Shown here piece after piece: positions 1 to 64,000 of a DNA stretch of 64,000 nt (positions within the stretch are counted from its first letter, which is position 1; the number at the start of each line of letters is the position of its first letter). Below the pieces are notes generated by a model. That model worked only from the letters and a program-made list of their open reading frames with translations. It was not told where the DNA came from and did no database searches. A program made the position numbers and the translations under genes. Origin of the DNA: Shinella pollutisoli (GTDB lineage Bacteria; Pseudomonadota; Alphaproteobacteria; Rhizobiales; Rhizobiaceae); contig NZ_JANFDG010000027.1 in assembly GCF_024609765.1 (NCBI RefSeq), positions 1 to 64,000 on the forward strand, written 5' to 3'.

Positions 1-30
1 GGGTTTCCATCCGCCACCGCAAAGGGAAAT

Positions 31-80
31 ACAGACCCTTTCGCGGTGAAAGGGAAGTTACAAGGGTTAGGGTGAGGGGC
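31..80. repeat. RIME-like palindromic repeat remnant at the moeB 3' end
   Basis: A perfect 7-bp stem lies at 36-42 and 48-54 (CCCTTTC/GAAAGGG, 5-nt loop). It is followed by a flank ending GGTGAGGGGC. The same kind of flank (TGAGGGGC) closes the larger palindromic elements near 5.2, 29.1 and 42.0 kb, so this looks like half of one such element. The moeB stop codon lies inside it. The boundaries are approximate. Confidence 0.5.
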
Positions 81-831
81 GCCGCCGCCCGTATCGCACC
101 GTCTCGAACCGCGCGGCGAGCCCGTCGTAGAGCAGCAGACGCCCGACGAGCGGCTCGCCGGCGCCGGTCAGGAGCTTGATCGCCTCCATCGCCATCAGCG
201 TGCCGATGACGCCCGTCAGCGCGCCGACGATGCCGGCTTCCGCGCAGGCCGGCACGACGCCCGGCGGCGGGGGGGCGGGGAAGAGGTCGCGGTAGCCGGG
301 GTTCCGGCGCCCGTCCGGCCCGGCCTCGTAGGGTTTCAGCACCGTCAGCGAGCCGTCGAAGCGGCCGACGGCGCCGCTGACGAGCGGCACGCGCGCCGCC
401 TCCGCCGCGTCCGCCGCCGCATAGCGCGTGTCGAAATTGTCCGAGCCGTCGACCAGCAGGTCGAAGCCGGCAAGCAGGGCCGCGGCGTTCCCCGGCGTGA
501 AGCGCGTGACGAAGGCGTCGACGCGCACATGCGGATTGAGCCGCCCGACGGCGGCGGCGGCGCTCTCCGCCTTGGCCGCGCCGACGACGGCGGTGTCGTG
601 GATCACCTGGCGCTGCAGGTTGGAGAGCGAGACCGTGTCGTCGTCGACGAGGCCGAGCCGGCCGACGCCGGCGGCGGCGAGATACTGGATCACCGGCGCG
701 CCGAGGCCGCCCGCGCCGATGACGAGCACGCCCGCCCGCTTCAGCCGCTGCTGCCCCGCCCCGCCGATCTCGGCGAGCACGATGTGGCGGCGGTAGCGTT
801 CGATCTCGTCCGGCCCGAGCCTGTCCGTCAT
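67..831 (-). CDS. moeB: Molybdopterin-synthase adenylyltransferase / ThiF-MoeB family
   Basis: This 254-aa E1-like protein adenylates the C-terminal glycine of a small sulfur-carrier protein (MoaD or ThiS) in molybdopterin or thiamine biosynthesis. A Rossmann ATP-binding loop (GAGGLGAPV) lies near residue 40. The DDDTVSLSNLQRQ segment after it and the later DGSDNFDTRY block are the family signatures. The ATG at 831 shares ATGA with the recF stop, so the two are probably translationally coupled. A longer upstream reading frame runs through recF in another frame and was rejected. The last residues (RRRPSP) and the stop are encoded by a palindromic repeat, so the native C-terminus may have been altered. 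The two-Cys zinc motifs of longer MoeB proteins are not evident, and assignment to MoeB rather than ThiF rests on overall similarity. Confidence 0.85.
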   Translation of the reverse strand: MTDRLGPDEIERYRRHIVLAEIGGAGQQRLKRAGVLVIGAGGLGAPVIQYLAAAGVGRLGLVDDDTVSLSNLQRQVIHDTAVVGAAKAESAAAAVGRLNPHVRVDAFVTRFTPGNAAALLAGFDLLVDGSDNFDTRYAAADAAEAARVPLVSGAVGRFDGSLTVLKPYEAGPDGRRNPGYRDLFPAPPPPGVVPACAEAGIVGALTGVIGTLMAMEAIKLLTGAGEPLVGRLLLYDGLAARFETVRYGRRRPSP

Positions 832-1952
832 GGCGCGATGCTCCCGTCGGCGACGGTGAGGAACTGCGCCCGCTCGCCGAGCGCGGCAAACATGGCACGA
901 TCCGTGCCGGTCATGAAGGCCTGGCCGCCGAGCCCGTCGACCCGGTCGAACAGGGCGGCGCGGCGGCTTTCGTCCAGATGGGCGGCGATCTCGTCGAGCA
1001 GCAGCACGGGCGCATGGCCGGTCATGCCGGCGACGAGGCCGGCATGCGCGAGCACGAGGCCGACGAGCAGCGCCTTCTGCTCGCCGGTCGAGCAGCGCTC
1101 GGCCTCCATGTCCTTCTCGCGGTGGCGGATGAGGAGATCGGCGCGGTGCGGCCCGTCGAGCGTGCGGCCGGCGGCGGCGTCGCGATGGCGGCCCTCGCGC
1201 AGGAGGGCGAGATAGGTCTCCTCGATCTCGTAGGCCGGCCGCTGCCATTCCGCGTCGAGGAAGCCGGACAGCCGGAGCGTGGCCGAGGGGAACGGCCCGT
1301 CGTCGCGCGCCGCTTCCACGAGGCCGGAAAGCAGCCCCACCAGTTCATGGCGGGCGTGCGCCATGGCGATGCCGAGGGCGGCCATCTGGCTTTCCAGCGC
1401 GGAGAGCCAGGCGGGATCGGGCCGCGGCTCGGAGAGGAGCCGGTTGCGGCCGCGCATCGCCTTCTCGAAATCGGCGGCGCGGCGGCCGTGCTCGGGATCG
1501 AGCGACAGCACCAGCCGATCGAGGAAGCGGCGGCGGTCGGCGGAGGGGCCGGTGAAGAGCCCGTCCATCGCCGGCGTCAGCCAGAGCACGCGCAGGTGAT
1601 CGAGCAGCTCGTCGACCGTGCGCGCCGGCGTGCCGTTGATGCGCAGGCGCCGCGACTGGCCCTCGTCGCCGCCCTCCGTGCCGGTGCCGATGTCGACCTC
1701 GCCGGCCATGCCGTCGACGGTGGCGAAGACGGAGAAGCCGCCCGAGGCGCCCGCGCGCGGCACGTCGCCATAGGCGGCGCGGCGCAGGCCCCGGCCGGGC
1801 GAGAGGAAGGAGACGGCTTCCATGAGGTTGGTCTTGCCCGCGCCGTTCTGGCCGGTCAGCACCACGTGCCGGCCGTCGAGCGCCAGCGACAAGGCCGCGT
1901 AGTTGCGGAAGTCGGTGAGCTTGAGGCGGGAAAGGGAGACCTTGTGCGGCAT
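828..1952 (-). CDS. recF: DNA replication and repair protein RecF
   Basis: RecF (374 aa) is an SMC-like ATPase that helps load RecA at single-strand gaps together with RecO and RecR. The start MPHKVSLSRLKLTDFRNY at 1952 gives the family's usual N-terminus; a longer frame to 2006 adds residues with no counterpart. The Walker A motif GQNGAGKTN falls near residue 37. The signature CSTGEQKALL and Walker B segment VLLLDEIAAHLD are near the C-terminus. It is followed directly by moeB with a 4-bp overlap, an order I recall from other rhizobia. All ATPase motifs look intact. Confidence 0.96.
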   Translation of the reverse strand: MPHKVSLSRLKLTDFRNYAALSLALDGRHVVLTGQNGAGKTNLMEAVSFLSPGRGLRRAAYGDVPRAGASGGFSVFATVDGMAGEVDIGTGTEGGDEGQSRRLRINGTPARTVDELLDHLRVLWLTPAMDGLFTGPSADRRRFLDRLVLSLDPEHGRRAADFEKAMRGRNRLLSEPRPDPAWLSALESQMAALGIAMAHARHELVGLLSGLVEAARDDGPFPSATLRLSGFLDAEWQRPAYEIEETYLALLREGRHRDAAAGRTLDGPHRADLLIRHREKDMEAERCSTGEQKALLVGLVLAHAGLVAGMTGHAPVLLLDEIAAHLDESRRAALFDRVDGLGGQAFMTGTDRAMFAALGERAQFLTVADGSIAP

Positions 1953-2075
1953 TGCGTGTCCGGATCGTTCGGCAAGAGAGCTATGCCGCAAGCCCCGCGA
2001 TTGCAAGCCTGCCGGGCGGCGAAAGGCCCGGACGCAGGGAACATCCGGGCCTTCGCGGGAGGTCGGGGGCGGTGC

Positions 2076-2252
2076 TTACCGGCAGATGCGGACCTTCTTG
2101 ACGACGAGGTTGCCGTAATAGTCGTAGGACTTCACCTTCTTGACGAAGCAGTGCTGCTGGTAGCCGTAGCTGTAGTAGCCGGCCTGCGAGGGCGCGGCGA
2201 AGGAAACGGCGGCAACGAGGGCGACGGCGGCGGAAACGACGATCTTGCGCAT
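2076..2252 (-). CDS. Small secreted hypothetical protein with signal peptide
   Basis: This 58-aa protein has a clear signal peptide: MRKIVV, a hydrophobic alanine/valine core, and a likely signal peptidase I site after PSQA (residue 24). The mature part is about 34 residues, rich in Tyr and Lys/Val, with two cysteines (QHC and RIC) that could form a disulfide. The ATG at 2252 has AGGAGAGA upstream, which decides the start over the much longer frame that runs to 2927 without a start context. It resembles small tyrosine-rich secreted proteins I recall from Rhizobium and Agrobacterium. Its function is unknown. Confidence 0.75.
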   Translation of the reverse strand: MRKIVVSAAVALVAAVSFAAPSQAGYYSYGYQQHCFVKKVKSYDYYGNLVVKKVRICR

Positions 2253-2369
2253 GGGGTCTCTCCTGATCTCTCCTGAAGGACGAGCCTCTCTCGTCCAGTG
2301 ACCGGACTGTCCCATATCGGCCGGGCCGACGCTGTTTCGCGAGGAACAGGCCTCCGCGGACGTGGCTTC

Positions 2370-2400
2370 GCCCCTCACCCTGGCCCTCTTCCCGCTTTCG
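2370..2400. repeat. Short remnant resembling the palindromic intergenic repeat
   Basis: GCCCCTCACCCTGG followed by CCCTCTTCCCGC resembles the arm of the rhizobial palindromic repeats seen intact near 5.2, 29.1 and 42.0 kb, but the partner arm is missing. The rest of the interval 2253-2499 holds only the ribosome-binding sites of the flanking genes. Confidence 0.3.
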
Positions 2401-2499
2401 GAGACGGTGCGGGCAGGCCGCATCCGCGGTTTCCCTTCCCGGCCGTTTTGCTGTAGGGCAAGGCGCGACCTCCCCTGACAGAACGCAAGGACCCCTCGT

Positions 2500-3168
2500 T
2501 TGCTTTCCCGTTCCCGCCTTTTCGACAAGAGCTTCTCCGCCTTCCTCTTCGACATGGACGGCACCGTCATCAACTCGATCCCCGCGACCGAGCGGGTGTG
2601 GAGCGCCTGGGCGCGCCGCCACGGCCTCGATGTCGCGACCTTTCTGCCGACCATGCACGGCGTGCGCGGCATCGACACGATCCGCCGCCTGGCGCTGCCG
2701 GGCGTCGACGCGGAGGCCGAGGCGCGCGAGATCGAGCGGGCCGAGATCGAGGACGTGGACGGCATCGTCCCCATTCCGGGCGCGCCGCGTTTCCTCGCCG
2801 CGCTGCCGGCCGACCGCTGGGGCATCGTCACCTCCGCGCCCATCGCGCTGGCGAGGCGCCGGCTTGCCGCCGCCGGCCTACCGCTGCCGCGGGTGATCGT
2901 CACCGCCGAGGACGTGGAGAAGGGCAAGCCCGCGCCGGACGGCTACCTGCTCGGGGCCGAACGCCTCGGCTTCCCGGCGGCCGACTGCCTCGTCTTCGAG
3001 GACGTGCCGGCGGGCATCCTCGCCGGCGAGAGCGCGGGCGCGAGCGTCGTCGTCATGACCGCGACCCACGCCCACGAGATCCAGACCGGCCACCCGACGC
3101 TTCCCGGCTACGAGGGCGTCGAGGCGGAGGTAGGCGCGGACGGCCGGCTGTCGCTGCTTCGGGCCTGA
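2500..3168 (+). CDS. HAD-superfamily sugar-phosphatase-like hydrolase
   Basis: This 222-aa protein belongs to the haloacid dehalogenase superfamily, probably the beta-phosphoglucomutase/sugar-phosphate phosphatase branch. Motif I is FDMDGTVINS near residues 17-26 with both catalytic aspartates. Motif II is IVTSAP near residue 109. The motif III lysine and motif IV acidic residues lie in GKPAPDGYLLG and CLVFEDVPAG. A helical cap sits between motifs I and II. No ATG precedes motif I, so a TTG at 2500 with AAGGA upstream is taken as start. Its stop and the convergent mbfA stop abut in the palindrome TGATCA (3166-3171). The substrate cannot be told from sequence. Confidence 0.85.
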   Translation: MLSRSRLFDKSFSAFLFDMDGTVINSIPATERVWSAWARRHGLDVATFLPTMHGVRGIDTIRRLALPGVDAEAEAREIERAEIEDVDGIVPIPGAPRFLAALPADRWGIVTSAPIALARRRLAAAGLPLPRVIVTAEDVEKGKPAPDGYLLGAERLGFPAADCLVFEDVPAGILAGESAGASVVVMTATHAHEIQTGHPTLPGYEGVEAEVGADGRLSLLRA

Positions 3169-4152
3169 TCAGGCGTTGCCGATCAGGATGCCGGCGGCGA
3201 GCACCAGGCCGCCGCCGAGCACCACCTGCAGGACCGCCCGGAAGAAGGGCGTCTCCATGTAGCGGTTCTGGATGAAGGCGATCGCCCACAGTTCCAGGAA
3301 CACGACCGCCACGGCGATCGCCGTCGCCGTGAAGAAATTCGGGATGAGATAGGGCAGCGCGTGGCCGAGGCCGCCGAGCGCCGTCATGATGCCGGAGGCG
3401 AGCCCCCGCTTCACCGGCGAGCCGCGGCCGGAGAGCTTGCCGTCGTCGTGGGCGGCCTCCGTGAAGCCCATCGAGATGCCCGCCCCGACCGAGGCCGAGA
3501 GGCCGACGAGGAAGGTCTGCCAGGTGTCCTGCGTGGCGAAGGCGGCGGCGAAGATCGGCGCGAGCGTCGAGACGGAGCCGTCCATCAGCCCGGCGAGCCC
3601 CGGCTGCACATAGGTCAGCACGAACTGCCGGCGCGCCGTCAGGTCCTCTTCCGTCCTCACGTCGGCGGGCGTGTGCGTCTCGCCGAGCCGGCGGGCGAGC
3701 GATTCGTGCGATTTCTCCGCCAGCGCCAGGTCGCCGAGGAGCTTGCGCGTCGCCGCGTCGCGCGTGCGGGCGGCGGCTGTGAGATAGAAGCGGTGGGCGG
3801 CCTCCTCCATCGCCTCGGCCTCGGCGCGGATCGTCTCCAGCGGCAGGTTGGCGACCAGCCAGTCGGGCTTGCGCTCGGGAAAGTCGCTGACGTGCTCGCG
3901 CCGCACCAGCGGGATGCGGTCGCCGAAACGGGCGACATGGCGGTCGATCAGCATCTGCCGGTGATGGCTCTCCTCCTCGGCCATCTCCTCGAAGACGCGC
4001 GCCGAATGGGGATAGGCCTCGCGCAACTGGTCGGCATAGGCGAGATAGATGCGGCCGTCGTCCTCTTCCGAGGAGATGGCGAGCGCCAGGATTTCCTGCT
4101 CGCTCAGCGATTCGAGCGCGCGCTTGTGCGGATGGAGGAGACGCGAGAGCAT
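3169..4152 (-). CDS. mbfA: Membrane-bound ferritin-like iron exporter MbfA
   Basis: A 327-aa inner-membrane protein joining an N-terminal rubrerythrin/ferritin-like diiron domain (residues 1-150; Glu20, an ExxH cluster at 59-64) to a C-terminal VIT1/CCC1-like transporter domain (residues about 165-327) with several hydrophobic segments. MbfA proteins of Bradyrhizobium and Agrobacterium export iron and protect against high iron, acid and peroxide. They are repressed by Irr when iron is low. A perfect Irr-type palindrome lies just upstream here, which strongly supports the name. The start at 4152 gives the usual N-terminus MLSRLLHPHKRALESLSEQE. It is transcribed alone. Confidence 0.92.
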   Translation of the reverse strand: MLSRLLHPHKRALESLSEQEILALAISSEEDDGRIYLAYADQLREAYPHSARVFEEMAEEESHHRQMLIDRHVARFGDRIPLVRREHVSDFPERKPDWLVANLPLETIRAEAEAMEEAAHRFYLTAAARTRDAATRKLLGDLALAEKSHESLARRLGETHTPADVRTEEDLTARRQFVLTYVQPGLAGLMDGSVSTLAPIFAAAFATQDTWQTFLVGLSASVGAGISMGFTEAAHDDGKLSGRGSPVKRGLASGIMTALGGLGHALPYLIPNFFTATAIAVAVVFLELWAIAFIQNRYMETPFFRAVLQVVLGGGLVLAAGILIGNA

Positions 4153-4165
4153 GGCGGGATTCCAG

Positions 4166-4208
4166 TTTAGAACTATTCTAAATATAGGACCGGGCCCGTG
4201 CCGGTCAA
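4166..4208 (-). promoter_or_regulatory. mbfA promoter with overlapping Irr (ICE) operator
   Basis: TTTAGAA-N3-TTCTAAA at 4166-4182 is a perfect inverted repeat matching the iron-control element bound by Irr in rhizobia. Reading the minus strand, a -35 TTGACC (4208-4203) and -10 TATATT (4186-4181) are separated by 16 nt. The -10 overlaps the palindrome edge and the expected start point falls inside it. Occupancy would therefore block transcription, and the 5' leader would be only about 20 nt. The leader has only a weak Shine-Dalgarno (GGAA). Confidence 0.85.
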
Positions 4209-4298
4209 GCTCGACACCCGCGCCTCTCCCCGGCTAAAGTCAAGCCGCCACCATCGCGGCCACCAAGGCCGTCACAGGGAACCCGCCGGAGATCGTTC

Positions 4299-5123
4299 TT
4301 GTCATCGACGTTCAAGCTGCTTACGGACACCGGGGACACGCTCCTCGACCGGATGGGACGCGCGCTCGCCGGCCGCCTGCAGGCGCAGACCTCGGGCTAC
4401 GAGCCCTATACGCCGTCCGACCCGGAGACGCTGGCGCGCACGCTGCGGCCCGGCGACGTGCTGCTGGTGGAGGGCAACCAGCAGGTCTCGGCGGCGATCA
4501 AGTACCTTACCCAGTCGACCTGGTCGCATGCGGCCCTCTTCGTCGGCGAGGCGGTGCCGCTGACCTTCGAGCAGGCGGCGCTGCCGGCGACGGAGCGGCC
4601 GCAGCTCGTGGAGGTCAATCTCGGGGAAGGGTGCGTCGCCGTGCCGCTGTCGAAGTACCGCACCTACAACACGCGCATCTGCCGGCCGATCGGGCTGACG
4701 CCCGACGACCGCGACACGCTGATCTCCTACATGGTCTCGCGGCTGGGGCTGCGCTACGACCTGAAGAACGTCCTCGACATGCTGCGTTATTTCCTGCCGA
4801 CGCCGCCGGTGCCGGTGCGCTGGCGCCGCCGCCTGATCGCCTTCGGCTCGGGTGACCCGACGCGGGCGATCTGCTCGACGCTGATCGCCGCCGCCTTCGA
4901 GGCGATCCGCTATCCGATCCTGCCGCAGGTGACGCGCGCGCCCGGCCACGCGGCGGCGGCCTCGACCTATTCGCGCGAGGAGATCCTGCACATCCGCCAC
5001 CACTCGCTCTACACGCCGCGCGACTTCGACCTCTCGCCCTATTTCGAGATCGTCAAGCCGACGCTGAAATACGGCTTCGACTACAAGCGGCTGGAATGGG
5101 CGGCGGACCGGGAGGGGCCGTGA
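4299..5123 (+). CDS. YiiX/YebB-like permuted papain-fold (NlpC/P60-type) hydrolase
   Basis: A 274-aa protein of the permuted NlpC/P60 (C92-like) cysteine hydrolase group. The expected His is in STWSHAALFVG (His77) and the nucleophile in AICSTLIAAAF (Cys192), the His-before-Cys order of permuted members. A segment GDVLLVEGNQ near residue 52 opens the domain. Members act on amide bonds in cell-wall or lipid substrates, but the target is unknown. The start is a TTG at 4299 behind GGAGA; no ATG fits. No signal peptide is seen, although the N-terminus is amphipathic. It stands alone and diverges from mbfA. Confidence 0.75.
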   Translation: MSSTFKLLTDTGDTLLDRMGRALAGRLQAQTSGYEPYTPSDPETLARTLRPGDVLLVEGNQQVSAAIKYLTQSTWSHAALFVGEAVPLTFEQAALPATERPQLVEVNLGEGCVAVPLSKYRTYNTRICRPIGLTPDDRDTLISYMVSRLGLRYDLKNVLDMLRYFLPTPPVPVRWRRRLIAFGSGDPTRAICSTLIAAAFEAIRYPILPQVTRAPGHAAAASTYSREEILHIRHHSLYTPRDFDLSPYFEIVKPTLKYGFDYKRLEWAADREGP

Positions 5124-5190
5124 GGCGGCCTGCCCGTCATGCCCGCTTCCGCCGCGAGAGGAGAGCGTGGGGAAACCGGCCCGCCCATCG

Positions 5191-5315
5191 CTCCTCGCGC
5201 CCCGCTTGCGGGGAGAGGATGCCGGCAGGCAGGTGAGGGGCCGCGCCGTCGATCAGGAGCGGTCGCTCCTCATCCCGCTGCCGCGACCTCTCCCCGCCAG
5301 CGGGGAGAAGGGGCA
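5191..5315. repeat. Rhizobial palindromic intergenic repeat (RIME-like), copy 1
   Basis: Two inverted half-units flank a short spacer. Each has a small hairpin (CCCCGC/GCGGGG type), then GAGAGG, a CGGCAG box and a closing TGAGGGGC or variant. The same architecture recurs at 29054-29168 and 41914-42029. Such elements are typical of rhizobial chromosomes and lie between convergent genes, where they may form bidirectional terminators. Confidence 0.75.
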
Positions 5316-5348
5316 GGACGCACGCGCGTGATCCCGGATGGGTGAACC

Positions 5349-6011
5349 TCACCCCTTGAGCGGCGAGATCGCGATCTCGACGCGGCGGTTCTGGGCGCGG
5401 CCGGCCTCGGTGGCGTTCGAGGCGACCGGGCGGTCCATGCCGTAGCCGACCGCCGACATGCGGCGCGGATCGACGCCGGTCGAGGCGAGATAGTTGGCGA
5501 CCGAGCCGGCGCGGCGCTCCGAGAGCGCCAGGTTGTACTGCGCGTTGCCGACGGAATCGGTGTGGCCGTCGACGTCGATCAGCGTCTTGTCGAACTTGCG
5601 CAGCACGATCGCCACCGCGTCGAGCGTGCGGTAGAAAGCCGGGATCACCTGGTCCTGGTCGGTGGCGAAGGTGATGTTCGACGGCATGTTGAGGACGATG
5701 CGGTCGCCGACGCGCGTGACCGAGACGCCCGAGCCCTGCAGCTGGGCGCGCAACTCGGCTTCCTGGTTGTCCATGTAGTTGCCGATGGCGCCGCCGGCGA
5801 GCGCGCCGACGCCCGCGCCGATCAGCGCGGCGTTGCGGCGCTGCACCGGGTTGTTGCCGACGAGCAGGCCGGTCGCCGCGCCGAGGCCGGCACCGATCAG
5901 CGCGCCGCCCGCCGTGTTCGACATCTTCTGCTCGCCCGTATAGGGGTCGGTGGTCGTGCAGGCGGAGAGAAAGATCGCCGCCGTCGCGACGATCGCGCAT
6001 TTCTTGTACAT
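5349..6011 (-). CDS. OmpA-family lipoprotein (YiaD-like)
   Basis: This 220-aa outer-membrane lipoprotein starts with a lipoprotein signal peptide ending in LSAC; Cys18 is the expected lipidated residue. Residues 30-85 are glycine-rich (two GAGxGA repeats), a glycine-zipper segment. The C-terminal OmpA domain (about 105-220) carries the peptidoglycan-binding pattern with DVDGHTDSVGNAQYNLALSERRA and NRRVEIAI. It is likely to tether the outer membrane to peptidoglycan. It is monocistronic and convergent with the YiiX-like gene across a palindromic repeat. Confidence 0.9.
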   Translation of the reverse strand: MYKKCAIVATAAIFLSACTTTDPYTGEQKMSNTAGGALIGAGLGAATGLLVGNNPVQRRNAALIGAGVGALAGGAIGNYMDNQEAELRAQLQGSGVSVTRVGDRIVLNMPSNITFATDQDQVIPAFYRTLDAVAIVLRKFDKTLIDVDGHTDSVGNAQYNLALSERRAGSVANYLASTGVDPRRMSAVGYGMDRPVASNATEAGRAQNRRVEIAISPLKG

Positions 6012-6080
6012 GGAGATGCCCCCGAAGTGTTCCGTTGATTCTGCATCAACCTATCGATTGCGGCGGAATCAGGAAAGGCC

Positions 6081-6956
6081 CTAGGATTGGCCACTGCCGG
6101 CGGACGTGACGCCGGCGCTCGCGGCCACCACCAGCGCCGTGCCGAGCATCTGCCACGGCGTCATCGGCTGGGCGAGCACGAGGAAGCCGGCGATGGCGCC
6201 GAAGGCCGGCTCCAGGCTCATCAGGATGCCGAAGGCGGCGATCGGCATGCGGCGGAGCGCGATCATCTCCAGCGCATAGGGAAAGAGCGGCACGAGGATC
6301 GCCAGCCCCAGCATCATGCCGAGCCCCTCCGGGCTCATCGCCTCCGGCGCCCGCCACAGGCCGAAGGGGGCGGCGGCGATGGCGGCGACGATCAGCGACA
6401 TGGAGAGGCCTTCCAGGCCCTTGAACAGCCGGCCGGATGAGCGCATCAGCACGATATAGGTGCCCCAGCCGACCGCCGCGCCGCAGGCGAAGAGGACGCC
6501 GACGGGATCGCCGATCCAGCCCTCGCCGTCATGCGAGAGCAGCATCACGCCGACGAGCGCCGCCGCCGGCCAGACGAGCCGCCAGCCCGCGCCGATCCCG
6601 AAGGTGGCGACGGCGAGCGGCCCGAGGAAATCGATGGCGACGGCGAGCCCGAGCGGGATGCGCTCGATCGCCGCGAAGAAGGAGAGCGTCATGCCGGCCA
6701 TGGTGGTGCCGAGCATCGCCGCGCTCAGCCATTGCCGCCGGTCGTAGCGCAGCACCCTGGGGCGCACGATCGCGGCGAGGATCGCCGCGGCGATGGCGAC
6801 CCTGAGGAAGGTCGTGGCGGCGGGGCCGAATTCGGCGATGGCCGTCGCCGAGAAGGCCGAGCCGAACTGCACGCTCGACATGGAAAGCAGGCACAGCACG
6901 ACGCCCGCGAGAAGCCCCGTCCTGTCCCCGTCCGCCGTCATCTGCCGGTCCGTCAT
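6081..6956 (-). CDS. EamA/DMT-family exporter (RhtA-like)
   Basis: A 291-aa inner-membrane protein with ten predicted hydrophobic helices in two EamA repeats. The sequence ERIPLGLAVAIDFLGPL and the later RRMPIAAFGILMSLEPAFGAIAG are typical of RhtA-type threonine/homoserine exporters, so amino-acid or metabolite efflux is likely. The start MTDRQMTAD at 6956 is the first ATG in a short hydrophilic leader; a second ATG five codons on is possible. It is a single gene. The true substrate is not deducible. Confidence 0.8.
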   Translation of the reverse strand: MTDRQMTADGDRTGLLAGVVLCLLSMSSVQFGSAFSATAIAEFGPAATTFLRVAIAAAILAAIVRPRVLRYDRRQWLSAAMLGTTMAGMTLSFFAAIERIPLGLAVAIDFLGPLAVATFGIGAGWRLVWPAAALVGVMLLSHDGEGWIGDPVGVLFACGAAVGWGTYIVLMRSSGRLFKGLEGLSMSLIVAAIAAAPFGLWRAPEAMSPEGLGMMLGLAILVPLFPYALEMIALRRMPIAAFGILMSLEPAFGAIAGFLVLAQPMTPWQMLGTALVVAASAGVTSAGSGQS

Positions 6957-7045
6957 GCGCGGTCCTCCCCGCGCCCGGTCTATCGGAGGCGCCGACGTTC
7001 GACAAATCGATAATCGTGACGGCCGGCTTCAATAAAATTGACGCT

Positions 7046-8071
7046 TCAGCCGGAAATGCCCCTCAGAACGTTGGCGACGTTGAGGCCGATCTCCGGCACG
7101 CCGTAGCCGCCCTCCATGCAGACGAGCACCGGCACGCCGCTTTCGCGGATCTTCCGCCCCATGGCGAGGAAATCCGGCGAGGTGAGCCTGAAGAAGGAGA
7201 TCGGGTCCTTCTCGAACGTGTCGACGCCGAGCGAGACGACGATGACCTCGGCGCCGAAGCCGGCAATGCGGGCGAGCGCGTCGTCGAGCGCGGCGCCCCA
7301 GACCGACCAGGGCGTGCCGGGCGGCATCGGATAGTTCTGCGTGGCGCCCGTGCCCGCGCCCTTGCCGGTCTCCTCCGCATAGCCGAGGAAATGCGGGAAG
7401 GCCTCCGCCGGGTCGCCGTGCAGCGAGGCGAAGAAGACGTCGCCGCGTTCGTAGAAGATGTCCTGCGTGCCGTTGCCGTGGTGGAAGTCGACGTCGAGGA
7501 TCGCGACCTTCTTCGCCCCCTTGTCGAGGAAGCGCTGCGCGGCGACGGCGGCGTTGTTGATGAAGCAGTAGCCGCCGAAGGCGTCGATCGCCGCGTGGTG
7601 GCCGGGCGGGCGGCAGAGCGCGAAGGCGGCCTTCTCGCCGCCGGCGACGATGTCGGCCGCCGTCAGCGCCGAGCGCATGGAGGAGAGCGCCGCCTCCCAG
7701 GTGCCGGGCGAGATCGCCGTCTCGGCGGCGTTGCAATAATAGCCGAGCTGGCCCTCGATATGGGTCGGGATGCGCGGCGAGGTGCGGCGCACGGGGAAGG
7801 CGGTGGCGATCGCCTCGCCGCGGTAGCCTTCCTTCGACCAGCGCGCCCAGGCCGTCTCCAGGAAAGAGAGGAAGCCGGCGTCGTGCACCTTCAGCGCCGT
7901 CTCCAGCCCGTAGTCCGCAGGCGCCGACACGTCGGTAAAGCCGGCGTCCTTGACGGCGGCGAGGATCCATTCGGCGCGGAACGGCGCCTCGAAGGGCGCC
8001 ACCAGCTCGCCGCCGAAGAGCTCCGTGCGGGCGTTCCTGAGCTTGTGGTCCTCGGAAAAGATGACGCGCAT
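7046..8071 (-). CDS. aphA: Acetylpolyamine amidohydrolase / histone-deacetylase-family protein
   Basis: A 341-aa zinc amidohydrolase of the arginase/deacetylase fold, the same length as the Mycoplana acetylpolyamine amidohydrolase. It removes acetyl groups from acetylputrescine, acetylspermidine or similar compounds. The catalytic histidine pair is in RPPGHHAA. The zinc ligands are the Asp and His of DVDFHHGNGTQ and the Asp of SLGVDTFEKDP. The late Tyr motif is MEGGYGVPEIG. The N-terminal loop with RNARTELFGGELVAPFE matches the dimer-forming insertion of polyamine deacetylases, which supports this over class II HDAC-like acetoin enzymes. It is a single gene. Confidence 0.88.
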   Translation of the reverse strand: MRVIFSEDHKLRNARTELFGGELVAPFEAPFRAEWILAAVKDAGFTDVSAPADYGLETALKVHDAGFLSFLETAWARWSKEGYRGEAIATAFPVRRTSPRIPTHIEGQLGYYCNAAETAISPGTWEAALSSMRSALTAADIVAGGEKAAFALCRPPGHHAAIDAFGGYCFINNAAVAAQRFLDKGAKKVAILDVDFHHGNGTQDIFYERGDVFFASLHGDPAEAFPHFLGYAEETGKGAGTGATQNYPMPPGTPWSVWGAALDDALARIAGFGAEVIVVSLGVDTFEKDPISFFRLTSPDFLAMGRKIRESGVPVLVCMEGGYGVPEIGLNVANVLRGISG

Positions 8072-8131
8072 GACGGCCTCCCTCGCGCTTTTGCGCGCGA
8101 CGTTAGCCCCGGCGTCACGGGGAAGGCAAGC

Positions 8132-8650
8132 CTAGCCGAGCTTCTTGTAGAAGAAGGTGGTCGCGCAGAGGTGTCCGTCCGGATAGAGCGCATAGTCGGG
8201 GATCACGCCGGCGCGCTGCCAGCCGAGGCGCTCGTAGACGCTCTCGGCCGGGCTGCCGGTCGCCGTGTCGAGGACCAGCACCGTCTTGCCGCGCCGCGCG
8301 GCCTCCTCCTCCGCCGCCGCCATCAGCGCCCGGGCGATGCCGCCGCCGCGGGCGTTCCGCATCACCAGCAGCTTCTTCACGTCCGCCCGGTGCGGCTGGT
8401 TCGGCATCTGGCGGATGCCGACCTGCACCGTGCCGACGATGCGCCCGTCGCGCTCGGCGGCGAAGAGCAGCGTCGCGCCCTCGCCGACCGCCGCCGCCAC
8501 GTCCGCGAAGAAGGGCAGCGCATCCTCGACGCCGTAGGGCGCCAGGAAGCCGACCGAGGCGCCGTCCGCCACGCAGTCGGCCAGCACCGCGGCGAGCTCG
8601 CCGAGGCGGGCGCGGGTTTCGGTTTCGTCGAGCAGGCGGATGTCGTGCAT
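8132..8650 (-). CDS. GNAT-family N-acetyltransferase
   Basis: A 172-aa GNAT protein. Acetyl-CoA binding motif A is VKKLLVMRNARGGGIARALM near residues 90-112, and the C-terminal beta strands include VLDTATGSPAESVYERLGWQ. The substrate is unknown. Its start at 8650 lies 9 nt after the stop of the XRE-cupin regulator (8660), so the two form an operon. The acetyltransferase is probably controlled by that regulator. Confidence 0.83.
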   Translation of the reverse strand: MHDIRLLDETETRARLGELAAVLADCVADGASVGFLAPYGVEDALPFFADVAAAVGEGATLLFAAERDGRIVGTVQVGIRQMPNQPHRADVKKLLVMRNARGGGIARALMAAAEEEAARRGKTVLVLDTATGSPAESVYERLGWQRAGVIPDYALYPDGHLCATTFFYKKLG

Positions 8651-8659
8651 GGTCTTGCC

Positions 8660-9253
8660 TCAGCTGCGGCCGCGGTCGAGCACCACGGCATAATGCGCGG
8701 GCTCCGGGCCGGGATTCTCGAAGACGTGGCCCTCGGTGATGCTCATGTAGAGGCAGTCGCCGGGCTCCAGTTCGTGGACGGTGTCGCGGACCGTCAGGCG
8801 CAGCCGGCCGGAGAACAGCCAGACATGCTGCGTCATGCCCGCCTTCGCCGTCTCCGGCGGATAGGCGATGCGGGCGCCGGCCGGAAACTCCACCTCGACC
8901 AGATCGACGCGCGAGCCGGTGTCCGGGGCCGAGACCGCACGGCGCTGGTAGCCCGTCTCCGGGTCGCGCCAGACCGTCTGCCGGGCGCGGCGCGAGAGCG
9001 GCGACGGCGGCGAGCCCTCCTCCGCGGCAAAGGCGAAGAAGGCCGAGAGCGTCAGGTCGAGCGCGGCGCAGAGCCGCGACAGGAGCTGCGCGGTCGGGCT
9101 CGCCTCGCCGCGCTCGATGCGCGAGATCATCGCCCGGCTGACGCCGGAGGCGGCGGCGAGGCCGTCGAGCGTCTCGCCGCGGGCGGTGCGGAGCTGGCGG
9201 ACGCGCTCGCCGATCGCGCTTTCGAGGGGGGCATCGTCTTGTTCCATTATCAT
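8660..9253 (-). CDS. XRE-family transcriptional regulator with C-terminal cupin domain
   Basis: A 197-aa regulator: helix-turn-helix at residues 13-67 (recognition region AAASGVSRAMISRIERGEASP) followed by a cupin sensor domain (about 120-190, with PGDCLYMSITEGHVFENPG). This layout is typical of SutR/PuuR-like regulators that sense small metabolites. Two starts are possible, ATG 9253 and ATG 9247; AGGAAAA upstream fits the first. A palindrome overlaps both starts and suggests autoregulation. It is co-transcribed with the GNAT gene, and the MFS transporter gene diverges from it. Confidence 0.85.
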   Translation of the reverse strand: MIMEQDDAPLESAIGERVRQLRTARGETLDGLAAASGVSRAMISRIERGEASPTAQLLSRLCAALDLTLSAFFAFAAEEGSPPSPLSRRARQTVWRDPETGYQRRAVSAPDTGSRVDLVEVEFPAGARIAYPPETAKAGMTQHVWLFSGRLRLTVRDTVHELEPGDCLYMSITEGHVFENPGPEPAHYAVVLDRGRS

Positions 9254-9257
9254 GGAA
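9242..9257. promoter_or_regulatory. Candidate operator TTCCAT-N4-ATGGAA over the XRE-cupin start codons
   Basis: A perfect 6-4-6 inverted repeat covers both candidate start codons of the regulator. Small XRE-cupin repressors commonly bind such short palindromes at their own promoter. The 130-bp divergent interval also serves the MFS gene, so the site may control both directions. Confidence 0.5.
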
Positions 9258-9387
9258 TACTTTTCCTATATAGTGGAGTCAACGCCGCGCCGGCCCTGCC
9301 GAAAAATAATTTTCGCCGTGCCGCTCCGACGACACCGCGGCGGACCTTTGCCCGCTATGGTGGCGGCGAATCGGGGAGGAGCGACGG

Positions 9388-10641
9388 ATGGCAGGACAGG
9401 CGGCAGGACGGGCGTCGTCCCTCTTTTCGATCACGGCCCTGGTCGTCTCGATGACCTTCGTCGCCGTCGGCAACGGGCTGATGCTCGCCTACGTGCCCTT
9501 CGTGCTGACGACCGCCGGGGCGCCCGGCTGGGCTGCGGGCGCCGCCGTCACGGCGATCGCCTTCGGCGGGCTGATCGGCTGCGTCATCGCCGGCCCGGTC
9601 ATCCGCCGCGTCGGCCACGCGCGCGCCTTCTCCTGCTCGATGGCGCTGGTGTTGATCGCCGCCGTGCTCGTCGCGCTCGGCTTCAACCCGCTGCTCTGGG
9701 TTTTCGCGCGCGGGCTCTACGGGGTGGCCGGCAACGCCAATTTCATCATCGCCCAGAGCTGGCTGAACCATGCCAGCGACAACCGCTGGCGCGGCAGGGC
9801 GATGTCGTTCTTCTACATGGCCTATGTGCTCGGCCTCGGGCTCGGCGCCTGGATCTTCGGCCGCATGCCGGCCGACGGCAACCTCGCGCCGCTCGTCACC
9901 ATCCTGATGACGACGCTGGCACTCCTGCCGATCGGCCTCACGCGCCTGCCGAATCCGCCCGCACCCGCCCGCGTCAGCGTCGATTTCAGGATGGCCTGGC
10001 GCAACTCGCCGGTGGCGCTGATCGGCGTGCTGGCGGCCGGCGGCCTGTCGATGGTGGTGCAGGGCTTCACGCCGATCTACGCCGCGACGGCGGGCGTCGG
10101 CCAGGCCGACGTGGCGCTTTTGATGTTCGTGATGCAGTTCGGCCTGCTTTTCGTGCAATATCCGCTCGGCACGCTCTCCGACCGCATCGACCGGCGCATC
10201 GTGCTGATCGTCACCTGCCTGATGATCGCGGGCGCCGCCGTCGCCGCCCTCTTCGTCACCTTCCAGGCCTTCCTGCTGCTGATGCTCGTCTTCGCGCTCT
10301 GGGCGGGCGCCGTCGAGAGCGTCTATTCGATCGCCAACGCGCATGCCAACGACCGCACGGACCCCGAGGACTTCGTGCCGCTCGCCTCGACGCTGCTCGT
10401 CGCCTGGTCGGCCGCCGCCACGCTCGTGCCGCTCGCCGTGACGGCGCTGACGCCCGCCTTCGGCCCGCAGACCTTCATCTACGCCGTCGTCGCCGTGGCG
10501 ATCGCCTATGCCGGCTTCGTCGCCCACCGCCTGCGCCACCGCGAGACCGTGCCGCCGGAGGCGCGCGAGACGTTCGAGATCAGGAGCGCGCAGGTTCCCA
10601 ATGCCGGCGCGCTGGTCGAGGGCGAACCGCCTCGGGAATAG
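9388..10641 (+). CDS. MFS transporter (YcaD-like)
   Basis: A 417-aa major facilitator with twelve hydrophobic segments. The conserved loop 2-3 motif appears as [13 protein letters not shown], and loop 8-9 as [13 protein letters not shown]. The overall pattern ([30 protein letters not shown]) matches the YcaD/UMF-like group. Function in efflux or uptake is unproven. ATG 9388 is preceded by GGGGAGGAGCGACGG, a strong ribosome-binding site. It diverges from the XRE-cupin/GNAT operon, so the regulator may control it. Confidence 0.82.
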
Positions 10642-10702
10642 CGGCTTCGATGGTGAAGGAACCGTTGATTTACCGCTTTGCGGGCGCAAGGCCCGCTGCT
10701 AT

Positions 10703-12532
10703 ATGGCGCGCATGAGCACCAATTCGACGCCCCTCGACCACATCCGCAACTTCTCGATCGTCGCGCATATCGACCACGGCAAGTCGACGCTCGCCGACCG
10801 GCTGATCCAGTCCTGCGGGGGGCTGGCCGAGCGCGAGATGAGCGAGCAGGTGCTCGACAACATGGAGATCGAGCGCGAGCGCGGCATCACCATCAAGGCC
10901 CAGACCGTGCGCCTGCACTACAAGGCGAACGACGGCGAGACCTACGTGCTGAACCTCATCGACACGCCCGGCCACGTCGACTTCGCCTACGAGGTCTCCC
11001 GCTCGCTCTCGGCCTGCGAGGGCTCGCTGCTGGTGGTCGACGCGTCCCAGGGCGTGGAGGCGCAGACGCTCGCCAACGTCTACCAGGCGATCGACAACAA
11101 CCACGAGCTCGTCACCGTCCTCAACAAGATCGACCTGCCGGCCGCCGAGCCCGAGCGCATCAAGGAACAGATCGAGGAGGTAATCGGCATCGACGCCTCC
11201 GACGCCGTGCTGATCTCCGCCAAGACCGGCCTCGGCATTCCCGACGTGCTGGAGGCGATCGTCAAGCGCCTGCCCGCGCCGAAGAGCGAGGGCGGCGAGA
11301 CCGCGCCGCTGAAGGCGCTGCTGGTCGATTCGTGGTACGACACCTATCTCGGCGTCATGGTGCTGGTGCGCGTCATCGAGGGCCGGCTCACCAAGGGCCA
11401 GGTCATCCGCATGATGGGCACGGACGCCAAATATTCCGTCGAGCGCGTCGGCGTGCTGACGCCGAAGATGGTGGCGATGGACAGTCTCGGCCCCGGCGAG
11501 ATCGGCTTCATCACCGCCTCGATCAAGGAAGTGGCCGACACCCGCGTCGGCGACACGATCACCGAGGACAGGCGCCCGACGGCGAAGGCCCTGCCGGGCT
11601 TCAAGCCGGCACAGCCGGTGGTGTTCTGCGGCCTCTTCCCGGTCGATGCGGCCGACTTCGAGGAGCTGCGCTCGGCGATGGGCAAGCTGCGCCTCAACGA
11701 CGCCTCGTTCTCGTTCGAGATGGAATCGTCCGCCGCCCTCGGCTTCGGCTTCCGCTGCGGCTTCCTCGGCCTGCTCCACCTGGAGATCATCCAGGAGCGC
11801 CTGTCGCGCGAGTTCGACCTCGACCTGATCGCCACGGCGCCTTCGGTCGTCTACCAGCTCACCATGACGGACGGCACCGAGAAGGAGCTGCACAACCCGG
11901 CCGACATGCCGGACGTCGTCAAGATCGCCGAGTTCCGCGAGCCGTGGATCAAGGCGACGATCATGACGCCGGACGACTATCTCGGCGGCATCCTGAAACT
12001 CTGCCAGGACCGGCGCGGCATCCAGACCGAGCTCACCTATGTCGGCAACCGCGCGATGCTGACCTACGAGCTGCCGCTGAACGAGGTGGTCTTCGACTTC
12101 TACGACCGGCTGAAGTCGATCTCCAAGGGCTACGCCTCCTTCGACTACAACCTCTCCGGCTACCGCGAGAGCGATCTCGTCAAGATGTCGATCCTCGTCA
12201 ATGCCGAGCCGGTCGATGCGCTTTCCATGCTGGTCCACCGCTCGGCGGCGGAGAAGCGCGGCCGCGTCATGTGCGAGAAGCTGAAGGACCTGATCCCGCA
12301 GCACATGTTCCAGATCCCGATCCAGGCGGCGATCGGCGGGCGCATCATCGCCCGCGAGACGGTGCGCGCGCTGCGCAAGGACGTGACGGCGAAATGCTAC
12401 GGCGGCGACGCCACCCGCAAGCGCAAGCTCCTGGAGAAGCAGAAGGAAGGCAAGAAGCGCATGCGCCAGTTCGGCAAGGTGGAGATCCCGCAGGAGGCCT
12501 TCATCGCCGCGCTGAAGATGGGCGACGAGTAA
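10703..12532 (+). CDS. lepA: Elongation factor 4 (LepA), ribosomal back-translocase GTPase
   Basis: LepA (609 aa from ATG 10703) is a translational GTPase acting on stalled or mistranslocated ribosomes. The G1 motif [10 protein letters not shown]3 DTPGHVDF and G4 NKIDLP are intact. The LepA-specific C-terminal domain, ending [20 protein letters not shown], is complete. The choice of 10703 (MARMSTNS) over ATG 10712 (MSTNS) follows the length of about 608 residues I recall for rhizobial LepA; neither has a strong Shine-Dalgarno. It is transcribed alone downstream of the MFS gene. Confidence 0.96.
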
Positions 12533-12583
12533 GGCGGGCCGTCCCCGGCCGGGCCCGGGAACGGCCGCAATGCAGGCGCGCTG

Positions 12584-13243
12584 TCAGGCGGCCGGCTGCC
12601 TGGTCTTGCGCAGGTAGGGCAGCACCGTGTCGAAGGAGCCGAAGCGGGCGATCGCGTCCTCGTTGGAGACGGCGGCGGTGATGATCACGTCCTCGCCCTG
12701 CTGCCAGTTGGCGGGCGTGGCCACCTGGTGCTTGCTGGTGAGCTGGATGGAATCGATCGCGCGCAGGATCTCGGCGAAGTTGCGGCCCGTCGTCATCGGA
12801 TAGGTGAGGATCAGCTTGATCTTCTTGTCGGGGCCGATGACGAAGACGGAGCGCACCGTGGCGTTGTCGGCGGGCGTGCGGCCTTCCGACGTGTCGCCGG
12901 CGCCGGCCGGCAGCATGCCGTAGAGCTTGGCGACCTTCAGGTCCTTGTCGCCGATCAGCGGATAGTCGACGTCGAAGCCGGTGGCGACGCGGATGTCGTT
13001 CTTCCACTTGTCGTGGCTTTCGACCGGATCGACGGAAATGCCGATGATCTTGACGCCGCGCTTGCGGAACTCGCCCTCGATGCCGGCCATGGCGCCGAGC
13101 TCGGTCGTGCAGACGGGCGTGAAGTTCTTCGGATGCGAGAAGAGGACCGCCCAGCCGTCGCCGATCCAGTCATGGAAGCTGATCGGGCCGACCGTGGTCT
13201 CGGCGGTGAAATCCGGGGCGGTGTCGTTAATGCGCAGGCTCAT
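12584..13243 (-). CDS. 1-Cys peroxiredoxin (Prx6/AhpC-TSA family)
   Basis: A 219-aa cytoplasmic peroxidase reducing hydrogen peroxide or organic peroxides. The peroxidatic Cys45 sits in FTPVCTTE with the preceding HPKNF. The C-terminal domain (EDVIITAAVSNEDAIARFG) is the Prx6-type dimer extension. No resolving cysteine is visible, so it is the 1-Cys type. ATG 13243 with MSLRINDTAPDF is the usual N-terminus; a longer frame to 13432 lacks support. It is convergent with lepA. Confidence 0.92.
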   Translation of the reverse strand: MSLRINDTAPDFTAETTVGPISFHDWIGDGWAVLFSHPKNFTPVCTTELGAMAGIEGEFRKRGVKIIGISVDPVESHDKWKNDIRVATGFDVDYPLIGDKDLKVAKLYGMLPAGAGDTSEGRTPADNATVRSVFVIGPDKKIKLILTYPMTTGRNFAEILRAIDSIQLTSKHQVATPANWQQGEDVIITAAVSNEDAIARFGSFDTVLPYLRKTRQPAA

Positions 13244-13469
13244 GGTTTGGTCCTCTCGATCTGTCTGTCCGCCGGCCAGAGGGCCGCGGACGGCCTTTTC
13301 CGCTAGATAGACCCAAAAATCCGCCTTGCCTATACCTCGCCCGCCCGCGCGCGAAGGCCCGCCGGAGCCGAAGTTTGCGCGGTTTCGCCCGTGCGGGCGA
13401 AGGCATTCGGCAAGGCGCCCGGCACGCGCCAAACCGTTCTCCGCCGCGGCCGGGAATTGGAAGGGGATT

Positions 13470-14057
13470 TTATTTCTCCCGACCCCCGATTTCCGCCCGC
13501 CCGCCGGTGAGGTCGGCGAGCATGCGCGCGGTCTCCTCCGCGGCCCCTGCCGCCACGCGCAGCGCCAGCGTCGCGCCCGTGCCGTGGAAGGCCTCGCCGT
13601 CGATCAGCACGCCGCCGGCCGCAAGCCGCGCCTTGACCAGGGCGAGGTCGGAAAAGCCGACGGAGACGGACAGCGCCTCGCGCGCGACGAAGGGCGACTT
13701 CGCCGCCTGGCGCAGGCAGGCCGCCGCCGTGCCGCCATAGGCGCGCACCAGCCCGCCGCTGCCGAGCAGGATGCCGCCGAACCAGCGGGTGACGACGACC
13801 AGCGTCCGGTCGAGCGCCTGGCCGTCGATCGCCTGCAGGATCGGCTTGCCCGCGGTGCCGCCCGGCTCGCCGTCGTCGCTGAAACGATAGGTGCCGCCGA
13901 TGCGCCAGGCCCAGCAATTGTGATTGGCGGCGCGGTCGGCGACGGCCGCGAGCACGGCCTTCGCCTCCGCCTCGTCGGCGACCGGGCAGGCGGTGGCGCG
14001 GAACCGGCTCTTGCGGATCTCCTGCTCGAAAGTCTCGGTGCGGTCCAGCGTGTACAT
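13470..14057 (-). CDS. yigZ: YigZ/IMPACT-family protein
   Basis: A 195-aa protein with an N-terminal IMPACT domain: residues about 15-115, with KSRFRATACPV, NHNCWAWRIG, DDGEPGGTAGKPIL and the glycine-rich VVTRWFGGILLGSGGLVRAYG. A short C-terminal ferredoxin-like domain (DUF1949-type) follows. The family is linked to translation and stress in eukaryotes, but the bacterial role is unclear. ATG 14057 is well placed; longer upstream frames have no support. The 226-bp gap to the peroxiredoxin gene holds no further gene I can support. Confidence 0.86.
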   Translation of the reverse strand: MYTLDRTETFEQEIRKSRFRATACPVADEAEAKAVLAAVADRAANHNCWAWRIGGTYRFSDDGEPGGTAGKPILQAIDGQALDRTLVVVTRWFGGILLGSGGLVRAYGGTAAACLRQAAKSPFVAREALSVSVGFSDLALVKARLAAGGVLIDGEAFHGTGATLALRVAAGAAEETARMLADLTGGRAEIGGREK

Positions 14058-14218
14058 GGGGCGCGTCGTCCGGCGGCATGGCGTTCGCCCGCTTCCTTGC
14101 CGCGTCCGGGCGGCCGCATCAAGCCCGACGGCGCGACAAATAGCCTACCATTTATATAGACTATTGACAGCCGCCACATTCCCGCCATGATGTCGTCCGG
14201 ACAGAACGGGAGAACCGC

Positions 14219-14419
14219 ATGCTCTATCTCGGCGGCGTGACGCTTGGTTATTTCAACCTCTATCCGGTCGGCTTCCAGCCGAAGGGCAGGACGGACCGCG
14301 AGGACGCCTTGCCAGCCACGGAAGAGGACGACCTTCCCTTCGAGGCCAGCCGGTTCCCGGCCGCCCCGCCCCGCCTCTTCGGCGGCACCCTGCCCGCGAC
14401 GGCAAGAAATCATCGATGA
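14219..14419 (+). CDS. Small hypothetical protein
   Basis: A possible 66-aa protein starting MLYLGGVTLGYFNLYPVGFQ and then turning hydrophilic and proline-rich. The ATG at 14219 has GGGAGAA at suitable spacing. A TTGACA box at 14164-14169 lies upstream, but I could not find a convincing -10. No domain is recognised and no signal peptide is clear. The flanking sequence (14058-14218, 14420-14544) shows nothing else. It could be spurious. Confidence 0.4.
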   Translation: MLYLGGVTLGYFNLYPVGFQPKGRTDREDALPATEEDDLPFEASRFPAAPPRLFGGTLPATARNHR

Positions 14420-14544
14420 TTTCCCGCCGTCGCCGCCGGACGGAGCCGGGATTCATCCGGCTTTAAGGTTTTGCGGACACATGATGGCCGACGCGGGCGC
14501 GTGACACGGCCCGTGCCCACCGCTTGTTCGCAAAAGGCAACCGC

Positions 14545-15411
14545 ATGTCACCGAACACTCCGGCCATCTTCGTCTCGATGGTCGTCGCGACGCTCGGCCG
14601 GTCGACCGAATTCGACGGGCTGCTGGCGTCGCTCGCCGCCCTGACGCGCCGCGATTTCGAGGTCATCGTCGTCGACCAGAACCCGGACGACCGTCTCGTG
14701 CCGATCGTCGCGCGCTGGCAGCACGCGCTCACCATCCGCCACCTGCGCCCGAAGATCCGGGGCCTCAGCCGCGCGCGCAACCTCGGCGCCGCCGAGGCGC
14801 GGGGGAACTGGATCCTGTTTCCGGACGACGACTGCTGGTACGCGCCGGACTTCCTCGACCGCTTCGCCGCGCTCGTCGAGAGCCGCCCGGCCGATTTCTA
14901 TTGCGGCCGCGCCGTCAACGCCGAGGGCGAGACGATCATGGTGCGCTTTTCGACCGAGCCCGAGACGGTCCGGCGCGAGAACGTCTGGTCGACGCTGATC
15001 GAATGGGTGTTCTTCGTGCGCCGCGAGACCTTCGCCCGCTCCGGCGGCTTCGACGAGCGGCTCGGCGTCGGCGCCGGGACGCCCTGGGGCGCCTACGAAG
15101 GCCCCGACCTCGTGCTCAACCTCATCAAGGCCGGCGCGACCGGCGTCTACGAGCCCTCGCTGACGGGGCACCATCCCGACGAGCGCGCCGCGCCGCCCTC
15201 AGCGGAGGGCGCGCGCAAGATGCGGGCCTACGGCGCGGGCCTCGGCTACGTGATGCGCCGGCACGGCTACGGCTTCCGGACCTTCGCGCCGCATCTCCTG
15301 CGCCCGCTCGCCGGCATCGTCGTCTATACGCTGACGGGCCGGCCCGGGCTCGCCGACCGCTCGCGCCAGCTCCTCATCGGCCGCTGGACGGGCTGGCGCT
15401 CGGCCGCCTGA
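14545..15411 (+). CDS. Family 2 glycosyltransferase
   Basis: A 288-aa GT-A fold glycosyltransferase. The nucleotide-binding start (VSMVVATLGR) is at residue 9. The acceptor-domain DxD-like cluster is FPDDDCWYAPDF near residue 95, preceded by GLSRARNLGAAEA. The ED-type region is DERLGVGAGTPWGAYEGPDL near residue 175. The C-terminus is basic and may touch the membrane. ATG 14545 has AAGG upstream; an earlier TTG at 14524 is less likely. It is convergent with the GH2 gene of the aminoacyl-carrier operon and probably belongs to the same surface-glycan locus. Sugar specificity is unknown. Confidence 0.85.
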   Translation: MSPNTPAIFVSMVVATLGRSTEFDGLLASLAALTRRDFEVIVVDQNPDDRLVPIVARWQHALTIRHLRPKIRGLSRARNLGAAEARGNWILFPDDDCWYAPDFLDRFAALVESRPADFYCGRAVNAEGETIMVRFSTEPETVRRENVWSTLIEWVFFVRRETFARSGGFDERLGVGAGTPWGAYEGPDLVLNLIKAGATGVYEPSLTGHHPDERAAPPSAEGARKMRAYGAGLGYVMRRHGYGFRTFAPHLLRPLAGIVVYTLTGRPGLADRSRQLLIGRWTGWRSAA

Positions 15412-15423
15412 GCGCCGGCCCCC

Positions 15424-17871
15424 TCAGAAGGAAACCACGGCCTCCATGCCGGGGCCGCGCACCTCGCCCGAGGGGCGCGCGGCCGGATCGGTCGCGGCAA
15501 GCGGTGTGAGCCGCACGGTCCTGACGGAGCCCGGCGCGAGGTGGAACCAGTTGTCGGAGAGGCCGAAGCCCGGCGCCTCGATCGCCACGGACTGGGCGAA
15601 GCGATCCGCCGAAAGGGCGAGCGCCCATCCCGCCGCGTCCTGCTCCAGCGTCGCCGTCACCGCGGCGGGGAAGAGCGCGGCGGCACGGCCGCGCGGGAAA
15701 TGGAAGGCCTCGGCGAGAACGGTCCCCTCCGCATCCGTCAGCCGCGCGACGGTGACGTCGTGGGCGGGCGGGCCGAAGCGGAAGGCATAGGTCGTGTCGA
15801 AGAAGGCGCCGAAGAGCGCGGTCGCGGCGACGGTCGCGGCGGAGCGGGGGCCGAGCGACAGCGCCTGCCGGCCGCTCACCACCGGCTGGCGGCCGTGGCG
15901 CAGGCAGGCAAGCTCGACGGCAAGATCGAGCGTTTCCGGTCCGTCGTTGACGACGTGGAGGTCGAGGCCGTTGGTGCCCTCGTCGGACAGGAGAAGCTGC
16001 ACGGGACGGAAGGCGCGGCGCAGCGCGTGCCAGGCGGATTTCGGCAGGCCGGTCGCGTCCACGACGCCCCAGCCGGCGCCGGGCAGGAGGTCCTGGAAGG
16101 TCCAGACCAGCGCGCCGCCGCAGCCGGAGGCCGGCCGGCGCCATTCGGCGAAGGTTGCCTCCATCACCTCGGCGACGACGGCGCGCGAAAGATCGAGGTA
16201 GCGGGCCGGGTCCTCGCGGCGCAGGCGGGCGGGGTCCTCGCCGTAGAGGTCGTTCAGGTAGTGGTCGCGCACGTCCTCGAAGTCCCAGGAGGCGCCGCGG
16301 TCGCGCGGCACGCGGGCCTTCCAGCGCGGGTCGTGCACGGCGGGCACGGGCAGGTGCGCCTCCAGCGTCTCGCGCTCCGGCACGTTGGCGAAGGCGAGGC
16401 TTTCGGCGGCGAAGCGCACCCCGGCGCGGCGCGCGTCCTCCAGCGGCCGGCAATAGGCGCCGACGCCGTAATAGTGCGTGACGCCGGCATTGGGCGAGAA
16501 CGGCATCGCCCCGCCGCTCGGCGAATTCTCCACATAGGCCACGTCGGGACGGTGCGCGGCCACGAGCGCCGGCAGGACCTCGCGGGTGAGCGGGCCGCCG
16601 CGGGCACCCTCCGGCAGGCCGAGCATCGCCGCCTGCTGGTCGATCTCGCTGCCGCCGCAAAACACCGCGAGCGACGGCGAGGCGGCGGTCGCATCGAGGA
16701 ACTGCGCGACCTCGCGGCGGACGTTGTCCACGAAAGCCGGGTCGCCCGCGGGATAGTCGAAATTGGCGAGCATCGCATCCTGCCAGACCATCAGGCCGAG
16801 CTCGTCGCAGAGCGCGAAGAAGTCCGCCGTCTCGTAGGCCATGGTGCCGCCGATGCGCAGCATGTTCATGTTCGCCCCGGCGGCGAGCCGGAGCAGCGGT
16901 TCGCAGCGCTCGCGCGCGCCCGGCAGGTCGACGATGTCGGCCGTGGTCCAGACGGCGCCGCGGCAGAAGATCCGCTCGCCGTTGACGCGCAGGGCAAAAC
17001 CGTTTCCGTCGGCACCGCGGTCGATCTCGACGCGGCGGAAGCCGGTGCGGCCGAGCGGATGGCGCACGCCGCCGGACACGAGGGCGACGTCGTGCAGCGC
17101 GGGCCGGCCGTGGGTGCGCGGCCACCAGGGCTCGACGCCGGGAAGCGAAAGCTCGGCGGCGAAGCGGCCCTCGCCGTCCGCGACCATCGTCACGCCGGCG
17201 CCCGCGCATTCCAGCACCGGTGCGGCCGCGCCGTCGAGCGCGAGGCGGACGGCGAGCCGGCCCGTGCCGTCGGCGTCGAGGCTGGCGGCGATGCGCACGT
17301 CGCGGGGGACGGCGGGATCGGCGCGCACGAGGCGGACGGGCCGCCAGGGACCGGCGGCATGGACCTCCGGGCACCAGCCCGGCATGCGGCCGAGCAGGGT
17401 GGAGCGCACCAGCCGCATGCCCTGCGGCACGATCATCTGCGGCCGCCAGCGGGCGCGCGGCCCGCGCCTTTCGAGATGCGGCCGCAGCGCGCGGAAGCAG
17501 AGGTCGAGGCGATCGCGGCCGGTCAGGTCCACGGGCAGGTCATGGCCGACGAACATGCTGTCGGAGGAAAGCACGCGCGCGCCGTTCCACCAGACCTCGC
17601 AGACCGTCGCCAGCCCCTCGAAGCGCAGCACGGCCGGACCGGGCGGCTCGCCGGAAAGGTCGAGGCCGTACCAGGCGTCGAGATGGTCGAGCGGGGCGGG
17701 TGCGGTCCGCTCGAAGCGGCCCGCCCGCTCCAGCGCGCCGGCGACGGTGCCGGGTACCGGTGCATCGATGCGGTCGGGGAAGGCGTCGAGCGCGGCGGGT
17801 TCCGCAGCCGCGCCGGCCGGCGTCAGCACCATGCGCCAGCCGGAAGAAAGGTCCCGTCCCGTCGCCGCCAT
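15424..17871 (-). CDS. Glycoside hydrolase family 2 protein, beta-mannosidase-like
   Basis: An 815-aa GH2 enzyme: N-terminal sugar-binding jelly roll (about 1-170, with PGTVAGALERAG and YGLDLSGE), an Ig-like domain, the TIM barrel (about 290-600) and C-terminal beta domains. The expected acid/base is Glu409 in FCGGSEID, and the nucleophile Glu490 in FAAESLAF. The spacing fits beta-mannosidase-type GH2. No signal peptide is present, so it is probably cytoplasmic. ATG 17871 with GAGGGAG upstream is preferred to ATG 17901, which would overlap the upstream gene. It is the last gene of the operon that starts with the carrier protein, 10 nt after DUF1839. Confidence 0.85.
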   Translation of the reverse strand: MAATGRDLSSGWRMVLTPAGAAAEPAALDAFPDRIDAPVPGTVAGALERAGRFERTAPAPLDHLDAWYGLDLSGEPPGPAVLRFEGLATVCEVWWNGARVLSSDSMFVGHDLPVDLTGRDRLDLCFRALRPHLERRGPRARWRPQMIVPQGMRLVRSTLLGRMPGWCPEVHAAGPWRPVRLVRADPAVPRDVRIAASLDADGTGRLAVRLALDGAAAPVLECAGAGVTMVADGEGRFAAELSLPGVEPWWPRTHGRPALHDVALVSGGVRHPLGRTGFRRVEIDRGADGNGFALRVNGERIFCRGAVWTTADIVDLPGARERCEPLLRLAAGANMNMLRIGGTMAYETADFFALCDELGLMVWQDAMLANFDYPAGDPAFVDNVRREVAQFLDATAASPSLAVFCGGSEIDQQAAMLGLPEGARGGPLTREVLPALVAAHRPDVAYVENSPSGGAMPFSPNAGVTHYYGVGAYCRPLEDARRAGVRFAAESLAFANVPERETLEAHLPVPAVHDPRWKARVPRDRGASWDFEDVRDHYLNDLYGEDPARLRREDPARYLDLSRAVVAEVMEATFAEWRRPASGCGGALVWTFQDLLPGAGWGVVDATGLPKSAWHALRRAFRPVQLLLSDEGTNGLDLHVVNDGPETLDLAVELACLRHGRQPVVSGRQALSLGPRSAATVAATALFGAFFDTTYAFRFGPPAHDVTVARLTDAEGTVLAEAFHFPRGRAAALFPAAVTATLEQDAAGWALALSADRFAQSVAIEAPGFGLSDNWFHLAPGSVRTVRLTPLAATDPAARPSGEVRGPGMEAVVSF

Positions 17872-17881
17872 GCCGTCTCCC

Positions 17882-18850
17882 TCAGCCGAAACGCGCGGCA
17901 AGCGCCGCCGTCAGGCTTTCCCAGGCCTCGGCGGCCGGGTCGAGGGCGGTCGCGAGCGGCGCGAACTTCTTCCGCGTCACCGCCCGGGCGAGCTGGAACT
18001 GCACGGACTTCGCCGTCTCCGAGATCCGCCGCGCCGCATCCGCCGCCGGCGCCAGGCCGCCGTCCGGCGCGATCCAGTCGAGATGGGCGGCGGCGAGCTC
18101 GAAATTGGCGCCGAGCTGGCGCAGCGTGTTGAAGGCATATTTGTGGAAGAAGCCGAAAGGCCGTTCCGCCACCGCCTCGACCTGCGCGGGGAAGACCGCC
18201 GCGAAGGCCGCGACCGGGTTTGCGGCGGGCCGCCGCGCGAAATGGACGGCGAGCAGCCGTTCGGCCTCGCGGCGCAGATGCGCCTCGTCCGGCGGGGCGG
18301 CCGGGAACTTGGCGAATTCCGCGTAGGGCAGGAAGGGCAGGTCGTCGGGCCCGTCCAGCCGGTGGAACAGGCCGTCGAAATCCTCGCCGTCCAGCCGGAA
18401 GAAGCCGGCATTGTGGAAATAGTCGAGCCCGCGGCCCTCGAGGTCCAGCCGGTTGACCGCGACCGTCGTCTTGCCGTGCTCCTGGCGATAGGCGACGCCG
18501 CGCGTGTCGGGCAGGAAATAGCTGTCCAGCTCGACGAGGCAGAGCCGTCCGCGCGCGAGCTGGGCGAGAACGTGGGTCTCCACCCGGTCGTAGATCGCAA
18601 GCTCGGTGCAGCGGATGCCGTAGAGGGATTCGAGATCTTCCAGCGGCACCTTGAAGAAGGTGAACTGGTCGCCCTCGAAATCCTGCGTCAGCGTGAAGCC
18701 GAGCATGGCTTCGGGAACCGTGCCGAAGGCGTTCAGCACCTCGATCCAGAGATCGACGTAGCAGTTCGTCTCCGGCCACATGCGTTCCGCGTCGTGCAGC
18801 GCATGCGGCCGGTAGGCCTCGGGCGAAAGCCCGGCGAAGACGGCAGCCAT
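17882..18850 (-). CDS. DUF1839-family protein, candidate aminoacyl transferase
   Basis: A 322-aa protein of the DUF1839 family. A conserved cysteine occurs in ETNCYVDLWIEVLNAFG (Cys30). It is followed by GDQFTFFKVPLEDLESLYGI, LVELDSYFLPDTRG and a helical C-terminal half. The Cys near the N-terminus recalls BtrH-type transferases, which move an aminoacyl group from a carrier protein to a sugar-like acceptor; this is a suggestion from layout and context, not proven homology. It starts 2 nt after the stop of the amino acid:CP ligase and precedes the GH2 gene by 10 nt. ATG 18850 is chosen over an upstream frame start at 18895, which would overlap the ligase. It has no signal peptide. Confidence 0.8.
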   Translation of the reverse strand: MAAVFAGLSPEAYRPHALHDAERMWPETNCYVDLWIEVLNAFGTVPEAMLGFTLTQDFEGDQFTFFKVPLEDLESLYGIRCTELAIYDRVETHVLAQLARGRLCLVELDSYFLPDTRGVAYRQEHGKTTVAVNRLDLEGRGLDYFHNAGFFRLDGEDFDGLFHRLDGPDDLPFLPYAEFAKFPAAPPDEAHLRREAERLLAVHFARRPAANPVAAFAAVFPAQVEAVAERPFGFFHKYAFNTLRQLGANFELAAAHLDWIAPDGGLAPAADAARRISETAKSVQFQLARAVTRKKFAPLATALDPAAEAWESLTAALAARFG

Positions 18851-18852
18851 GC

Positions 18853-19767
18853 TCAGTCCCGGTAGCCGAGTGCCGCGCGGACGCTCTCGGGCCATTCCGC
18901 GACGTCGAGACCGTGGCGGGAAAAGAGCGCGAGCGCGATGCGCTCCAGCCCGAAGCCGACGCAGGCGGTATGCGCCACCGCGCCGTCATCCAGATAGAGG
19001 CCCCATTTCGCGCCGAAGGCGTCCTGGTGGTAGTTGAAGCTCATGCAGGCCGTCGGCTTCGCCGCCGAGGTGACGGGGATCAGGAGCTCGAACTTCAGGT
19101 TCTGGTCGCGCTGGTTGTTGGCGAGCATGCGGCCGGCACGGCCGAAGAACGGGTCGTTGGCGACGTCGATCGTCACGTCGAGGCCGACCTTGGCCATCAT
19201 CTCCAGCCCGCGGTCCATCCAGGTCTGACGGAACGTCGTCACGTGCTCCTGCGTGCCCATGCAGACATATTCGCGCATGCGGAAGAGCTGCTGGCGGGCC
19301 GGGTCGTTCGAGGGCTCGTGGCGGAAGCAGTAGGACTGCAGGTCGTAGAGCCCGCCCCCGGCCGGCAGGCGGCCGCGTTTCGCGATCGTCGGGTAGAGCG
19401 GATAGCAGGCCGCCGGCGTCAGCACGATGTCGGTCGCCTTCTGCTCCTTCGTCCAGTCGCCGCCGACCTCCATGCATTGCAGGAGGCCCATGTGGTCGAG
19501 CTCGCCGCCGCAGAAGCTGTGCACGGTGCCGGCGAGCTGCGGGAAGCTCTTCATGTAGCCGCTCGTCTCGAAATGGGCGCGGTTCATGCCGGGCGGAAAG
19601 CGCATGGCCTCCGCGCCGTCGTCGCCGCCATAGGCGTCGATCAGCCGCTCGAAGCGGGCGATCACGTCCTCGAACAGACCGGAGCGGCCGTAGAGGCCCT
19701 CGACGCCGGTATCGATCAGCAGGCCCGCGTCGAAGAGGCGGTCGAGAAGGGAGGATTGCATGTCCAT
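18853..19767 (-). CDS. Amino acid:[carrier protein] ligase (SerRS-like, class II aaRS homolog)
   Basis: A 304-aa class II aminoacyl-tRNA-synthetase homolog lacking any tRNA-binding arm. Motif 2 is CFRHEPS followed by RMREYVCMG, and motif 3 is [11 protein letters not shown]. The three predicted zinc ligands are Cys121 (AACYPLY), Glu166 (MREYV) and Cys269 (HTACVGFG), the Cys-Glu-Cys set of methanogen-type SerRS. Homologs from Bradyrhizobium and Agrobacterium activate glycine or alanine with ATP and load it on the phosphopantetheine arm of a small carrier protein; they do not charge tRNA. A cognate carrier protein is encoded two genes upstream. ATG 19767 (MDMQSS) has GGGGTGA nearby; ATG 19761 is possible. 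Whether Gly or Ala is used cannot be read here. Confidence 0.92.
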
Positions 19768-19771
19768 GGGA

Positions 19772-20944
19772 TCACCCCGTGAGGCTGGTGTCCTGCCTGT
19801 GCACGAGCAGCAGGTTCGACGTGTTGGCGAGGATACGGTCGTTGGAGATCATCAGCTGCGCCGAATGGGCGTCGCGCAGATGCCGGCCGAGGCTGTAGGG
19901 CGTGCCGTTCTTGTAGCCGAGGATGCCGCAGATCAGCATGGCCTGGTTGACGATCGAAAGGATCGTCTCGGAGGCGGCGATCTTCACGTTGTTCATCGCC
20001 ACGGCGAAGCCCATCGAGGAGAGCCGCTCCGCATCGGCCTTCGCCGTCTCGTATTCGCGAAGGCCGGCGATCGTGCTCGCCTTGACGAGCTGCAGCAGGT
20101 TGACGGCTTCGGCAAGCCGCAGCGCGCCGGGCGGCGGCGTGCCGGGGGTCTTGCGCGCGGCGGCGCGCACGAAGGCCTGGGCGCGGGCGACGGCGTCGAC
20201 GGCGATGCCGTACCAGACGGCGCTCCACAGCAGGTGCGAGGTCGCGAGCATCGACTGCGCGGCGATCTCGGCGAAGGGCTTCGGCAGGATCTGCTCGGCC
20301 GGCGCCTCGCCGGTGAACAGGTAGCCGTCGGAGCAGGTGCCGCGCATGCCGAGCGTGTTCCAGCCCTGCGTGTGCTCCAGCGTGTACTGGTCCCTGGTGA
20401 AGACGGTCATCACCTGGTCGGTGGAGGCGGCGTCGGCATGCGACCGCGAGGTGATCAGGATCGCGTCGGCGTGCGCGCCGTAGGAGATGACGGTCGCGTC
20501 CTTGACGAGCCGGCAGCGGCCGCCCGCGACCTCGATCGCGCAGATGCTGTTGCGCAGGTTGCCGCCGATGCCGCCCTCCGTCGTGGCGGAGGCGAGCAGG
20601 AGCTGCTCGGCGACGATGCGGCGCATGAAGGCGCGGTGCCACTCGCTGTCCGTCCCGTGCGAGACGAGGCTCGACAGCTTGATGTGGTGCATGGCGAAGA
20701 CCATGGCGGCGGCGGCACAGTTCTGGCCGATCAGCGAGCAGACCTCGGCGATCTCGGACAGGCTCGCGCCCTCGCCGCCGAGCTCCGGCGGGATCTGGAT
20801 CGACAGGAGCCGCTCGGCGATCATCGCGTCGACCGCCTCGCGCGGGAAGCGGGCGGCGGCGTCGACGTCGTCGGCATGCGTCGCGGCCACCGCCGCGACG
20901 CGTCCGGCGCGCTCGGCGAGGCTCGTTGCAAGGGCGAGGGTCAT
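19772..20944 (-). CDS. Acyl-CoA-dehydrogenase-like flavoprotein, possibly acting on aminoacyl-carrier protein
   Basis: A 390-aa protein with the acyl-CoA dehydrogenase fold: N-terminal helical domain with [19 protein letters not shown], central beta domain ([15 protein letters not shown]) and C-terminal four-helix domain. At the usual position of the catalytic ExGT motif near the C-terminus it reads [15 protein letters not shown], so the classical glutamate is absent. The base may lie elsewhere, or the reaction may differ (a flavin-dependent oxygenase is one option). It overlaps the carrier-protein stop by ATGA and ends 4 nt before the ligase start, so it is tightly coupled. Oxidation of a carrier-bound aminoacyl group is plausible by analogy with prolyl-carrier dehydrogenases. 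Confidence 0.82.
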
Positions 20945-21210
20945 TCGGCGGCCTCCGCGCTGCCGACGAGGCTTTCCACGGTGCGGGTGATCGCGGCGAT
21001 GCTCTGGAAGGACTTGCGGTTCAGGAGGCTGTCGGGAAACTCGACGTCGAAGGCTTCCTCGACGGCCAGCATGACCTGGACGGAGGCGAAGGAGGAGAGG
21101 CCCGCCGCATAGAGATCGCCGTCGTCGGCAAGCTCTCCGACCGGCATCGGCAATCCGCCGTGCCTGGCGAGAATGTCACGGATCTTCTGCTTCATGTCGT
21201 CGTTCTCCAT
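20941..21210 (-). CDS. Acyl/aminoacyl carrier protein
   Basis: An 89-aa phosphopantetheine carrier protein. The attachment site is in DLYAAGLSSFASVQVML; Ser40 aligns with the DSL serine of acyl carrier proteins, although the preceding residue is Ser instead of Asp. The helix after it (VEEAFDVEFPDSLLNRKSF) is ACP-like. ATG 21210 has AGGAC upstream. ATG 21195 (MKQKIRD) with GGAGAA is equally possible and would give 84 aa. It is first in the five-gene operon with the dehydrogenase-like protein, the SerRS-like ligase, DUF1839 and GH2, and is the expected partner of that ligase. Confidence 0.9.
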   Translation of the reverse strand: MENDDMKQKIRDILARHGGLPMPVGELADDGDLYAAGLSSFASVQVMLAVEEAFDVEFPDSLLNRKSFQSIAAITRTVESLVGSAEAAE

Positions 21211-21534
21211 CGTTGTCCTGCCGCGCCGGGCGCGGGCCTCGGGCTCATCCCTGCCACACACATACGCCGGGGGAGATAAGATCGGCTGAAGGGACATGGA
21301 TAAGATTCGGTGAAGACGGAAGCGGCCCGGCGCAATCTCCGCGTGTGCGGCGCGGCGGGAGAAAGCGGCCGCCTTTTCAAGGCCTTCCCGCGCCGTCACG
21401 CCCGCCGCCGGCCGGAAAATTGAGGCTTTGTTAACCATATCCTGAGAACGTGCGGCAGTGGCCCGCCACGCGATGCGCGCGCGGCGGCCGTCTCTAGCAG
21501 GCCGTCCGGAATCGGGCGGCCGTTCGGGCGTTGC
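21211..21534. promoter_or_regulatory. Divergent control region of the aminoacyl-carrier and polysaccharide operons
   Basis: This 324-bp interval serves the minus-strand carrier-protein operon and the plus-strand chain-length/polymerase operon. TTAACCAT at 21431-21438 is a CtrA-type half site. No confident -35/-10 pair was identified by eye on either strand. The sequence next to the Wzc-like ATG is GC-rich with no strong Shine-Dalgarno. Confidence 0.5.
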
Positions 21535-23556
21535 ATGGACATCGACATCTTTCAGCTGCCGGGCATCGTGAGGAAGAGGCTCCACTACGTGGTCTTCTCC
21601 GTGCTCGCCTGCGTCGCGCTCGCCGCCGGCTTCCTCGTGCAGCAGAAGCCGCTCTACCGCTCCACGGCGGAACTCTACGTCGACATGCAGCGGGGGCCCG
21701 TCGTCGGCAGCGGCGCGGGCACGGGGCTCGACACGCAGCAGCTGATCGGTAGCCAGCTCTATTTCCTGCAGTCGCGCGACGTGCTGCGCGACGTGGTCAA
21801 GCGGCTCGACCTAACGAAGGACCCCTATCTCGCCGGCCCCGCCGCCACGGGCGACGCCACGGACGGCGTCGTCGACGCGATCGCGGCCAATCTCCTCGTC
21901 GAGCGCAACGGCGAGAGCTTCGTCTTCGCCATCACCATGAAGCACCGCGACAGCGCGATGGCGGCGAAGATCGCCAACGCCGTCGGCGAAAGCTACCTGC
22001 GGCTCACCGATTCGTCCCGCCTCGACGCCAACCTGAAGACCTCCACGGCGATCGCCGAGGAGACCGAGCAGCTGCGCCAGCGCGTGCTCGAGGCGCGCGC
22101 GGCGGTCGAGACCTTCCGCGCCGAGAACGGCCTCCTCTCCACCGGCCAGCAGGGCCTCATCACCGACCAGCAGCTCGCCGCGCTCAACCAGCAGCTGCTC
22201 GCCGCCCGCCAGCAGGCCGAGCAGCAGAAGGCGGCCTACGACCAGGCCCGCAAGCTCAACCTGTCGGACGTCGAATCGGGCGCCATTCCCGAGGCGCTGC
22301 AATCGGCGTCGCTGTCTGGCCTGCGCACCCGCTACGGGCAGATGCTCGAGCGGCAGGCCGAGCTGTCCGCCAATCTCGGCAACGGCCACCCGCAGATGCG
22401 GGCCGTGCATTCGCAGATCTCCACCATGCGCGCGGCGATCGAGAAGGAGCTGGCGCGCATCCGCGAGCTGACCGCCAACACCTACGAGCGCGCCAACGCC
22501 AATCTCGCCGCCGTGCAGAAGCGCTTCGACGAGCAGACGGCCGCCAACGGCGACAACGGCAAGGTCCGTTTCCGCCTCGCCCAGCTCGTGAGCGAGGCCG
22601 ACACGCTCGACGCCGTCTACAAGTCCTTCCTCACCCGCGCCGAGGAGCTCGGCCGCCAGCAGGACCTCGGCGCCGGCAACTCGCGCATCATCTCGGCCGC
22701 CGTCCCCTCCAGCAACCCGGTGAGGGCGCCGCGGCTGCTCGTGCTCGCCGCCGCCGTGCTGTTCGGCACCGCGGCGGGCGCGGCGCTCGCCGTGCTGCGC
22801 GAGATCGTCGGCGGCTCGCTGCGCTCCGAGCAGGACCTCGTGACGAAGACCGGCGCGCCGGTGCTGGGCACGATCGCGGCGGCCGGCGAGGCACGCGGCG
22901 ACGGCCGCTGGAGCGACAGGCTCGCCCGCGTCGTGCCCTTCGCCCAGCGGGCGGAGCGGCGGGAGACGACGCCGCGCATCTCCGGTCTCACGCGGGCGGC
23001 GCATCTCATCGAGGCACAGTTCGAGCCGGGCGTGCCCGCGACGATCGCGGTCCTGTCGGCCGGCGGCGCCGGCGAGAACGCGGCCCTCGGCCTCGCGCGC
23101 GAGCTGCAGGCCCTCGGCGAGGAGGTACTGTTTTCCGACGGCACGCTGCGCCGGCCGGCGCAGGGCCGGTTCGGCGCCGGCGGCTCGGTGCGCATCCGCA
23201 CCGACATCGCCGCCGTCCGCCGCGACGGGCCGTCGCGCGGGCATCCGCAGGCGCTCGAGGACATGCTGTCCTTCCGCCGCATCGGCGCGGCCGGCCTGCG
23301 CAAGGTGACGGCGCTGTCGTCGGCGCGCGTCAGCACCGCCTTCCGCGATGCGCCGGCCGGCTTCACGATCATCGACTGCTGCGGCACGCCGGCCGAGGCG
23401 ATCCTGCCCGCGGTCCTGCGCCATGTCGACGGCATCCTCGTCGTCTCGGCGCTCGGCGCCACCGGGGCGGAGGCGCTCACCGCCCTCGTCGCCGAGATCG
23501 CGCCCTGGCGCGACAAGCTCATCGGCAACATCCTGGTCGGCGACCGGGCGGCCTGA
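21535..23556 (+). CDS. Polysaccharide co-polymerase / Wzc-like chain-length determinant with degenerate kinase domain
   Basis: A 673-aa inner-membrane protein. TM1 is near residues 18-36, followed by a long periplasmic coiled-coil stretch (about 150-400) and TM2 at residues about 400-425, which begins after the proline-rich VPSSNPVRAPR. This is the Wzz/Wzc layout that sets chain length and bridges to export. The C-terminal part resembles a bacterial tyrosine-kinase domain, but where Walker A should read GxxGxGKS it reads SAGGAGENAA with no lysine. The Walker B-like stretch is FTIIDCCGT, and no Tyr-rich tail is seen. The domain is therefore probably non-catalytic. ATG 21535 begins MDIDIFQLPGIVRKR. 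The next gene follows after 13 nt. Confidence 0.85.
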   Translation: MDIDIFQLPGIVRKRLHYVVFSVLACVALAAGFLVQQKPLYRSTAELYVDMQRGPVVGSGAGTGLDTQQLIGSQLYFLQSRDVLRDVVKRLDLTKDPYLAGPAATGDATDGVVDAIAANLLVERNGESFVFAITMKHRDSAMAAKIANAVGESYLRLTDSSRLDANLKTSTAIAEETEQLRQRVLEARAAVETFRAENGLLSTGQQGLITDQQLAALNQQLLAARQQAEQQKAAYDQARKLNLSDVESGAIPEALQSASLSGLRTRYGQMLERQAELSANLGNGHPQMRAVHSQISTMRAAIEKELARIRELTANTYERANANLAAVQKRFDEQTAANGDNGKVRFRLAQLVSEADTLDAVYKSFLTRAEELGRQQDLGAGNSRIISAAVPSSNPVRAPRLLVLAAAVLFGTAAGAALAVLREIVGGSLRSEQDLVTKTGAPVLGTIAAAGEARGDGRWSDRLARVVPFAQRAERRETTPRISGLTRAAHLIEAQFEPGVPATIAVLSAGGAGENAALGLARELQALGEEVLFSDGTLRRPAQGRFGAGGSVRIRTDIAAVRRDGPSRGHPQALEDMLSFRRIGAAGLRKVTALSSARVSTAFRDAPAGFTIIDCCGTPAEAILPAVLRHVDGILVVSALGATGAEALTALVAEIAPWRDKLIGNILVGDRAA

Positions 23557-23569
23557 GGGAGGGCGGACG

Positions 23570-24793
23570 ATGCAGGCAACCGCCGCCGGGCATCCGGACC
23601 TTGCCGGCGGGACGGAGCTCGCGCCTCCCGTCCTGCGCTTCCTGGCGACCGTCGCCGTCCTCGGGGCGCTCACCTTCAACGCCTTCCTGTGCCTCGTCAA
23701 CACGCGCGTCATGGGCGTCAGCGACAGCCAGGTGATGCTCATGGAGATGGCGATCATCGGCTGTGCGCTGCTCGGGGCCATGACGCGCAGGTTCGCGCTC
23801 TACCTACTCACCGCGGTCTTCGTCAGCTACATGGTCTTCCTGTTCATGATGCGCGGCGGACAGATCAACCCGAAGCCGGTGCGCGACATCCTCATCCCGA
23901 TCGCCTTCTACTTCCTCGGCAGCCGGCTCGCCGACCCGAAGCTCGGCGACCGGCTGGTGCTGGCGAGCGCGCTCGTCGTCGTCGCCTTCGGGCTGTTCGA
24001 ATACCTGCTGCTCGACACGTTCCTCGACTACTTCAACGTCCTCGGCTACTACATCGCCCGCGGCTCGGTGACGCTGGAGAAGGCCTTCGGCCAGACGAAG
24101 GGCCTCTTCATCTCCGGCCAGCGGCCGGAGGCGCGCACGATCCTGCCCTTCCTCGGCCAGCACCGCGTCTCCTCCGTCTTCCTCGAACCGGTCTCGATGG
24201 GCAATTTCGCGGTGATCGCCTATTGCTGGACGCTGTTCCGCGGCCGCGCCTTCGCCGCGCGCTGGCTCGTGCTGGCGCTCATCCTCACCGTGGTGGCGCT
24301 CGCCGACGCGCGCTTCGGCCTCTATACCTGCGTGCTCGTCACCCTGCTCTATCCCTTCTACGGGCTCGTGCCGCGGATCGTCTGGAGCGTCGCGCCGTTC
24401 CTCATGCTGGCGGTGATCGCCGTCTACGGGATAACCTCGGTCGACGGCGGCGGGCCGAACGACATCGCCGGCCGCTTCGCCGTCACCGCGCACATCCTCA
24501 CGCAGCTTTCGACGAGCGTCGTGCTCGGCGTCGAGACGACGAACCTGTTCGTCGCGGATTCGGGGCTCGCCTATACGCTGACCGCCTTCGGCATCGCGGG
24601 GTTCGTCGCGCTCTGGACGCTCTTCGTGCACGCGCCGCTTTCCGACGCGCGGGCCTGGCGGTTCCACTCGATGGGGATCGTCTACCTGCTGCTGCTGATG
24701 CTGATCAGCGATTCCTTCTACTCGATCAAGACGGCCGCGCTGTTCTGGCTGCTGATCGGCATCGCCGGCGCCTGCCGCGCGCGGGACCGCTGA
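23570..24793 (+). CDS. O-antigen ligase/polymerase-like integral membrane protein
   Basis: A 407-aa protein with about ten hydrophobic helices, resembling Wzy/ExoQ-type polymerases that join lipid-linked repeat units in the periplasm. A large loop between helices (about 150-200) contains TKGLFISGQRPEARTILPFLGQHRVSS and then FLEPVSMGNFAV, conserved in this group. ATG 23570 has GGAGGG upstream and follows the Wzc-like gene by 13 nt, so the two form an operon. Its stop lies 3 nt from the stop of the convergent GH5 gene. Confidence 0.75.
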   Translation: MQATAAGHPDLAGGTELAPPVLRFLATVAVLGALTFNAFLCLVNTRVMGVSDSQVMLMEMAIIGCALLGAMTRRFALYLLTAVFVSYMVFLFMMRGGQINPKPVRDILIPIAFYFLGSRLADPKLGDRLVLASALVVVAFGLFEYLLLDTFLDYFNVLGYYIARGSVTLEKAFGQTKGLFISGQRPEARTILPFLGQHRVSSVFLEPVSMGNFAVIAYCWTLFRGRAFAARWLVLALILTVVALADARFGLYTCVLVTLLYPFYGLVPRIVWSVAPFLMLAVIAVYGITSVDGGGPNDIAGRFAVTAHILTQLSTSVVLGVETTNLFVADSGLAYTLTAFGIAGFVALWTLFVHAPLSDARAWRFHSMGIVYLLLLMLISDSFYSIKTAALFWLLIGIAGACRARDR

Positions 24794-24796
24794 GGA

Positions 24797-25840
24797 TCAG
24801 CGGCGCAGCGCCATGCAGGCATGCGGCGCCTCGCCGGAGACGAGCGCCTTCAGCTGGGGGCGGTCGCCCGCCGCCGTCGGCTGGATGTTGAGCGGCTCGT
24901 CCTCCGGCCACCAGTCGCCGCCCGCCCAGTAGGTCCAGCCCGACCAGACGTCCGGCAGCCCGTCGACATGCGCCACCATGCGGGAGAGCCCGTCGAGGCA
25001 GGCCTTGTCGTCCGATCCGCCGAACTCGCCGAGGAAGCCGCGCGCATTGTTGCGGCGCAGCCAGGCCGTGAAGTTCTCGAGCGCCGCCACCGCGTCGTCC
25101 GCCCGCTCGCAGCTCGGCGAGGTGCCGGAAAAGTCGCTGTCGAGATACTGGTGGACCTCGTAGGCGAAATTGCCGGCCGGGTCCTCGACGCCGAGCATCA
25201 CCGTGCCGTTGGCGCCGCCCGGCAGCTCCTTCTCCCAGCTGTGCGCGCCGCTCCAGATCGTTCCCGGCACGAGCACGAGGTTCTTCGCCCCGGCCTTGCG
25301 GATCGCGGCGATGGCGGCGTTGACAGCGGAAAGCCATTGCGTGGCGGAAATGTCGTGCGGCTCGTTCATCAGGCCGAACTGCACGCCCTGGTCGTCGCGA
25401 TACTCGCGCGCGAGCCGGCGCCAGAAGTCGGCGAAGGCGCTGTCCGGCACGTCGGGCGAGCCGATCTGCGCGCCGTCGTAATAGGCGTAGTTGTGCACGT
25501 CGAGGATGACCGTCATTCCCGCGCGCCGGATCTCGGCCACGGCGGCGGCGAGGCGCAGGCGCTCCTCCCGGTCGAAGCCGCGGCCGAGACGCGGCTGGAG
25601 CCGCTCCCACTTGAAGGGCAGCCGCACGGCGTTGAAGCCCTTACCGGCATAGTAGGCGATCGTCTCCGGCGAGGGATAGATGTAGTCGGTGCCGTAGCTG
25701 CCGATCCCGCCGCCGAACTCCGCGCCGGCGAGGTTGACGCCGCGCAGGCAGGCGGCCTCGGCGCCGGCGGCGACCGCAAGCGCCAGCGTCGTCGCCGCGG
25801 CGAGGCGGCCGAGGAAGGGCATGTCCAGGCAAGGTCGCAT
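24797..25840 (-). CDS. Secreted glycoside hydrolase family 5 (cellulase-type endoglucanase)
   Basis: A 347-aa GH5 enzyme with a signal peptide (residues 1-30, cleavage near AEA/AC). The barrel runs over the rest: RLPFKWERLQP, VILDVHNYAYYDG, the acid/base Glu160 in FGLMNEPHD and the nucleophile Glu272 in FLGEFGG. It hydrolyses beta-1,4-glucan or a related beta-glucan, probably in the periplasm or outside. A glucanase inside a polysaccharide locus usually trims or releases polymer during synthesis. ATG 25840 has GGAG at good spacing; ATG 25822 is an alternative. The GT4 gene lies 30 nt upstream, on the same strand. Confidence 0.88.
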   Translation of the reverse strand: MRPCLDMPFLGRLAAATTLALAVAAGAEAACLRGVNLAGAEFGGGIGSYGTDYIYPSPETIAYYAGKGFNAVRLPFKWERLQPRLGRGFDREERLRLAAAVAEIRRAGMTVILDVHNYAYYDGAQIGSPDVPDSAFADFWRRLAREYRDDQGVQFGLMNEPHDISATQWLSAVNAAIAAIRKAGAKNLVLVPGTIWSGAHSWEKELPGGANGTVMLGVEDPAGNFAYEVHQYLDSDFSGTSPSCERADDAVAALENFTAWLRRNNARGFLGEFGGSDDKACLDGLSRMVAHVDGLPDVWSGWTYWAGGDWWPEDEPLNIQPTAAGDRPQLKALVSGEAPHACMALRR

Positions 25841-25870
25841 GATGTCGCTCCGTCCGGTCGGGCGTCCGGC

Positions 25871-27073
25871 TCAGGCGCCGGTGCGTCCGGCGAGGACGCC
25901 GGACGGCCATGCCCGCCTGCCGCCCTCGCAGGCGGCACGATAGACCTCCACGTAACGATCCGCCACCCGGTCCCAGGAATAGGCCGCCGCCGCCTCGATC
26001 GCCGCGCGGCGGTAGCCCGCGGGGTCGCCTTCGAGCACGGCGAAGGCCGCGTCGATGCCGTCCGCGGCCCGCCGCGCGTCGGCGAAGTCGCAGAGGCGGA
26101 TCTCGCCGTGCCTCGCGGCGAGGTCGGCATAGGCGGTGTTGGGATGGAGCACGGGCATCAGGCCGGCGCTCATCGCCTCGACCGCGACGAGGCCGAAGCC
26201 CTCGTATTCGGACGCCGAGGCGAAGAGAGAGGCATTGCCGGCAAGATCGCGCACCGCCGCATCCGGCAGGCCGACATGCAGGCCGACATGGGCCGCAAGG
26301 CCGCGCGCGGCGATCATGGCCTCGACGTCCGCGACCGAATGATCGCCCGGCACGCCGACGACGTCGAGATGCCAGCCGGGATCGCGCGCGACGAGCGGCG
26401 CCATGGCGTCGAACAGGCGGTCGAGGCGCTTGTTGACGGAGAAGCGGCCGATGGTGACGAGGCGCCGGCACGGCACGCGCGCCGCGGCATCGGCGAATTT
26501 CCGCGTGTCGGCGCCGTTGTCGATATGGACGACACGCGAGCCCGCGACGGTGCGAAACAACCGCACGTCCTGCGCGCTGCAGCCGACGATGCCGCGATAG
26601 GCGAGCGAGGAGACCCGCGTGACGGTGCGGAACCAGACCTTCTTCAGCGCGGAGAACCTGGCGGTGTGGAAGAAGCCGCCATGGGTGGTGGCGACGAGCG
26701 GCCTGCGATGCAAGAGCCAGCCCCAGGCGAGCGCATCGAAGAAGAAGTCGACCGCATGGACATGGACGATGTCGGCATCGGCGAGATGGCGGAAGACCTG
26801 CGGGGCGAGCGGATAGCGCGTGCTGCCGGAGAAGGGGATGCGCACGACCTCGACGCCGTCGATCGTCTCGCGCGCCGGCAGGCTCTTCTCCGGCGCGGAG
26901 AAGAGCCGATCCAGCGTGACGACGCGCACGCGAAAACCGCGCGCCAGCAATTGCCGCGAGAGGTGGGCGACGACGTCCTCCAGCCCGCCGCGGTTCGGCA
27001 GGTACTGGCGCACGACCTGGACGGCGAGCGGCGCCGTTTCGGCGGAAGACGGATTGCGGGGCGCTCGGTTCAT
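25871..27073 (-). CDS. Family 4 glycosyltransferase
   Basis: A 400-aa GT-B retaining glycosyltransferase. The N-terminal domain has YLPNRGGLEDVVAHLS and IVHVHAVDFFFDAL. The C-terminal donor domain has RLVTIGRFSVNKRLD and the EX7E motif in SASEYEGFGLVAVEAMSAG. It acts on the cytoplasmic side, adding a sugar to a lipid-linked repeat unit. ATG 27073 has AGGACGACCGCC upstream; the longer frame to 27127 is rejected. It is likely in an operon with the downstream GH5 gene and diverges from the ABC exporter over a CtrA-type site. Confidence 0.88.
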   Translation of the reverse strand: MNRAPRNPSSAETAPLAVQVVRQYLPNRGGLEDVVAHLSRQLLARGFRVRVVTLDRLFSAPEKSLPARETIDGVEVVRIPFSGSTRYPLAPQVFRHLADADIVHVHAVDFFFDALAWGWLLHRRPLVATTHGGFFHTARFSALKKVWFRTVTRVSSLAYRGIVGCSAQDVRLFRTVAGSRVVHIDNGADTRKFADAAARVPCRRLVTIGRFSVNKRLDRLFDAMAPLVARDPGWHLDVVGVPGDHSVADVEAMIAARGLAAHVGLHVGLPDAAVRDLAGNASLFASASEYEGFGLVAVEAMSAGLMPVLHPNTAYADLAARHGEIRLCDFADARRAADGIDAAFAVLEGDPAGYRRAAIEAAAAYSWDRVADRYVEVYRAACEGGRRAWPSGVLAGRTGA

Positions 27074-27139
27074 GGCGGTCGTCCTGGCTCCTCGGGCCGG
27101 CCCGTGCCGCCCGTTCCGCCCGATCAAGACCCGTCCGCC

Positions 27140-27154
27140 TTAAGGCGCGGTTAA
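27140..27154. promoter_or_regulatory. CtrA-type binding site TTAA-N7-TTAA
   Basis: The exact sequence TTAAGGCGCGGTTAA fits the alphaproteobacterial CtrA consensus; on the minus strand it reads TTAACCGCGCCTTAA. It lies between the divergent GT4 gene (67 nt from its start) and the ABC exporter gene (108 nt from its start), so CtrA could time either or both with the cell cycle. Confidence 0.6.
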
Positions 27155-27262
27155 AGCGGAACGGCTCCCCGCCGACAGGATTAAGAGATTGCAAGCGGCC
27201 GCCCGCCCGGATAGACGCGAAGGCCTGCCCCCGCACGGCCCCGACAGACAGGTTCCTCTGCC

Positions 27263-29041
<1,779 letters not shown>

Positions 29042-29053
29042 GTGGCCGACAGG

Positions 29054-29168
29054 CCCCCTCATCCGCCCTTCGGGCACCTTCTCCCCGCTGGGGAGAAGGG
29101 AAAGGAGACGTCGCCGCGCAACACCTTCTCCCCAGCGGGGAGAAGGTGGCGGCAGCCGGATGAGGGGT
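29054..29168. repeat. Rhizobial palindromic intergenic repeat (RIME-like), copy 2
   Basis: An inverted pair: CCCCTCATCCG opens the element and CCGGATGAGGGG closes it. Two internal hairpins of the form CCTTCTCCCC/GGGGAGAAGG lie between. It sits between the convergent ABC exporter and polA genes. A spacer between the hairpins (AAAGGAGACGTCGCCGCGCA) differs from the other copies. Confidence 0.8.
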
Positions 29169-29181
29169 TATGCGAGCCCCC

Positions 29182-32163
29182 TCAGTGCGCCTCGTCCCAG
29201 TTGTGCGCGGCCCGCGCGTCGACCTTCAGCGGCACTTTCATCGCGAGCGCCGGCATGGAGGCGTTCTCCATCGTGTCGACGATGACGGGGATCGCGCGGT
29301 CCACCTCGCCGTCCTCGATCTCGAAGATCAGCTCGTCGTGCACCTGTAAGAGCATGCGCGCGCCGAGGCCGGCCCGTTCCAGCGCCGGCTCCATCTTGAC
29401 CATGGCGCGGCGGATGACGTCGGCGGCCGAGCCCTGGATCGGCGCGTTGATCGCCGCCCGCTCGTTGAAGGCGCGCACCGACGGGTTGGAGGAGCGGATC
29501 TCCGGATAGTGCGCGCGCCGGCCGAAGATCGTCTCGACATAGCCGTGCTCGCGGGCGAAGGCCTTGGTGGAATCCATGTAGTCCTTGATGCCCGGGAAGC
29601 GCTCGAAATATTTCTTGATGTACTCGCCCGCCTCCGACCGCTCGATGGCGAGCTGGTTGGCGAGCCCGAAGGCGGAGATGCCGTAGATGATGCCGAAATT
29701 GATCGCCTTGGCGCGGCGCCGCACCTCCCCGGGCATGCCCTCGACCGGCACGCCGAACATCTCCGACGCCGTCATCGCATGGATGTCGATGCCGTCGGCG
29801 AAGGCCTGCCTGAGCTGCGGGATGTCGGCGACGTGGGCGAGCACGCGCAGCTCGATCTGGCTGTAGTCGGCCGAGACCAGCTTGCGGCCGGGCGAGGCGA
29901 CGAAGGCGGTGCGGATCTTGCGGCCTTCCGCCGTGCGGACCGGGATGTTCTGCAGGTTCGGCTCGGAGGAGGAAAGCCGGCCGGTGGTGGTGGCGGCGAG
30001 CGCATAGGAGGTGTGCACGCGCTTGGTCTGCGGATGGACGAAGCCCGGCAGCGCGTCGGTATAGGTGGACTTCAGCTTGGTGAGCTGGCGCCAGTCGACG
30101 ATCTTGCGCGCCAGCGGCACGCCCTGGGCGGCGAGGTCCTCCAGCACCTGCGCGGAGGTGGACCATTGGCCGGTCTTGGTCTTGGACGCGCCGGAGAGCC
30201 CCATCTTGCCGAACAGGATGTCGCCGAGCTGCTTGGGCGAGCCGATGTTGAAGCGCTCGCCGGCAAGCGCGTAGATCTCCTCCTCGAAGGCCGCCGCCCC
30301 CTGCGCGAGCTCGCCGGAGAGACGGGAGAGCACCTGCCGGTCGATGGTGATGCCGCGCTCCTCCATGCGGGCGAGCACGGGCACCAGCGGCCGCTCCAGC
30401 CGCTCGTAGACCGTCGTCATGCGCTCGGCCGCAAGGCGCGGCTTCAGCACGTGCCAGAGCCTCAGCGTCACGTCGGCGTCCTCGGCGGCATAGGCCGTCG
30501 CCCGGTCGATCGCCACCAGGTCGAAGGTCTGCGCGCCCTTGCCCGAGCCGCAGACATCCTTGTAGGGAATCGGCTTGTGGCCGAGCCAGCGCTCCGACAG
30601 CGTGTCCATGCCGTGCGTCGTCACGCCGGCGTCGAGCGCGTAGGACATCAGCATCGTGTCGTCGTAGCTCACGATGACGATGCCGTGCTGGCGCATGACG
30701 AGATAGTCGTACTTGAGGTTCTGCGCGACCTTGAGGACGGACCGGTCCTCCAGCAGCCCCTTCAGCCGGTCGAGCGCGGCGCGCACGGGGATCTGCCCCT
30801 CGGCGAGGCCGCCGCCGAGCAGGTCGCCGACGCCGGTCTTGTGGCTGAGCGGCACATAGGCCGCGCGGACCGTGAGGCCCGACGGGTCGGCGCGGTTGTC
30901 GGCGATCGCCAGCGAGAAGCCGCAGAGCTCGGCCTGCATGGGATCGAGCGAGGTCGTCTCCGTGTCGAAGCCGACGAGGCCGGCCTCGCGCGCATCGGCG
31001 ATCCAGCGGTCGAGCGTGTCGAGGTCGCGGATCGTCACATAGGCCGAATGGTCGATCACCGCGCCGGAGAAGCGCTCGGCGCGGGCCCGGGCGAGCCCCG
31101 CCGGCGACGCCTCGCCCGGGCGGGCGGTGGGCATGAGCACGGCGGCGGCCTCCGCCGCCGTCTCGCCGCCGTCCGGCGAAGGCGCGACGGCCTCGCCCCT
31201 GTCGAGATCGGGACCGTGGGCCTCCGCGCCCCATTCGACCGGAACGACGGCCGGCTCGATGGCGCTCGCGTCGCAGTCGCAGGCCTCCGCCACGCGCCGC
31301 GTCAGCGTGTTGAACTCCATGGCCTTCAGGAAGGCGATCAGCCTCGGCCCGTCCTGCGGGTGCAGGATCAGGTCGTCGAGCGGCACGTCGAGCGGCGTGT
31401 CGTTCTTCAGCGTCACGAGCTGGCGCGAGAGCAGCACCAGCTCGCGGCTGGCGAGGATGTTCTCGCGCCGCTTGACCTGCTTGATCTCCTCGGCGCGGGA
31501 AAGCAGCGTGTCGAGGTCGCCGTATTCGGCGAGGAGCTGGGCGGCCGTCTTCGGGCCGATGCCGGGGACGCCGGGGATGTTGTCGGTGGAATCGCCCGTC
31601 AGCGCCTGCAGGTCGATCATCTTCTCCGGCGCCACGCCCCATTTCTCGATCACGTCGGGAATGGCGATCTGCTTGTCCTTCATGCCGTCGTACATCGACA
31701 CCTTCCCGGTGACGAGCTGCATGAGGTCCTTGTCGGAGGAGACGATGGTGACGTCGGCGCCCGCCTCCTCGGCGAGCCGCGAATAGGTGGCGATCAGGTC
31801 GTCCGCCTCGTAGCCCTCCTTCTCGATGCAGGGCAGGTTGAAGGCGCGCGTCGCGTGCCGGATCAGGCCGAACTGCGGGATCAGGTCCTCCGGCGGCGCG
31901 GTGCGGTTGGCCTTGTAGAGATCGTAGAGATCGTTGCGGAAGGTCTTCGAGGAATAGTCGAAGATCACCGCGAAATGGGTCGGCGTGACGCCGACGTCGG
32001 TGTTGCGCGCATCCTTCAGGAGCTTCCACAGCATGTTGCAGAAGCCCGAGACGGCATTGACCGGCAGGCCGTCCGACTTGCGGTTGAGCGGCGGGATGGC
32101 GTGGAAGGCGCGGAAGATGAAGCCCGAGCCGTCGACGAGGAAGAGATGATCACCGTTTTTCAT
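29182..32163 (-). CDS. polA: DNA polymerase I
   Basis: A 993-aa enzyme for Okazaki-fragment maturation and excision repair. Domains in order: 5' nuclease (1-300; LFLVDGSGFIFRAFHA, ADDLIATY), 3'-5' exonuclease (about 380-580, with DTETTSLDP, so the metal-binding Asp and Glu are kept) and polymerase (about 600-993). Motif A is DYSQIELRVLAHV, motif B RRRAKAINFGIIYG and motif C LLQVHDELIFE. An insert of about 60 residues, rich in Ala and Glu, lies between the first two domains. Proofreading is predicted active. It is a single gene, divergent from the αr7-like RNA. Confidence 0.98.
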   Translation of the reverse strand: MKNGDHLFLVDGSGFIFRAFHAIPPLNRKSDGLPVNAVSGFCNMLWKLLKDARNTDVGVTPTHFAVIFDYSSKTFRNDLYDLYKANRTAPPEDLIPQFGLIRHATRAFNLPCIEKEGYEADDLIATYSRLAEEAGADVTIVSSDKDLMQLVTGKVSMYDGMKDKQIAIPDVIEKWGVAPEKMIDLQALTGDSTDNIPGVPGIGPKTAAQLLAEYGDLDTLLSRAEEIKQVKRRENILASRELVLLSRQLVTLKNDTPLDVPLDDLILHPQDGPRLIAFLKAMEFNTLTRRVAEACDCDASAIEPAVVPVEWGAEAHGPDLDRGEAVAPSPDGGETAAEAAAVLMPTARPGEASPAGLARARAERFSGAVIDHSAYVTIRDLDTLDRWIADAREAGLVGFDTETTSLDPMQAELCGFSLAIADNRADPSGLTVRAAYVPLSHKTGVGDLLGGGLAEGQIPVRAALDRLKGLLEDRSVLKVAQNLKYDYLVMRQHGIVIVSYDDTMLMSYALDAGVTTHGMDTLSERWLGHKPIPYKDVCGSGKGAQTFDLVAIDRATAYAAEDADVTLRLWHVLKPRLAAERMTTVYERLERPLVPVLARMEERGITIDRQVLSRLSGELAQGAAAFEEEIYALAGERFNIGSPKQLGDILFGKMGLSGASKTKTGQWSTSAQVLEDLAAQGVPLARKIVDWRQLTKLKSTYTDALPGFVHPQTKRVHTSYALAATTTGRLSSSEPNLQNIPVRTAEGRKIRTAFVASPGRKLVSADYSQIELRVLAHVADIPQLRQAFADGIDIHAMTASEMFGVPVEGMPGEVRRRAKAINFGIIYGISAFGLANQLAIERSEAGEYIKKYFERFPGIKDYMDSTKAFAREHGYVETIFGRRAHYPEIRSSNPSVRAFNERAAINAPIQGSAADVIRRAMVKMEPALERAGLGARMLLQVHDELIFEIEDGEVDRAIPVIVDTMENASMPALAMKVPLKVDARAAHNWDEAH

Positions 32164-32201
32164 GGGGTGAATGGATAGCGCGGCGCTCCTCCGGCGTCCA
32201 T

Positions 32202-32225
32202 CTCTTATCCGGGCTCTTATCCGGG
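32202..32225. repeat. Tandem 12-bp direct repeat
   Basis: CTCTTATCCGGG occurs twice in a row, about 40 bp upstream of the polA start. It could be slippage or a regulator site. No further copy is seen. Confidence 0.6.
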
Positions 32226-32326
32226 CCGCCCGCGCCGCCCGGCCGTCACGCGAACGTTACCGATTTGTAATTTTCGCGGGTGGCCGAATCCCTTGAAATG
32301 CCACATTCGCGGGCACAGATATCACC

Positions 32327-32480
32327 CATCGGCACCTGATCAAAGCCGTTGTCTGGCATACCGGCCTGTCCCCCGCCGAGCCAGACGAGGACAAAGGCCT
32401 CATCCCCCTCTCCGGGCCTTTGTCCATTCTTCGAAGAAGCCGCCGCGACGCGCCTCCCGTCGTCGGCGGCTTCCGTTTTT
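32327..32480 (+). ncRNA. αr7-family (Smr7C-like) trans-acting small RNA
   Basis: About 154 nt between polA and marR, the position I recall for the αr7 family (Smr7C of Sinorhizobium). A -35-like TTGAAA at 32293-32298 and an AT-rich CAGATAT near 32316 precede it; the start is estimated. Inside is a perfect 11-bp hairpin, 32389-32399 with 32415-32425 (GGACAAAGGCC/GGCCTTTGTCC), whose 15-nt loop is pyrimidine-rich (TCATCCCCCTCTCCG). This loop could pair with purine-rich ribosome-binding sites. The RNA ends in a strong intrinsic terminator. Family assignment rests on location and structure, not on an alignment. Confidence 0.72.
32436..32480 (+). terminator. Intrinsic terminator of the αr7-like RNA
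   Basis: The stem GAAGCCGCCG/CGGCGGCTTC extends through an inner GACG/CGTC pairing with a small bulge and is followed by CGTTTTT. It is a classic Rho-independent terminator 56 nt before the marR start. Confidence 0.88.
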
Positions 32481-32535
32481 CATCGCCTGCGATCCATCCT
32501 TGTCTTGCCCCGCGAACGGGCATAGCCTCGCGTCC

Positions 32536-32976
32536 ATGGATTTCGACCGGAAGGAGTCGGCGGCCTATCTCGCCAATCTGCTCTCGAAGGCAGCGTCGCG
32601 CGCGCTGCAGGCGCGGGCGGACGGGGCCGGCTTCGCGCCCGGCCAGTTCCCCGTCCTCCTCGAACTGTGGAACGGCGACGGGCTCACCCAGCGCGAGCTC
32701 CTCGACCGGCTCGACATCGAGCAGGCGACCATGGCCAACACGCTTTCCCGGATGGAGCGCGACGGGCTCATCGCGCGGCGGCGCCATCCGAAGGACCGGC
32801 GGGCGCAGCAGATCTTCCTCACCGCCCGCGGAAAGGCGCTGCGCGAGACGGCGACGGCGGCGGCCGCGGCGGCCGAGGACGCGCTGTTTGCGGGCTTCCG
32901 CCGCTTCGAGCGGGAACTGCTCCTCGAATACATGCGCATGGCGCTCGCCAATCTCGGCCGCGACGCCGGACGCTGA
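32536..32976 (+). CDS. MarR-family transcriptional regulator
   Basis: A 146-aa winged-helix dimer. The core is LTQRELLDRLDIEQATMANTLSRMERDGLIARRRHPKDRR (helix-turn-helix plus wing, residues about 53-92). Dimer helices lie at both ends. The ligand and targets are unknown. ATG 32536 gives the typical N-terminus. It is downstream of the αr7-like RNA and its terminator, and it precedes an M20 peptidase gene by 78 nt on the same strand. Confidence 0.88.
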   Translation: MDFDRKESAAYLANLLSKAASRALQARADGAGFAPGQFPVLLELWNGDGLTQRELLDRLDIEQATMANTLSRMERDGLIARRRHPKDRRAQQIFLTARGKALRETATAAAAAAEDALFAGFRRFERELLLEYMRMALANLGRDAGR

Positions 32977-33054
32977 GTGTCGCAGTTTCGTCATACGATT
33001 TGCCCTCGCCGCCGCGATCGGTCTAAATGCTTCCCGAAATCAAGGGAATCGACC

Positions 33055-34446
33055 ATGACCAACCTCTCGCCCGTCCTCGACCGCGCCAGCGCCGGCATTC
33101 CGGCGAGCCTCGAACGCCTGTTCGAGCTGGTGCGGATCAAGTCCATCTCCACCGATCCCGCCTACAAGGCGGACTGCCGGCGGGCGGCGGAATGGCTGGT
33201 CTCGGACCTGCGCTCGCTCGGCTTCACCGCGACGGTGCGCGACACGCCCGGCCATCCGATGGTGGTCGCCCATCACGACGGCGCGCATCCCGACGCCCCG
33301 CACGTGCTCTTCTACGGCCATTACGACGTGCAGCCGGTCGACCCGCTGAACCTCTGGGACCACGACCCGTTCCAGCCGGCGGTGCGCGACGCACCGGGCG
33401 GGCGGCGCATCATCACCGGCCGCGGCACCTCGGACGACAAGGGCCAGCTCATGACCTTCGTCGAGGCCTGCCGCGCCTACAAGGAGACCGCGGGCGCGCT
33501 GCCCTGCCGGGTGACCATCCTGTTCGAGGGCGAGGAGGAATCGGGCTCGCCCTCGCTGAAGCCCTTCCTGGAGGCGAATGCCGCGGAGCTGACGGCCGAC
33601 GTCGCGCTCGTCTGCGACACCAGCATGTGGGACGGCGAGACGCCGGCGATCTCCGCCGGCCTGCGCGGCCTCGTCGGCGAGGAGGTCGTCGTCAAGGCGG
33701 CCGACCGCGACCTGCATTCCGGCTATTTCGGCGGCGCGGCGGCGAACCCGATCCACATCCTCGCCGATATCCTCGCCGGCCTGCACGACGAGACCGGCCG
33801 CGTCACGCTTGCCGGCTTCTACGACGGCGTCGAGGAGACGCCGAGCCAGATCAAGGCCGCCTGGGAGACGCTCGGCCGCTCGGCGGAGACCTTCCTCGGC
33901 GAGATCGGCCTCTCCATCCCCTCCGGCGAGAAGGGCCGCTCGGTGCTGGAGCTCACCTGGGCGCGGCCGACGGCGGAGGTGAACGGCATCACCGGCGGCT
34001 ATACCGGCGAGGGCTTCAAGACGGTGATCGCCGCGGAGGCCTCGGCGAAGGTCTCCTTCCGCCTCGTCGGCAAGCAGGATCCGGCGAGGATCCGCGACGC
34101 CTTCCGCGCCTATGTGCGCGCGAGGATCCCGGCCGACTGCTCGGTGACGTTCCACGCGCACGGCGGCTCGCCGGCGATCCAGCTCCCCTACGATTCGCCG
34201 CTCCTCAACAAGGCGAAGGCCGCGCTTTCCGACGAATGGCCGAAACCCGCCGTCGTCATCGGCATGGGCGGCTCGATCCCGATCGTCGGCGACTTCCAGA
34301 AGATGCTCGGCATGGAATCGCTGCTCGTCGGCTTCGCGCTGCCGGACGACCGCATCCATTCGCCGAACGAGAAATACGAGCTGCGTTCCTTCGAGAAGGG
34401 CATCCGCTCGTGGGTGCGCATCCTCGCGGCACTCGCCGAACGCTAG
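33055..34446 (+). CDS. M20-family metallopeptidase (dipeptidase)
   Basis: A 463-aa zinc dipeptidase/deacylase of the M20 clan. The first metal site is FYGHYDVQP near residue 87; the bridging Asp is in GRGTSDDKGQL. The catalytic Glu-Glu pair is in FEGEEESGSPSL, and the dimerisation-domain His in DLHSGYFGG. The last ligand His is in DDRIHSPNEKYEL. All are present. The enzyme is cytoplasmic; no signal peptide is seen. ATG 33055 has AAGGGAA upstream; the longer frame from 32977 overlaps marR and is rejected. Confidence 0.92.
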   Translation: MTNLSPVLDRASAGIPASLERLFELVRIKSISTDPAYKADCRRAAEWLVSDLRSLGFTATVRDTPGHPMVVAHHDGAHPDAPHVLFYGHYDVQPVDPLNLWDHDPFQPAVRDAPGGRRIITGRGTSDDKGQLMTFVEACRAYKETAGALPCRVTILFEGEEESGSPSLKPFLEANAAELTADVALVCDTSMWDGETPAISAGLRGLVGEEVVVKAADRDLHSGYFGGAAANPIHILADILAGLHDETGRVTLAGFYDGVEETPSQIKAAWETLGRSAETFLGEIGLSIPSGEKGRSVLELTWARPTAEVNGITGGYTGEGFKTVIAAEASAKVSFRLVGKQDPARIRDAFRAYVRARIPADCSVTFHAHGGSPAIQLPYDSPLLNKAKAALSDEWPKPAVVIGMGGSIPIVGDFQKMLGMESLLVGFALPDDRIHSPNEKYELRSFEKGIRSWVRILAALAER

Positions 34447-34603
34447 CACGCAATCCCGGACAAGAAGAGGCACGAAGGAGATCGGGCCCGGGACACCGGG
34501 CGGCGGACAGGCCAGAAAGGAAGCGGATGACATCGACGGAACGGTTGCAAGCAAGGGCCCCGCAGGGCGGACGGCAGAACGCCGCATGCGAGGGAACGGC
34601 CGG

Positions 34604-35551
34604 ATGAAGTGGTTGAGGAAATTCTTCTGGCCGCTCGTCAGCACCGCCGCGATCATCATCTCGATCTACATCCTCTACAAGGACCTCCGCGGCCTGTCGC
34701 TCGACGAGTTCATGGCGAGCCTGGAGGCCATCCCGCCGTCGGGCTGGCTGCTCGCCGTCGCCGCCACCTTCGTCGCCTATGCGGCGCTCGCCGCCTACGA
34801 CCACCTGGCGCTCGAACATCTCGGCCACCGCATCTCGCTGTGGTTCATCACCATCACCTCGTTCACGACCTACGCGCTGTCGCACAATATCGGCGCCTCG
34901 GTGTTTTCCGGCGCGCTCGTGCGCTACCGCGCCTATACGTCGAAGGGACTGTCGGGCTCCGAGGTGGGCATGCTGGTCGCCTTCTGTTCCTTCACCTTCG
35001 TGCTCGGCACCGTCATGCTGTTCGGCCTGGTGCTGGTGCTGGAGCCGGAGATCATCGAGCGCTTCGCCGATTTCCTGCCGATCGAGGCGGCGTTCTCGAC
35101 CGGGATCTTCATCCTGGCGCTCGTCGCGCTCTACGTCGTGGGCAGCCTCGTCGGCTTCCGGCCGATCCGCACCCGCTGGCTGAAGCTCGAATATCCGCGT
35201 CCCTCGCTCGTCTTCCGCCAGCTCGTCATCGCGCCGGTGGAGCTGATCGGGGCGGCGGCGATCATCTATTTCGTGCTGCCGGCCGAGGGCAATCCCGGCT
35301 TCTTCGTGGTGCTCGGCATCTTCCTCGCCTCGTTTTCCGCGGCACTGCTGTCGCATGCGCCGGGCGGCATCGGCGTGCTGGAGCTCGTCTTCATCGCCGG
35401 CCTGCCGGAGATCGACCCGGCAGCGGTGCTGGCGGCGCTCGCCGTCTTCCGGCTGTTCTACCTCCTCGTTCCCTTCGTGATCGCCCTCTTCGTCATCCTC
35501 ATCTTCGAGCGGGCGAGCTTCCTCGCCCGCTCGCGGCAAAAGGACGAGTGA
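34604..35551 (+). CDS. YbhN/UPF0104-family membrane protein (LPG-synthase TM-like flippase domain)
   Basis: A 315-aa protein with about eight TM helices. It matches the membrane half of lysylphosphatidylglycerol synthases without the soluble transferase domain. Typical segments are SHNIGASVFSGALVRYRAY and LLSHAPGGIGVLELVFIAGL. In Escherichia coli the homolog ybhN lies in an operon with the cardiolipin synthase clsB and the EEP protein ybhP; homologs of both occur in this window near 59-61 kb. A role in lipid handling is likely. ATG 34604 with AGGGA at 8 nt is preferred to ATG 34586. Confidence 0.82.
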   Translation: MKWLRKFFWPLVSTAAIIISIYILYKDLRGLSLDEFMASLEAIPPSGWLLAVAATFVAYAALAAYDHLALEHLGHRISLWFITITSFTTYALSHNIGASVFSGALVRYRAYTSKGLSGSEVGMLVAFCSFTFVLGTVMLFGLVLVLEPEIIERFADFLPIEAAFSTGIFILALVALYVVGSLVGFRPIRTRWLKLEYPRPSLVFRQLVIAPVELIGAAAIIYFVLPAEGNPGFFVVLGIFLASFSAALLSHAPGGIGVLELVFIAGLPEIDPAAVLAALAVFRLFYLLVPFVIALFVILIFERASFLARSRQKDE

Positions 35552-35636
35552 ACGGTTCATCCGCCGTTCAGTTGAATTGTTTCATGGTATGATCCGTCCT
35601 GATCACTGCAGACAGTGACGAACAAGGGAGACCGAC

Positions 35637-36068
35637 ATGAAGAACACGCTCAAGAGCGGCATTGCCGCGGCCCTGGCCGCCGCGATGTTCGCGACGACCT
35701 TCGTTCCCGTACAGGCGACGGCGATGCCCCTTCCGAAGGTCGGCGTCTCGCAGTCGTCGGACGTCGAGCAGGTGCAGTATCGCCGCGAGCGCCGCGGCTG
35801 GCACAACGGCCACCGCGGCTATCGCTACCATCGCCACGGCTATCGCCGTCATTCGGACGGCTGGTGGTATCCGCTGGCGGCCTTCGGCGCGGGCGCGATC
35901 ATCGGCGGCGCCATCGCCAACCAGAACTATGCCCGCCCGCGCTACGAGGGCGTCAACCCGCGCCACGTCGAATGGTGCTATGCGCGCTACCGCTCGTACC
36001 GCTCCTACGACAACACGTTCCAGCCCTATGGCGGCCCGCGCCAGCAGTGCTATTCGCCCTACTACTGA
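35637..36068 (+). CDS. BA14K-family secreted protein
   Basis: A 143-aa protein with a signal peptide (residues 1-30, cleavage near TAMP). A middle region is rich in Arg, His and Tyr. Residues 84-98 (FGAGAIIGGAIANQN) form a glycine-rich hydrophobic segment. The C-terminal BA14K motif is HVEWCYARYRSYRSYDNTF with a second Cys in RQQCYSPYY. The family includes the Brucella 14-kDa immunoreactive lectin-like protein. It is likely to be envelope-associated. AAGGGAGA precedes the ATG. It is followed by a perfect hairpin, so it is probably monocistronic. Confidence 0.88.
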   Translation: MKNTLKSGIAAALAAAMFATTFVPVQATAMPLPKVGVSQSSDVEQVQYRRERRGWHNGHRGYRYHRHGYRRHSDGWWYPLAAFGAGAIIGGAIANQNYARPRYEGVNPRHVEWCYARYRSYRSYDNTFQPYGGPRQQCYSPYY

Positions 36069-36079
36069 TCGACGAGACC

Positions 36080-36106
36080 TTCGGGCGGCCGGCGAGGCCG
36101 CCCGAA
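36080..36106 (+). terminator. Hairpin after BA14K gene
   Basis: TTCGGGCGGCC and GGCCGCCCGAA form an 11-bp perfect stem with a 5-nt loop 12 nt past the stop. There is no T-run, so termination may be Rho-assisted. Confidence 0.6.
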
Positions 36107-36139
36107 AGGCATCTGCGCGTTCACCGCTTGTTTACCACC

Positions 36140-36161
36140 CCTTAAATCGCCGCATTTAAGG
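36140..36161. promoter_or_regulatory. Perfect AT-rich palindrome upstream of class A PBP
   Basis: CCTTAAAT-N6-ATTTAAGG is a perfect 8-6-8 inverted repeat lying 43 nt before the PBP start. In an otherwise GC-rich region this is likely to be an operator for a dimeric regulator. The overlapping TTTA-N7-TTAA (36131-36145) differs from the CtrA consensus by one base. Confidence 0.5.
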
Positions 36162-36203
36162 TCCAACCCACGGCGACATCGACGGGGGCCCTTCCGACCG
36201 CGC

Positions 36204-38387
36204 ATGGCAGACAACCGAAAATCCAGGCGAATCGAGCCCTCCTTCGACGGCTCCCGCGGGCGCGACGACGGCGACTTCCGCCTCGGCGCGGGCGACCGCG
36301 TCGCCGGGGAGCGCGGCGGGCGCAAGCGCGGCGGCCGATCCGCCGCCCCGCGCGCCGCGCGGCGGCGCCGCTCCGGCGGCCTGTTCGGCCTCCTGCGCAC
36401 GCTCGTCTACTGGTGCCTCGTGCTCGGGCTTTGGGGGGCGATCGGCCTCGGCGGCCTCGTCCTCTACTACGGCGCGCGCATGCCGAGCGCCACCAGCTGG
36501 GCGATTCCCGAGCGCCCGCCGAACGTCAAGATCCTCGCCGTCGGCGGCGAGATCATCGCCAATCGCGGCGCCACCGGCGGCGAGGCGCTGTCGCTGGAGA
36601 CCATGTCGCCCTATATCCCGCTCGCCGTCATCGCCATCGAGGACCGGCGCTTCTACTCGCATTTCGGCATCGACCCGCTCGGGCTCGCCCGCGCGATGCT
36701 GACGAACGTCACGAGCGGGCGCATGGTGCAGGGCGGCTCGACGCTGACCCAGCAGCTCGCCAAGAACCTCTTCCTCTCGCCGGAGCGCACGCTGGAGCGC
36801 AAGGTGCAGGAGGTGCTGCTGGCGCTGTGGCTGGAGCAGAAATATTCCAAGGACCAGATCCTTGCGATGTATCTCAACCGCGTCTTCTTCGGCTCCAACT
36901 CCTACGGCGTGGAAGCCGCCTCGCGGCGCTATTTCAACAAGTCGGCGCGCGACGTGAACCTCGGCGAGGCGGCCGTTCTGGCGGGCCTCCTGAAGGCGCC
37001 GTCGCGGCTTTCGCCCGCCCGCGACCCGGAGGCGGCGGAAGCGCGCGCGCAGGTCGTGCTGTCGGCCATGCGCGAGGAGGGCTTCGTCACCGACGGCGAG
37101 ATCAAGACGGCGATGTCGCAGACGCCGGCACGCGCCAAGAGCTACTGGTCGGGCGCCCAGCACTATGCCGCCGACATGGTGATGGCGCAGCTTCCGGCGA
37201 TGATCGGCGACATCACCGAGGACCTGGTCATCGACACGACGATCGACCTCGATCTCGAGAAGAAGGCCGACGCGGCGATCTCCGCCGTGATCGAGAAGGA
37301 AGGCGCCAAGCTCGACGCCTCGCAGGCCGCCCTCGTCTCCATCGACGGCACGGGCGCGATCCGCGCGCTGGTCGGCGGGCGCGACTATGCGGAAAGCCAG
37401 TTCGACCGAGCCTCCAAGGCGAAGCGCCAGCCGGGCTCCGCCTTCAAGCCCTTCGTCTATGCCGCGGCCCTCGAAGCGGGCCGCACGCCGCAGTCGGTGC
37501 GCAACGACCGGCCGGTCAGGATCGGCAAGTGGACGCCGGAGAACTACGACCAGAAATTCCGCGGCGAGGTGACGCTCGCCTCGGCGCTGGCCGAATCGCT
37601 CAACACCATCGCCGCCCAGCTCGTCATGGAGGTCGGGCCGAAGGAGGTGGTGAAACTCGCCCGCCGCCTCGGCATCGAATCGGAGATGCAGGCGAACGCC
37701 TCGATCGCGCTCGGCACCTCGGAGGTGACGCTGGTCGAGCTGACGGCCGCCTACGCCCCCTTCATGAACGGCGGCTACAAGGCGACGCCGCACATCATCC
37801 GCCGCGTCTCCACCGCGGACGGCCGGGTGCTCTACGAGAACACCTACGACAATCCGCCGCGCGTGCTTTCGCAGAAGGTGGTGTCGCAGATGAACGGCAT
37901 GCTGATGCGGGTGCTGACGGAAGGCACGGGCAAGAACGCGCGGCTTCCCGGCTGGCAGGCGGCCGGCAAGACCGGCACGACCCAGTCCTTCCGCGACGCG
38001 CTCTTCGTCGGCTACACGAGCAACCTCACCACCGGCGTCTGGTTCGGCAACGACGACGGCAAGTCGATGCGGAAGGTGACGGGCGGCGGCCTGCCGGCCA
38101 AGGCCTGGAACGGCTTCATGACGGCCGCCCACGAGGGGCTCCATCCTTCGCCGCTCTTCGGCACGACGGAGGGCAGCGAGGCGGTGGCCGAGGACGCGGG
38201 CCACGATCCGCTCTACGACCTCGTCTCGCGCGCGCTCGGCACCGACCCGCAGGCGGCCGATACGCCGGCCGTGGCGGACGAGCGGACGGGCGCCGTCGAC
38301 GACGGCCTCATCCCGCCCGCCAACGTCGGCGCGCGGCAGACCGGCACGCGGCGCACGACGCTCCTCGACATCCTGATGGGCGGCTGA
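36204..38387 (+). CDS. Class A penicillin-binding protein (PBP1 type)
   Basis: A 727-aa bifunctional peptidoglycan synthase. It has a basic, disordered cytoplasmic tail (1-57), one TM helix (about 65-90), the GT51 glycosyltransferase domain with Glu146 in IAIEDRRFYSHFGID and QGGSTLTQQLAKN, and a transpeptidase domain. Active-site motifs are Ser412 in PGSAFKPF, SLN (ESLNTIAA) and KTG (GKTGTTQS). The tail ends with a short disordered segment. It inserts nascent strands at the inner membrane. ATG 36204 stands 43 nt after a palindrome. It is convergent with nothing and precedes dnaK by 245 nt. Confidence 0.94.
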   Translation: MADNRKSRRIEPSFDGSRGRDDGDFRLGAGDRVAGERGGRKRGGRSAAPRAARRRRSGGLFGLLRTLVYWCLVLGLWGAIGLGGLVLYYGARMPSATSWAIPERPPNVKILAVGGEIIANRGATGGEALSLETMSPYIPLAVIAIEDRRFYSHFGIDPLGLARAMLTNVTSGRMVQGGSTLTQQLAKNLFLSPERTLERKVQEVLLALWLEQKYSKDQILAMYLNRVFFGSNSYGVEAASRRYFNKSARDVNLGEAAVLAGLLKAPSRLSPARDPEAAEARAQVVLSAMREEGFVTDGEIKTAMSQTPARAKSYWSGAQHYAADMVMAQLPAMIGDITEDLVIDTTIDLDLEKKADAAISAVIEKEGAKLDASQAALVSIDGTGAIRALVGGRDYAESQFDRASKAKRQPGSAFKPFVYAAALEAGRTPQSVRNDRPVRIGKWTPENYDQKFRGEVTLASALAESLNTIAAQLVMEVGPKEVVKLARRLGIESEMQANASIALGTSEVTLVELTAAYAPFMNGGYKATPHIIRRVSTADGRVLYENTYDNPPRVLSQKVVSQMNGMLMRVLTEGTGKNARLPGWQAAGKTGTTQSFRDALFVGYTSNLTTGVWFGNDDGKSMRKVTGGGLPAKAWNGFMTAAHEGLHPSPLFGTTEGSEAVAEDAGHDPLYDLVSRALGTDPQAADTPAVADERTGAVDDGLIPPANVGARQTGTRRTTLLDILMGG

Positions 38388-38492
38388 CGCCGGGCCGGCT
38401 TGACGCCCGTCAGGTCCGCATCCACATTGGGCCGCAAAGAGGAGGCATCCCGCCATATCGCTGATTTTGCCCGCTTTGCGGCCGTTCGATGT

Positions 38493-38521
38493 CTTGCAGT
38501 CGTTCGGGGGCGTCCTTATAT
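38493..38521 (+). promoter_or_regulatory. RpoH-type heat-shock promoter of dnaK
   Basis: CTTGCA (38493-38498) and CTTATAT (38515-38521), 16 nt apart, fit the alphaproteobacterial sigma-32 pattern (CTTG box plus CYTATNT). The predicted leader is about 105 nt. Confidence 0.6.
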
Positions 38522-38632
38522 ACGCCGCAAAGCCGCGAGCTCGGGCTCCCGCTTTTGCGAAGACCATACCATAGGGACTGCCGAAAGAATGCCTGATCGG
38601 GTTCCGGCGGTTCGCTTCAAGGAGAGAATGAC

Positions 38633-40546
<1,914 letters not shown>

Positions 40547-40556
40547 GCCTGAAAAT

Positions 40557-40579
40557 GCCGGCCGCGCCAAGCGGCCGGC
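40557..40579 (+). terminator. Hairpin between dnaK and dnaJ
   Basis: GCCGGCCGC/GCGGCCGGC is a perfect 9-bp stem with loop GCCAA, 10 nt past the dnaK stop and without a T-run. It may partially terminate or stabilise the dnaK message, giving more dnaK than dnaJ. The rest of the 214-nt gap shows no other gene. Confidence 0.5.
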
Positions 40580-40760
40580 CCAACGGACAGCGGAAGGCGG
40601 AAACCGGCGCGAAGGGAACAGGGCCACATGATCACTCCCGTTCAACGCGGCGACGACGTCATGGCCTTCTCCCCGCCCCGGTGTCCGCCTTTTCGCGTGC
40701 GCAGGCTTTCATCACAGACGCAAGATTGACGACCAGTCCATGAAACGGACGTGAACCCCG

Positions 40761-41900
40761 ATGGCAAAAGCTGATTTTTACGAAACGCTGGGTGTTTCCA
40801 GGACCGCCGACGAGAAGGAGCTGAAGAGCGCCTTCCGCAAGATGGCGATGAAATACCACCCGGACAAGAATCCGGGGGATGCGTCGGCCGAGCAGAAGTT
40901 CAAGGACGTCAACGAGGCCTACGAGACGCTGAAGGACCCGCAGAAGCGGGCCGCCTACGACCGCTACGGCCATGCGGCCTTCGAGCAGGGCGGCATGGGC
41001 GCCGGCGGCTTCGGCGGCAACGGCGCCGGCTTTTCCGGCGGCGGCTTCTCCGACATCTTCGAGGACATCTTCGGCGAGATGATGGGCGGCGGGCGCCAGC
41101 GGCGCTCCTCCGGCGGGCGCGAGCGCGGCGGGGATCTGCGCTACAACATGGAGATCTCGCTGGAAGAGGCCTATTCGGGCAAGACCGCGCAGATCCGCGT
41201 GCCGACGTCGATCACCTGCGACGCCTGTTCCGGCTCGGGCGCCAAGCCCGGCACCAGCCCGAAGACCTGCGCGACCTGCGGCGGCTCGGGCCGCGTGCGC
41301 GCCGCCCAGGGCTTCTTCTCGATCGAGCGCACCTGCCCGACTTGCCACGGCCGCGGCCAGACGATCAGCGACCCCTGCACCAAGTGCCACGGCCAGGGCC
41401 GCGTCACCGAAGAGCGCTCGCTGTCGGTCAACATCCCGGCCGGCATCGAGGACGGCACCCGTATCCGCCTTGCCGGCGAGGGCGAGGCCGGGCTTCGCGG
41501 AGGGCCGGCGGGCGACCTCTACATCTTCCTGTCGGTCAAGCCGCACGAGTTCTTCCAGCGCGACGGCGCCGACCTCTACTGCACCGTGCCGATCTCGATG
41601 ACGACGGCGGCGCTGGGCGGCACCTTCGACGTCGCCACGCTCGACGGCTCGAAGTCGCGCGTCAGCGTGCCGGAGGGCACCCAGGCGGGCCGCCAGTTCC
41701 GGCTGAAGGGCAAGGGCATGCCGGTGCTGCGCTCGACCCAGGTCGGCGATCTCTACATCCAGATCCAGATCGAGACGCCGCAGAAGCTCACCAAGCGCCA
41801 GCGCGAGCTTCTCAAGGAGTTCGAGGAGATCTCTTCCAAGGAGAACAACCCCGAATCCGCCGGGTTCTTCGCGCGGATGAAGGAGTTCTTCGAGGGGTGA
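40761..41900 (+). CDS. dnaJ: Chaperone protein DnaJ (Hsp40)
   Basis: A 379-aa class I J-protein: J domain (1-75) with the HPD triad in YHPDKNPGD, a glycine/phenylalanine-rich region (77-110), a zinc-binding domain with four CxxCxGxG-type repeats ([32 protein letters not shown]) and the C-terminal substrate domains. It stimulates DnaK ATP hydrolysis and delivers clients. It lies 214 nt after dnaK on the same strand. Confidence 0.98.
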
Positions 41901-41913
41901 GGTCCAGGTGAGT

Positions 41914-42029
41914 GCCCCTCACCTGCCTGCCGGCATCCTCTCCCCGCAAGCGGGGCGAGGAACGAATGCCGTACCGTTTTCCCCTTCTCCCCGCTTGCGG
42001 GGAGAGGTCCCGGCAGGGGGATGAGGGGC
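41914..42029. repeat. Rhizobial palindromic intergenic repeat (RIME-like), copy 3
   Basis: It opens with GCCCCTCACCTGCCTGCCGG and closes with GGGGATGAGGGGC. Two internal hairpins (CCCCGCAAGCGGGG and CCCCGCTTGCGGGG) point outward. It lies between the convergent dnaJ and BTLCP genes. Its arms are near-identical to copy 1, suggesting recent spread. Confidence 0.8.
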
Positions 42030-42060
42030 AAAACGCCCGTGATTTCCGGAAAACCGTGCC

Positions 42061-42678
42061 CTACTTGCCGACCGACGACACCATCATCGCGTCGCCGTTC
42101 TCGATCGAGACCCAGCGGCCGGCATGGAAATTGGCCTGCCGCTTCAGGTAGCGGTAGGGCGTCGCGGTCCAGGGCCTGACCTCGTCGTTGAGGTTGTCGA
42201 GGACGAAGTCGCCCTCCGTGGTGGCGAGCGTCAGCACCGCGTGGCCCTCGCCGTCCGGCTTGCGCACGACGGTGATCAGCAGGTCGCTTGCGGCAAAGCC
42301 CTTCTCCATCAGCTTGCGGCGCTTCAGGAGGACGAAGTCCTCGCAGTCGCCGGCCTCGCCCGGATAGGTCCAGTACTCGTCCTTGCCGTAGAGATCCTTG
42401 TCGGTCATCGGCGTGATGGCGTGGTTGATGCTCGCGTTGATCTCGCGCACGACCGTCCAGCCGTAGGCCGTCACCTTCGCCGCCCCGCGGCCGCGGCTGC
42501 CGGCCTGGCACTCGGACGGGTTCGCCTGACAGAATTCGTAATGCCCGATCGGCTGCGAGGTGACGCCGCCGGTCTGCATGGAAAGAAGGGAAGCGGGGGC
42601 CGTGAAGGCCGAGGAAGAAGAAACGAGCAGGGCGAAAATCGCCGCAACACCCGCCTTCGCACCGAATACATGCGCCAT
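42061..42678 (-). CDS. Bacterial transglutaminase-like cysteine peptidase (BTLCP family)
   Basis: A 205-aa secreted protein with a signal peptide (residues 1-26) and a BTLCP domain. The catalytic Cys lies in AGDCEDFVLLKR, His in GEGHAVLTL and Asp in VLDNLNDEV, the Cys-His-Asp order of LapG-like periplasmic proteases. LapG-type members cleave surface adhesins in biofilm control, but no adhesin gene is near. ATG 42678 lies 22 nt from an exact CtrA-type site, so its expression may follow the cell cycle. It is a single gene. Confidence 0.87.
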   Translation of the reverse strand: MAHVFGAKAGVAAIFALLVSSSSAFTAPASLLSMQTGGVTSQPIGHYEFCQANPSECQAGSRGRGAAKVTAYGWTVVREINASINHAITPMTDKDLYGKDEYWTYPGEAGDCEDFVLLKRRKLMEKGFAASDLLITVVRKPDGEGHAVLTLATTEGDFVLDNLNDEVRPWTATPYRYLKRQANFHAGRWVSIENGDAMMVSSVGK

Positions 42679-42699
42679 GAACCGCCTGCCCCCTGATCG

Positions 42700-42714
42700 T
42701 TAACAAAAGGTTAA
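42700..42714 (-). promoter_or_regulatory. CtrA-type binding site upstream of the BTLCP gene
   Basis: TTAACCTTTTGTTAA (minus-strand reading) matches TTAA-N7-TTAA exactly and keeps the preferred TTAACC half. It is 22 nt from the BTLCP start codon, close enough to overlap the promoter. Confidence 0.65.
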
Positions 42715-42780
42715 AGAGCCAGGGGGCGTTTCGTCAATCATCAGTTTTGGCGATGGGACAATATGGTTAAAATGCGGCCC

Positions 42781-43608
42781 TCAGGCCACACCTTCGCCGC
42801 GCGCGAGCGTCTCCGCGGCCTCCAGCATGCGGGCGATGTCCTGCGGACGCGACAGGCGATGGTCGCCGTCGCGAATCATCGTCAGCACCACGTCGTCGCC
42901 GGAAAGGTGCTCCATCAGCCGCACGGCATGGGCATGGGGCACGTCCGGATCGGCCATGCCCTGCAGGATATGCACCGGGCAGCCGGTCTCGATCACCCCG
43001 TCGAGCACGCGGTTTTGCCGCCCGTCCTCGATGAGCTTCAGCGTGTAGACGTTCGGATCGGGGCCGTAGGGCGTCGGCTCCTCGAAGAAGCCGTGCTCGG
43101 CGAGCGCGGCCCGCTCGGCCTCGGTGAGATTGGGTTCGATCAGCTCCGAGGTGAAATCGGGAGCCGGCGCGATCAGCAGCAGGCCCGTCACCGCTGCGTC
43201 GCCGCGCTTCGCCAGCGCCCGCACGGCGCGCAGCGCGATCCAGCCGCCCATCGAGGAGCCGACCAGCACCATGCGGCGCGTGCCGATCGCGGCCCGGGCG
43301 TGCTCGATCACGGCGAGCGCCTCCTCCAGCCAGCGCGAGATCGTGCCGTCGGAAAACGCGCCGCCGGAGGCGCCGTGGCCGGAATAGTCGAAGCGCACGC
43401 AGCCCGTGCCGAGACGGGCGGCAAGTGCCGCGAGCTCGGCCGCCTTTGTGCCCGTCATGTCGGAGCGGTAGCCGCCGAGCCAGACGAAATGGGCGAGCGC
43501 GTTCCCGGCCGCCGGCGGCGTAAGCCGCATGGCGATCGGGCGGGCCTGCGCCCCCTCGCCGACGGTCAGGAACTCTTCGGGCGTCTCGCCGTTTCCGGTT
43601 GCGGTCAT
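42781..43608 (-). CDS. Alpha/beta hydrolase
   Basis: A 275-aa serine hydrolase. The nucleophile is in VLVGSSMGGWIA, the acid in QGMADPDVPHAH and the His in RDGDHRLSRPQD. The oxyanion region is VWLGGYRSDMTGTKA. This resembles palmitoyl-protein thioesterase ABHD10-like and bacterial carboxylesterase members. ATG 43608 has AGGAGAGACCCC before it; the longer frame to 43671 is rejected. The substrate is unknown. It is divergent from infC. Confidence 0.85.
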   Translation of the reverse strand: MTATGNGETPEEFLTVGEGAQARPIAMRLTPPAAGNALAHFVWLGGYRSDMTGTKAAELAALAARLGTGCVRFDYSGHGASGGAFSDGTISRWLEEALAVIEHARAAIGTRRMVLVGSSMGGWIALRAVRALAKRGDAAVTGLLLIAPAPDFTSELIEPNLTEAERAALAEHGFFEEPTPYGPDPNVYTLKLIEDGRQNRVLDGVIETGCPVHILQGMADPDVPHAHAVRLMEHLSGDDVVLTMIRDGDHRLSRPQDIARMLEAAETLARGEGVA

Positions 43609-43705
43609 GGGGTCTCTCCTGCCTTGCGGATGCGCACGTGCGGGCGAGCTAGAACAGATTCGTCCGGGCAAGGACAGGTGGTGATTTTTTCAACGCGCCG
43701 TGCTA

Positions 43706-43735
43706 TTGACGTCGCAAGCGCGATCGACACATAGC
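43706..43735 (+). promoter_or_regulatory. Candidate sigma-70 promoter of infC
   Basis: TTGACG (43706-43711) and CATAGC (43730-43735) are 18 nt apart. The predicted leader to infC is about 80 nt. Confidence 0.45.
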
Positions 43736-43820
43736 CGCCGGACGCCGAAACGGCGGGCGCGCGGGCCGATCGACGCAGGATTCCAAACCCTTATCGAAAC
43801 AGTTCGAGGAGAACACGACC

Positions 43821-44357
43821 ATTCGCAGACCCTTCAAAGCGGAAGCCCCCGTCAAGGACGGACCGCGCTCCAACAAGGAAATCCGGATCCCCCGGGTCCA
43901 GCTTATCGACGCCGAAGGCCACAACCACGGCATCCTGCCCACCGATCAGGCGCTCCGCATGGCGGAGGAAGCTGGCCTCGATCTCGTGGAGATCTCGCCG
44001 AATTCCGAACCGCCCGTCTGCAAGATTCTCGACCTCGGCAAGCTGAAATACGCCAACCAGAAGAAGGCGGCCGAGGCGCGCAAGAAGCAGAAGATCGTCG
44101 AGATCAAGGAAATCAAGATGCGCCCCAACATCGACACCCACGACTACGAGGTGAAGATGAAGGCGATGAACCGCTTCTTCGGCGAGGGCGACAAGGTCAA
44201 GGTGACGCTGAAGTTCCGCGGCCGCGAGATGGCCCACCAGGAACTCGGCATGAAGCTCCTGCTGCAGGTCAAGGAAGACACGCAGGCCATCGCCAAGGTG
44301 GAGGCCGAGCCGAAGCTCGAAGGCCGCCAGATGATGATGGTGCTCGCTCCCCGCTGA
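43821..44357 (+). CDS. infC: Translation initiation factor IF-3, ATT start codon
   Basis: IF-3 (178 aa) binds the 30S subunit, prevents premature 50S joining and rejects non-standard start codons. The sequence ([23 protein letters not shown], then [25 protein letters not shown] and [20 protein letters not shown]) is complete only if translation begins at ATT 43821, 8 nt after GAGGAGAA. The first in-frame ATG (43959) would remove 46 residues including conserved N-domain sequence. No in-frame ATG, GTG or TTG lies upstream nearby. ATT initiation of infC is the classical autoregulation device also found in Escherichia coli. Confidence 0.95.
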
Positions 44358-44383
44358 GACGCGGTGCCGCGGGTATTTGGTCG

Positions 44384-44411
44384 AAGCCGCCTTCCGGGGC
44401 GGCTTTTGCTT
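44384..44411 (+). terminator. Intrinsic terminator after infC
   Basis: AAGCCGCC-TTCCGG-GGCGGCTT, an 8-bp perfect stem, is followed by TTTTGCTT. It separates infC from rpmI-rplT, so either those genes have their own promoter or the terminator is leaky. Confidence 0.8.
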
Positions 44412-44438
44412 GTCCGCCCCGGATTCCGGTTGCGCTTT

Positions 44439-44471
44439 CGGGGGAGTTCGGTTACAAGCCCCCGTCCGAAC
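44439..44471 (+). promoter_or_regulatory. Interleaved pairings in the rpmI leader, candidate L20 control element
   Basis: CGGGGG (44439-44444) can pair with CCCCCG (44459-44464), and GTTCGG (44446-44451) with CCGAAC (44466-44471). The pairings interleave, so they either form a pseudoknot or are alternative hairpins. In Escherichia coli L20 represses rpmI-rplT through a leader pseudoknot; the same role here is inference. Confidence 0.4.
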
Positions 44472-44559
44472 GGTCCGGCAGGGCATGCCGTGGCCGTTCT
44501 TAATGCTGGGTCGGGCCTCGTCAGCCGCGTCCCGAATTCAAGAAGAATGGAGTAGCAAA

Positions 44560-44763
44560 ATGCCCAAGATGAAGACGAAGTCGTCTGCCAAGAAGCGGTT
44601 CAAGATCACCGCCTCGGGCAAGGTTCTGGCGGCTGCCGCAGGCAAGCGCCATGGCATGATCAAGCGTACCAACAAGTTCATTCGCGACGCGCGCGGCACC
44701 ATGGTGCTCGCCGAAGCCGATGGCAAGAAGGTCATCAAGAACTACCTGCCGAACGGTCTCTGA
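44560..44763 (+). CDS. rpmI: 50S ribosomal protein L35
   Basis: A 67-aa basic ribosomal protein starting [20 protein letters not shown], the standard L35 N-terminus, and containing [23 protein letters not shown] is positioned 6 nt before the ATG at 44560; the longer open frame upstream is not coding. It is followed by rplT after 40 nt. Confidence 0.97.
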
Positions 44764-44803
44764 GACTAATCGCGCATTTTGATACGTTTAAGGAGATCAT
44801 GAC

Positions 44804-45208
44804 ATGTCCCGTGTAAAACGCGGCGTTACCGCCCACGCCAAGCACAAGAAGACGCTGAAGGCCGCCAAGGGCTTCTACGGCCGCCGCAAGAACACGATCC
44901 GCGCCGCCAAGGCCGCCGTCGACCGTTCGAAGCAGTACGCCTACCGCGACCGCAAGGTGAACAAGCGCAATTTCCGTGCGCTCTGGATCCAGCGCATCAA
45001 CGCCGCCGTGCGCGAGCACGGCCTGACCTACGGCCGCTTCATCGACGGCCTGAACAAGGCCGGCATCGAGGTCGACCGCAAGGTGCTCTCCGACATGGCG
45101 ATCCATGAGACCGCCGCCTTCGGCGCGCTCGTCGCCGCCGCCAAGAAGGCGCTGGAGTACCTCAAGGACGCCGGCACCACCAACGAGTTTGAAAGCGCGG
45201 TCCGTTAA
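44804..45208 (+). CDS. rplT: 50S ribosomal protein L20
   Basis: A 134-aa protein binding 23S rRNA early in 50S assembly. [26 protein letters not shown] and the following [26 protein letters not shown] are diagnostic. Its stop at 45206-45208 is directly next to the first strand of the proposed pheS attenuator, which may couple translation end to RNA folding. Confidence 0.98.
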
Positions 45209-45209
45209 G

Positions 45210-45280
45210 CCAGCGCTTCCCAGGCTTTTTCATCATTGAATGGGAAACCCGCGCTGGCTGGGCCTGCGCGGGTTTTTCTT
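45210..45280 (+). promoter_or_regulatory. Candidate attenuator of pheST: mutually exclusive antiterminator and terminator
   Basis: The terminator stem AAACCCGCGC (45245-45254) with GCGCGGGTTT (45266-45275) is 10 bp and is followed by T-rich TTTTTCTTT. An alternative stem pairs CCAGCGC (45210-45216) with GCGCTGG (45251-45257) and TTCCCA (45217-45222) with TGGGAA (45241-45246), trapping the 5' strand of the terminator. No convincing Phe-rich leader peptide is seen; a frame from ATG 45240 contains three Phe codons but has no ribosome-binding site. A ribosome ending rplT would cover the first strand and favour termination. Confidence 0.6.
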
Positions 45281-45304
45281 TGACCGCAAACGGATTTACG
45301 AGCG

Positions 45305-46390
45305 ATGTCCGATCTCGACCAGTTGAAACAGACCCTGCTTGACGAAATCGCCGGCGCTTCCGACGAGGCGGCGATCGAGGCCGTGCGCGTCGCCGCCCTC
45401 GGCAAGAAGGGCTCCGTCTCCGAGCTCCTGAAGACGCTCGGCGCCATGTCGGCGGAGGAGCGCCAGACTCGGGGTGCGGCGATCAACGCGCTGAAGACCC
45501 TCGTCACCGAGGCGATCGCCGAGCGCAAGGCGGCGCTGCGCGAGGCGGCGATCGCGGCGCGGCTTGCCGCCGAGACGGTTGACGTCAGCCTGCCGGTGCG
45601 CGCCTCGCCCGCCGAGCGCGGGCGCATCCACCCGATCAGCCAGATCGTCGACGAGATCACCGCGATCTTCGCCGACATGGGCTTCTCCATCGCCGAGGGG
45701 CCGGACATCGAGACCGACTACTACAATTTCACGGCGCTGAACTTCCCCGAGGGCCACCCCGCCCGCGAGATGCACGACACGTTCTTCTTGCCCCCGGACG
45801 AGGCCGGCGAGCGCAAGGTGCTGCGCACGCACACCTCGCCGGTGCAGGTGCGCACGATGGAGGCCCAGAAGCCGCCGATCCGCATCATCATCCCGGGAAA
45901 GACCTACCGGCAGGATTCCGACGCCACGCATTCGCCGATGTTCCACCAGGTGGAGGGCCTCGTCGTCGACACCAGGGCCAACGTCGCCAACATGCGCTGG
46001 GTGCTGGAGGAGTTCTGCAAGGCCTTCTTCGAGGTGGAGAGCGTCACCATGCGCTTCCGCCCGTCCTTCTTCCCCTTCACCGAGCCCTCCTTCGAGGTCG
46101 ACATCCAGTGCGACCGCTCCTCCGGCCCGATCGTCAGGTTCGGCGAGGGGACGGACTGGATGGAGATCCTCGGCTGCGGCATGGTGCATCCGAACGTGCT
46201 GCGCGCCGGCGGGCTCGATCCCGACGTCTACCAGGGCTTCGCCTGGGGCATGGGCCTCGACCGCATCGCCATGCTGAAATACGGCATGCCGGATCTCCGC
46301 GACTTCTTCAACGCCGACGTGCGCTGGCTTTCCCACTACGGCTTCCGCCCGCTCGACATGCCGACGCTGTTCGGGGGCCTGAGCGCGTGA
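45305..46390 (+). CDS. pheS: Phenylalanine--tRNA ligase alpha subunit
   Basis: A 361-aa catalytic subunit of the (alpha-beta)2 enzyme. It has an N-terminal coiled coil (1-85) and class II motifs: [27 protein letters not shown], the motif 2 region VFRQ-like [15 protein letters not shown] and motif 3 [13 protein letters not shown]. It activates phenylalanine with ATP. The start at 45305 lies 25 nt after a terminator T-run and has only a weak ribosome-binding site. It is separated from pheT by a DUF4160/DUF2442 pair. Confidence 0.98.
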
Positions 46391-46394
46391 GCCG

Positions 46395-46631
46395 ATGCCG
46401 ACCCTGCTGATCTGGCATGGATACAAGTTCCGGTTCTACGCCTCCGACGGCCCCGAACCGCCCCATATCCATGTCGTGAAGGATGCAGGGTCGGCGAAGG
46501 TCTGGCTCGAAAGCATGGAACTGGCCTAAAGCCACGGCTACAATAACCGCGAGATCGCAGAGTTCATCGCCAAGATTGCCGAGAACCGCGACGACTGGAT
46601 GGAGAAGTGGAATGAGTTCTTTGGAATTTGA
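46395..46631 (+). pseudogene. DUF4160 protein gene interrupted by an in-frame stop
   Basis: The frame begins MPTLLIWHGYKFRFYASDGP and EPPHIHVVKDAG, the DUF4160 N-terminus, then reads MELA followed by TAA at 46527-46529. It continues in the same frame as SHGYNNREIAEFIAKIAENR to a second stop at 46629, giving the full family length of 78 codons. DUF4160 members usually have an aromatic or charged residue at this place (ELAY-type), so one base change explains the stop. It lies 4 nt after pheS and overlaps the DUF2442 start by 20 nt. It could be read through or be inactive. Confidence 0.82.
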
Positions 46632-46887
46632 GACCGAAGAGATGCGCCCCGTCTCCGCCGCCTGCGACGCGGACTTCGTCTATGTGACGCTCGCCGACGG
46701 ACGCCAGATCCGTGCGCCCCTCTGGTGGTACCCGTTCCTGGCGAAGGCCACGCCCGAGCAGCGCGCGATCGTGGACATGCAGTTTTCCGGCGTCTGGTGG
46801 CCGGAGCTGGACGAAGGCGTCTCCGTCAAGGGATTGCTGCTCGGCTGGAAAGCGCCCGGTGCCCGCGCTCCGGGGAAGGCCGCCTGA
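46612..46887 (+). CDS. DUF2442-family protein, partner of DUF4160
   Basis: A 91-aa protein with the DUF2442 pattern: FVYVTLADGRQIRAPLWWYPFLAKATPEQRA and then WPELDEGVSVKGLLLG. DUF2442 and DUF4160 genes commonly form pairs that resemble toxin-antitoxin modules; which is toxin is not established. Its start overlaps the end of the broken DUF4160 frame, so it depended on translational coupling. It is intact while its partner is broken, which would fit an antitoxin left behind. pheT follows after 64 nt. Confidence 0.75.
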   Translation: MSSLEFETEEMRPVSAACDADFVYVTLADGRQIRAPLWWYPFLAKATPEQRAIVDMQFSGVWWPELDEGVSVKGLLLGWKAPGARAPGKAA

Positions 46888-46951
46888 TTCGATCAAAATA
46901 CTTCAACCATCTGGATGACGGTCTGCCGGCCGCGACCTGAGGAAAAGAACC

Positions 46952-49378
46952 ATGAAATTCACGCTCTCCTGGCTGAAGGACCATCTCGACACCGACGCCA
47001 CGCTCGAAGAGATCTGTGCGCGCCTGACGGCGATCGGGCTCGAGGTGGAGGACGTCGACGACAAGGCGGCCTACAGGCCCTTCGTCATCGCCCGCGTCGT
47101 CTCCGCCGAGCAGCACCCGAACGCCGACAAGCTCAAGGTTCTGATGGTCGATACCGGCAAGGGCGACCCGGTGCAGGTCGTCTGCGGCGCGCCGAATGCG
47201 CGCGCCGGCCTCGTCGGCGCCTTCGTCTCCCCCGGCACCTTTGTGCCCGGCATCGGCGTGACGCTCGCCGTCGGCACCATCCGCGGCGTCGAGAGCCGCG
47301 GCATGATGTGCTCGGAGAAGGAACTGGAGATCTCCGACAATCACGACGGCATCATCGACCTGCCCGCGGATGCGCCGGTGGGGACGAGCTTCGCCGCCTA
47401 TGCCGGCCTCGACGACCCGGTCATCGAGATCAACCTGACGCCGAACCGGCCGGACTGCACCAGCATATACGGCATCGCCCGCGACCTCGCCGCCTCCGGC
47501 CTCGGCACGCTGAAGGCCCCGAAGGCCCCCGCCTTCGCGGTCGAGGGCGACACGCCGGTCAAGGTGACGCTCGACCTTGGCGGCGACGATCATCTGTGCC
47601 CCGGCTTTGCGCTGCGCCTCGTGCGCGGCGTCAGGAATGGCCCGAGCCCGAAATGGATGCAGCAGCGGCTGCTCGCCATCGGCCTCCGGCCGATCAACGC
47701 GCTGGTCGACATCACCAACTACATGACCTTCGACCAGGGTCGGCCGCTGCACGTCTTCGACGCCGCAAAGGTGAAGGGCGACCTCGTCGTCCGCCGCGCG
47801 GCCGAGGGCGAGACGGTGCTGGCGCTCGACGGGCGCGAATACACGCTCACCCCCGCGAACGTCGTCATCGCCGACGACAGCGGCGTCGAATCGATCGGCG
47901 GCATCATGGGCGGCGAGCATTCCGGCTGCGACGAGACCACCACGGACGTGCTGATCGAATCGGCGCTGTGGGACCCGATGAACGTCGCCAGGACCGGCCG
48001 CGCGCATGGCATCATCACCGATGCGCGCTACCGCTTCGAGCGCGGCGTCGATCCGGAATACATGGTGCCGGGGCTGGAGCGCGCGACCGAACTGGTGCTG
48101 GAGCTGTGCGGCGGCACGCCGGCCGCGCTCGACGTGGTGGGCTACAAGGGCCACGCGCCGAAGGTCGTCGACTTCCCCTTCTCGGAGGTGAAGCGCCTGA
48201 CGGGCCTCGACGTCTCGGCGGAGGAGAGCACCGACATCCTGACCCGGCTCGGCTTCTCGGTCTCCGGCTCGGGCGAACGTGTCTCCGTCGCCGTCCCCTC
48301 CTGGCGGCCGGACGTGGACGGCAAGGCCGACCTCGTCGAGGAGGTGATGCGCATCCACGGCGTCGACAACATCCGCCCGGCGCCGCTCGAAAGCCACGGC
48401 GCGGTGAACGGGCGCATCCTCACCACGCTGCAGATCCGCACGCGGCTCGCCAGGCGGGCGCTCGCCGCCCGGGGCATGCTGGAGGCCGTCACCTGGTCCT
48501 TCATCCCGAAGGCGCATGCCGAGCTCTTCGGCGGCGGCGCGCCGTCGCTCGCGCTGTCGAACCCGATCGCCGCCGACATGTCCGACATGCGGCCCTCGCT
48601 GCTGCCGGGCCTGCTGTCCGCCGCCCAGCGCAATGCCGACAAGGGTTACGGCGACGTCGCGCTGTTCGAGGTCTCCGGCACCTATGAGAGCGACCGGCCG
48701 GAAGGCCAGCGGCGCGTGGCCGGCGGCGTGCGCCGCGGCACCGCCGCGCTCGCGGGTGCCGGCCGCCTCTGGTCGAACGCCGCGAAGGGCGGCGGCAGGC
48801 CGGTCGACGTCTACGACGCCAAGGCCGACGCGCTTGCCGTGCTGGAAGCCTGCGGCCTGCCGATGGGCAATGTCCAGATCGAGCCGGGCGGCCCCGCCTG
48901 GTATCATCCGGGCCGCTCGGGCACGATCAGGATGGGGCCGAAGGTCGTGCTCGGCACGTTCGGCGAGTTCCATCCGAAGGCGCTCGCGGCCCTCGACGTC
49001 TCCGGCGCGCTCGCCGGCTTCGAGATCTATCTCGACGCCATGCCCGAGCCGAAGAAGAAGGCGACCCGCACCAAGCCGGCGCTCGACCTCTCGCCGTTCC
49101 AGGCAGTGCGCCGCGACTTCGCCTTCGTCGTCGACAAGACGGTGGAGGCGGGCGCCATCGTCCGCGCGGCGACCGGCGCCGACCGCAAGCTGATCACCGC
49201 CGTCAACGTCTTCGACGTCTTCGAGGGCGCCTCCCTCGGCGAGGGCAAGAAGTCCGTCGCCATCGAGGTCGTCATCCAGCCGACCGACAAGACGCTGACC
49301 GACGAGGACTTCGAGGCCCTGACGGCACGGATCGTCGGCAACGTCGTCAAGACGACCGGCGGCACGCTGCGCGCCTGA
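46952..49378 (+). CDS. pheT: Phenylalanine--tRNA ligase beta subunit
   Basis: An 808-aa subunit that binds tRNA and edits Tyr-tRNA(Phe). Domains in order: B1 and EMAP-like tRNA-binding domain (40-150, with [18 protein letters not shown]), B3/B4 editing domain (about 210-400), B5 domain (about 405-475), a class II-like core and the C-terminal FDX-ACB domain (about 715-808, with [19 protein letters not shown]). It is complete. A ribosome-binding AGGAAAAG precedes the ATG. Coupling with pheS is interrupted by the DUF4160/DUF2442 pair, but the strand and spacing suggest one transcript. Confidence 0.97.
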
Positions 49379-49383
49379 CCGCT

Positions 49384-49422
49384 CATAATTCCCCGGAGCG
49401 CTTTCCGCCCCGGGGAATTATG
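49384..49422. terminator. Bidirectional-type terminator after pheT
   Basis: CATAATTCCCCGG and CCGGGGAATTATG form a perfect 13-bp stem with a 13-nt loop. It starts 6 nt past the pheT stop and ends the translation-gene cluster. Confidence 0.8.
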
Positions 49423-49459
49423 CTGTAGTCTCCGCCCCGCAAGAAACGGGGAGAACACC

Positions 49460-50449
49460 ATGCTGCGCTTCGGAATCCTGTCCACGGCCAAGATCGGCCG
49501 CGAACTCGTCGTGCCCGCCATCCAGGACGCGGAGAACTGCGTCGTCACCGCCATCGCCAGCCGCGACCCCGCCCGCGCCCGCGCCATGGCCGACCGCTTC
49601 TCGGTGCCGCACGCCTTCGGCTCCTACGAGGAGATGCTCGCGTCCGACGTCATCGATGCCGTCTACATCCCGCTGCCGACCTCGCAGCATGTCGAATGGA
49701 CGATCAAGGCGGCGGACGCCGGCAAGCACGTGCTCTGCGAGAAGCCGATCGCGCTCCATGCCGACGAGATCGGCGCGCTGATCGCGGCGCGCGACCGCAA
49801 CGGGGTGCTGGTCTCCGAGGCCTTCATGGTCACCTACAGCCCGGTCTGGCGCAAGGTGCGCGCGCTTCTCGCCGAGGGCGCGATCGGCAGGCTGCGCCAC
49901 GTGCAGGGCGCCTTCACCTATTTCAACCGCGATCCCTCCAACATGCGCAACGTGCCGGAGCTCGGCGGCGGCGGTCTGCCGGACATCGGCGTCTACCCGA
50001 CCATCACCACGCGCTTCGCCACCGGCCAGGAGCCGCTCCGCGTGCAGGCGAACACCGAGCGCGACCCGGAATTCGGCACCGACATCTATTCGAGCGTGCG
50101 CGCCGACTTCGGCGGCTTCGAGCTCTCCTTCTACATCTCCACCCAGCTCGCCCACCGGCAGGTGATGGTGTTCCACGGCGACGAGGGCTTCATCGAGGTG
50201 AAGTCGCCCTTCAACGCCGACCGCTACGGCGCCGAGGAGATCGAGCTCGCCAACCAGAACCACGGCGAATCGCGCCATTTCCGCTTCCAGGACGCCCGGC
50301 AGTACCGTTGCGAGGTGGAGGCCTTCACCCGCGCGGCGCTGGGCGAGAACGAGGAGGTGGTGACGCTGGAGAGCTCGCTCGCCAACCAGAAGCTGATCGA
50401 CGCGATCTACCGCGCCAGCGACCGGGACGGCGGCTGGGAACCCGTCTGA
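49460..50449 (+). CDS. Gfo/Idh/MocA-family oxidoreductase
   Basis: A 329-aa NAD(P)-dependent dehydrogenase of sugars or related polyols. The Rossmann start is [20 protein letters not shown], followed by [17 protein letters not shown] and [14 protein letters not shown], where the Lys of EKP is the catalytic lysine. The C-terminal domain is the alpha/beta type. The substrate is unknown. ATG 49460 has GGGGAGAA upstream. It is convergent with GtrA (3 nt gap). Confidence 0.88.
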
Positions 50450-50452
50450 GGC

Positions 50453-50830
50453 TCAGGAGCGGCCGAAGACGAAGCGGGAATAGCCGACGAAGGACCAGGC
50501 CATGGCGGCAAGCGACGCCGCCGCCACGGCAAGGAGCGGCGAGAGACCCGGGAAGGCGAGCACCAGGGCGGAATAGAGCGCGTAGTTGAGGAGCGCGGCG
50601 CTGATGCCGACGCCGCCGTAGCGCGCGCCCTCGGCGGCGAGGCCGCGGCCGCTGCGGCCGAAGGTGAAGGTGCGGTTCGCCCAGAAGGTGAAGAGCATCG
50701 CGGCGGCGATGGCGACGACGCGGGCGGACAGCGGCCCGAGCGCCGTCAGCCGCAGGACGAGCCAGAGCACGCCGGCATCGACGAGGAAGCCCGCGCCGCC
50801 CGCGAGCGCGAAGGAGTAAACACGCCTCAT
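50453..50830 (-). CDS. GtrA-family membrane protein
   Basis: A 125-aa protein with four TM helices, typical of GtrA, which helps flip or use undecaprenyl-phosphate-linked sugars in surface glycan modification. It starts RVYSFALAGGAGFLVDAGVLWL and has the loop FWANRTFTFGRSGRG. It diverges from the GT-C-like membrane protein (51015) and may supply its donor. The 184-nt gap has no other gene. Confidence 0.85.
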   Translation of the reverse strand: MRRVYSFALAGGAGFLVDAGVLWLVLRLTALGPLSARVVAIAAAMLFTFWANRTFTFGRSGRGLAAEGARYGGVGISAALLNYALYSALVLAFPGLSPLLAVAAASLAAMAWSFVGYSRFVFGRS

Positions 50831-51014
50831 GCCGCGCCAGCCCGCATCCGGCCGTCGCGGAGCGGCGACGCGGCGCTGTCGATCTCCGCCGGCAGGGCGT
50901 CCGTCATGACGATGCGTTCTCCGTTCCGGCCCGTCGCCCGGGCCGGCGGCTTTACTATTTCTTGAGAAGGTTAAGGCTAGGTTTCGCGGAACGCATCGGG
51001 CCGAGGAGAGGGAC

Positions 51015-52841
51015 GTGGCGGAAACCGTGCCTGCAATGCTGCCGTTCCCGGCCGCGCCGACGGCAGCGGAAAGCGGGCCGACGCCGCGCGTGCTCGCCGC
51101 CTATTGCCTCGCCACCATCGGCCTCCTGCTCGCCTTCTCGCTGCCGTTCGCGGCCGATTATGTCGGCGCCGACAACGACGACACGATGCGCCTCGTCATG
51201 GTGCGCGACCTGCTGGGCGGCCAGGGCTGGTTCGACACGACCCAGTACCGGCTCGGCCTTGCCGGCGGCACCTTCATGCACTGGTCCCGCCTCGTCGACC
51301 TGCCGATCGCCAACCTGATCGGCGTCTTCTCGCTCTTTACCGACCGGCTCCATGCCGAGGCGCTCGCACTCGCCGTCTGGCCGCCGCTCCTCGCCGTGCC
51401 GGTGCTCTCCGGCATGGGCCTTGCCGGCTTCCGCCTCGGCGGGACGGCCGCCATGCATGCGACACTGGTGCTGACGGCGATCCTCATCGTCTCGCTCAAC
51501 CGCTTCCAGCCGGGCGCGATCGACCACCACAACGTCCAGCTCGCCCTCGTCGCGATCATCGCCGCCATGCTGCTCGACCCGCAGGTGCGGGCGCGCGACC
51601 ATGCGGTCGCCGGTCTCGCCTCCGGCCTGGCGATCGCCGTCGGCGCCGAGACGACGCCGCTCGTCGCCGCCGTCTGCCTCGTCGTCGCGCTGCGCTGGGC
51701 CTGGCATGGCCGCGCCTTCCGCGATGCGGCCGCGGGCTTCGGCCTGGCGCTGGCCCTCACGACCACCGCCTGCTTCTTCCTCACCGTCCCGCCCGCGCAT
51801 TACGGGCAGGTGACCTGCGACAGCCTCTCCTACGGCTTCTACGCGCTTTCGACCTTCGGCGGCGGCCTGCTCTTCCTCGCCGCCTCGCTTGCCGGCGACC
51901 GGCCTTTCGCCGCGCGGATCGCGATCCTTTCGGGCGCGGGCGCGGTGCTCGCGACGGCGGTGCTCGTGGTGGCGCCGTCCTGCCTCGGCAACCCGCTCGA
52001 CGCGCTCGATCCGCTGCTCGCCACCTTCTGGCTCTCCGGTGTCGTCGAGGCGCAGTCCTTCGTCCGGCAGATCCGGCACGACCCGGGATCGATCGGCGGC
52101 TTCTACGCGGCCGGCCTGCTGGCGCTTGGCGTCTGCCTCTGGCGCATCCGGCGGCGCGAAGCGGCCGAGGCGCACCTGGTGCTGCTGCTGCTCCTCGCCG
52201 TCTCCTTCGCCGTCACGCTGGTGCAGGTGCGCGGCTCCATCTTCGTCAACCTGCTTTCGGCCGTGCCCCTCGGCCTGCTCGTCGCCGACCTGCGCCGTGC
52301 CGCTAATGCCGATCCGGGGAACCTCAGGCGGGCGCTCGCCTTCTTCTGCCTGACGCTCGCCTCCGTGCCGCCCGCCTGGGCGCTCGCCGGCACGGTGCTG
52401 CCCGGCCGCTCGCAGCAGCTGCTGGAGGCGGGGCTCGCGGCCGCCGCGCCGCGCTCCTCCTGCATCGGCCCGGAGGCGATGGCGGCGCTTGCCGCCGAGC
52501 CCGCGGGCGTGGTCGCCGCCGCCTCCGACCTCGGCGCGCCGATCCTGCGCCACACCGCCCACCGGGTGTTGTCGGCCCCCTATCACCGCAACCAGGGCGG
52601 CATGCTGACCGAGCTGCATATCGGCCTCTCCGACCCGCTCCAGGCCGAGGCCTTCCTGCGCGGCGCGGGCGTGACGCTCGTCGCCTTCTGCCGCACCGAC
52701 GCGCAGACGCAGAGCCTTGCCGACGCCGAGCCCGGCGGGCTCTACGCCAGCCTCTTCAGGGGCATGGTGCCGGCCTATCTGGAACCGGTTCCGGGCGCGC
52801 CGGAGGCGGCGCTGCGGCTCTACCGCGTGATGCCGGAATAG
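51015..52841 (+). CDS. STT3-like GT-C integral membrane glycosyltransferase (putative)
   Basis: A 608-aa protein with about ten TM helices. The first periplasmic loop has [19 protein letters not shown] and then [14 protein letters not shown], resembling the DxD and tyrosine/tryptophan-rich loop of STT3/AglB/PglB oligosaccharyltransferases. A second acidic motif ([14 protein letters not shown]) sits where STT3 proteins carry their DHH motif. The C-terminal region from about 480 is soluble. It may transfer a polyprenol-linked sugar in the periplasm. The start is GTG 51015 behind GGAG. GtrA lies divergently next to it. Confidence 0.65.
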
Positions 52842-53041
52842 GCGCGCACGGCGGCATGGAGGCAGGCGGCCAAGAGGCCGGCATTGAAGCCGAGGCCGGC
52901 CGCAAGCAGCCGGGAGAACGGCAGCGGCGCGCCCGCCGCGACGAAGGCGGCGAGGACGAGGCCCGCGACCGCAAGGCAGGCCGCGGCCGACCGCAGCGCC
53001 AGACTTGCGGCACCGAGCACGAAGGCGGTCAGGAACAGCAT
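52820..53041 (-). CDS. Small hypothetical membrane protein
   Basis: A 73-aa protein with two hydrophobic stretches (residues about 3-35 and 41-66) and no charged motif. ATG 53041 has GGGAGA upstream. Its 3' end overlaps the convergent GT-C gene by 22 nt. A longer open frame in the same register runs through xseA and is not coding. No function is recognised. Confidence 0.5.
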
Positions 53042-53197
53042 CGCGGCATCTCCCGTCGCGAACCGCGCCGGATGGCGTCGAGTACGATGCGCGAGTGTCG
53101 GCGCGCGAGCCTGCCCGAGGCTGGCGGCGCGCAGAGGACTGGGGACGTCCCCCGTCCGGCCCTGTCTTCCGCCGCCAAAGGCATTAGACTTCGCCGC

Positions 53198-54778
53198 ATG
53201 AGCTTCTTTTCCGACAGTGATTCGCAGAGCAACCTCGCCGAATATTCGGTGTCGGAGCTTTCCGGCTCCATCAAGCGCACGATCGAGCAGGCGTTCGACC
53301 AGGTGCGCGTGCGCGGCGAGGTCTCCGGCTATCGCGGCCCGCATTCCTCGGGCCACGCCTATTTCTGCCTGAAGGACGACCGCGCCCGCATCGACGCGGT
53401 GATCTGGAAGGGCAATTTCTCGCGGCTGCGCTTCAAGCCGGAGGAGGGCATGGAGGTGATCGCGACCGGCCGCGTCACCACCTTCCCGGGCTCGTCGAAA
53501 TACCAGATCGTCATCGAGACGCTGGAGCCGGCGGGCGCCGGCGCGCTGATGGCGCTCCTGGACGAACGCCGCCGCAAGCTCGCCGCCGAGGGCCTGTTCG
53601 ACGCGGAGCGCAAGAAGCCGCTGCCCTTCCTGCCGAAGGTGATCGGCGTCGTCACCTCGCCGACCGGCGCCGTCATCCGCGACATCCTCCACCGCATCGC
53701 CGACCGCTTCCCGGTCCACGTCGTCGTCTGGCCGGTCAAGGTGCAGGGCGAGGGCTCGGGGGCGGAGGTGGCGGCGGCGATCGAGGGGTTCAACGCGCTT
53801 CCTCCCGGCGGCGCGGTCACGCGACCGGACGTGCTGATCGTCGCGCGCGGCGGCGGCAGCCTGGAGGATCTCTGGAGCTTCAACGACGAGATCGTCGTGC
53901 GCGCGGCGGCGGCCTCGGAAATCCCGCTCATCTCGGCCGTCGGGCACGAGACCGACTGGACGCTGATCGACCACGCCGCCGATCGCCGCGCGCCGACCCC
54001 GACGGGAGCGGCCGAGATGGCCGTGCCGGTGAAGGCCGACCTCGACGCGGCGATCGCCTCGCTCGCCGCACGCCTCGGCGGCGCGATGACGCGGCAGATG
54101 GAGAACCGGCGGCAGGGAGTGCGGGCGCTTTCCCGCGCCATCCCCTCGCTCGACCAGCTGCTCGCGCTGCCGCGCCGCCGCTTCGACGAGGCCGCCGCCC
54201 GGCTCGGGCGCGGGCTGGAGATGAACACGGTCAACAAGCGGCGCGCCTTCGAGAGGACGGCGGCGCACCTGCGGCCCGACATGCTGCTTGCCCGCCTCGC
54301 CGAGCGGCGCCAGCGCGTCGCCGAGCGGGCGGACCGGGCCGAGCGGGTGATGGAGCGCCGGCTCGACCGGTCGCGGGCGCAGGTCGCCGCCCTCGACGTG
54401 TCGCTGCGGGCGATGCCCGCGCGCATCGCCGTCCAGACCGGCCGGCTGCGCGAGCGCCTGTCCGGCCTTGCGCTCAGAGCCGAAAGCGCGCTCGCCGGCA
54501 CGCTCGGCCGCCGCCGGGCACTCCTGCAGGCGCAGGGCCGCATGCTCGAATCGCTCTCCTACCGCAACGTGCTCGGACGCGGCTACGCGCTGGTGCGCGA
54601 CGAGGAAGGCCATCCGGTGAAGGGGGCTGCGGAGCTCGGTCCCGGCCGGGCGATCGCCATCGAATTCGCCGACGGCACGGTCGACGCCGTCACGGGCGGC
54701 GGCGGCGCGCCGCCGCGACGCAAGCCCGCGAAACCGCAGGAAGGGGACCCGCCGCCGCGGCAGGGCTCGCTCTTCTGA
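53198..54778 (+). CDS. xseA: Exodeoxyribonuclease VII large subunit
   Basis: A 526-aa subunit of ExoVII, which degrades single-stranded DNA with the small XseB subunit. The N-terminal OB fold (residues 10-105) has [20 protein letters not shown]. The catalytic domain (about 125-320) has [33 protein letters not shown] and [29 protein letters not shown] long coiled-coil region (320-470) and an acidic/proline tail follow. ATG 53198 gives the family N-terminus. xseB is not in this window. Confidence 0.97.
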
Positions 54779-54781
54779 GCC

Positions 54782-55570
54782 CTATTCCGAGCCGCGGGCG
54801 GCGCGGCGGTGGGCCGCGTCGAGGCCGCGGAAGACGGCATGGGCGATGTCCGCCTCCATCATCGCCGCGAGGCCGGAGGCGGTCGTGCCGCGATATTCCA
54901 TGAAGAGATCGACGATGTCGGCCGGCGTCTGCCGCAGGGTGGCGATCTGGGTCGCCGCGCCCAGGAAGAGCTGGCGCACGGCGATGTCGGCCGTCTCCGG
55001 GTCGATGCCGGCCTCGACCGCATGGCGGATCATCGCATCGGCGAAGAGCGCGGGAAAGGCCGGGCCGGAGCCGGTGAGCGCGGTGAAGTAGTCGAGCTCC
55101 TCCTCGCTGAGGACATAGTGCGCCCGGCCGGAGGCCGAGAAGAAGGTCTCGGCGAAGTCGGCCTCCTCCTCGCGCACGTTGTCGGTCGTAAACCACGGGG
55201 TGAAGGACTGCCGCTGCTCGGCGCAGGCGTTCGGCATGGCCCGCACGATGCGGCGCGCGCCGAAGCGGTCGGCGATCTCCCCGGCGCTGACGCCGGCCAT
55301 GACGGAGATCACCAGGCGGCCGCGCAGGTCGAGCTCGATCTCGTCGAGGTCCGTCGGGCGGACGGAGAGCATCACGATATCGGCGGCGTCGGCGAGCACC
55401 CGGTTGTCGGTCGTCATGTGCACGCCGGGCCAGGCCTCGAAGCCGGAGATCGCACCGGAACGCGAGGAGAGGACGAGGTCCTCCGGCTTGACGATGCCGT
55501 CGGCGAGCACCGGACGCAGCAGGGCGCTGGCAAGCCAGCCGCCCCCGCCGATGACGCCGAGCATCGTCAT
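54782..55570 (-). CDS. Pyrroline-5-carboxylate reductase-like protein
   Basis: A 262-aa NAD(P)-dependent dehydrogenase of the ProC family: Rossmann start LGVIGGGGWLASALL, the middle segment VRAMPNACAEQRQSFTPWF and the C-terminal dimer domain with LTGSGPAFPALFADAMIRHAVEAG. The GSGP motif is the ProC signature. It may reduce pyrroline-5-carboxylate or a related imine. The start ATG 55570 shares ATGA with the stop of the M29 peptidase gene, indicating coupling; earlier ATG 55576 is less likely. The true proC may lie elsewhere, so the symbol is left empty. Confidence 0.82.
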   Translation of the reverse strand: MTMLGVIGGGGWLASALLRPVLADGIVKPEDLVLSSRSGAISGFEAWPGVHMTTDNRVLADAADIVMLSVRPTDLDEIELDLRGRLVISVMAGVSAGEIADRFGARRIVRAMPNACAEQRQSFTPWFTTDNVREEEADFAETFFSASGRAHYVLSEEELDYFTALTGSGPAFPALFADAMIRHAVEAGIDPETADIAVRQLFLGAATQIATLRQTPADIVDLFMEYRGTTASGLAAMMEADIAHAVFRGLDAAHRRAARGSE

Positions 55571-56808
55571 GTCCATTCGCCTCCGCGCATGACGGGGACG
55601 CGGCCGCCGTCGGCGGCGAGCCCGTTGATGTCCACCTTGTCGGAGCCGATCATCCAGTCGATGTGGATCAGGCTCTCGTTGCCGCCCTGGGCGCGGATCT
55701 GCTCGGGCGTCAAGGTCGCGCCGTCGAGGAAGCACTTGGAATAGCACTGGCCGAGCGCGATGTGGCAGGAGGCGTTCTCATCGAACAGCGTGTTGTAGAA
55801 GAGGATGCCGCTCGCCGAGATCGGCGAGGAATGCGGCACCAGCGCCACCTCGCCGAGCCGGCGGGCGCCCTCGTCGGTGTCGAGCACCTTGGTAAGCACC
55901 GCCTCGCCCTTCGAGGCCTTCGCCTCGACGATGCGGCCGCCCTCGAAGCGCACGCGGATGTCGTCGATCAGCGTGCCCTGGTGGGAGAGCGGCTTGGTGG
56001 AGGAGACGTGGCCTTCGACGCGCAGCGCATGCGGCGTGGTGAAGACCTCCTCGGTCGGGATGTTCGGGTTGCAGGTGATGCCGTTCTTCGCCGTCGAGGC
56101 GCCGCCGTGCCATTCGTGGCCGTCGGCGAGCCCGACCGTCAGGTCCGTGCCGGGTCCGGTGAAGTGCAGCGCCGCGAAGCGCCGGCCGTTCAGCCAAGCG
56201 GAGCGCTTGGCAAGACCGGCATTGTGCGCGGCCCAGGCCGCCACCGGGTCGGCGACGTCGACGCGCGAGGCGGCGAAGATGGCGTCGGCGAGTTTTTCGA
56301 CCGCCACCTCCTCCGGATCGTCGGGGAAGACCTGCTTCGCCCAGGACGGGTTCGGATAGGAGACGATGTTCCAGTTGATGTCGAAATTGGCGATCTTCTC
56401 CAGCGCCGGCTTGTAGGCGGTCGAGTTCGCCTTGTTGGCGCGGGCGACCTTTGCCGGGTCCTCGCCGGAAAGCAGCATCGGGTTGTCGCCGGCGATCGCC
56501 AGGCGCGCAGCACCCGCGGCATAGGCCTTGGCCATGCCCTCGTAGAGCCAGTCGGTCGCCCGGTCGAAGCTCTCGTCGGGCGCGTGGCGGTAGCGCGCGA
56601 GCGTCGCCTCCTCGTCGGAATAGAAGGTGCTGACGAGGCCGGCGCCGGCGATATAGGCATGCTTGGTGATGAGCCGGGCGAGCGGAAGGGCTGCGACCGG
56701 CGCGGTCATGACGAGGTCCTGCCCCTTCTGCAGCTGCAGGCCGACGCGCACGGCGACCTCGGCGAGCTTTTCGAGTTTCTGGGGATCGACGGGAGAGTTC
56801 ATGAGCAT
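55567..56808 (-). CDS. M29-family aminopeptidase
   Basis: A 413-aa metal-dependent aminopeptidase. Diagnostic stretches are CNPNIPTEEVFTTPHALRVEGHVSSTKPL and the C-terminal metal-site segments ENASCHIALGQCYSKC and NESLIHIDWMIGS. The active site uses Glu, His, Tyr and Asp ligands. It removes N-terminal residues from peptides in the cytoplasm. ATG 56808 (MLMNSP) has AAAGG upstream; ATG 56802 is close. It overlaps the proC-like gene start by ATGA, so peptide breakdown and proline metabolism may be linked. Confidence 0.9.
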   Translation of the reverse strand: MLMNSPVDPQKLEKLAEVAVRVGLQLQKGQDLVMTAPVAALPLARLITKHAYIAGAGLVSTFYSDEEATLARYRHAPDESFDRATDWLYEGMAKAYAAGAARLAIAGDNPMLLSGEDPAKVARANKANSTAYKPALEKIANFDINWNIVSYPNPSWAKQVFPDDPEEVAVEKLADAIFAASRVDVADPVAAWAAHNAGLAKRSAWLNGRRFAALHFTGPGTDLTVGLADGHEWHGGASTAKNGITCNPNIPTEEVFTTPHALRVEGHVSSTKPLSHQGTLIDDIRVRFEGGRIVEAKASKGEAVLTKVLDTDEGARRLGEVALVPHSSPISASGILFYNTLFDENASCHIALGQCYSKCFLDGATLTPEQIRAQGGNESLIHIDWMIGSDKVDINGLAADGGRVPVMRGGEWT

Positions 56809-56871
56809 GCCTGCCTTTGATTTCGGGACGGGGGAAATCTAGAGCGCTTTGCCGCCGATGAGAAGGCGCTT

Positions 56872-57345
56872 TCAGGCGACGACGGACGCGGCCACGGCCT
56901 TCAGCGCGGCAAGGGCCGCGCGCGGCGAGAGCCTGACCTGCAGGCCGCGCTGGCCGCCGTTCAGGTAGACGAGATCGTGGGCGAGCGCCGCCGCCTCGAT
57001 CGCCGTCGGCACCGCCTTCCTCTGGCCGAACGGGCTGATGCCGCCGACATGGTAGCCGGTGAGCCGCTCGGCGTCGGCGGGCTTCATCATGCCGGCCGAC
57101 TTGCCCCCGAAGGCGCTCGCGAGCTTCTTCATGCTCACCTCGCGGTCCGACGGCACGACGACGCAGACCGGCCTGCCGTCCACCTCCGCCATCAGCGTCT
57201 TCAGGACGCGCGCCGGGTCCTCGCCGATCGCCTCGGCGGCCTGGAGGCCGACCCGGTCGGCGTTCGGATCGTAGTCGTAGGCGTGGACGGTGAAGGCGAC
57301 GCCGGCCTTCGTCAGCGCCTGGGTGGCGCGCGTGGTCCTCGACAT
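56872..57345 (-). CDS. ybaK: Cys-tRNA(Pro) deacylase YbaK
   Basis: A 157-aa YbaK/ProX-domain protein that hydrolyses Cys-tRNA(Pro) mischarged by prolyl-tRNA synthetase. Typical pieces are LKTLMAEVDGRPVCVVVPSDREVSMKKLASAFGGKSAGM with the invariant lysine region and YHVGGISPFGQRKAVPTAIE. It starts 3 nt after the YffB/ArsC-like stop, so the two are an operon. It is complete. Confidence 0.9.
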   Translation of the reverse strand: MSRTTRATQALTKAGVAFTVHAYDYDPNADRVGLQAAEAIGEDPARVLKTLMAEVDGRPVCVVVPSDREVSMKKLASAFGGKSAGMMKPADAERLTGYHVGGISPFGQRKAVPTAIEAAALAHDLVYLNGGQRGLQVRLSPRAALAALKAVAASVVA

Positions 57346-57348
57346 GGC

Positions 57349-57693
57349 TCAGAACAGGCTCTCGTAGACCACGGGCTTGAAGCCGGCGGTGAGCACGCCG
57401 TCGCGGTCGAGGATCGGCCGCTTGATCATCGACGGTCCGGCGAGCATCAGCGCCACGGCCTTGTCGGCGTCGATGTCCTGCTTGTCCGCCTCCGGCAGGG
57501 CGCGGAAGGTGGTGCCGGAGCGGTTCAGCACCGTCTCCCAGCCGAGCTCCGAAACCCAGCGCTTCAGCGTTTCCGCCTCGATGCCTTCCTTCTTGTAGTC
57601 GTGGAGTCGGTAGGCGATGCCCCTCGCGTCGAGCCAGGCGCCGGCCTTCTTCATCGTGTCGCAGTGCTTGAGGCCGTAAAGCGTGACGGTCAT
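57349..57693 (-). CDS. ArsC/Spx-family protein (YffB-like)
   Basis: A 114-aa thioredoxin-fold protein: LYGLKHCDTMKKAGAWLD with a single active Cys (Cys11), then the RSGTTFRALPEADKQDID loop and SMIKRPILDRDGVLTAGFKP, the ArsC-family cis-Pro region. It is nearer to YffB/Spx-like members than to true arsenate reductases, because the arsenate pocket arginines are not all evident. It is first of the pair with ybaK and 13 nt after the aminotransferase gene, all on the minus strand. Confidence 0.83.
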   Translation of the reverse strand: MTVTLYGLKHCDTMKKAGAWLDARGIAYRLHDYKKEGIEAETLKRWVSELGWETVLNRSGTTFRALPEADKQDIDADKAVALMLAGPSMIKRPILDRDGVLTAGFKPVVYESLF

Positions 57694-57706
57694 GACGGTC
57701 TTCCTC

Positions 57707-58876
57707 TCAAAGGCTCAGGAATTTCTCGACGACGGTATCGACCTCGGCGCTCTTCAGCCCGGCGATGTTGATGCGGCCGGAGGCCGGCATGTAGATCGCA
57801 TGCTCGGCGCGCAGCTTCATCACGCCGGCCTCCTCGAAGGGCAGCAGCGAGAACATGCCCTCCTGGCCGGCGACCGCCGTCAGCACCTGCCAGCGGCGCG
57901 ACAGGCCGGCGGCCAGCCGCTCGCGGATCGAGACGATCCTCCGGCGCATGGCTTCGAGTTCCTCTTTCCAGTCGGCGGCAAGCGCCGGATCGCCGAGGAT
58001 CGTGCTGACGACGGCCGAACCGTGGTCCGGCGGCATGGAATAGCTGACGCGGGCAAGGCCGGCGAAATGACCGCGCACGACAAGCGCCGTCTGCGCATCG
58101 CCGCAGGTCGCATAGACCGCGCCGGTGCGCTCGCGGTAGAGGCCGAAGGACTTCGAGCAGGAGACGGCGACGAGCGCCTCCGGCACGATGTCGAGCAGGG
58201 TGCGCAGTCCCGCAGCGTCCTCGTCGAGGCCGCGGCCGTAGCCCTGGTAGGCGATATCGACGAGCGGCAGGAGGCCGCGCGCGGCGATCAGCTCGGAGAC
58301 GGCGCGCCACTGGTCGGCGTCGAGGTTCGCGCCGGTGGGGTTGTGGCAGCTCGCGTGCAGCAGGACGCCGTCGCCGGCTGCCGCGCCGGAGAGCGCCTCC
58401 ATCATGCGGTCGAACAGCACCATCTGCGCGGGAACGTCGAAGAAGGGATAGGTCGCGACCTCGAGGCCCGCGGCCTTGAGGATCGCCGCGTGATTCGGCC
58501 AGCTCGGCAGCCCGAGCCAGACGCGGCGCGTGCCCGTCCGCGCCATCAGGTCGGCGGCGATGCGCAGCGCCCCGGAGCCGCCCGGCGTCTGCAGCGCGGC
58601 CGTCTCGCGGCCGCGACCGGCCTCGCCCGCCGTCAGCGTCCAGAGCCGGTCGAGGAAGACCGGGTCGCCCTCCGGCCCGACATAGGCCTTGGTCGGCTGC
58701 GTCTCGACCAGCCGGCGTTCCGCCGCCTTCACCGCGCGGAAGATCGGCGTCGCGCCGGTCTCGTCGCGGTAGACGCCGACGCCGAGGTCGACCTTGCCGG
58801 CGCGCGCATCGGCGCCGTAGAGGCCGATCAGGGCGAGCAGCGGATCGTCGGGCTGACGGGCGAGGACTTCGAACAT
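57707..58876 (-). CDS. tatA: Aromatic amino-acid aminotransferase (class I, TatA-like)
   Basis: A 389-aa PLP enzyme of fold type I. The PLP lysine is in SCSKSFGLYRERTGA, the ring-binding Asp-Tyr in LVDIAYQGYGRG and the phosphate-binding Asn in HASCHNPTGANLDADQW. The C-terminal Arg for the substrate carboxylate is in PASGRINIAGL. It interconverts Tyr/Phe with their keto acids, possibly with Asp. AAGGAAG is upstream of ATG 58876; the frame to 59071 is rejected. In rhizobia such genes are called tatA; that name is moderately sure. Confidence 0.85.
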   Translation of the reverse strand: MFEVLARQPDDPLLALIGLYGADARAGKVDLGVGVYRDETGATPIFRAVKAAERRLVETQPTKAYVGPEGDPVFLDRLWTLTAGEAGRGRETAALQTPGGSGALRIAADLMARTGTRRVWLGLPSWPNHAAILKAAGLEVATYPFFDVPAQMVLFDRMMEALSGAAAGDGVLLHASCHNPTGANLDADQWRAVSELIAARGLLPLVDIAYQGYGRGLDEDAAGLRTLLDIVPEALVAVSCSKSFGLYRERTGAVYATCGDAQTALVVRGHFAGLARVSYSMPPDHGSAVVSTILGDPALAADWKEELEAMRRRIVSIRERLAAGLSRRWQVLTAVAGQEGMFSLLPFEEAGVMKLRAEHAIYMPASGRINIAGLKSAEVDTVVEKFLSL

Positions 58877-58910
58877 GGCGGGCTTCCTTCTGTGCGGGAC
58901 CGATCCGGGT

Positions 58911-58975
58911 TTAGAGCATTTCCGGCAAAAGTGCGAAGCGGTTTTGCGCAGGACAATGCGCAAGCACAAAACCGC
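58911..58975. repeat. Rhizobial dispersed repeat (TTAGAGCATTTCCGG type)
   Basis: The sequence begins TTAGAGCATTTCCGG and continues with a GCGGTTTTG (58938-58946) that pairs with CAAAACCGC (58967-58975); an inner stem TTGCGCA/TGCGCAA (58944-58950, 58957-58963) overlaps it. It resembles short elements I recall scattered in Rhizobiales genomes. The only possible partial relative I see elsewhere in this window is a TCTAGAGCGC near 56838. Confidence 0.45.
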
Positions 58976-59019
58976 CGCGAAATCGACCGCGATCTTGCCG
59001 GGCGGGCGCACGGACCCAT

Positions 59020-59898
59020 ATGATGTCGCGGATGCCACGAGGAAGACCGTTGGACAGGAAACAGAACGCAAGGATCACGCCGGCCGCCCTGCTTTCGGCC
59101 GTCCGCAACCGGCGCGGCCACAGGCCCGCCGACAGCAACCGTCCCGGCGACACCGTGATCGCCTCCTACAACGTGCACAAATGCGTGGGCGTCGACCGGC
59201 GCTTCGATCCGGAGCGCACGGCGGAGGTGATCGCCGAGATCGGCGCGGACATCATCGCCATCCAGGAGGCGGACAAGCGCTTCGGCGCACGCTCCGGCCT
59301 GCTCGACCTCGCCGTGCTGGAGGAGGCCTGCGGCCTCGTGCCGGTGCCGATCACGGCGCTGTCGTCCACCGGCCACGGCTGGCACGGCAACATGATCATG
59401 ATCCGCAAGGGCGCGGTCGGCGGCGTGCGGCAGCTGAAGCTGCCGGGCGTCGAGCCGCGCGGCGCGCTGGTGGTGACGCTGGACTTCCCCGAGGGCAAGC
59501 TCCGGCTCGTCGCCGCGCATTTCGGCCTGCTCAAGCGCTCGCGCGAGCAGCAGGCGCTCGCCGTGCTCGCCTCCGTCGCCGAGGAGGAGGACATGCCGAC
59601 GCTGCTCGTCGGCGACCTCAACGAATGGCGCGTCGGCCGGCGCTCCTCGCTGTCGCGGCTGCATCCGGTCTTCGATCCCGCCTCCGGCGCCGTGCCGAGC
59701 TTCCCCTCGCGCTTCCCCGTGCTGGCGCTCGACCGGGCGCTCGGCCATCCGCACGACCTCGTCACCTCCGTCGAGGCGCACGACACGCCGCTCGCCCGCG
59801 TCGCCTCCGACCATCTGCCGATCAAGGCGCATATCGACCTCGGCGCCGTGTGGCGGCGCGCCTACGACCTCACAGATAGGGCGAGCCGAGCCATGTGA
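59020..59898 (+). CDS. Endonuclease/exonuclease/phosphatase-family protein (YbhP-like)
   Basis: A 292-aa EEP-fold phosphodiesterase or phosphatase. Metal and catalytic motifs are SYNVHKCVGVDRRF, AIQEADKRFG, LVGDLNEW and the final SDHLPIKAHIDL. ATG 59020 and 59023 are both possible. Its 3' end overlaps the convergent cardiolipin synthase by 29 nt. In Escherichia coli the YbhP homolog is next to clsB and ybhN, which supports a lipid link; here ybhN lies at 34.6 kb instead. Confidence 0.84.
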   Translation: MMSRMPRGRPLDRKQNARITPAALLSAVRNRRGHRPADSNRPGDTVIASYNVHKCVGVDRRFDPERTAEVIAEIGADIIAIQEADKRFGARSGLLDLAVLEEACGLVPVPITALSSTGHGWHGNMIMIRKGAVGGVRQLKLPGVEPRGALVVTLDFPEGKLRLVAAHFGLLKRSREQQALAVLASVAEEEDMPTLLVGDLNEWRVGRRSSLSRLHPVFDPASGAVPSFPSRFPVLALDRALGHPHDLVTSVEAHDTPLARVASDHLPIKAHIDLGAVWRRAYDLTDRASRAM

Positions 59899-61342
59899 TG
59901 CGCTCGACGAGCCGCTGCACGAAGGGCCGGGCGCGCAGCGCCTCGAGCCGGACCGGCTCGGCGGCGGCAAGCGCGGCGGCGATGCGCCGGCCGATCAGGT
60001 CGGCGAACTCGGCGTCGATCACCTCCAGGTCCACCTCGAAATTGAGCCGCAGCGAACGCGGGTCGATGTTCGAGGAGCCGACATAGGTCCAGATCCCGTC
60101 CACCACCGTCAGCTTGGAATGGTTGAAGGCGCCCGCCGCGCGCCAGATGCGGCAGCCGTGCTTGAGGAGCTGGTCGAACTGCGCGGTCATGGCGAGGTCG
60201 ACGAGCTTGAGGTTGTTCGACGCCGGCACGACGATGTCGATCTCCACGCCGCGCCGGGCGGCCGTGACGATCGCGCCGATCAGCTCGCGGTCGGGCAGGA
60301 AATAGGGCGACATGAAGCGGATGTGCTTCTTGGCGACCGAGACGGCGCCCATCAGCATGCGGTGGTTGGTCTCCACGCTCTTGTCCGGCCCCGAGGCCAC
60401 CACGCGGGCGAGCACCCCCTCGCCCGGCGGATCGGGCGGGGCGACGATCTGCCATTGCGCCCCGGACAGCTCCTCGCCGCCGGAAAAGCGCCAGTCCTCG
60501 TAGGCCGTGCGGAAGAGATCGCCGACGACCGGGCCGGTGACGCGGAAATGGGTGTCGAGCGCCGCCGCCCTGCCGCCGTGGGCGGCCGAGAAACCGGCGC
60601 GGATGTTGAGGCCGCCGGTGAAGGCGACCGCCCCGTCCACCACCAGGATCTTGCGGTGGGTCCTGAGGTTCGCATAGGGCAGGCGCAGGCCCATGACGAT
60701 GTTGCCGTTGAACACCTCCGTCGGCACGCCCGCCTTCTGCAGCGTGCCGACGATGGAGGGAATGGAATAGCGCGCGCCGACCGCGTCGATCAGCACCCGC
60801 ACCGCCACCCCGCGCCGGACGGCGGCGGAGAGCGCCTCGACGAAGCGTTCCCCGATCGGGTCGCGGTCGAAGATGTAGGTCTCGAGCAGCACCGAGCGCT
60901 CCGCGCCGGCGATCGCCGCCAGCATGACGCCATAGGCCTCGTCGCCGGTCGAGAGCACCGCGATGCGGTTGCCGGAGGTAAGCTTGCCGCGGCCGACCGT
61001 GTCGCCGAGGCGCTGCATGGCGGCGAGCGCGCCGCCGAAGGTCACCTGCACGTGCTCGTTGGAGACGTCGTAGCCGGCCATGTGCGGCCAGCCGGCGATG
61101 AGGCCCTCGCGCGTCAGGTTCAGCGTCTTGCGGCGGATGCGGTTCACGCCGCCGACGGCATAGATCAGCGCGCCGACCACCGGCGACAGCACGATCACGC
61201 CCACCCAGCCGATCGCCGCGCGCACCTCCTCCTTGGTCATCGTCGCATGGATGGCCGCCGGCACGCCGAGGACCAGCGAGAGGACGACGAAGATATGCGG
61301 CCAATAGGCGGAAAGCGTCTCGAACATGATGCTGCGGATCAT
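59870..61342 (-). CDS. cls: Cardiolipin synthase (phospholipase D type)
   Basis: A 490-aa inner-membrane enzyme condensing two phosphatidylglycerol molecules to cardiolipin. It has two N-terminal TM helices (about 12-34, 44-64) and two HKD motifs: HRKILVVDGAVAFTGGLN and HSKLTVVDGIWTYVGSSN, both with His, Lys and Asp. It is of ClsA layout. ATG 61342 (MIRSIMFETL) has no clear ribosome-binding site; ATG 61327 is an alternative. The upstream gene 61448 is 105 nt away. Confidence 0.92.
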   Translation of the reverse strand: MIRSIMFETLSAYWPHIFVVLSLVLGVPAAIHATMTKEEVRAAIGWVGVIVLSPVVGALIYAVGGVNRIRRKTLNLTREGLIAGWPHMAGYDVSNEHVQVTFGGALAAMQRLGDTVGRGKLTSGNRIAVLSTGDEAYGVMLAAIAGAERSVLLETYIFDRDPIGERFVEALSAAVRRGVAVRVLIDAVGARYSIPSIVGTLQKAGVPTEVFNGNIVMGLRLPYANLRTHRKILVVDGAVAFTGGLNIRAGFSAAHGGRAAALDTHFRVTGPVVGDLFRTAYEDWRFSGGEELSGAQWQIVAPPDPPGEGVLARVVASGPDKSVETNHRMLMGAVSVAKKHIRFMSPYFLPDRELIGAIVTAARRGVEIDIVVPASNNLKLVDLAMTAQFDQLLKHGCRIWRAAGAFNHSKLTVVDGIWTYVGSSNIDPRSLRLNFEVDLEVIDAEFADLIGRRIAAALAAAEPVRLEALRARPFVQRLVERITWLGSPYL

Positions 61343-61447
61343 CCCAGGTCGGCGGCATGCGATGCCGCCGACACTATATCGGGCGAATGGCCGCGATTGC
61401 GAGAGGCGAAGGGACGCGGCCGCGCGATTCTCCTGTGCGGTCGCCCG

Positions 61448-62506
61448 TCAGTCCTCCAGCGTGCCGGGCTTGCGGCCCTCCTGCGCCCGCTCGCGGCAGG
61501 CGATCTTCATCAGGTCCTCGCCGCGGCGGACGAAGCGGGCGGAGGTGCGGGTGGCGACGAGGCCGGCGTGCCCGGCCCTGACCTCCAGCGCCCCGTCCAG
61601 CAGGCCGGGCCGTACGAGCAGCGTGGCGAGGAGGTCGCCCTTCGCCACGTCGTCGCCGACATCGGCGTGGAAGAGGACCGTGCCCGGCTCGGGCGCGCGC
61701 ACCATCTCGATATTGTCGAGCGGCACGGCGGGGCCGGCATAGCGGGCGGGCGCGTGGCCGGGATCGGAAACGACGCCGCGGCCGGCGAGGAAGCGCCAGA
61801 GCCCCTCGGCATTCGCCCTCGCGCTTTCCGCATCGACGTCGCGCTTGCCGCGCAGCTCCACCGTCACGGCGAGGCGGCCGGGCACGGCGGAAAGCGGCGC
61901 GCCGCCCCGGCGCTTGAAGGCGTGGCCGACGGCTTCCTCGAAGGCCGTGCTCTCGCCGTCGGAGAGGAAGACGGCGCGCATGTCGAGCGCGGCGGCAAGA
62001 TCGGCCACCTCCGGCCAGAAGGCCGCGTCGACATAGGCATATTGCAGCGATTCGTCGTCGCAGTGCAGGTCGATGACGAGGTGGCTGCCGAGCGCCATGT
62101 GCAGGAGCCGGCGCTTCAGCCGGTCGACGGCGCCGCGGCGCTCGATGCCGTCCATGAGCGTCTCGCGTTCGGCGAGCGCCACCAGCGGGAAGTCGCGGTT
62201 GAAATTGGTGCGGGTGCCGAGGTCGAAGCGGCCCTGCATCTCGCCGAAATGCGCCTGGGCGAGGCCGATCGGGTTGGCATGGGGGATGACGGCGATGTCG
62301 CCGCGGATCGCGCCTTCGGCTTCGGCGCGGCGCAGGCGCTCGCAGAGGAAATGCGCCAGCGCCGTGCCCGGCAGCTCGCCGGCATGGAGCGCCGCCTGGA
62401 TGTGGACGGAGGGCGCGGACGGGTCGGCTCCCCTGAAGCGGTAGACCGGCAGGCGCCATTCGATGCCGCCCGTGTCGCCGCCGATGATGATGTCCTCGAT
62501 GTCCAT
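61448..62506 (-). CDS. M14-type succinylglutamate desuccinylase/aspartoacylase-family protein
   Basis: A 352-aa zinc deacylase. The ligands are in LHAGELPG (His, Glu) and VIDLHCDDE (His), and the general acid region TVELRGKRDVD has the expected Glu. The C-terminal domain (about 265-345, with GTVLFHADVGDDVAKGDLLAT) is biotinyl/lipoyl-like, as in the DoeB-like group. The substrate could be an N-acyl amino acid. ATG 62506 has GGAGGCACGGC, a strong ribosome-binding site. Confidence 0.83.
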   Translation of the reverse strand: MDIEDIIIGGDTGGIEWRLPVYRFRGADPSAPSVHIQAALHAGELPGTALAHFLCERLRRAEAEGAIRGDIAVIPHANPIGLAQAHFGEMQGRFDLGTRTNFNRDFPLVALAERETLMDGIERRGAVDRLKRRLLHMALGSHLVIDLHCDDESLQYAYVDAAFWPEVADLAAALDMRAVFLSDGESTAFEEAVGHAFKRRGGAPLSAVPGRLAVTVELRGKRDVDAESARANAEGLWRFLAGRGVVSDPGHAPARYAGPAVPLDNIEMVRAPEPGTVLFHADVGDDVAKGDLLATLLVRPGLLDGALEVRAGHAGLVATRTSARFVRRGEDLMKIACRERAQEGRKPGTLED

Positions 62507-62658
62507 GCCGTGCCTCCGCCGGTTCGTTCCGCCGGCGGGTTATGCGGATCGCGGCCGGCCGGCGCAAGACCGCAAATATCGCCGTGCCGGCGGAAAACGG
62601 GTTGCACCGCGGCGGGCGAAGCCCGATCTTGAGGGAAAGCGAACAGGGAGGCCGTTCC

Positions 62659-63219
62659 ATGACCGGCGCCACGCACTACCACATCTTCGACACGGAAAGC
62701 GGCCCCTGCGGCATCGCCTGGACTGCGGCGGGCGTCCTCCGCTTCCAGCTTCCCGCCGAGGACGCGGCGACGACGCGCCGCCTGCTCCTGCGCCATCTCA
62801 CCGACGCCGAACCGGCCGAGCCGCCGCCGGCGGTGGCGGACGCCGTCGCCGGGGCGAAGCGCTACTTCGCCGGAGAGCCCGCCGACTTCACCCGCGTGCC
62901 GCTCGACCTCTCCGGCCAGAGCGCCTTCTTCAAGGACATCTACGCCGCCGCGCGGAATGTGCGCTGGGGCGAGACGACCACCTACGGCGCGCTCGCCAGG
63001 GATCTCGGCGCCGGCCCGGAAGGTGCACGCGAGGTCGGCCAGGCGATGGCGAAGAACCCCGTCGCCCTCATCATCCCCTGCCACCGGGTTCTCGCCGCCG
63101 GCGGCCGGATCGGCGGCTTCTCCGCACCGGGCGGCACGGCCTCGAAGGAGCGGATGCTGGCGCTCGAAGGCGTCTCCTTCGCCCCGCCCGCCCCCGCGCA
63201 GCAATCGTTCGGGTTCTGA
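62659..63219 (+). CDS. ogt: Methylated-DNA--protein-cysteine methyltransferase
   Basis: A 186-aa suicide repair protein that removes O6-alkyl groups from guanine. The acceptor Cys is in the motif ALIIPCHRVLAAGG, preceded by GETTTYGALARDLG (helix-turn-helix, residues about 108-121) and an N-terminal domain. ATG 62659 has GGGAGG upstream; the frame to 62542 is rejected. It is an Ogt/Ada C-domain type without an Ada N-terminal domain. Confidence 0.92.
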   Translation: MTGATHYHIFDTESGPCGIAWTAAGVLRFQLPAEDAATTRRLLLRHLTDAEPAEPPPAVADAVAGAKRYFAGEPADFTRVPLDLSGQSAFFKDIYAAARNVRWGETTTYGALARDLGAGPEGAREVGQAMAKNPVALIIPCHRVLAAGGRIGGFSAPGGTASKERMLALEGVSFAPPAPAQQSFGF

Positions 63220-63317
63220 GAGCCGCGCAAACCTATCAGTTTTGCCGTCTACACGCGGCGGTCCGGAGCGTGTACCTCAGGGGTGACAGACACCATCGCC
63301 AGCCCTGAGGAGCCGCC

Positions 63318-64000
63318 ATGCCGCCGATCGACCAAGCCGCCCTGGAACGCCTTGCCGAAAGCATCCCGAACGAGGTCCGCGGCCCGGGCGGGGCGATCGG
63401 CGTCGTCAAGGACGGCAGGACCGTGCTCCGCCACGTCTGGGGCTACGCGGACCCGAAGCGGCACCTGCCGATGACCGCATCGATCCGTTTCCCGATCTGC
63501 TCGATCAGCAAGCAGTTCACCTGCGGCGTGCTCATCGGCCTCGGGCGGGACCTCGACAGCTTCGAGCCCGCGGTGCGGGACTGGCTGCCGAATCTGGAGA
63601 CGCCGCGCCCGGGCGTGCGCGAGCTCTGCAACAACCAGTCGGGGCTCAGGGACTACTGGGCGCTCACCGTGCTCCACGGCGCCGATGCCGAGGGCGTGTT
63701 CCGGCGCGAGGACGCGCGGCCGCTCCTCGCGCGGATGCGCAGCACCCATTTCGCGCCGGGCAGCCGCTACTCCTATTCGAACGGCAACTACCGCCTCCTC
63801 TCCGACCTGATCGAGGATGCCGCAGGACGCCCGCTCGCGGAGCTCTACCGCGAGCGGATCTTCGACGCCGCCGGCATGGCGACGGCGGAACTCCTGCCGG
63901 ACACCGCGACCCCCGCCGACGGCATGGTCGGCCACGAGGGCAACGATGCCGTCGGCTTCTTCCCGGCGACGAACCGCATCTACTGGACCGGCGACGCCGG
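63318..64000 (+). CDS. dap: D-aminopeptidase (S12 family), 3' end outside the window
   Basis: The first 227 codons of a serine peptidase closely matching the Ochrobactrum D-aminopeptidase DAP, which removes N-terminal D-residues. The SxxK nucleophile is in PICSISKQFTC. The YxN motif is in SYSNGNYRLLSDLIE. LCNNQSGLRDYWALTVLHGAD and LPATNRIYW-like FFPATNRIYWTGD are DAP hallmarks. ATG 63318 has GAGGAGCCGCC upstream. No stop occurs before the window end, so the beta-barrel domains expected downstream are not seen. No signal peptide. Confidence 0.9.
   Translation, partial: MPPIDQAALERLAESIPNEVRGPGGAIGVVKDGRTVLRHVWGYADPKRHLPMTASIRFPICSISKQFTCGVLIGLGRDLDSFEPAVRDWLPNLETPRPGVRELCNNQSGLRDYWALTVLHGADAEGVFRREDARPLLARMRSTHFAPGSRYSYSNGNYRLLSDLIEDAAGRPLAELYRERIFDAAGMATAELLPDTATPADGMVGHEGNDAVGFFPATNRIYWTGDA

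What the first reader, a model, noticed from the sequence alone, without database searches (positions are those of the whole stretch)
15424..21210. Carrier-protein-dependent amino acid pathway encoded as one operon (carrier protein, flavoprotein, SerRS-like aa:CP ligase, DUF1839, GH2)
Five genes on one strand have 4-nt overlaps or gaps of at most 10 nt. The ligase keeps the Cys-Glu-Cys zinc set and motifs 2 and 3, but has no tRNA arm. Homologous ligases load Gly or Ala on a carrier protein; I know of no established product. Adding a dehydrogenase-like enzyme, a Cys-bearing DUF1839 protein and a glycosidase predicts this order: activation on the phosphopantetheine arm, oxidation or other change, then transfer to a sugar-like acceptor or glycan. 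This is the strongest candidate for an undescribed system here.
Basis: partly seen in the sequence, partly recalled or inferred. Interest (0 to 1): 0.88.

Follow-up and report, generated by a model that had tools for sequence, protein, structure and literature searches.

The report
Carrier-protein aminoacyl transfer operon near exopolysaccharide genes
This soil bacterium carries a conserved five-gene set that very probably loads an amino acid onto a small carrier protein, alters it and hands it to a sugar, perhaps of a surface polysaccharide; a similar idea was printed in 2010, but the new evidence names the likely type of transfer enzyme and makes the idea testable.

The parts
20941..21210 (-). 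stand-alone carrier protein, 89 aa; phosphopantetheine Ser40 in GLSSF
   Evidence: PF00550 33.7 bits, NF005480 112.9 bits over cut-off 72; Ser40 in 86 of 86 rows
19772..20944 (-). flavoprotein of acyl-CoA dehydrogenase fold, 390 aa; no Glu at the canonical C-terminal site; invariant H86, H237, W240, W244, N368
18853..19767 (-). SerRS-like amino acid:[carrier protein] ligase, 304 aa, zinc set C121/E151/C269, no tRNA-binding arm
   Evidence: NF005479 508 bits; PDB relatives 4h2w and 3mey (Bll0957), E 2e-97 and 1.1e-92; residues 176 of 176
17882..18895 (-). DUF1839 protein, 337 aa (or from ATG 18850); predicted papain-fold Cys acyltransferase of CcbD type, Cys45
15424..17871 (-). GH2 glycosidase of beta-mannosidase type, acid/base E409 and nucleophile E490 kept
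   Evidence: beta-mannosidase 2vjx E 1.3e-44 with both Glu aligned (which Glu are catalytic is recalled); E409 and E490 in 99 of 99 rows of at least 80% coverage
14524..15411 (+). neighbour: family 2 glycosyltransferase
   Evidence: PF00535 77.7 bits; relatives in 13 of 79 loci
21535..23556 (+). neighbour: Wzz/GumC-like chain-length protein, divergent from the operon
   Evidence: PF02706, PF13807; TIGR01005 below its cut-off
23558..24793 (+). neighbour: conserved protein in the place of a Wzy polymerase (no Pfam hit; start assumed)
   Evidence: cluster c14 in 7 of 55 loci; no Pfam
24797..25840 (-). neighbour: GH5 cellulase-type glycosidase
   Evidence: PF00150 177.6 bits
25871..27127 (-). neighbour: family 4 glycosyltransferase
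   Evidence: PF13439/PF00534
27263..29041 (+). neighbour: ABC exporter
   Evidence: PF00664/PF00005

Best explanation
The operon is a carrier-protein-dependent aminoacylation pathway that most likely decorates a sugar of a surface polysaccharide before export. Step 1: the SerRS-like ligase adenylates a small amino acid (Gly or Ala in characterised relatives) and loads it on the phosphopantetheine arm of the carrier protein (inferred by strong homology). Step 2: the flavoprotein oxidises or oxygenates the carrier-bound aminoacyl group (inferred from gene linkage and from carrier-bound precedents; reaction unknown). Step 3: DUF1839 takes the group onto Cys45 and passes it to a sugar nucleophile, as CcbD does with proline and the lincosamide amino sugar (inferred from fold and conservation). 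Step 4: the acceptor is a sugar of a polysaccharide precursor on the cytoplasmic side, which the neighbouring machinery then exports (weakest step). GH2 would trim or proof-read a beta-glycoside of this pathway; it is the least explained part. My step-wise odds: loading 0.9, DUF1839 as acyltransferase 0.8, flavoprotein acting on the carrier-bound group 0.65, polysaccharide acceptor 0.45.
For: Ligase: 508 bits to NF005479 and close to the Bll0957 structures. Gly/Ala loading of relatives: PMC5370406, passages. Linkage: 16 of 398 genomes of the phylum sample have DUF1839, and all 16 are among the 28 of 398 with the ligase over cut-off; on a quick tree of 35 ligases the 23 from DUF1839 loci are one side of a branch (SH-aLRT 97, one change, after the labels of three rows were corrected). 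DUF1839: full-length match to CcbD, AziU2/U3 and CtaG far above other rows; CcbD takes carrier-bound proline on its Cys and gives it to the sugar amine (PMC12945683, passages). Cys45 in 135 of 140 rows; the five Cys-less rows are operon copies of two Burkholderiales genomes (G541, G610). In these and in Cupriavidus metallidurans the operon copy lost Cys45, T143 and T144 while keeping D124, H140 and H161, and a second copy beside ManC and Wzc keeps all six. Polysaccharide context: two or more panel genes in 45 of 79 loci (window included) and 9 of 22 others, against 0 of 17 ligase loci without DUF1839. In B. cenocepacia (L179) and B. multivorans (L180) a CRP-family gene lies upstream on the same strand and a VpsR-type sigma-54 activator follows GH2 on the other strand, then ManC; published tags give BCAM1342 = berB and BCAM1349 = berA (PMC9684580, passages).
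Against: No reaction is tested here. 34 of 79 and 11 of 22 DUF1839 loci show no panel gene within the fetched flank; Azospirillum (L175), Mycetohabitans (L176) and Caballeronia (L177) show no polysaccharide cluster in about 10 kb either side, though L176 has a membrane acyltransferase upstream and L175 and L176 the tandem alpha/beta hydrolase. The published Bep repeat (Gal-Glc-Gal-Man) has no amino sugar, so an amide as in CcbD cannot sit on it (PMC7084887, passages). DUF1839 has no significant profile match to BtrH_N (hhalign probability 3.6 and 1.7) and no CcbD hit in PDB sequence searches. A beta-mannosidase-type GH2 does not fit an all-alpha polymer. One genome (G186) has the other four genes without GH2 in an 18-kb stretch (L164).
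Confidence: 0.45

Rival explanations
1. The pathway makes a small soluble aminoacyl-sugar or other diffusible metabolite, lincosamide-like in logic, and GH2 processes a glycosylated precursor; nearness to polysaccharide genes is incidental.
For: CcbD acts in antibiotic biosynthesis, and so do, as recalled, the CtaG and AziU2/U3 proteins; 45 of 101 DUF1839 loci have no panel polysaccharide gene nearby; by eye none of the five window proteins begins with a signal peptide (sequences).
Against: The unit sits in polysaccharide loci of both alpha- and betaproteobacteria; no sugar-nucleotide pathway is part of the five-gene unit.
Confidence: 0.27
2. As predicted in print in 2010: the aminoacyl group goes by an amide bond to the amino group of a cell-surface amino sugar, with the conserved ORF (Atu2574) as ligase and the redox enzyme as a likely monooxygenase. 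This is the amide-specific form of the best explanation and overlaps with it.
For: Iyer et al. 2010, note added in proof, section read whole; CcbD forms such an amide; nitrososynthase-type chains (3m9v, 4zxv, 3mxl) are among the nearest PDB relatives of the flavoprotein.
Against: If Bep is the target in B. cenocepacia there is no amino sugar in its backbone; a base-labile ester would be needed there.
Confidence: 0.2
3. DUF1839 only releases the modified amino acid from the carrier (thioesterase); the product is a free oxidised amino acid.
For: Papain-like enzymes include many peptidases and amidases (PMC10318531, passages).
Confidence: 0.1
4. The five genes are conserved neighbours without a joint pathway.
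For: GH2 has no clear place in the chemistry and is absent beside the operon of G186.
Against: Same order in 79 of 80 loci and in three further genera read with annotation; 16 of 16 co-occurrence of DUF1839 with the ligase.
Confidence: 0.03

Closest known systems
Lincosamide synthetase (CcbC/LmbC, carrier domain of CcbZ/LmbN, CcbD/LmbD)
   Same: Amino acid on a carrier protein is moved by a Cys enzyme of the same full-length fold as DUF1839
   Different: Activation there is by an A-domain, here by an aaRS-derived ligase; a flavoprotein and a GH2 belong to the unit here; no sequence similarity detected
Amino acid:[carrier protein] ligases such as Bll0957
   Same: Same ligase family, zinc set and core
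   Different: The 12 of 28 ligase-positive genomes without DUF1839 keep ligase and flavoprotein in the 10 loci laid out, with other genes behind the ligase
Pathway predicted by Iyer et al. 2010 (PMC2922099)
   Same: Same neighbourhood: ligase, carrier protein, redox enzyme, conserved ORF Atu2574, glycosidase, liposaccharide genes
BtrH of butirosin
   Same: Acyl carrier protein:aminoglycoside acyltransferase with a papain-like domain (PMC10318531, passage)
   Different: Profile comparison with BtrH_N is not significant; weak Pfam hits in 3 of 31 members, best E 0.0021
AlmEFG glycine transfer to lipid A and Dlt D-alanylation (recalled)
   Same: Small amino acid, stand-alone carrier protein, envelope glycoconjugate target
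   Different: A-domain activation and other transferase families (recalled); the carrier protein has only a below-cut-off hit to DltC (27.8 bits, cut-off 68)
ColB1 flavoprotein (7xp7)
   Same: Acyl-CoA dehydrogenase fold acting on an assembly-line-tethered amino acid (entry title)

Membership tests
Amino acid:[carrier protein] ligase (NF005479) | curated NCBIfam score | tested here: met
   508.3 bits, cut-off 357
Amino acid:[carrier protein] ligase (NF005479) | zinc set Cys-Glu-Cys and motif 2/3 Arg | tested here: met
   C121, E151, C269, R149, R276 in 176 of 176 rows
Amino acid:[carrier protein] ligase (NF005479) | loads Gly or Ala on its carrier protein and does not charge tRNA | not testable with these tools
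   needs enzyme assay
CcbD/LmbD condensation enzymes | full-length fold | tested here: met
CcbD/LmbD condensation enzymes | catalytic Cys at the start of the first papain helix | tested here: met
   Cys45 starts helix 45-57; 135 of 140 rows; that this is the place of the catalytic Cys is recalled
CcbD/LmbD condensation enzymes | Cys-His-Glu triad | tested here: inconclusive
   H140 and H161 invariant, T143/T144 lost together with the Cys; PMC10318531 proposes Cys-Thr/Ser-His; no coordinates could be read
CcbD/LmbD condensation enzymes | detectable sequence similarity | tested here: not met
   no CcbD chain up to E 5
CcbD/LmbD condensation enzymes | carrier-protein docking and sugar amine as acceptor | not testable with these tools
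   needs assay or complex structure
BtrH_N (PF14399) | Pfam hit over its cut-off | tested here: not met
   no hit for the window protein up to E 5, hits in 3 of 31 members with best E 0.0021; hhalign probability 3.6 and 1.7
Acyl-CoA dehydrogenase | fold | tested here: met
Acyl-CoA dehydrogenase | catalytic Glu at the canonical C-terminal site | tested here: not met
   mostly S or N at 367 and N368 in 140 of 140 rows; the canonical position is recalled, and an alternative base elsewhere, as in isovaleryl-CoA dehydrogenase, was not mapped
GH2 beta-mannosidase | acid/base and nucleophile Glu | tested here: met
   E409 and E490, 99 of 99 rows, aligned to Glu of a solved beta-mannosidase
GH2 beta-mannosidase | substrate specificity | not testable with these tools
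   needs assay

The most novel reading that the evidence does not exclude
An aaRS-derived, carrier-protein-based system puts an oxidised amino acid on the repeat unit of biofilm polysaccharides across alpha- and betaproteobacteria, is governed by c-di-GMP where it lies beside berA and berB, and uses DUF1839 as a further branch of the CcbD/CtaG/AziU transferase fold; a base-labile aminoacyl substituent of Bep-type polysaccharides would then have been lost in the published alkaline preparation.
Probability: 0.25. Interest if true: 0.85.

Novelty: new variant of a known kind. Interest (0 to 1): 0.62.

Why it matters
[quoted passage not shown] Naming DUF1839 as a CcbD-type aminoacyl transferase gives a defined second half-reaction to assay, and the place of the operon between the genes of the two c-di-GMP effectors of Bep offers a phenotype to look for. 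It would also mean that amino acid substituents on biofilm polysaccharides may be overlooked when alkali is used to dissolve them.

Tried and rejected

Limits. The first label set of the ligase tree was wrong for three rows (L177, L002, L011 do hold DUF1839) and was corrected; the tree is a quick one. My ORF caller is simple and merges or extends some genes; cluster c5 mixes a Wzx-type protein with the tandem alpha/beta hydrolase. Counts take one row per locus and include overlapping loci of the same genomes. The two titles of the AziU2/U3 entries do not say which subunit the matching chain is. The BCAM numbers for L179 rest on gene order against a published table, as the record has no annotation there; six tags lie between berB and berA and I find five operon genes. 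Papers: tags BCAM1344 to BCAM1348 occur in no held paper (4 papers hold one of six tags, in each only BCAM1342); BCAM1343 shows no occurrence in the 20 listed of 50 papers; tags of strain H111 were not searched. L055 was at first taken for a cut contig; one search showed that it is a fragment joined to other DNA.
Full report
Place and identity. The window is G000:C20:1-64000 of a 5.2-Mb genome. Same-genus loci L091 and L092 are identical over their 3.9 kb to Shinella records L008 and L009, so the genus is Shinella.

Conservation. tblastn of the five window proteins found the order carrier, flavoprotein, ligase, DUF1839, GH2 in 79 of these 80 loci; L056 is among the 79 although its contig cuts the outer genes. 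L055 holds a 1.9-kb fragment only, joined on both sides to other DNA. The same order is annotated in Azospirillum lipoferum 4B, Mycetohabitans rhizoxinica and a Caballeronia and found by tblastn in Cupriavidus metallidurans, Burkholderia cenocepacia and B. multivorans. DUF1839 occurs in 18 of 21 genomes of the genus, 4 of 289 of the class sample and 16 of 398 of the phylum sample, the window's genome counted in each. The ligase is over its cut-off in 28 of the 398, and all 16 DUF1839 genomes are among these. Of the other 12, I laid out 10 in wide regions (L139-L148), and all 10 have the flavoprotein beside the ligase. So carrier, ligase and flavoprotein look like an older core, and DUF1839 with GH2 marks one branch of it: on a quick tree of 35 ligases the 23 from DUF1839 loci are one side of a branch (SH-aLRT 97, one change, 0 of 500 shuffles as low). 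G186 keeps carrier, flavoprotein, ligase and DUF1839 but shows no GH2 in 18 kb.

Active sites. Ligase: zinc set and class II arginines in 176 of 176 rows. Carrier: Ser40 in 86 of 86. GH2: both glutamates in 99 of 99. DUF1839: Cys45 in 135 of 140; D76, D124, H140 and H161 in 140 of 140. Flavoprotein: H86, H237, W240, W244 and N368 in 140 of 140, no Glu at the canonical site (rows overlap between loci of the same genomes and are not independent). The five Cys-less DUF1839 rows come from two genomes, G541 and G610. In both, and in Cupriavidus metallidurans (L178), the operon copy lost Cys45, T143 and T144 but kept D124, H140 and H161, while a second copy beside ManC and Wzc keeps all of them. This looks like division of labour after duplication, and it ties T143/T144 to the Cys.

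Flavoprotein. The nearest solved sequences are acyl-CoA dehydrogenases, then 3m9v/4kcf (KijD3 as recalled), DnmZ and the nitrososynthase 3mxl. Its model ties with dehydrogenases and monooxygenases. Its reaction cannot be named. Loss of the canonical Glu, and an invariant His86 that in the printed alignments lies at or beside a His of the DnmZ and 3m9v segments, lean slightly towards an oxygenase (inference).

Context. In the window the operon stands between a glycosyltransferase and a divergent Wzz-like gene, followed by a gene in the place of Wzy, GH5, a glycosyltransferase and an ABC exporter. On another contig of the same genome a glycosyltransferase, a Wzx-type gene and the tandem alpha/beta hydrolase that lies near GH2 in other loci stand in a row. 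Over loci longer than 12 kb, two or more genes of a ten-gene polysaccharide panel occur in 45 of 79 and 9 of 22 DUF1839 loci against 0 of 17 ligase loci without DUF1839; one or more in 45, 11 and 3. The panel was drawn from DUF1839 loci, seven of the 17 controls are distant ligases, and at least four of the 22 repeat contigs of the 79, so this is a leaning and not a test. In B. cenocepacia L179 the order is CRP-family gene, operon, VpsR-type activator on the other strand, ManC, two glycosyltransferases; B. multivorans L180 and the unnamed G606 share the CRP gene and the activator, the latter at 95-96% identity. A published table gives BCAM1330-1341 as bep, BCAM1342 as berB and BCAM1349 as berA (PMC9684580), and BerA and BerB bind c-di-GMP (PMC5552954, passages). 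I infer that the operon is among BCAM1343-1348. The Bep repeat has neutral hexoses only and was extracted in 0.3 M NaOH (PMC7084887, passages), so an ester would have been missed and an amide is not possible on that backbone.

Against known ideas. That Atu2574 is a DUF1839 protein I take from the text and the conserved order; the Agrobacterium C58 locus was not read here. What this study adds is a structural argument for the transfer step, the paired loss of Cys45 with T143/T144 in two-copy genomes, the place beside berA and berB, and a possible correction (ester instead of amide) for Bep-type targets. The chemistry itself remains untested.

Noticed in passing
loci L005-L084, upstream of the carrier protein: EF-P, EpmA and EpmB relatives occur in the fetched stretch of 61 of 79 loci longer than 12 kb; in the loci laid out they stand directly upstream of the operon. 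Another aaRS-derived modification system as neighbour; functional link unknown.
   Followed up: partly
L139-L142 (group g232, Bradyrhizobium-like): Behind ligase and flavoprotein comes an ORF of roughly 290 aa without a Pfam hit that looks GNAT-like by eye, in the place of DUF1839; it may be another transferase.
   Followed up: partly
L150, L152, L158, L178: Burkholderiales with two DUF1839 genes; the operon copy is Cys-less and the copy beside ManC keeps the Cys in three genomes.
   Followed up: yes
L055 4136-6069: Fragment of the operon joined on both sides to other DNA in Rhizobium leguminosarum Vaf-46: broken copy or misassembly.
   Followed up: partly
window 23100-23188: ARAGORN calls a tRNA-Arg inside the Wzz-like reading frame; probably a false positive.
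   Followed up: no
G000:C2, locus L182 6509-11945: Glycosyltransferase, Wzx-type and tandem alpha/beta hydrolase genes in a row, next to a polysaccharide deacetylase, in the same genome.
   Followed up: partly
L166-L174: More distant ligase homologues of other families stand without DUF1839, GH2 or the flavoprotein; their context was not worked out.
   Followed up: no
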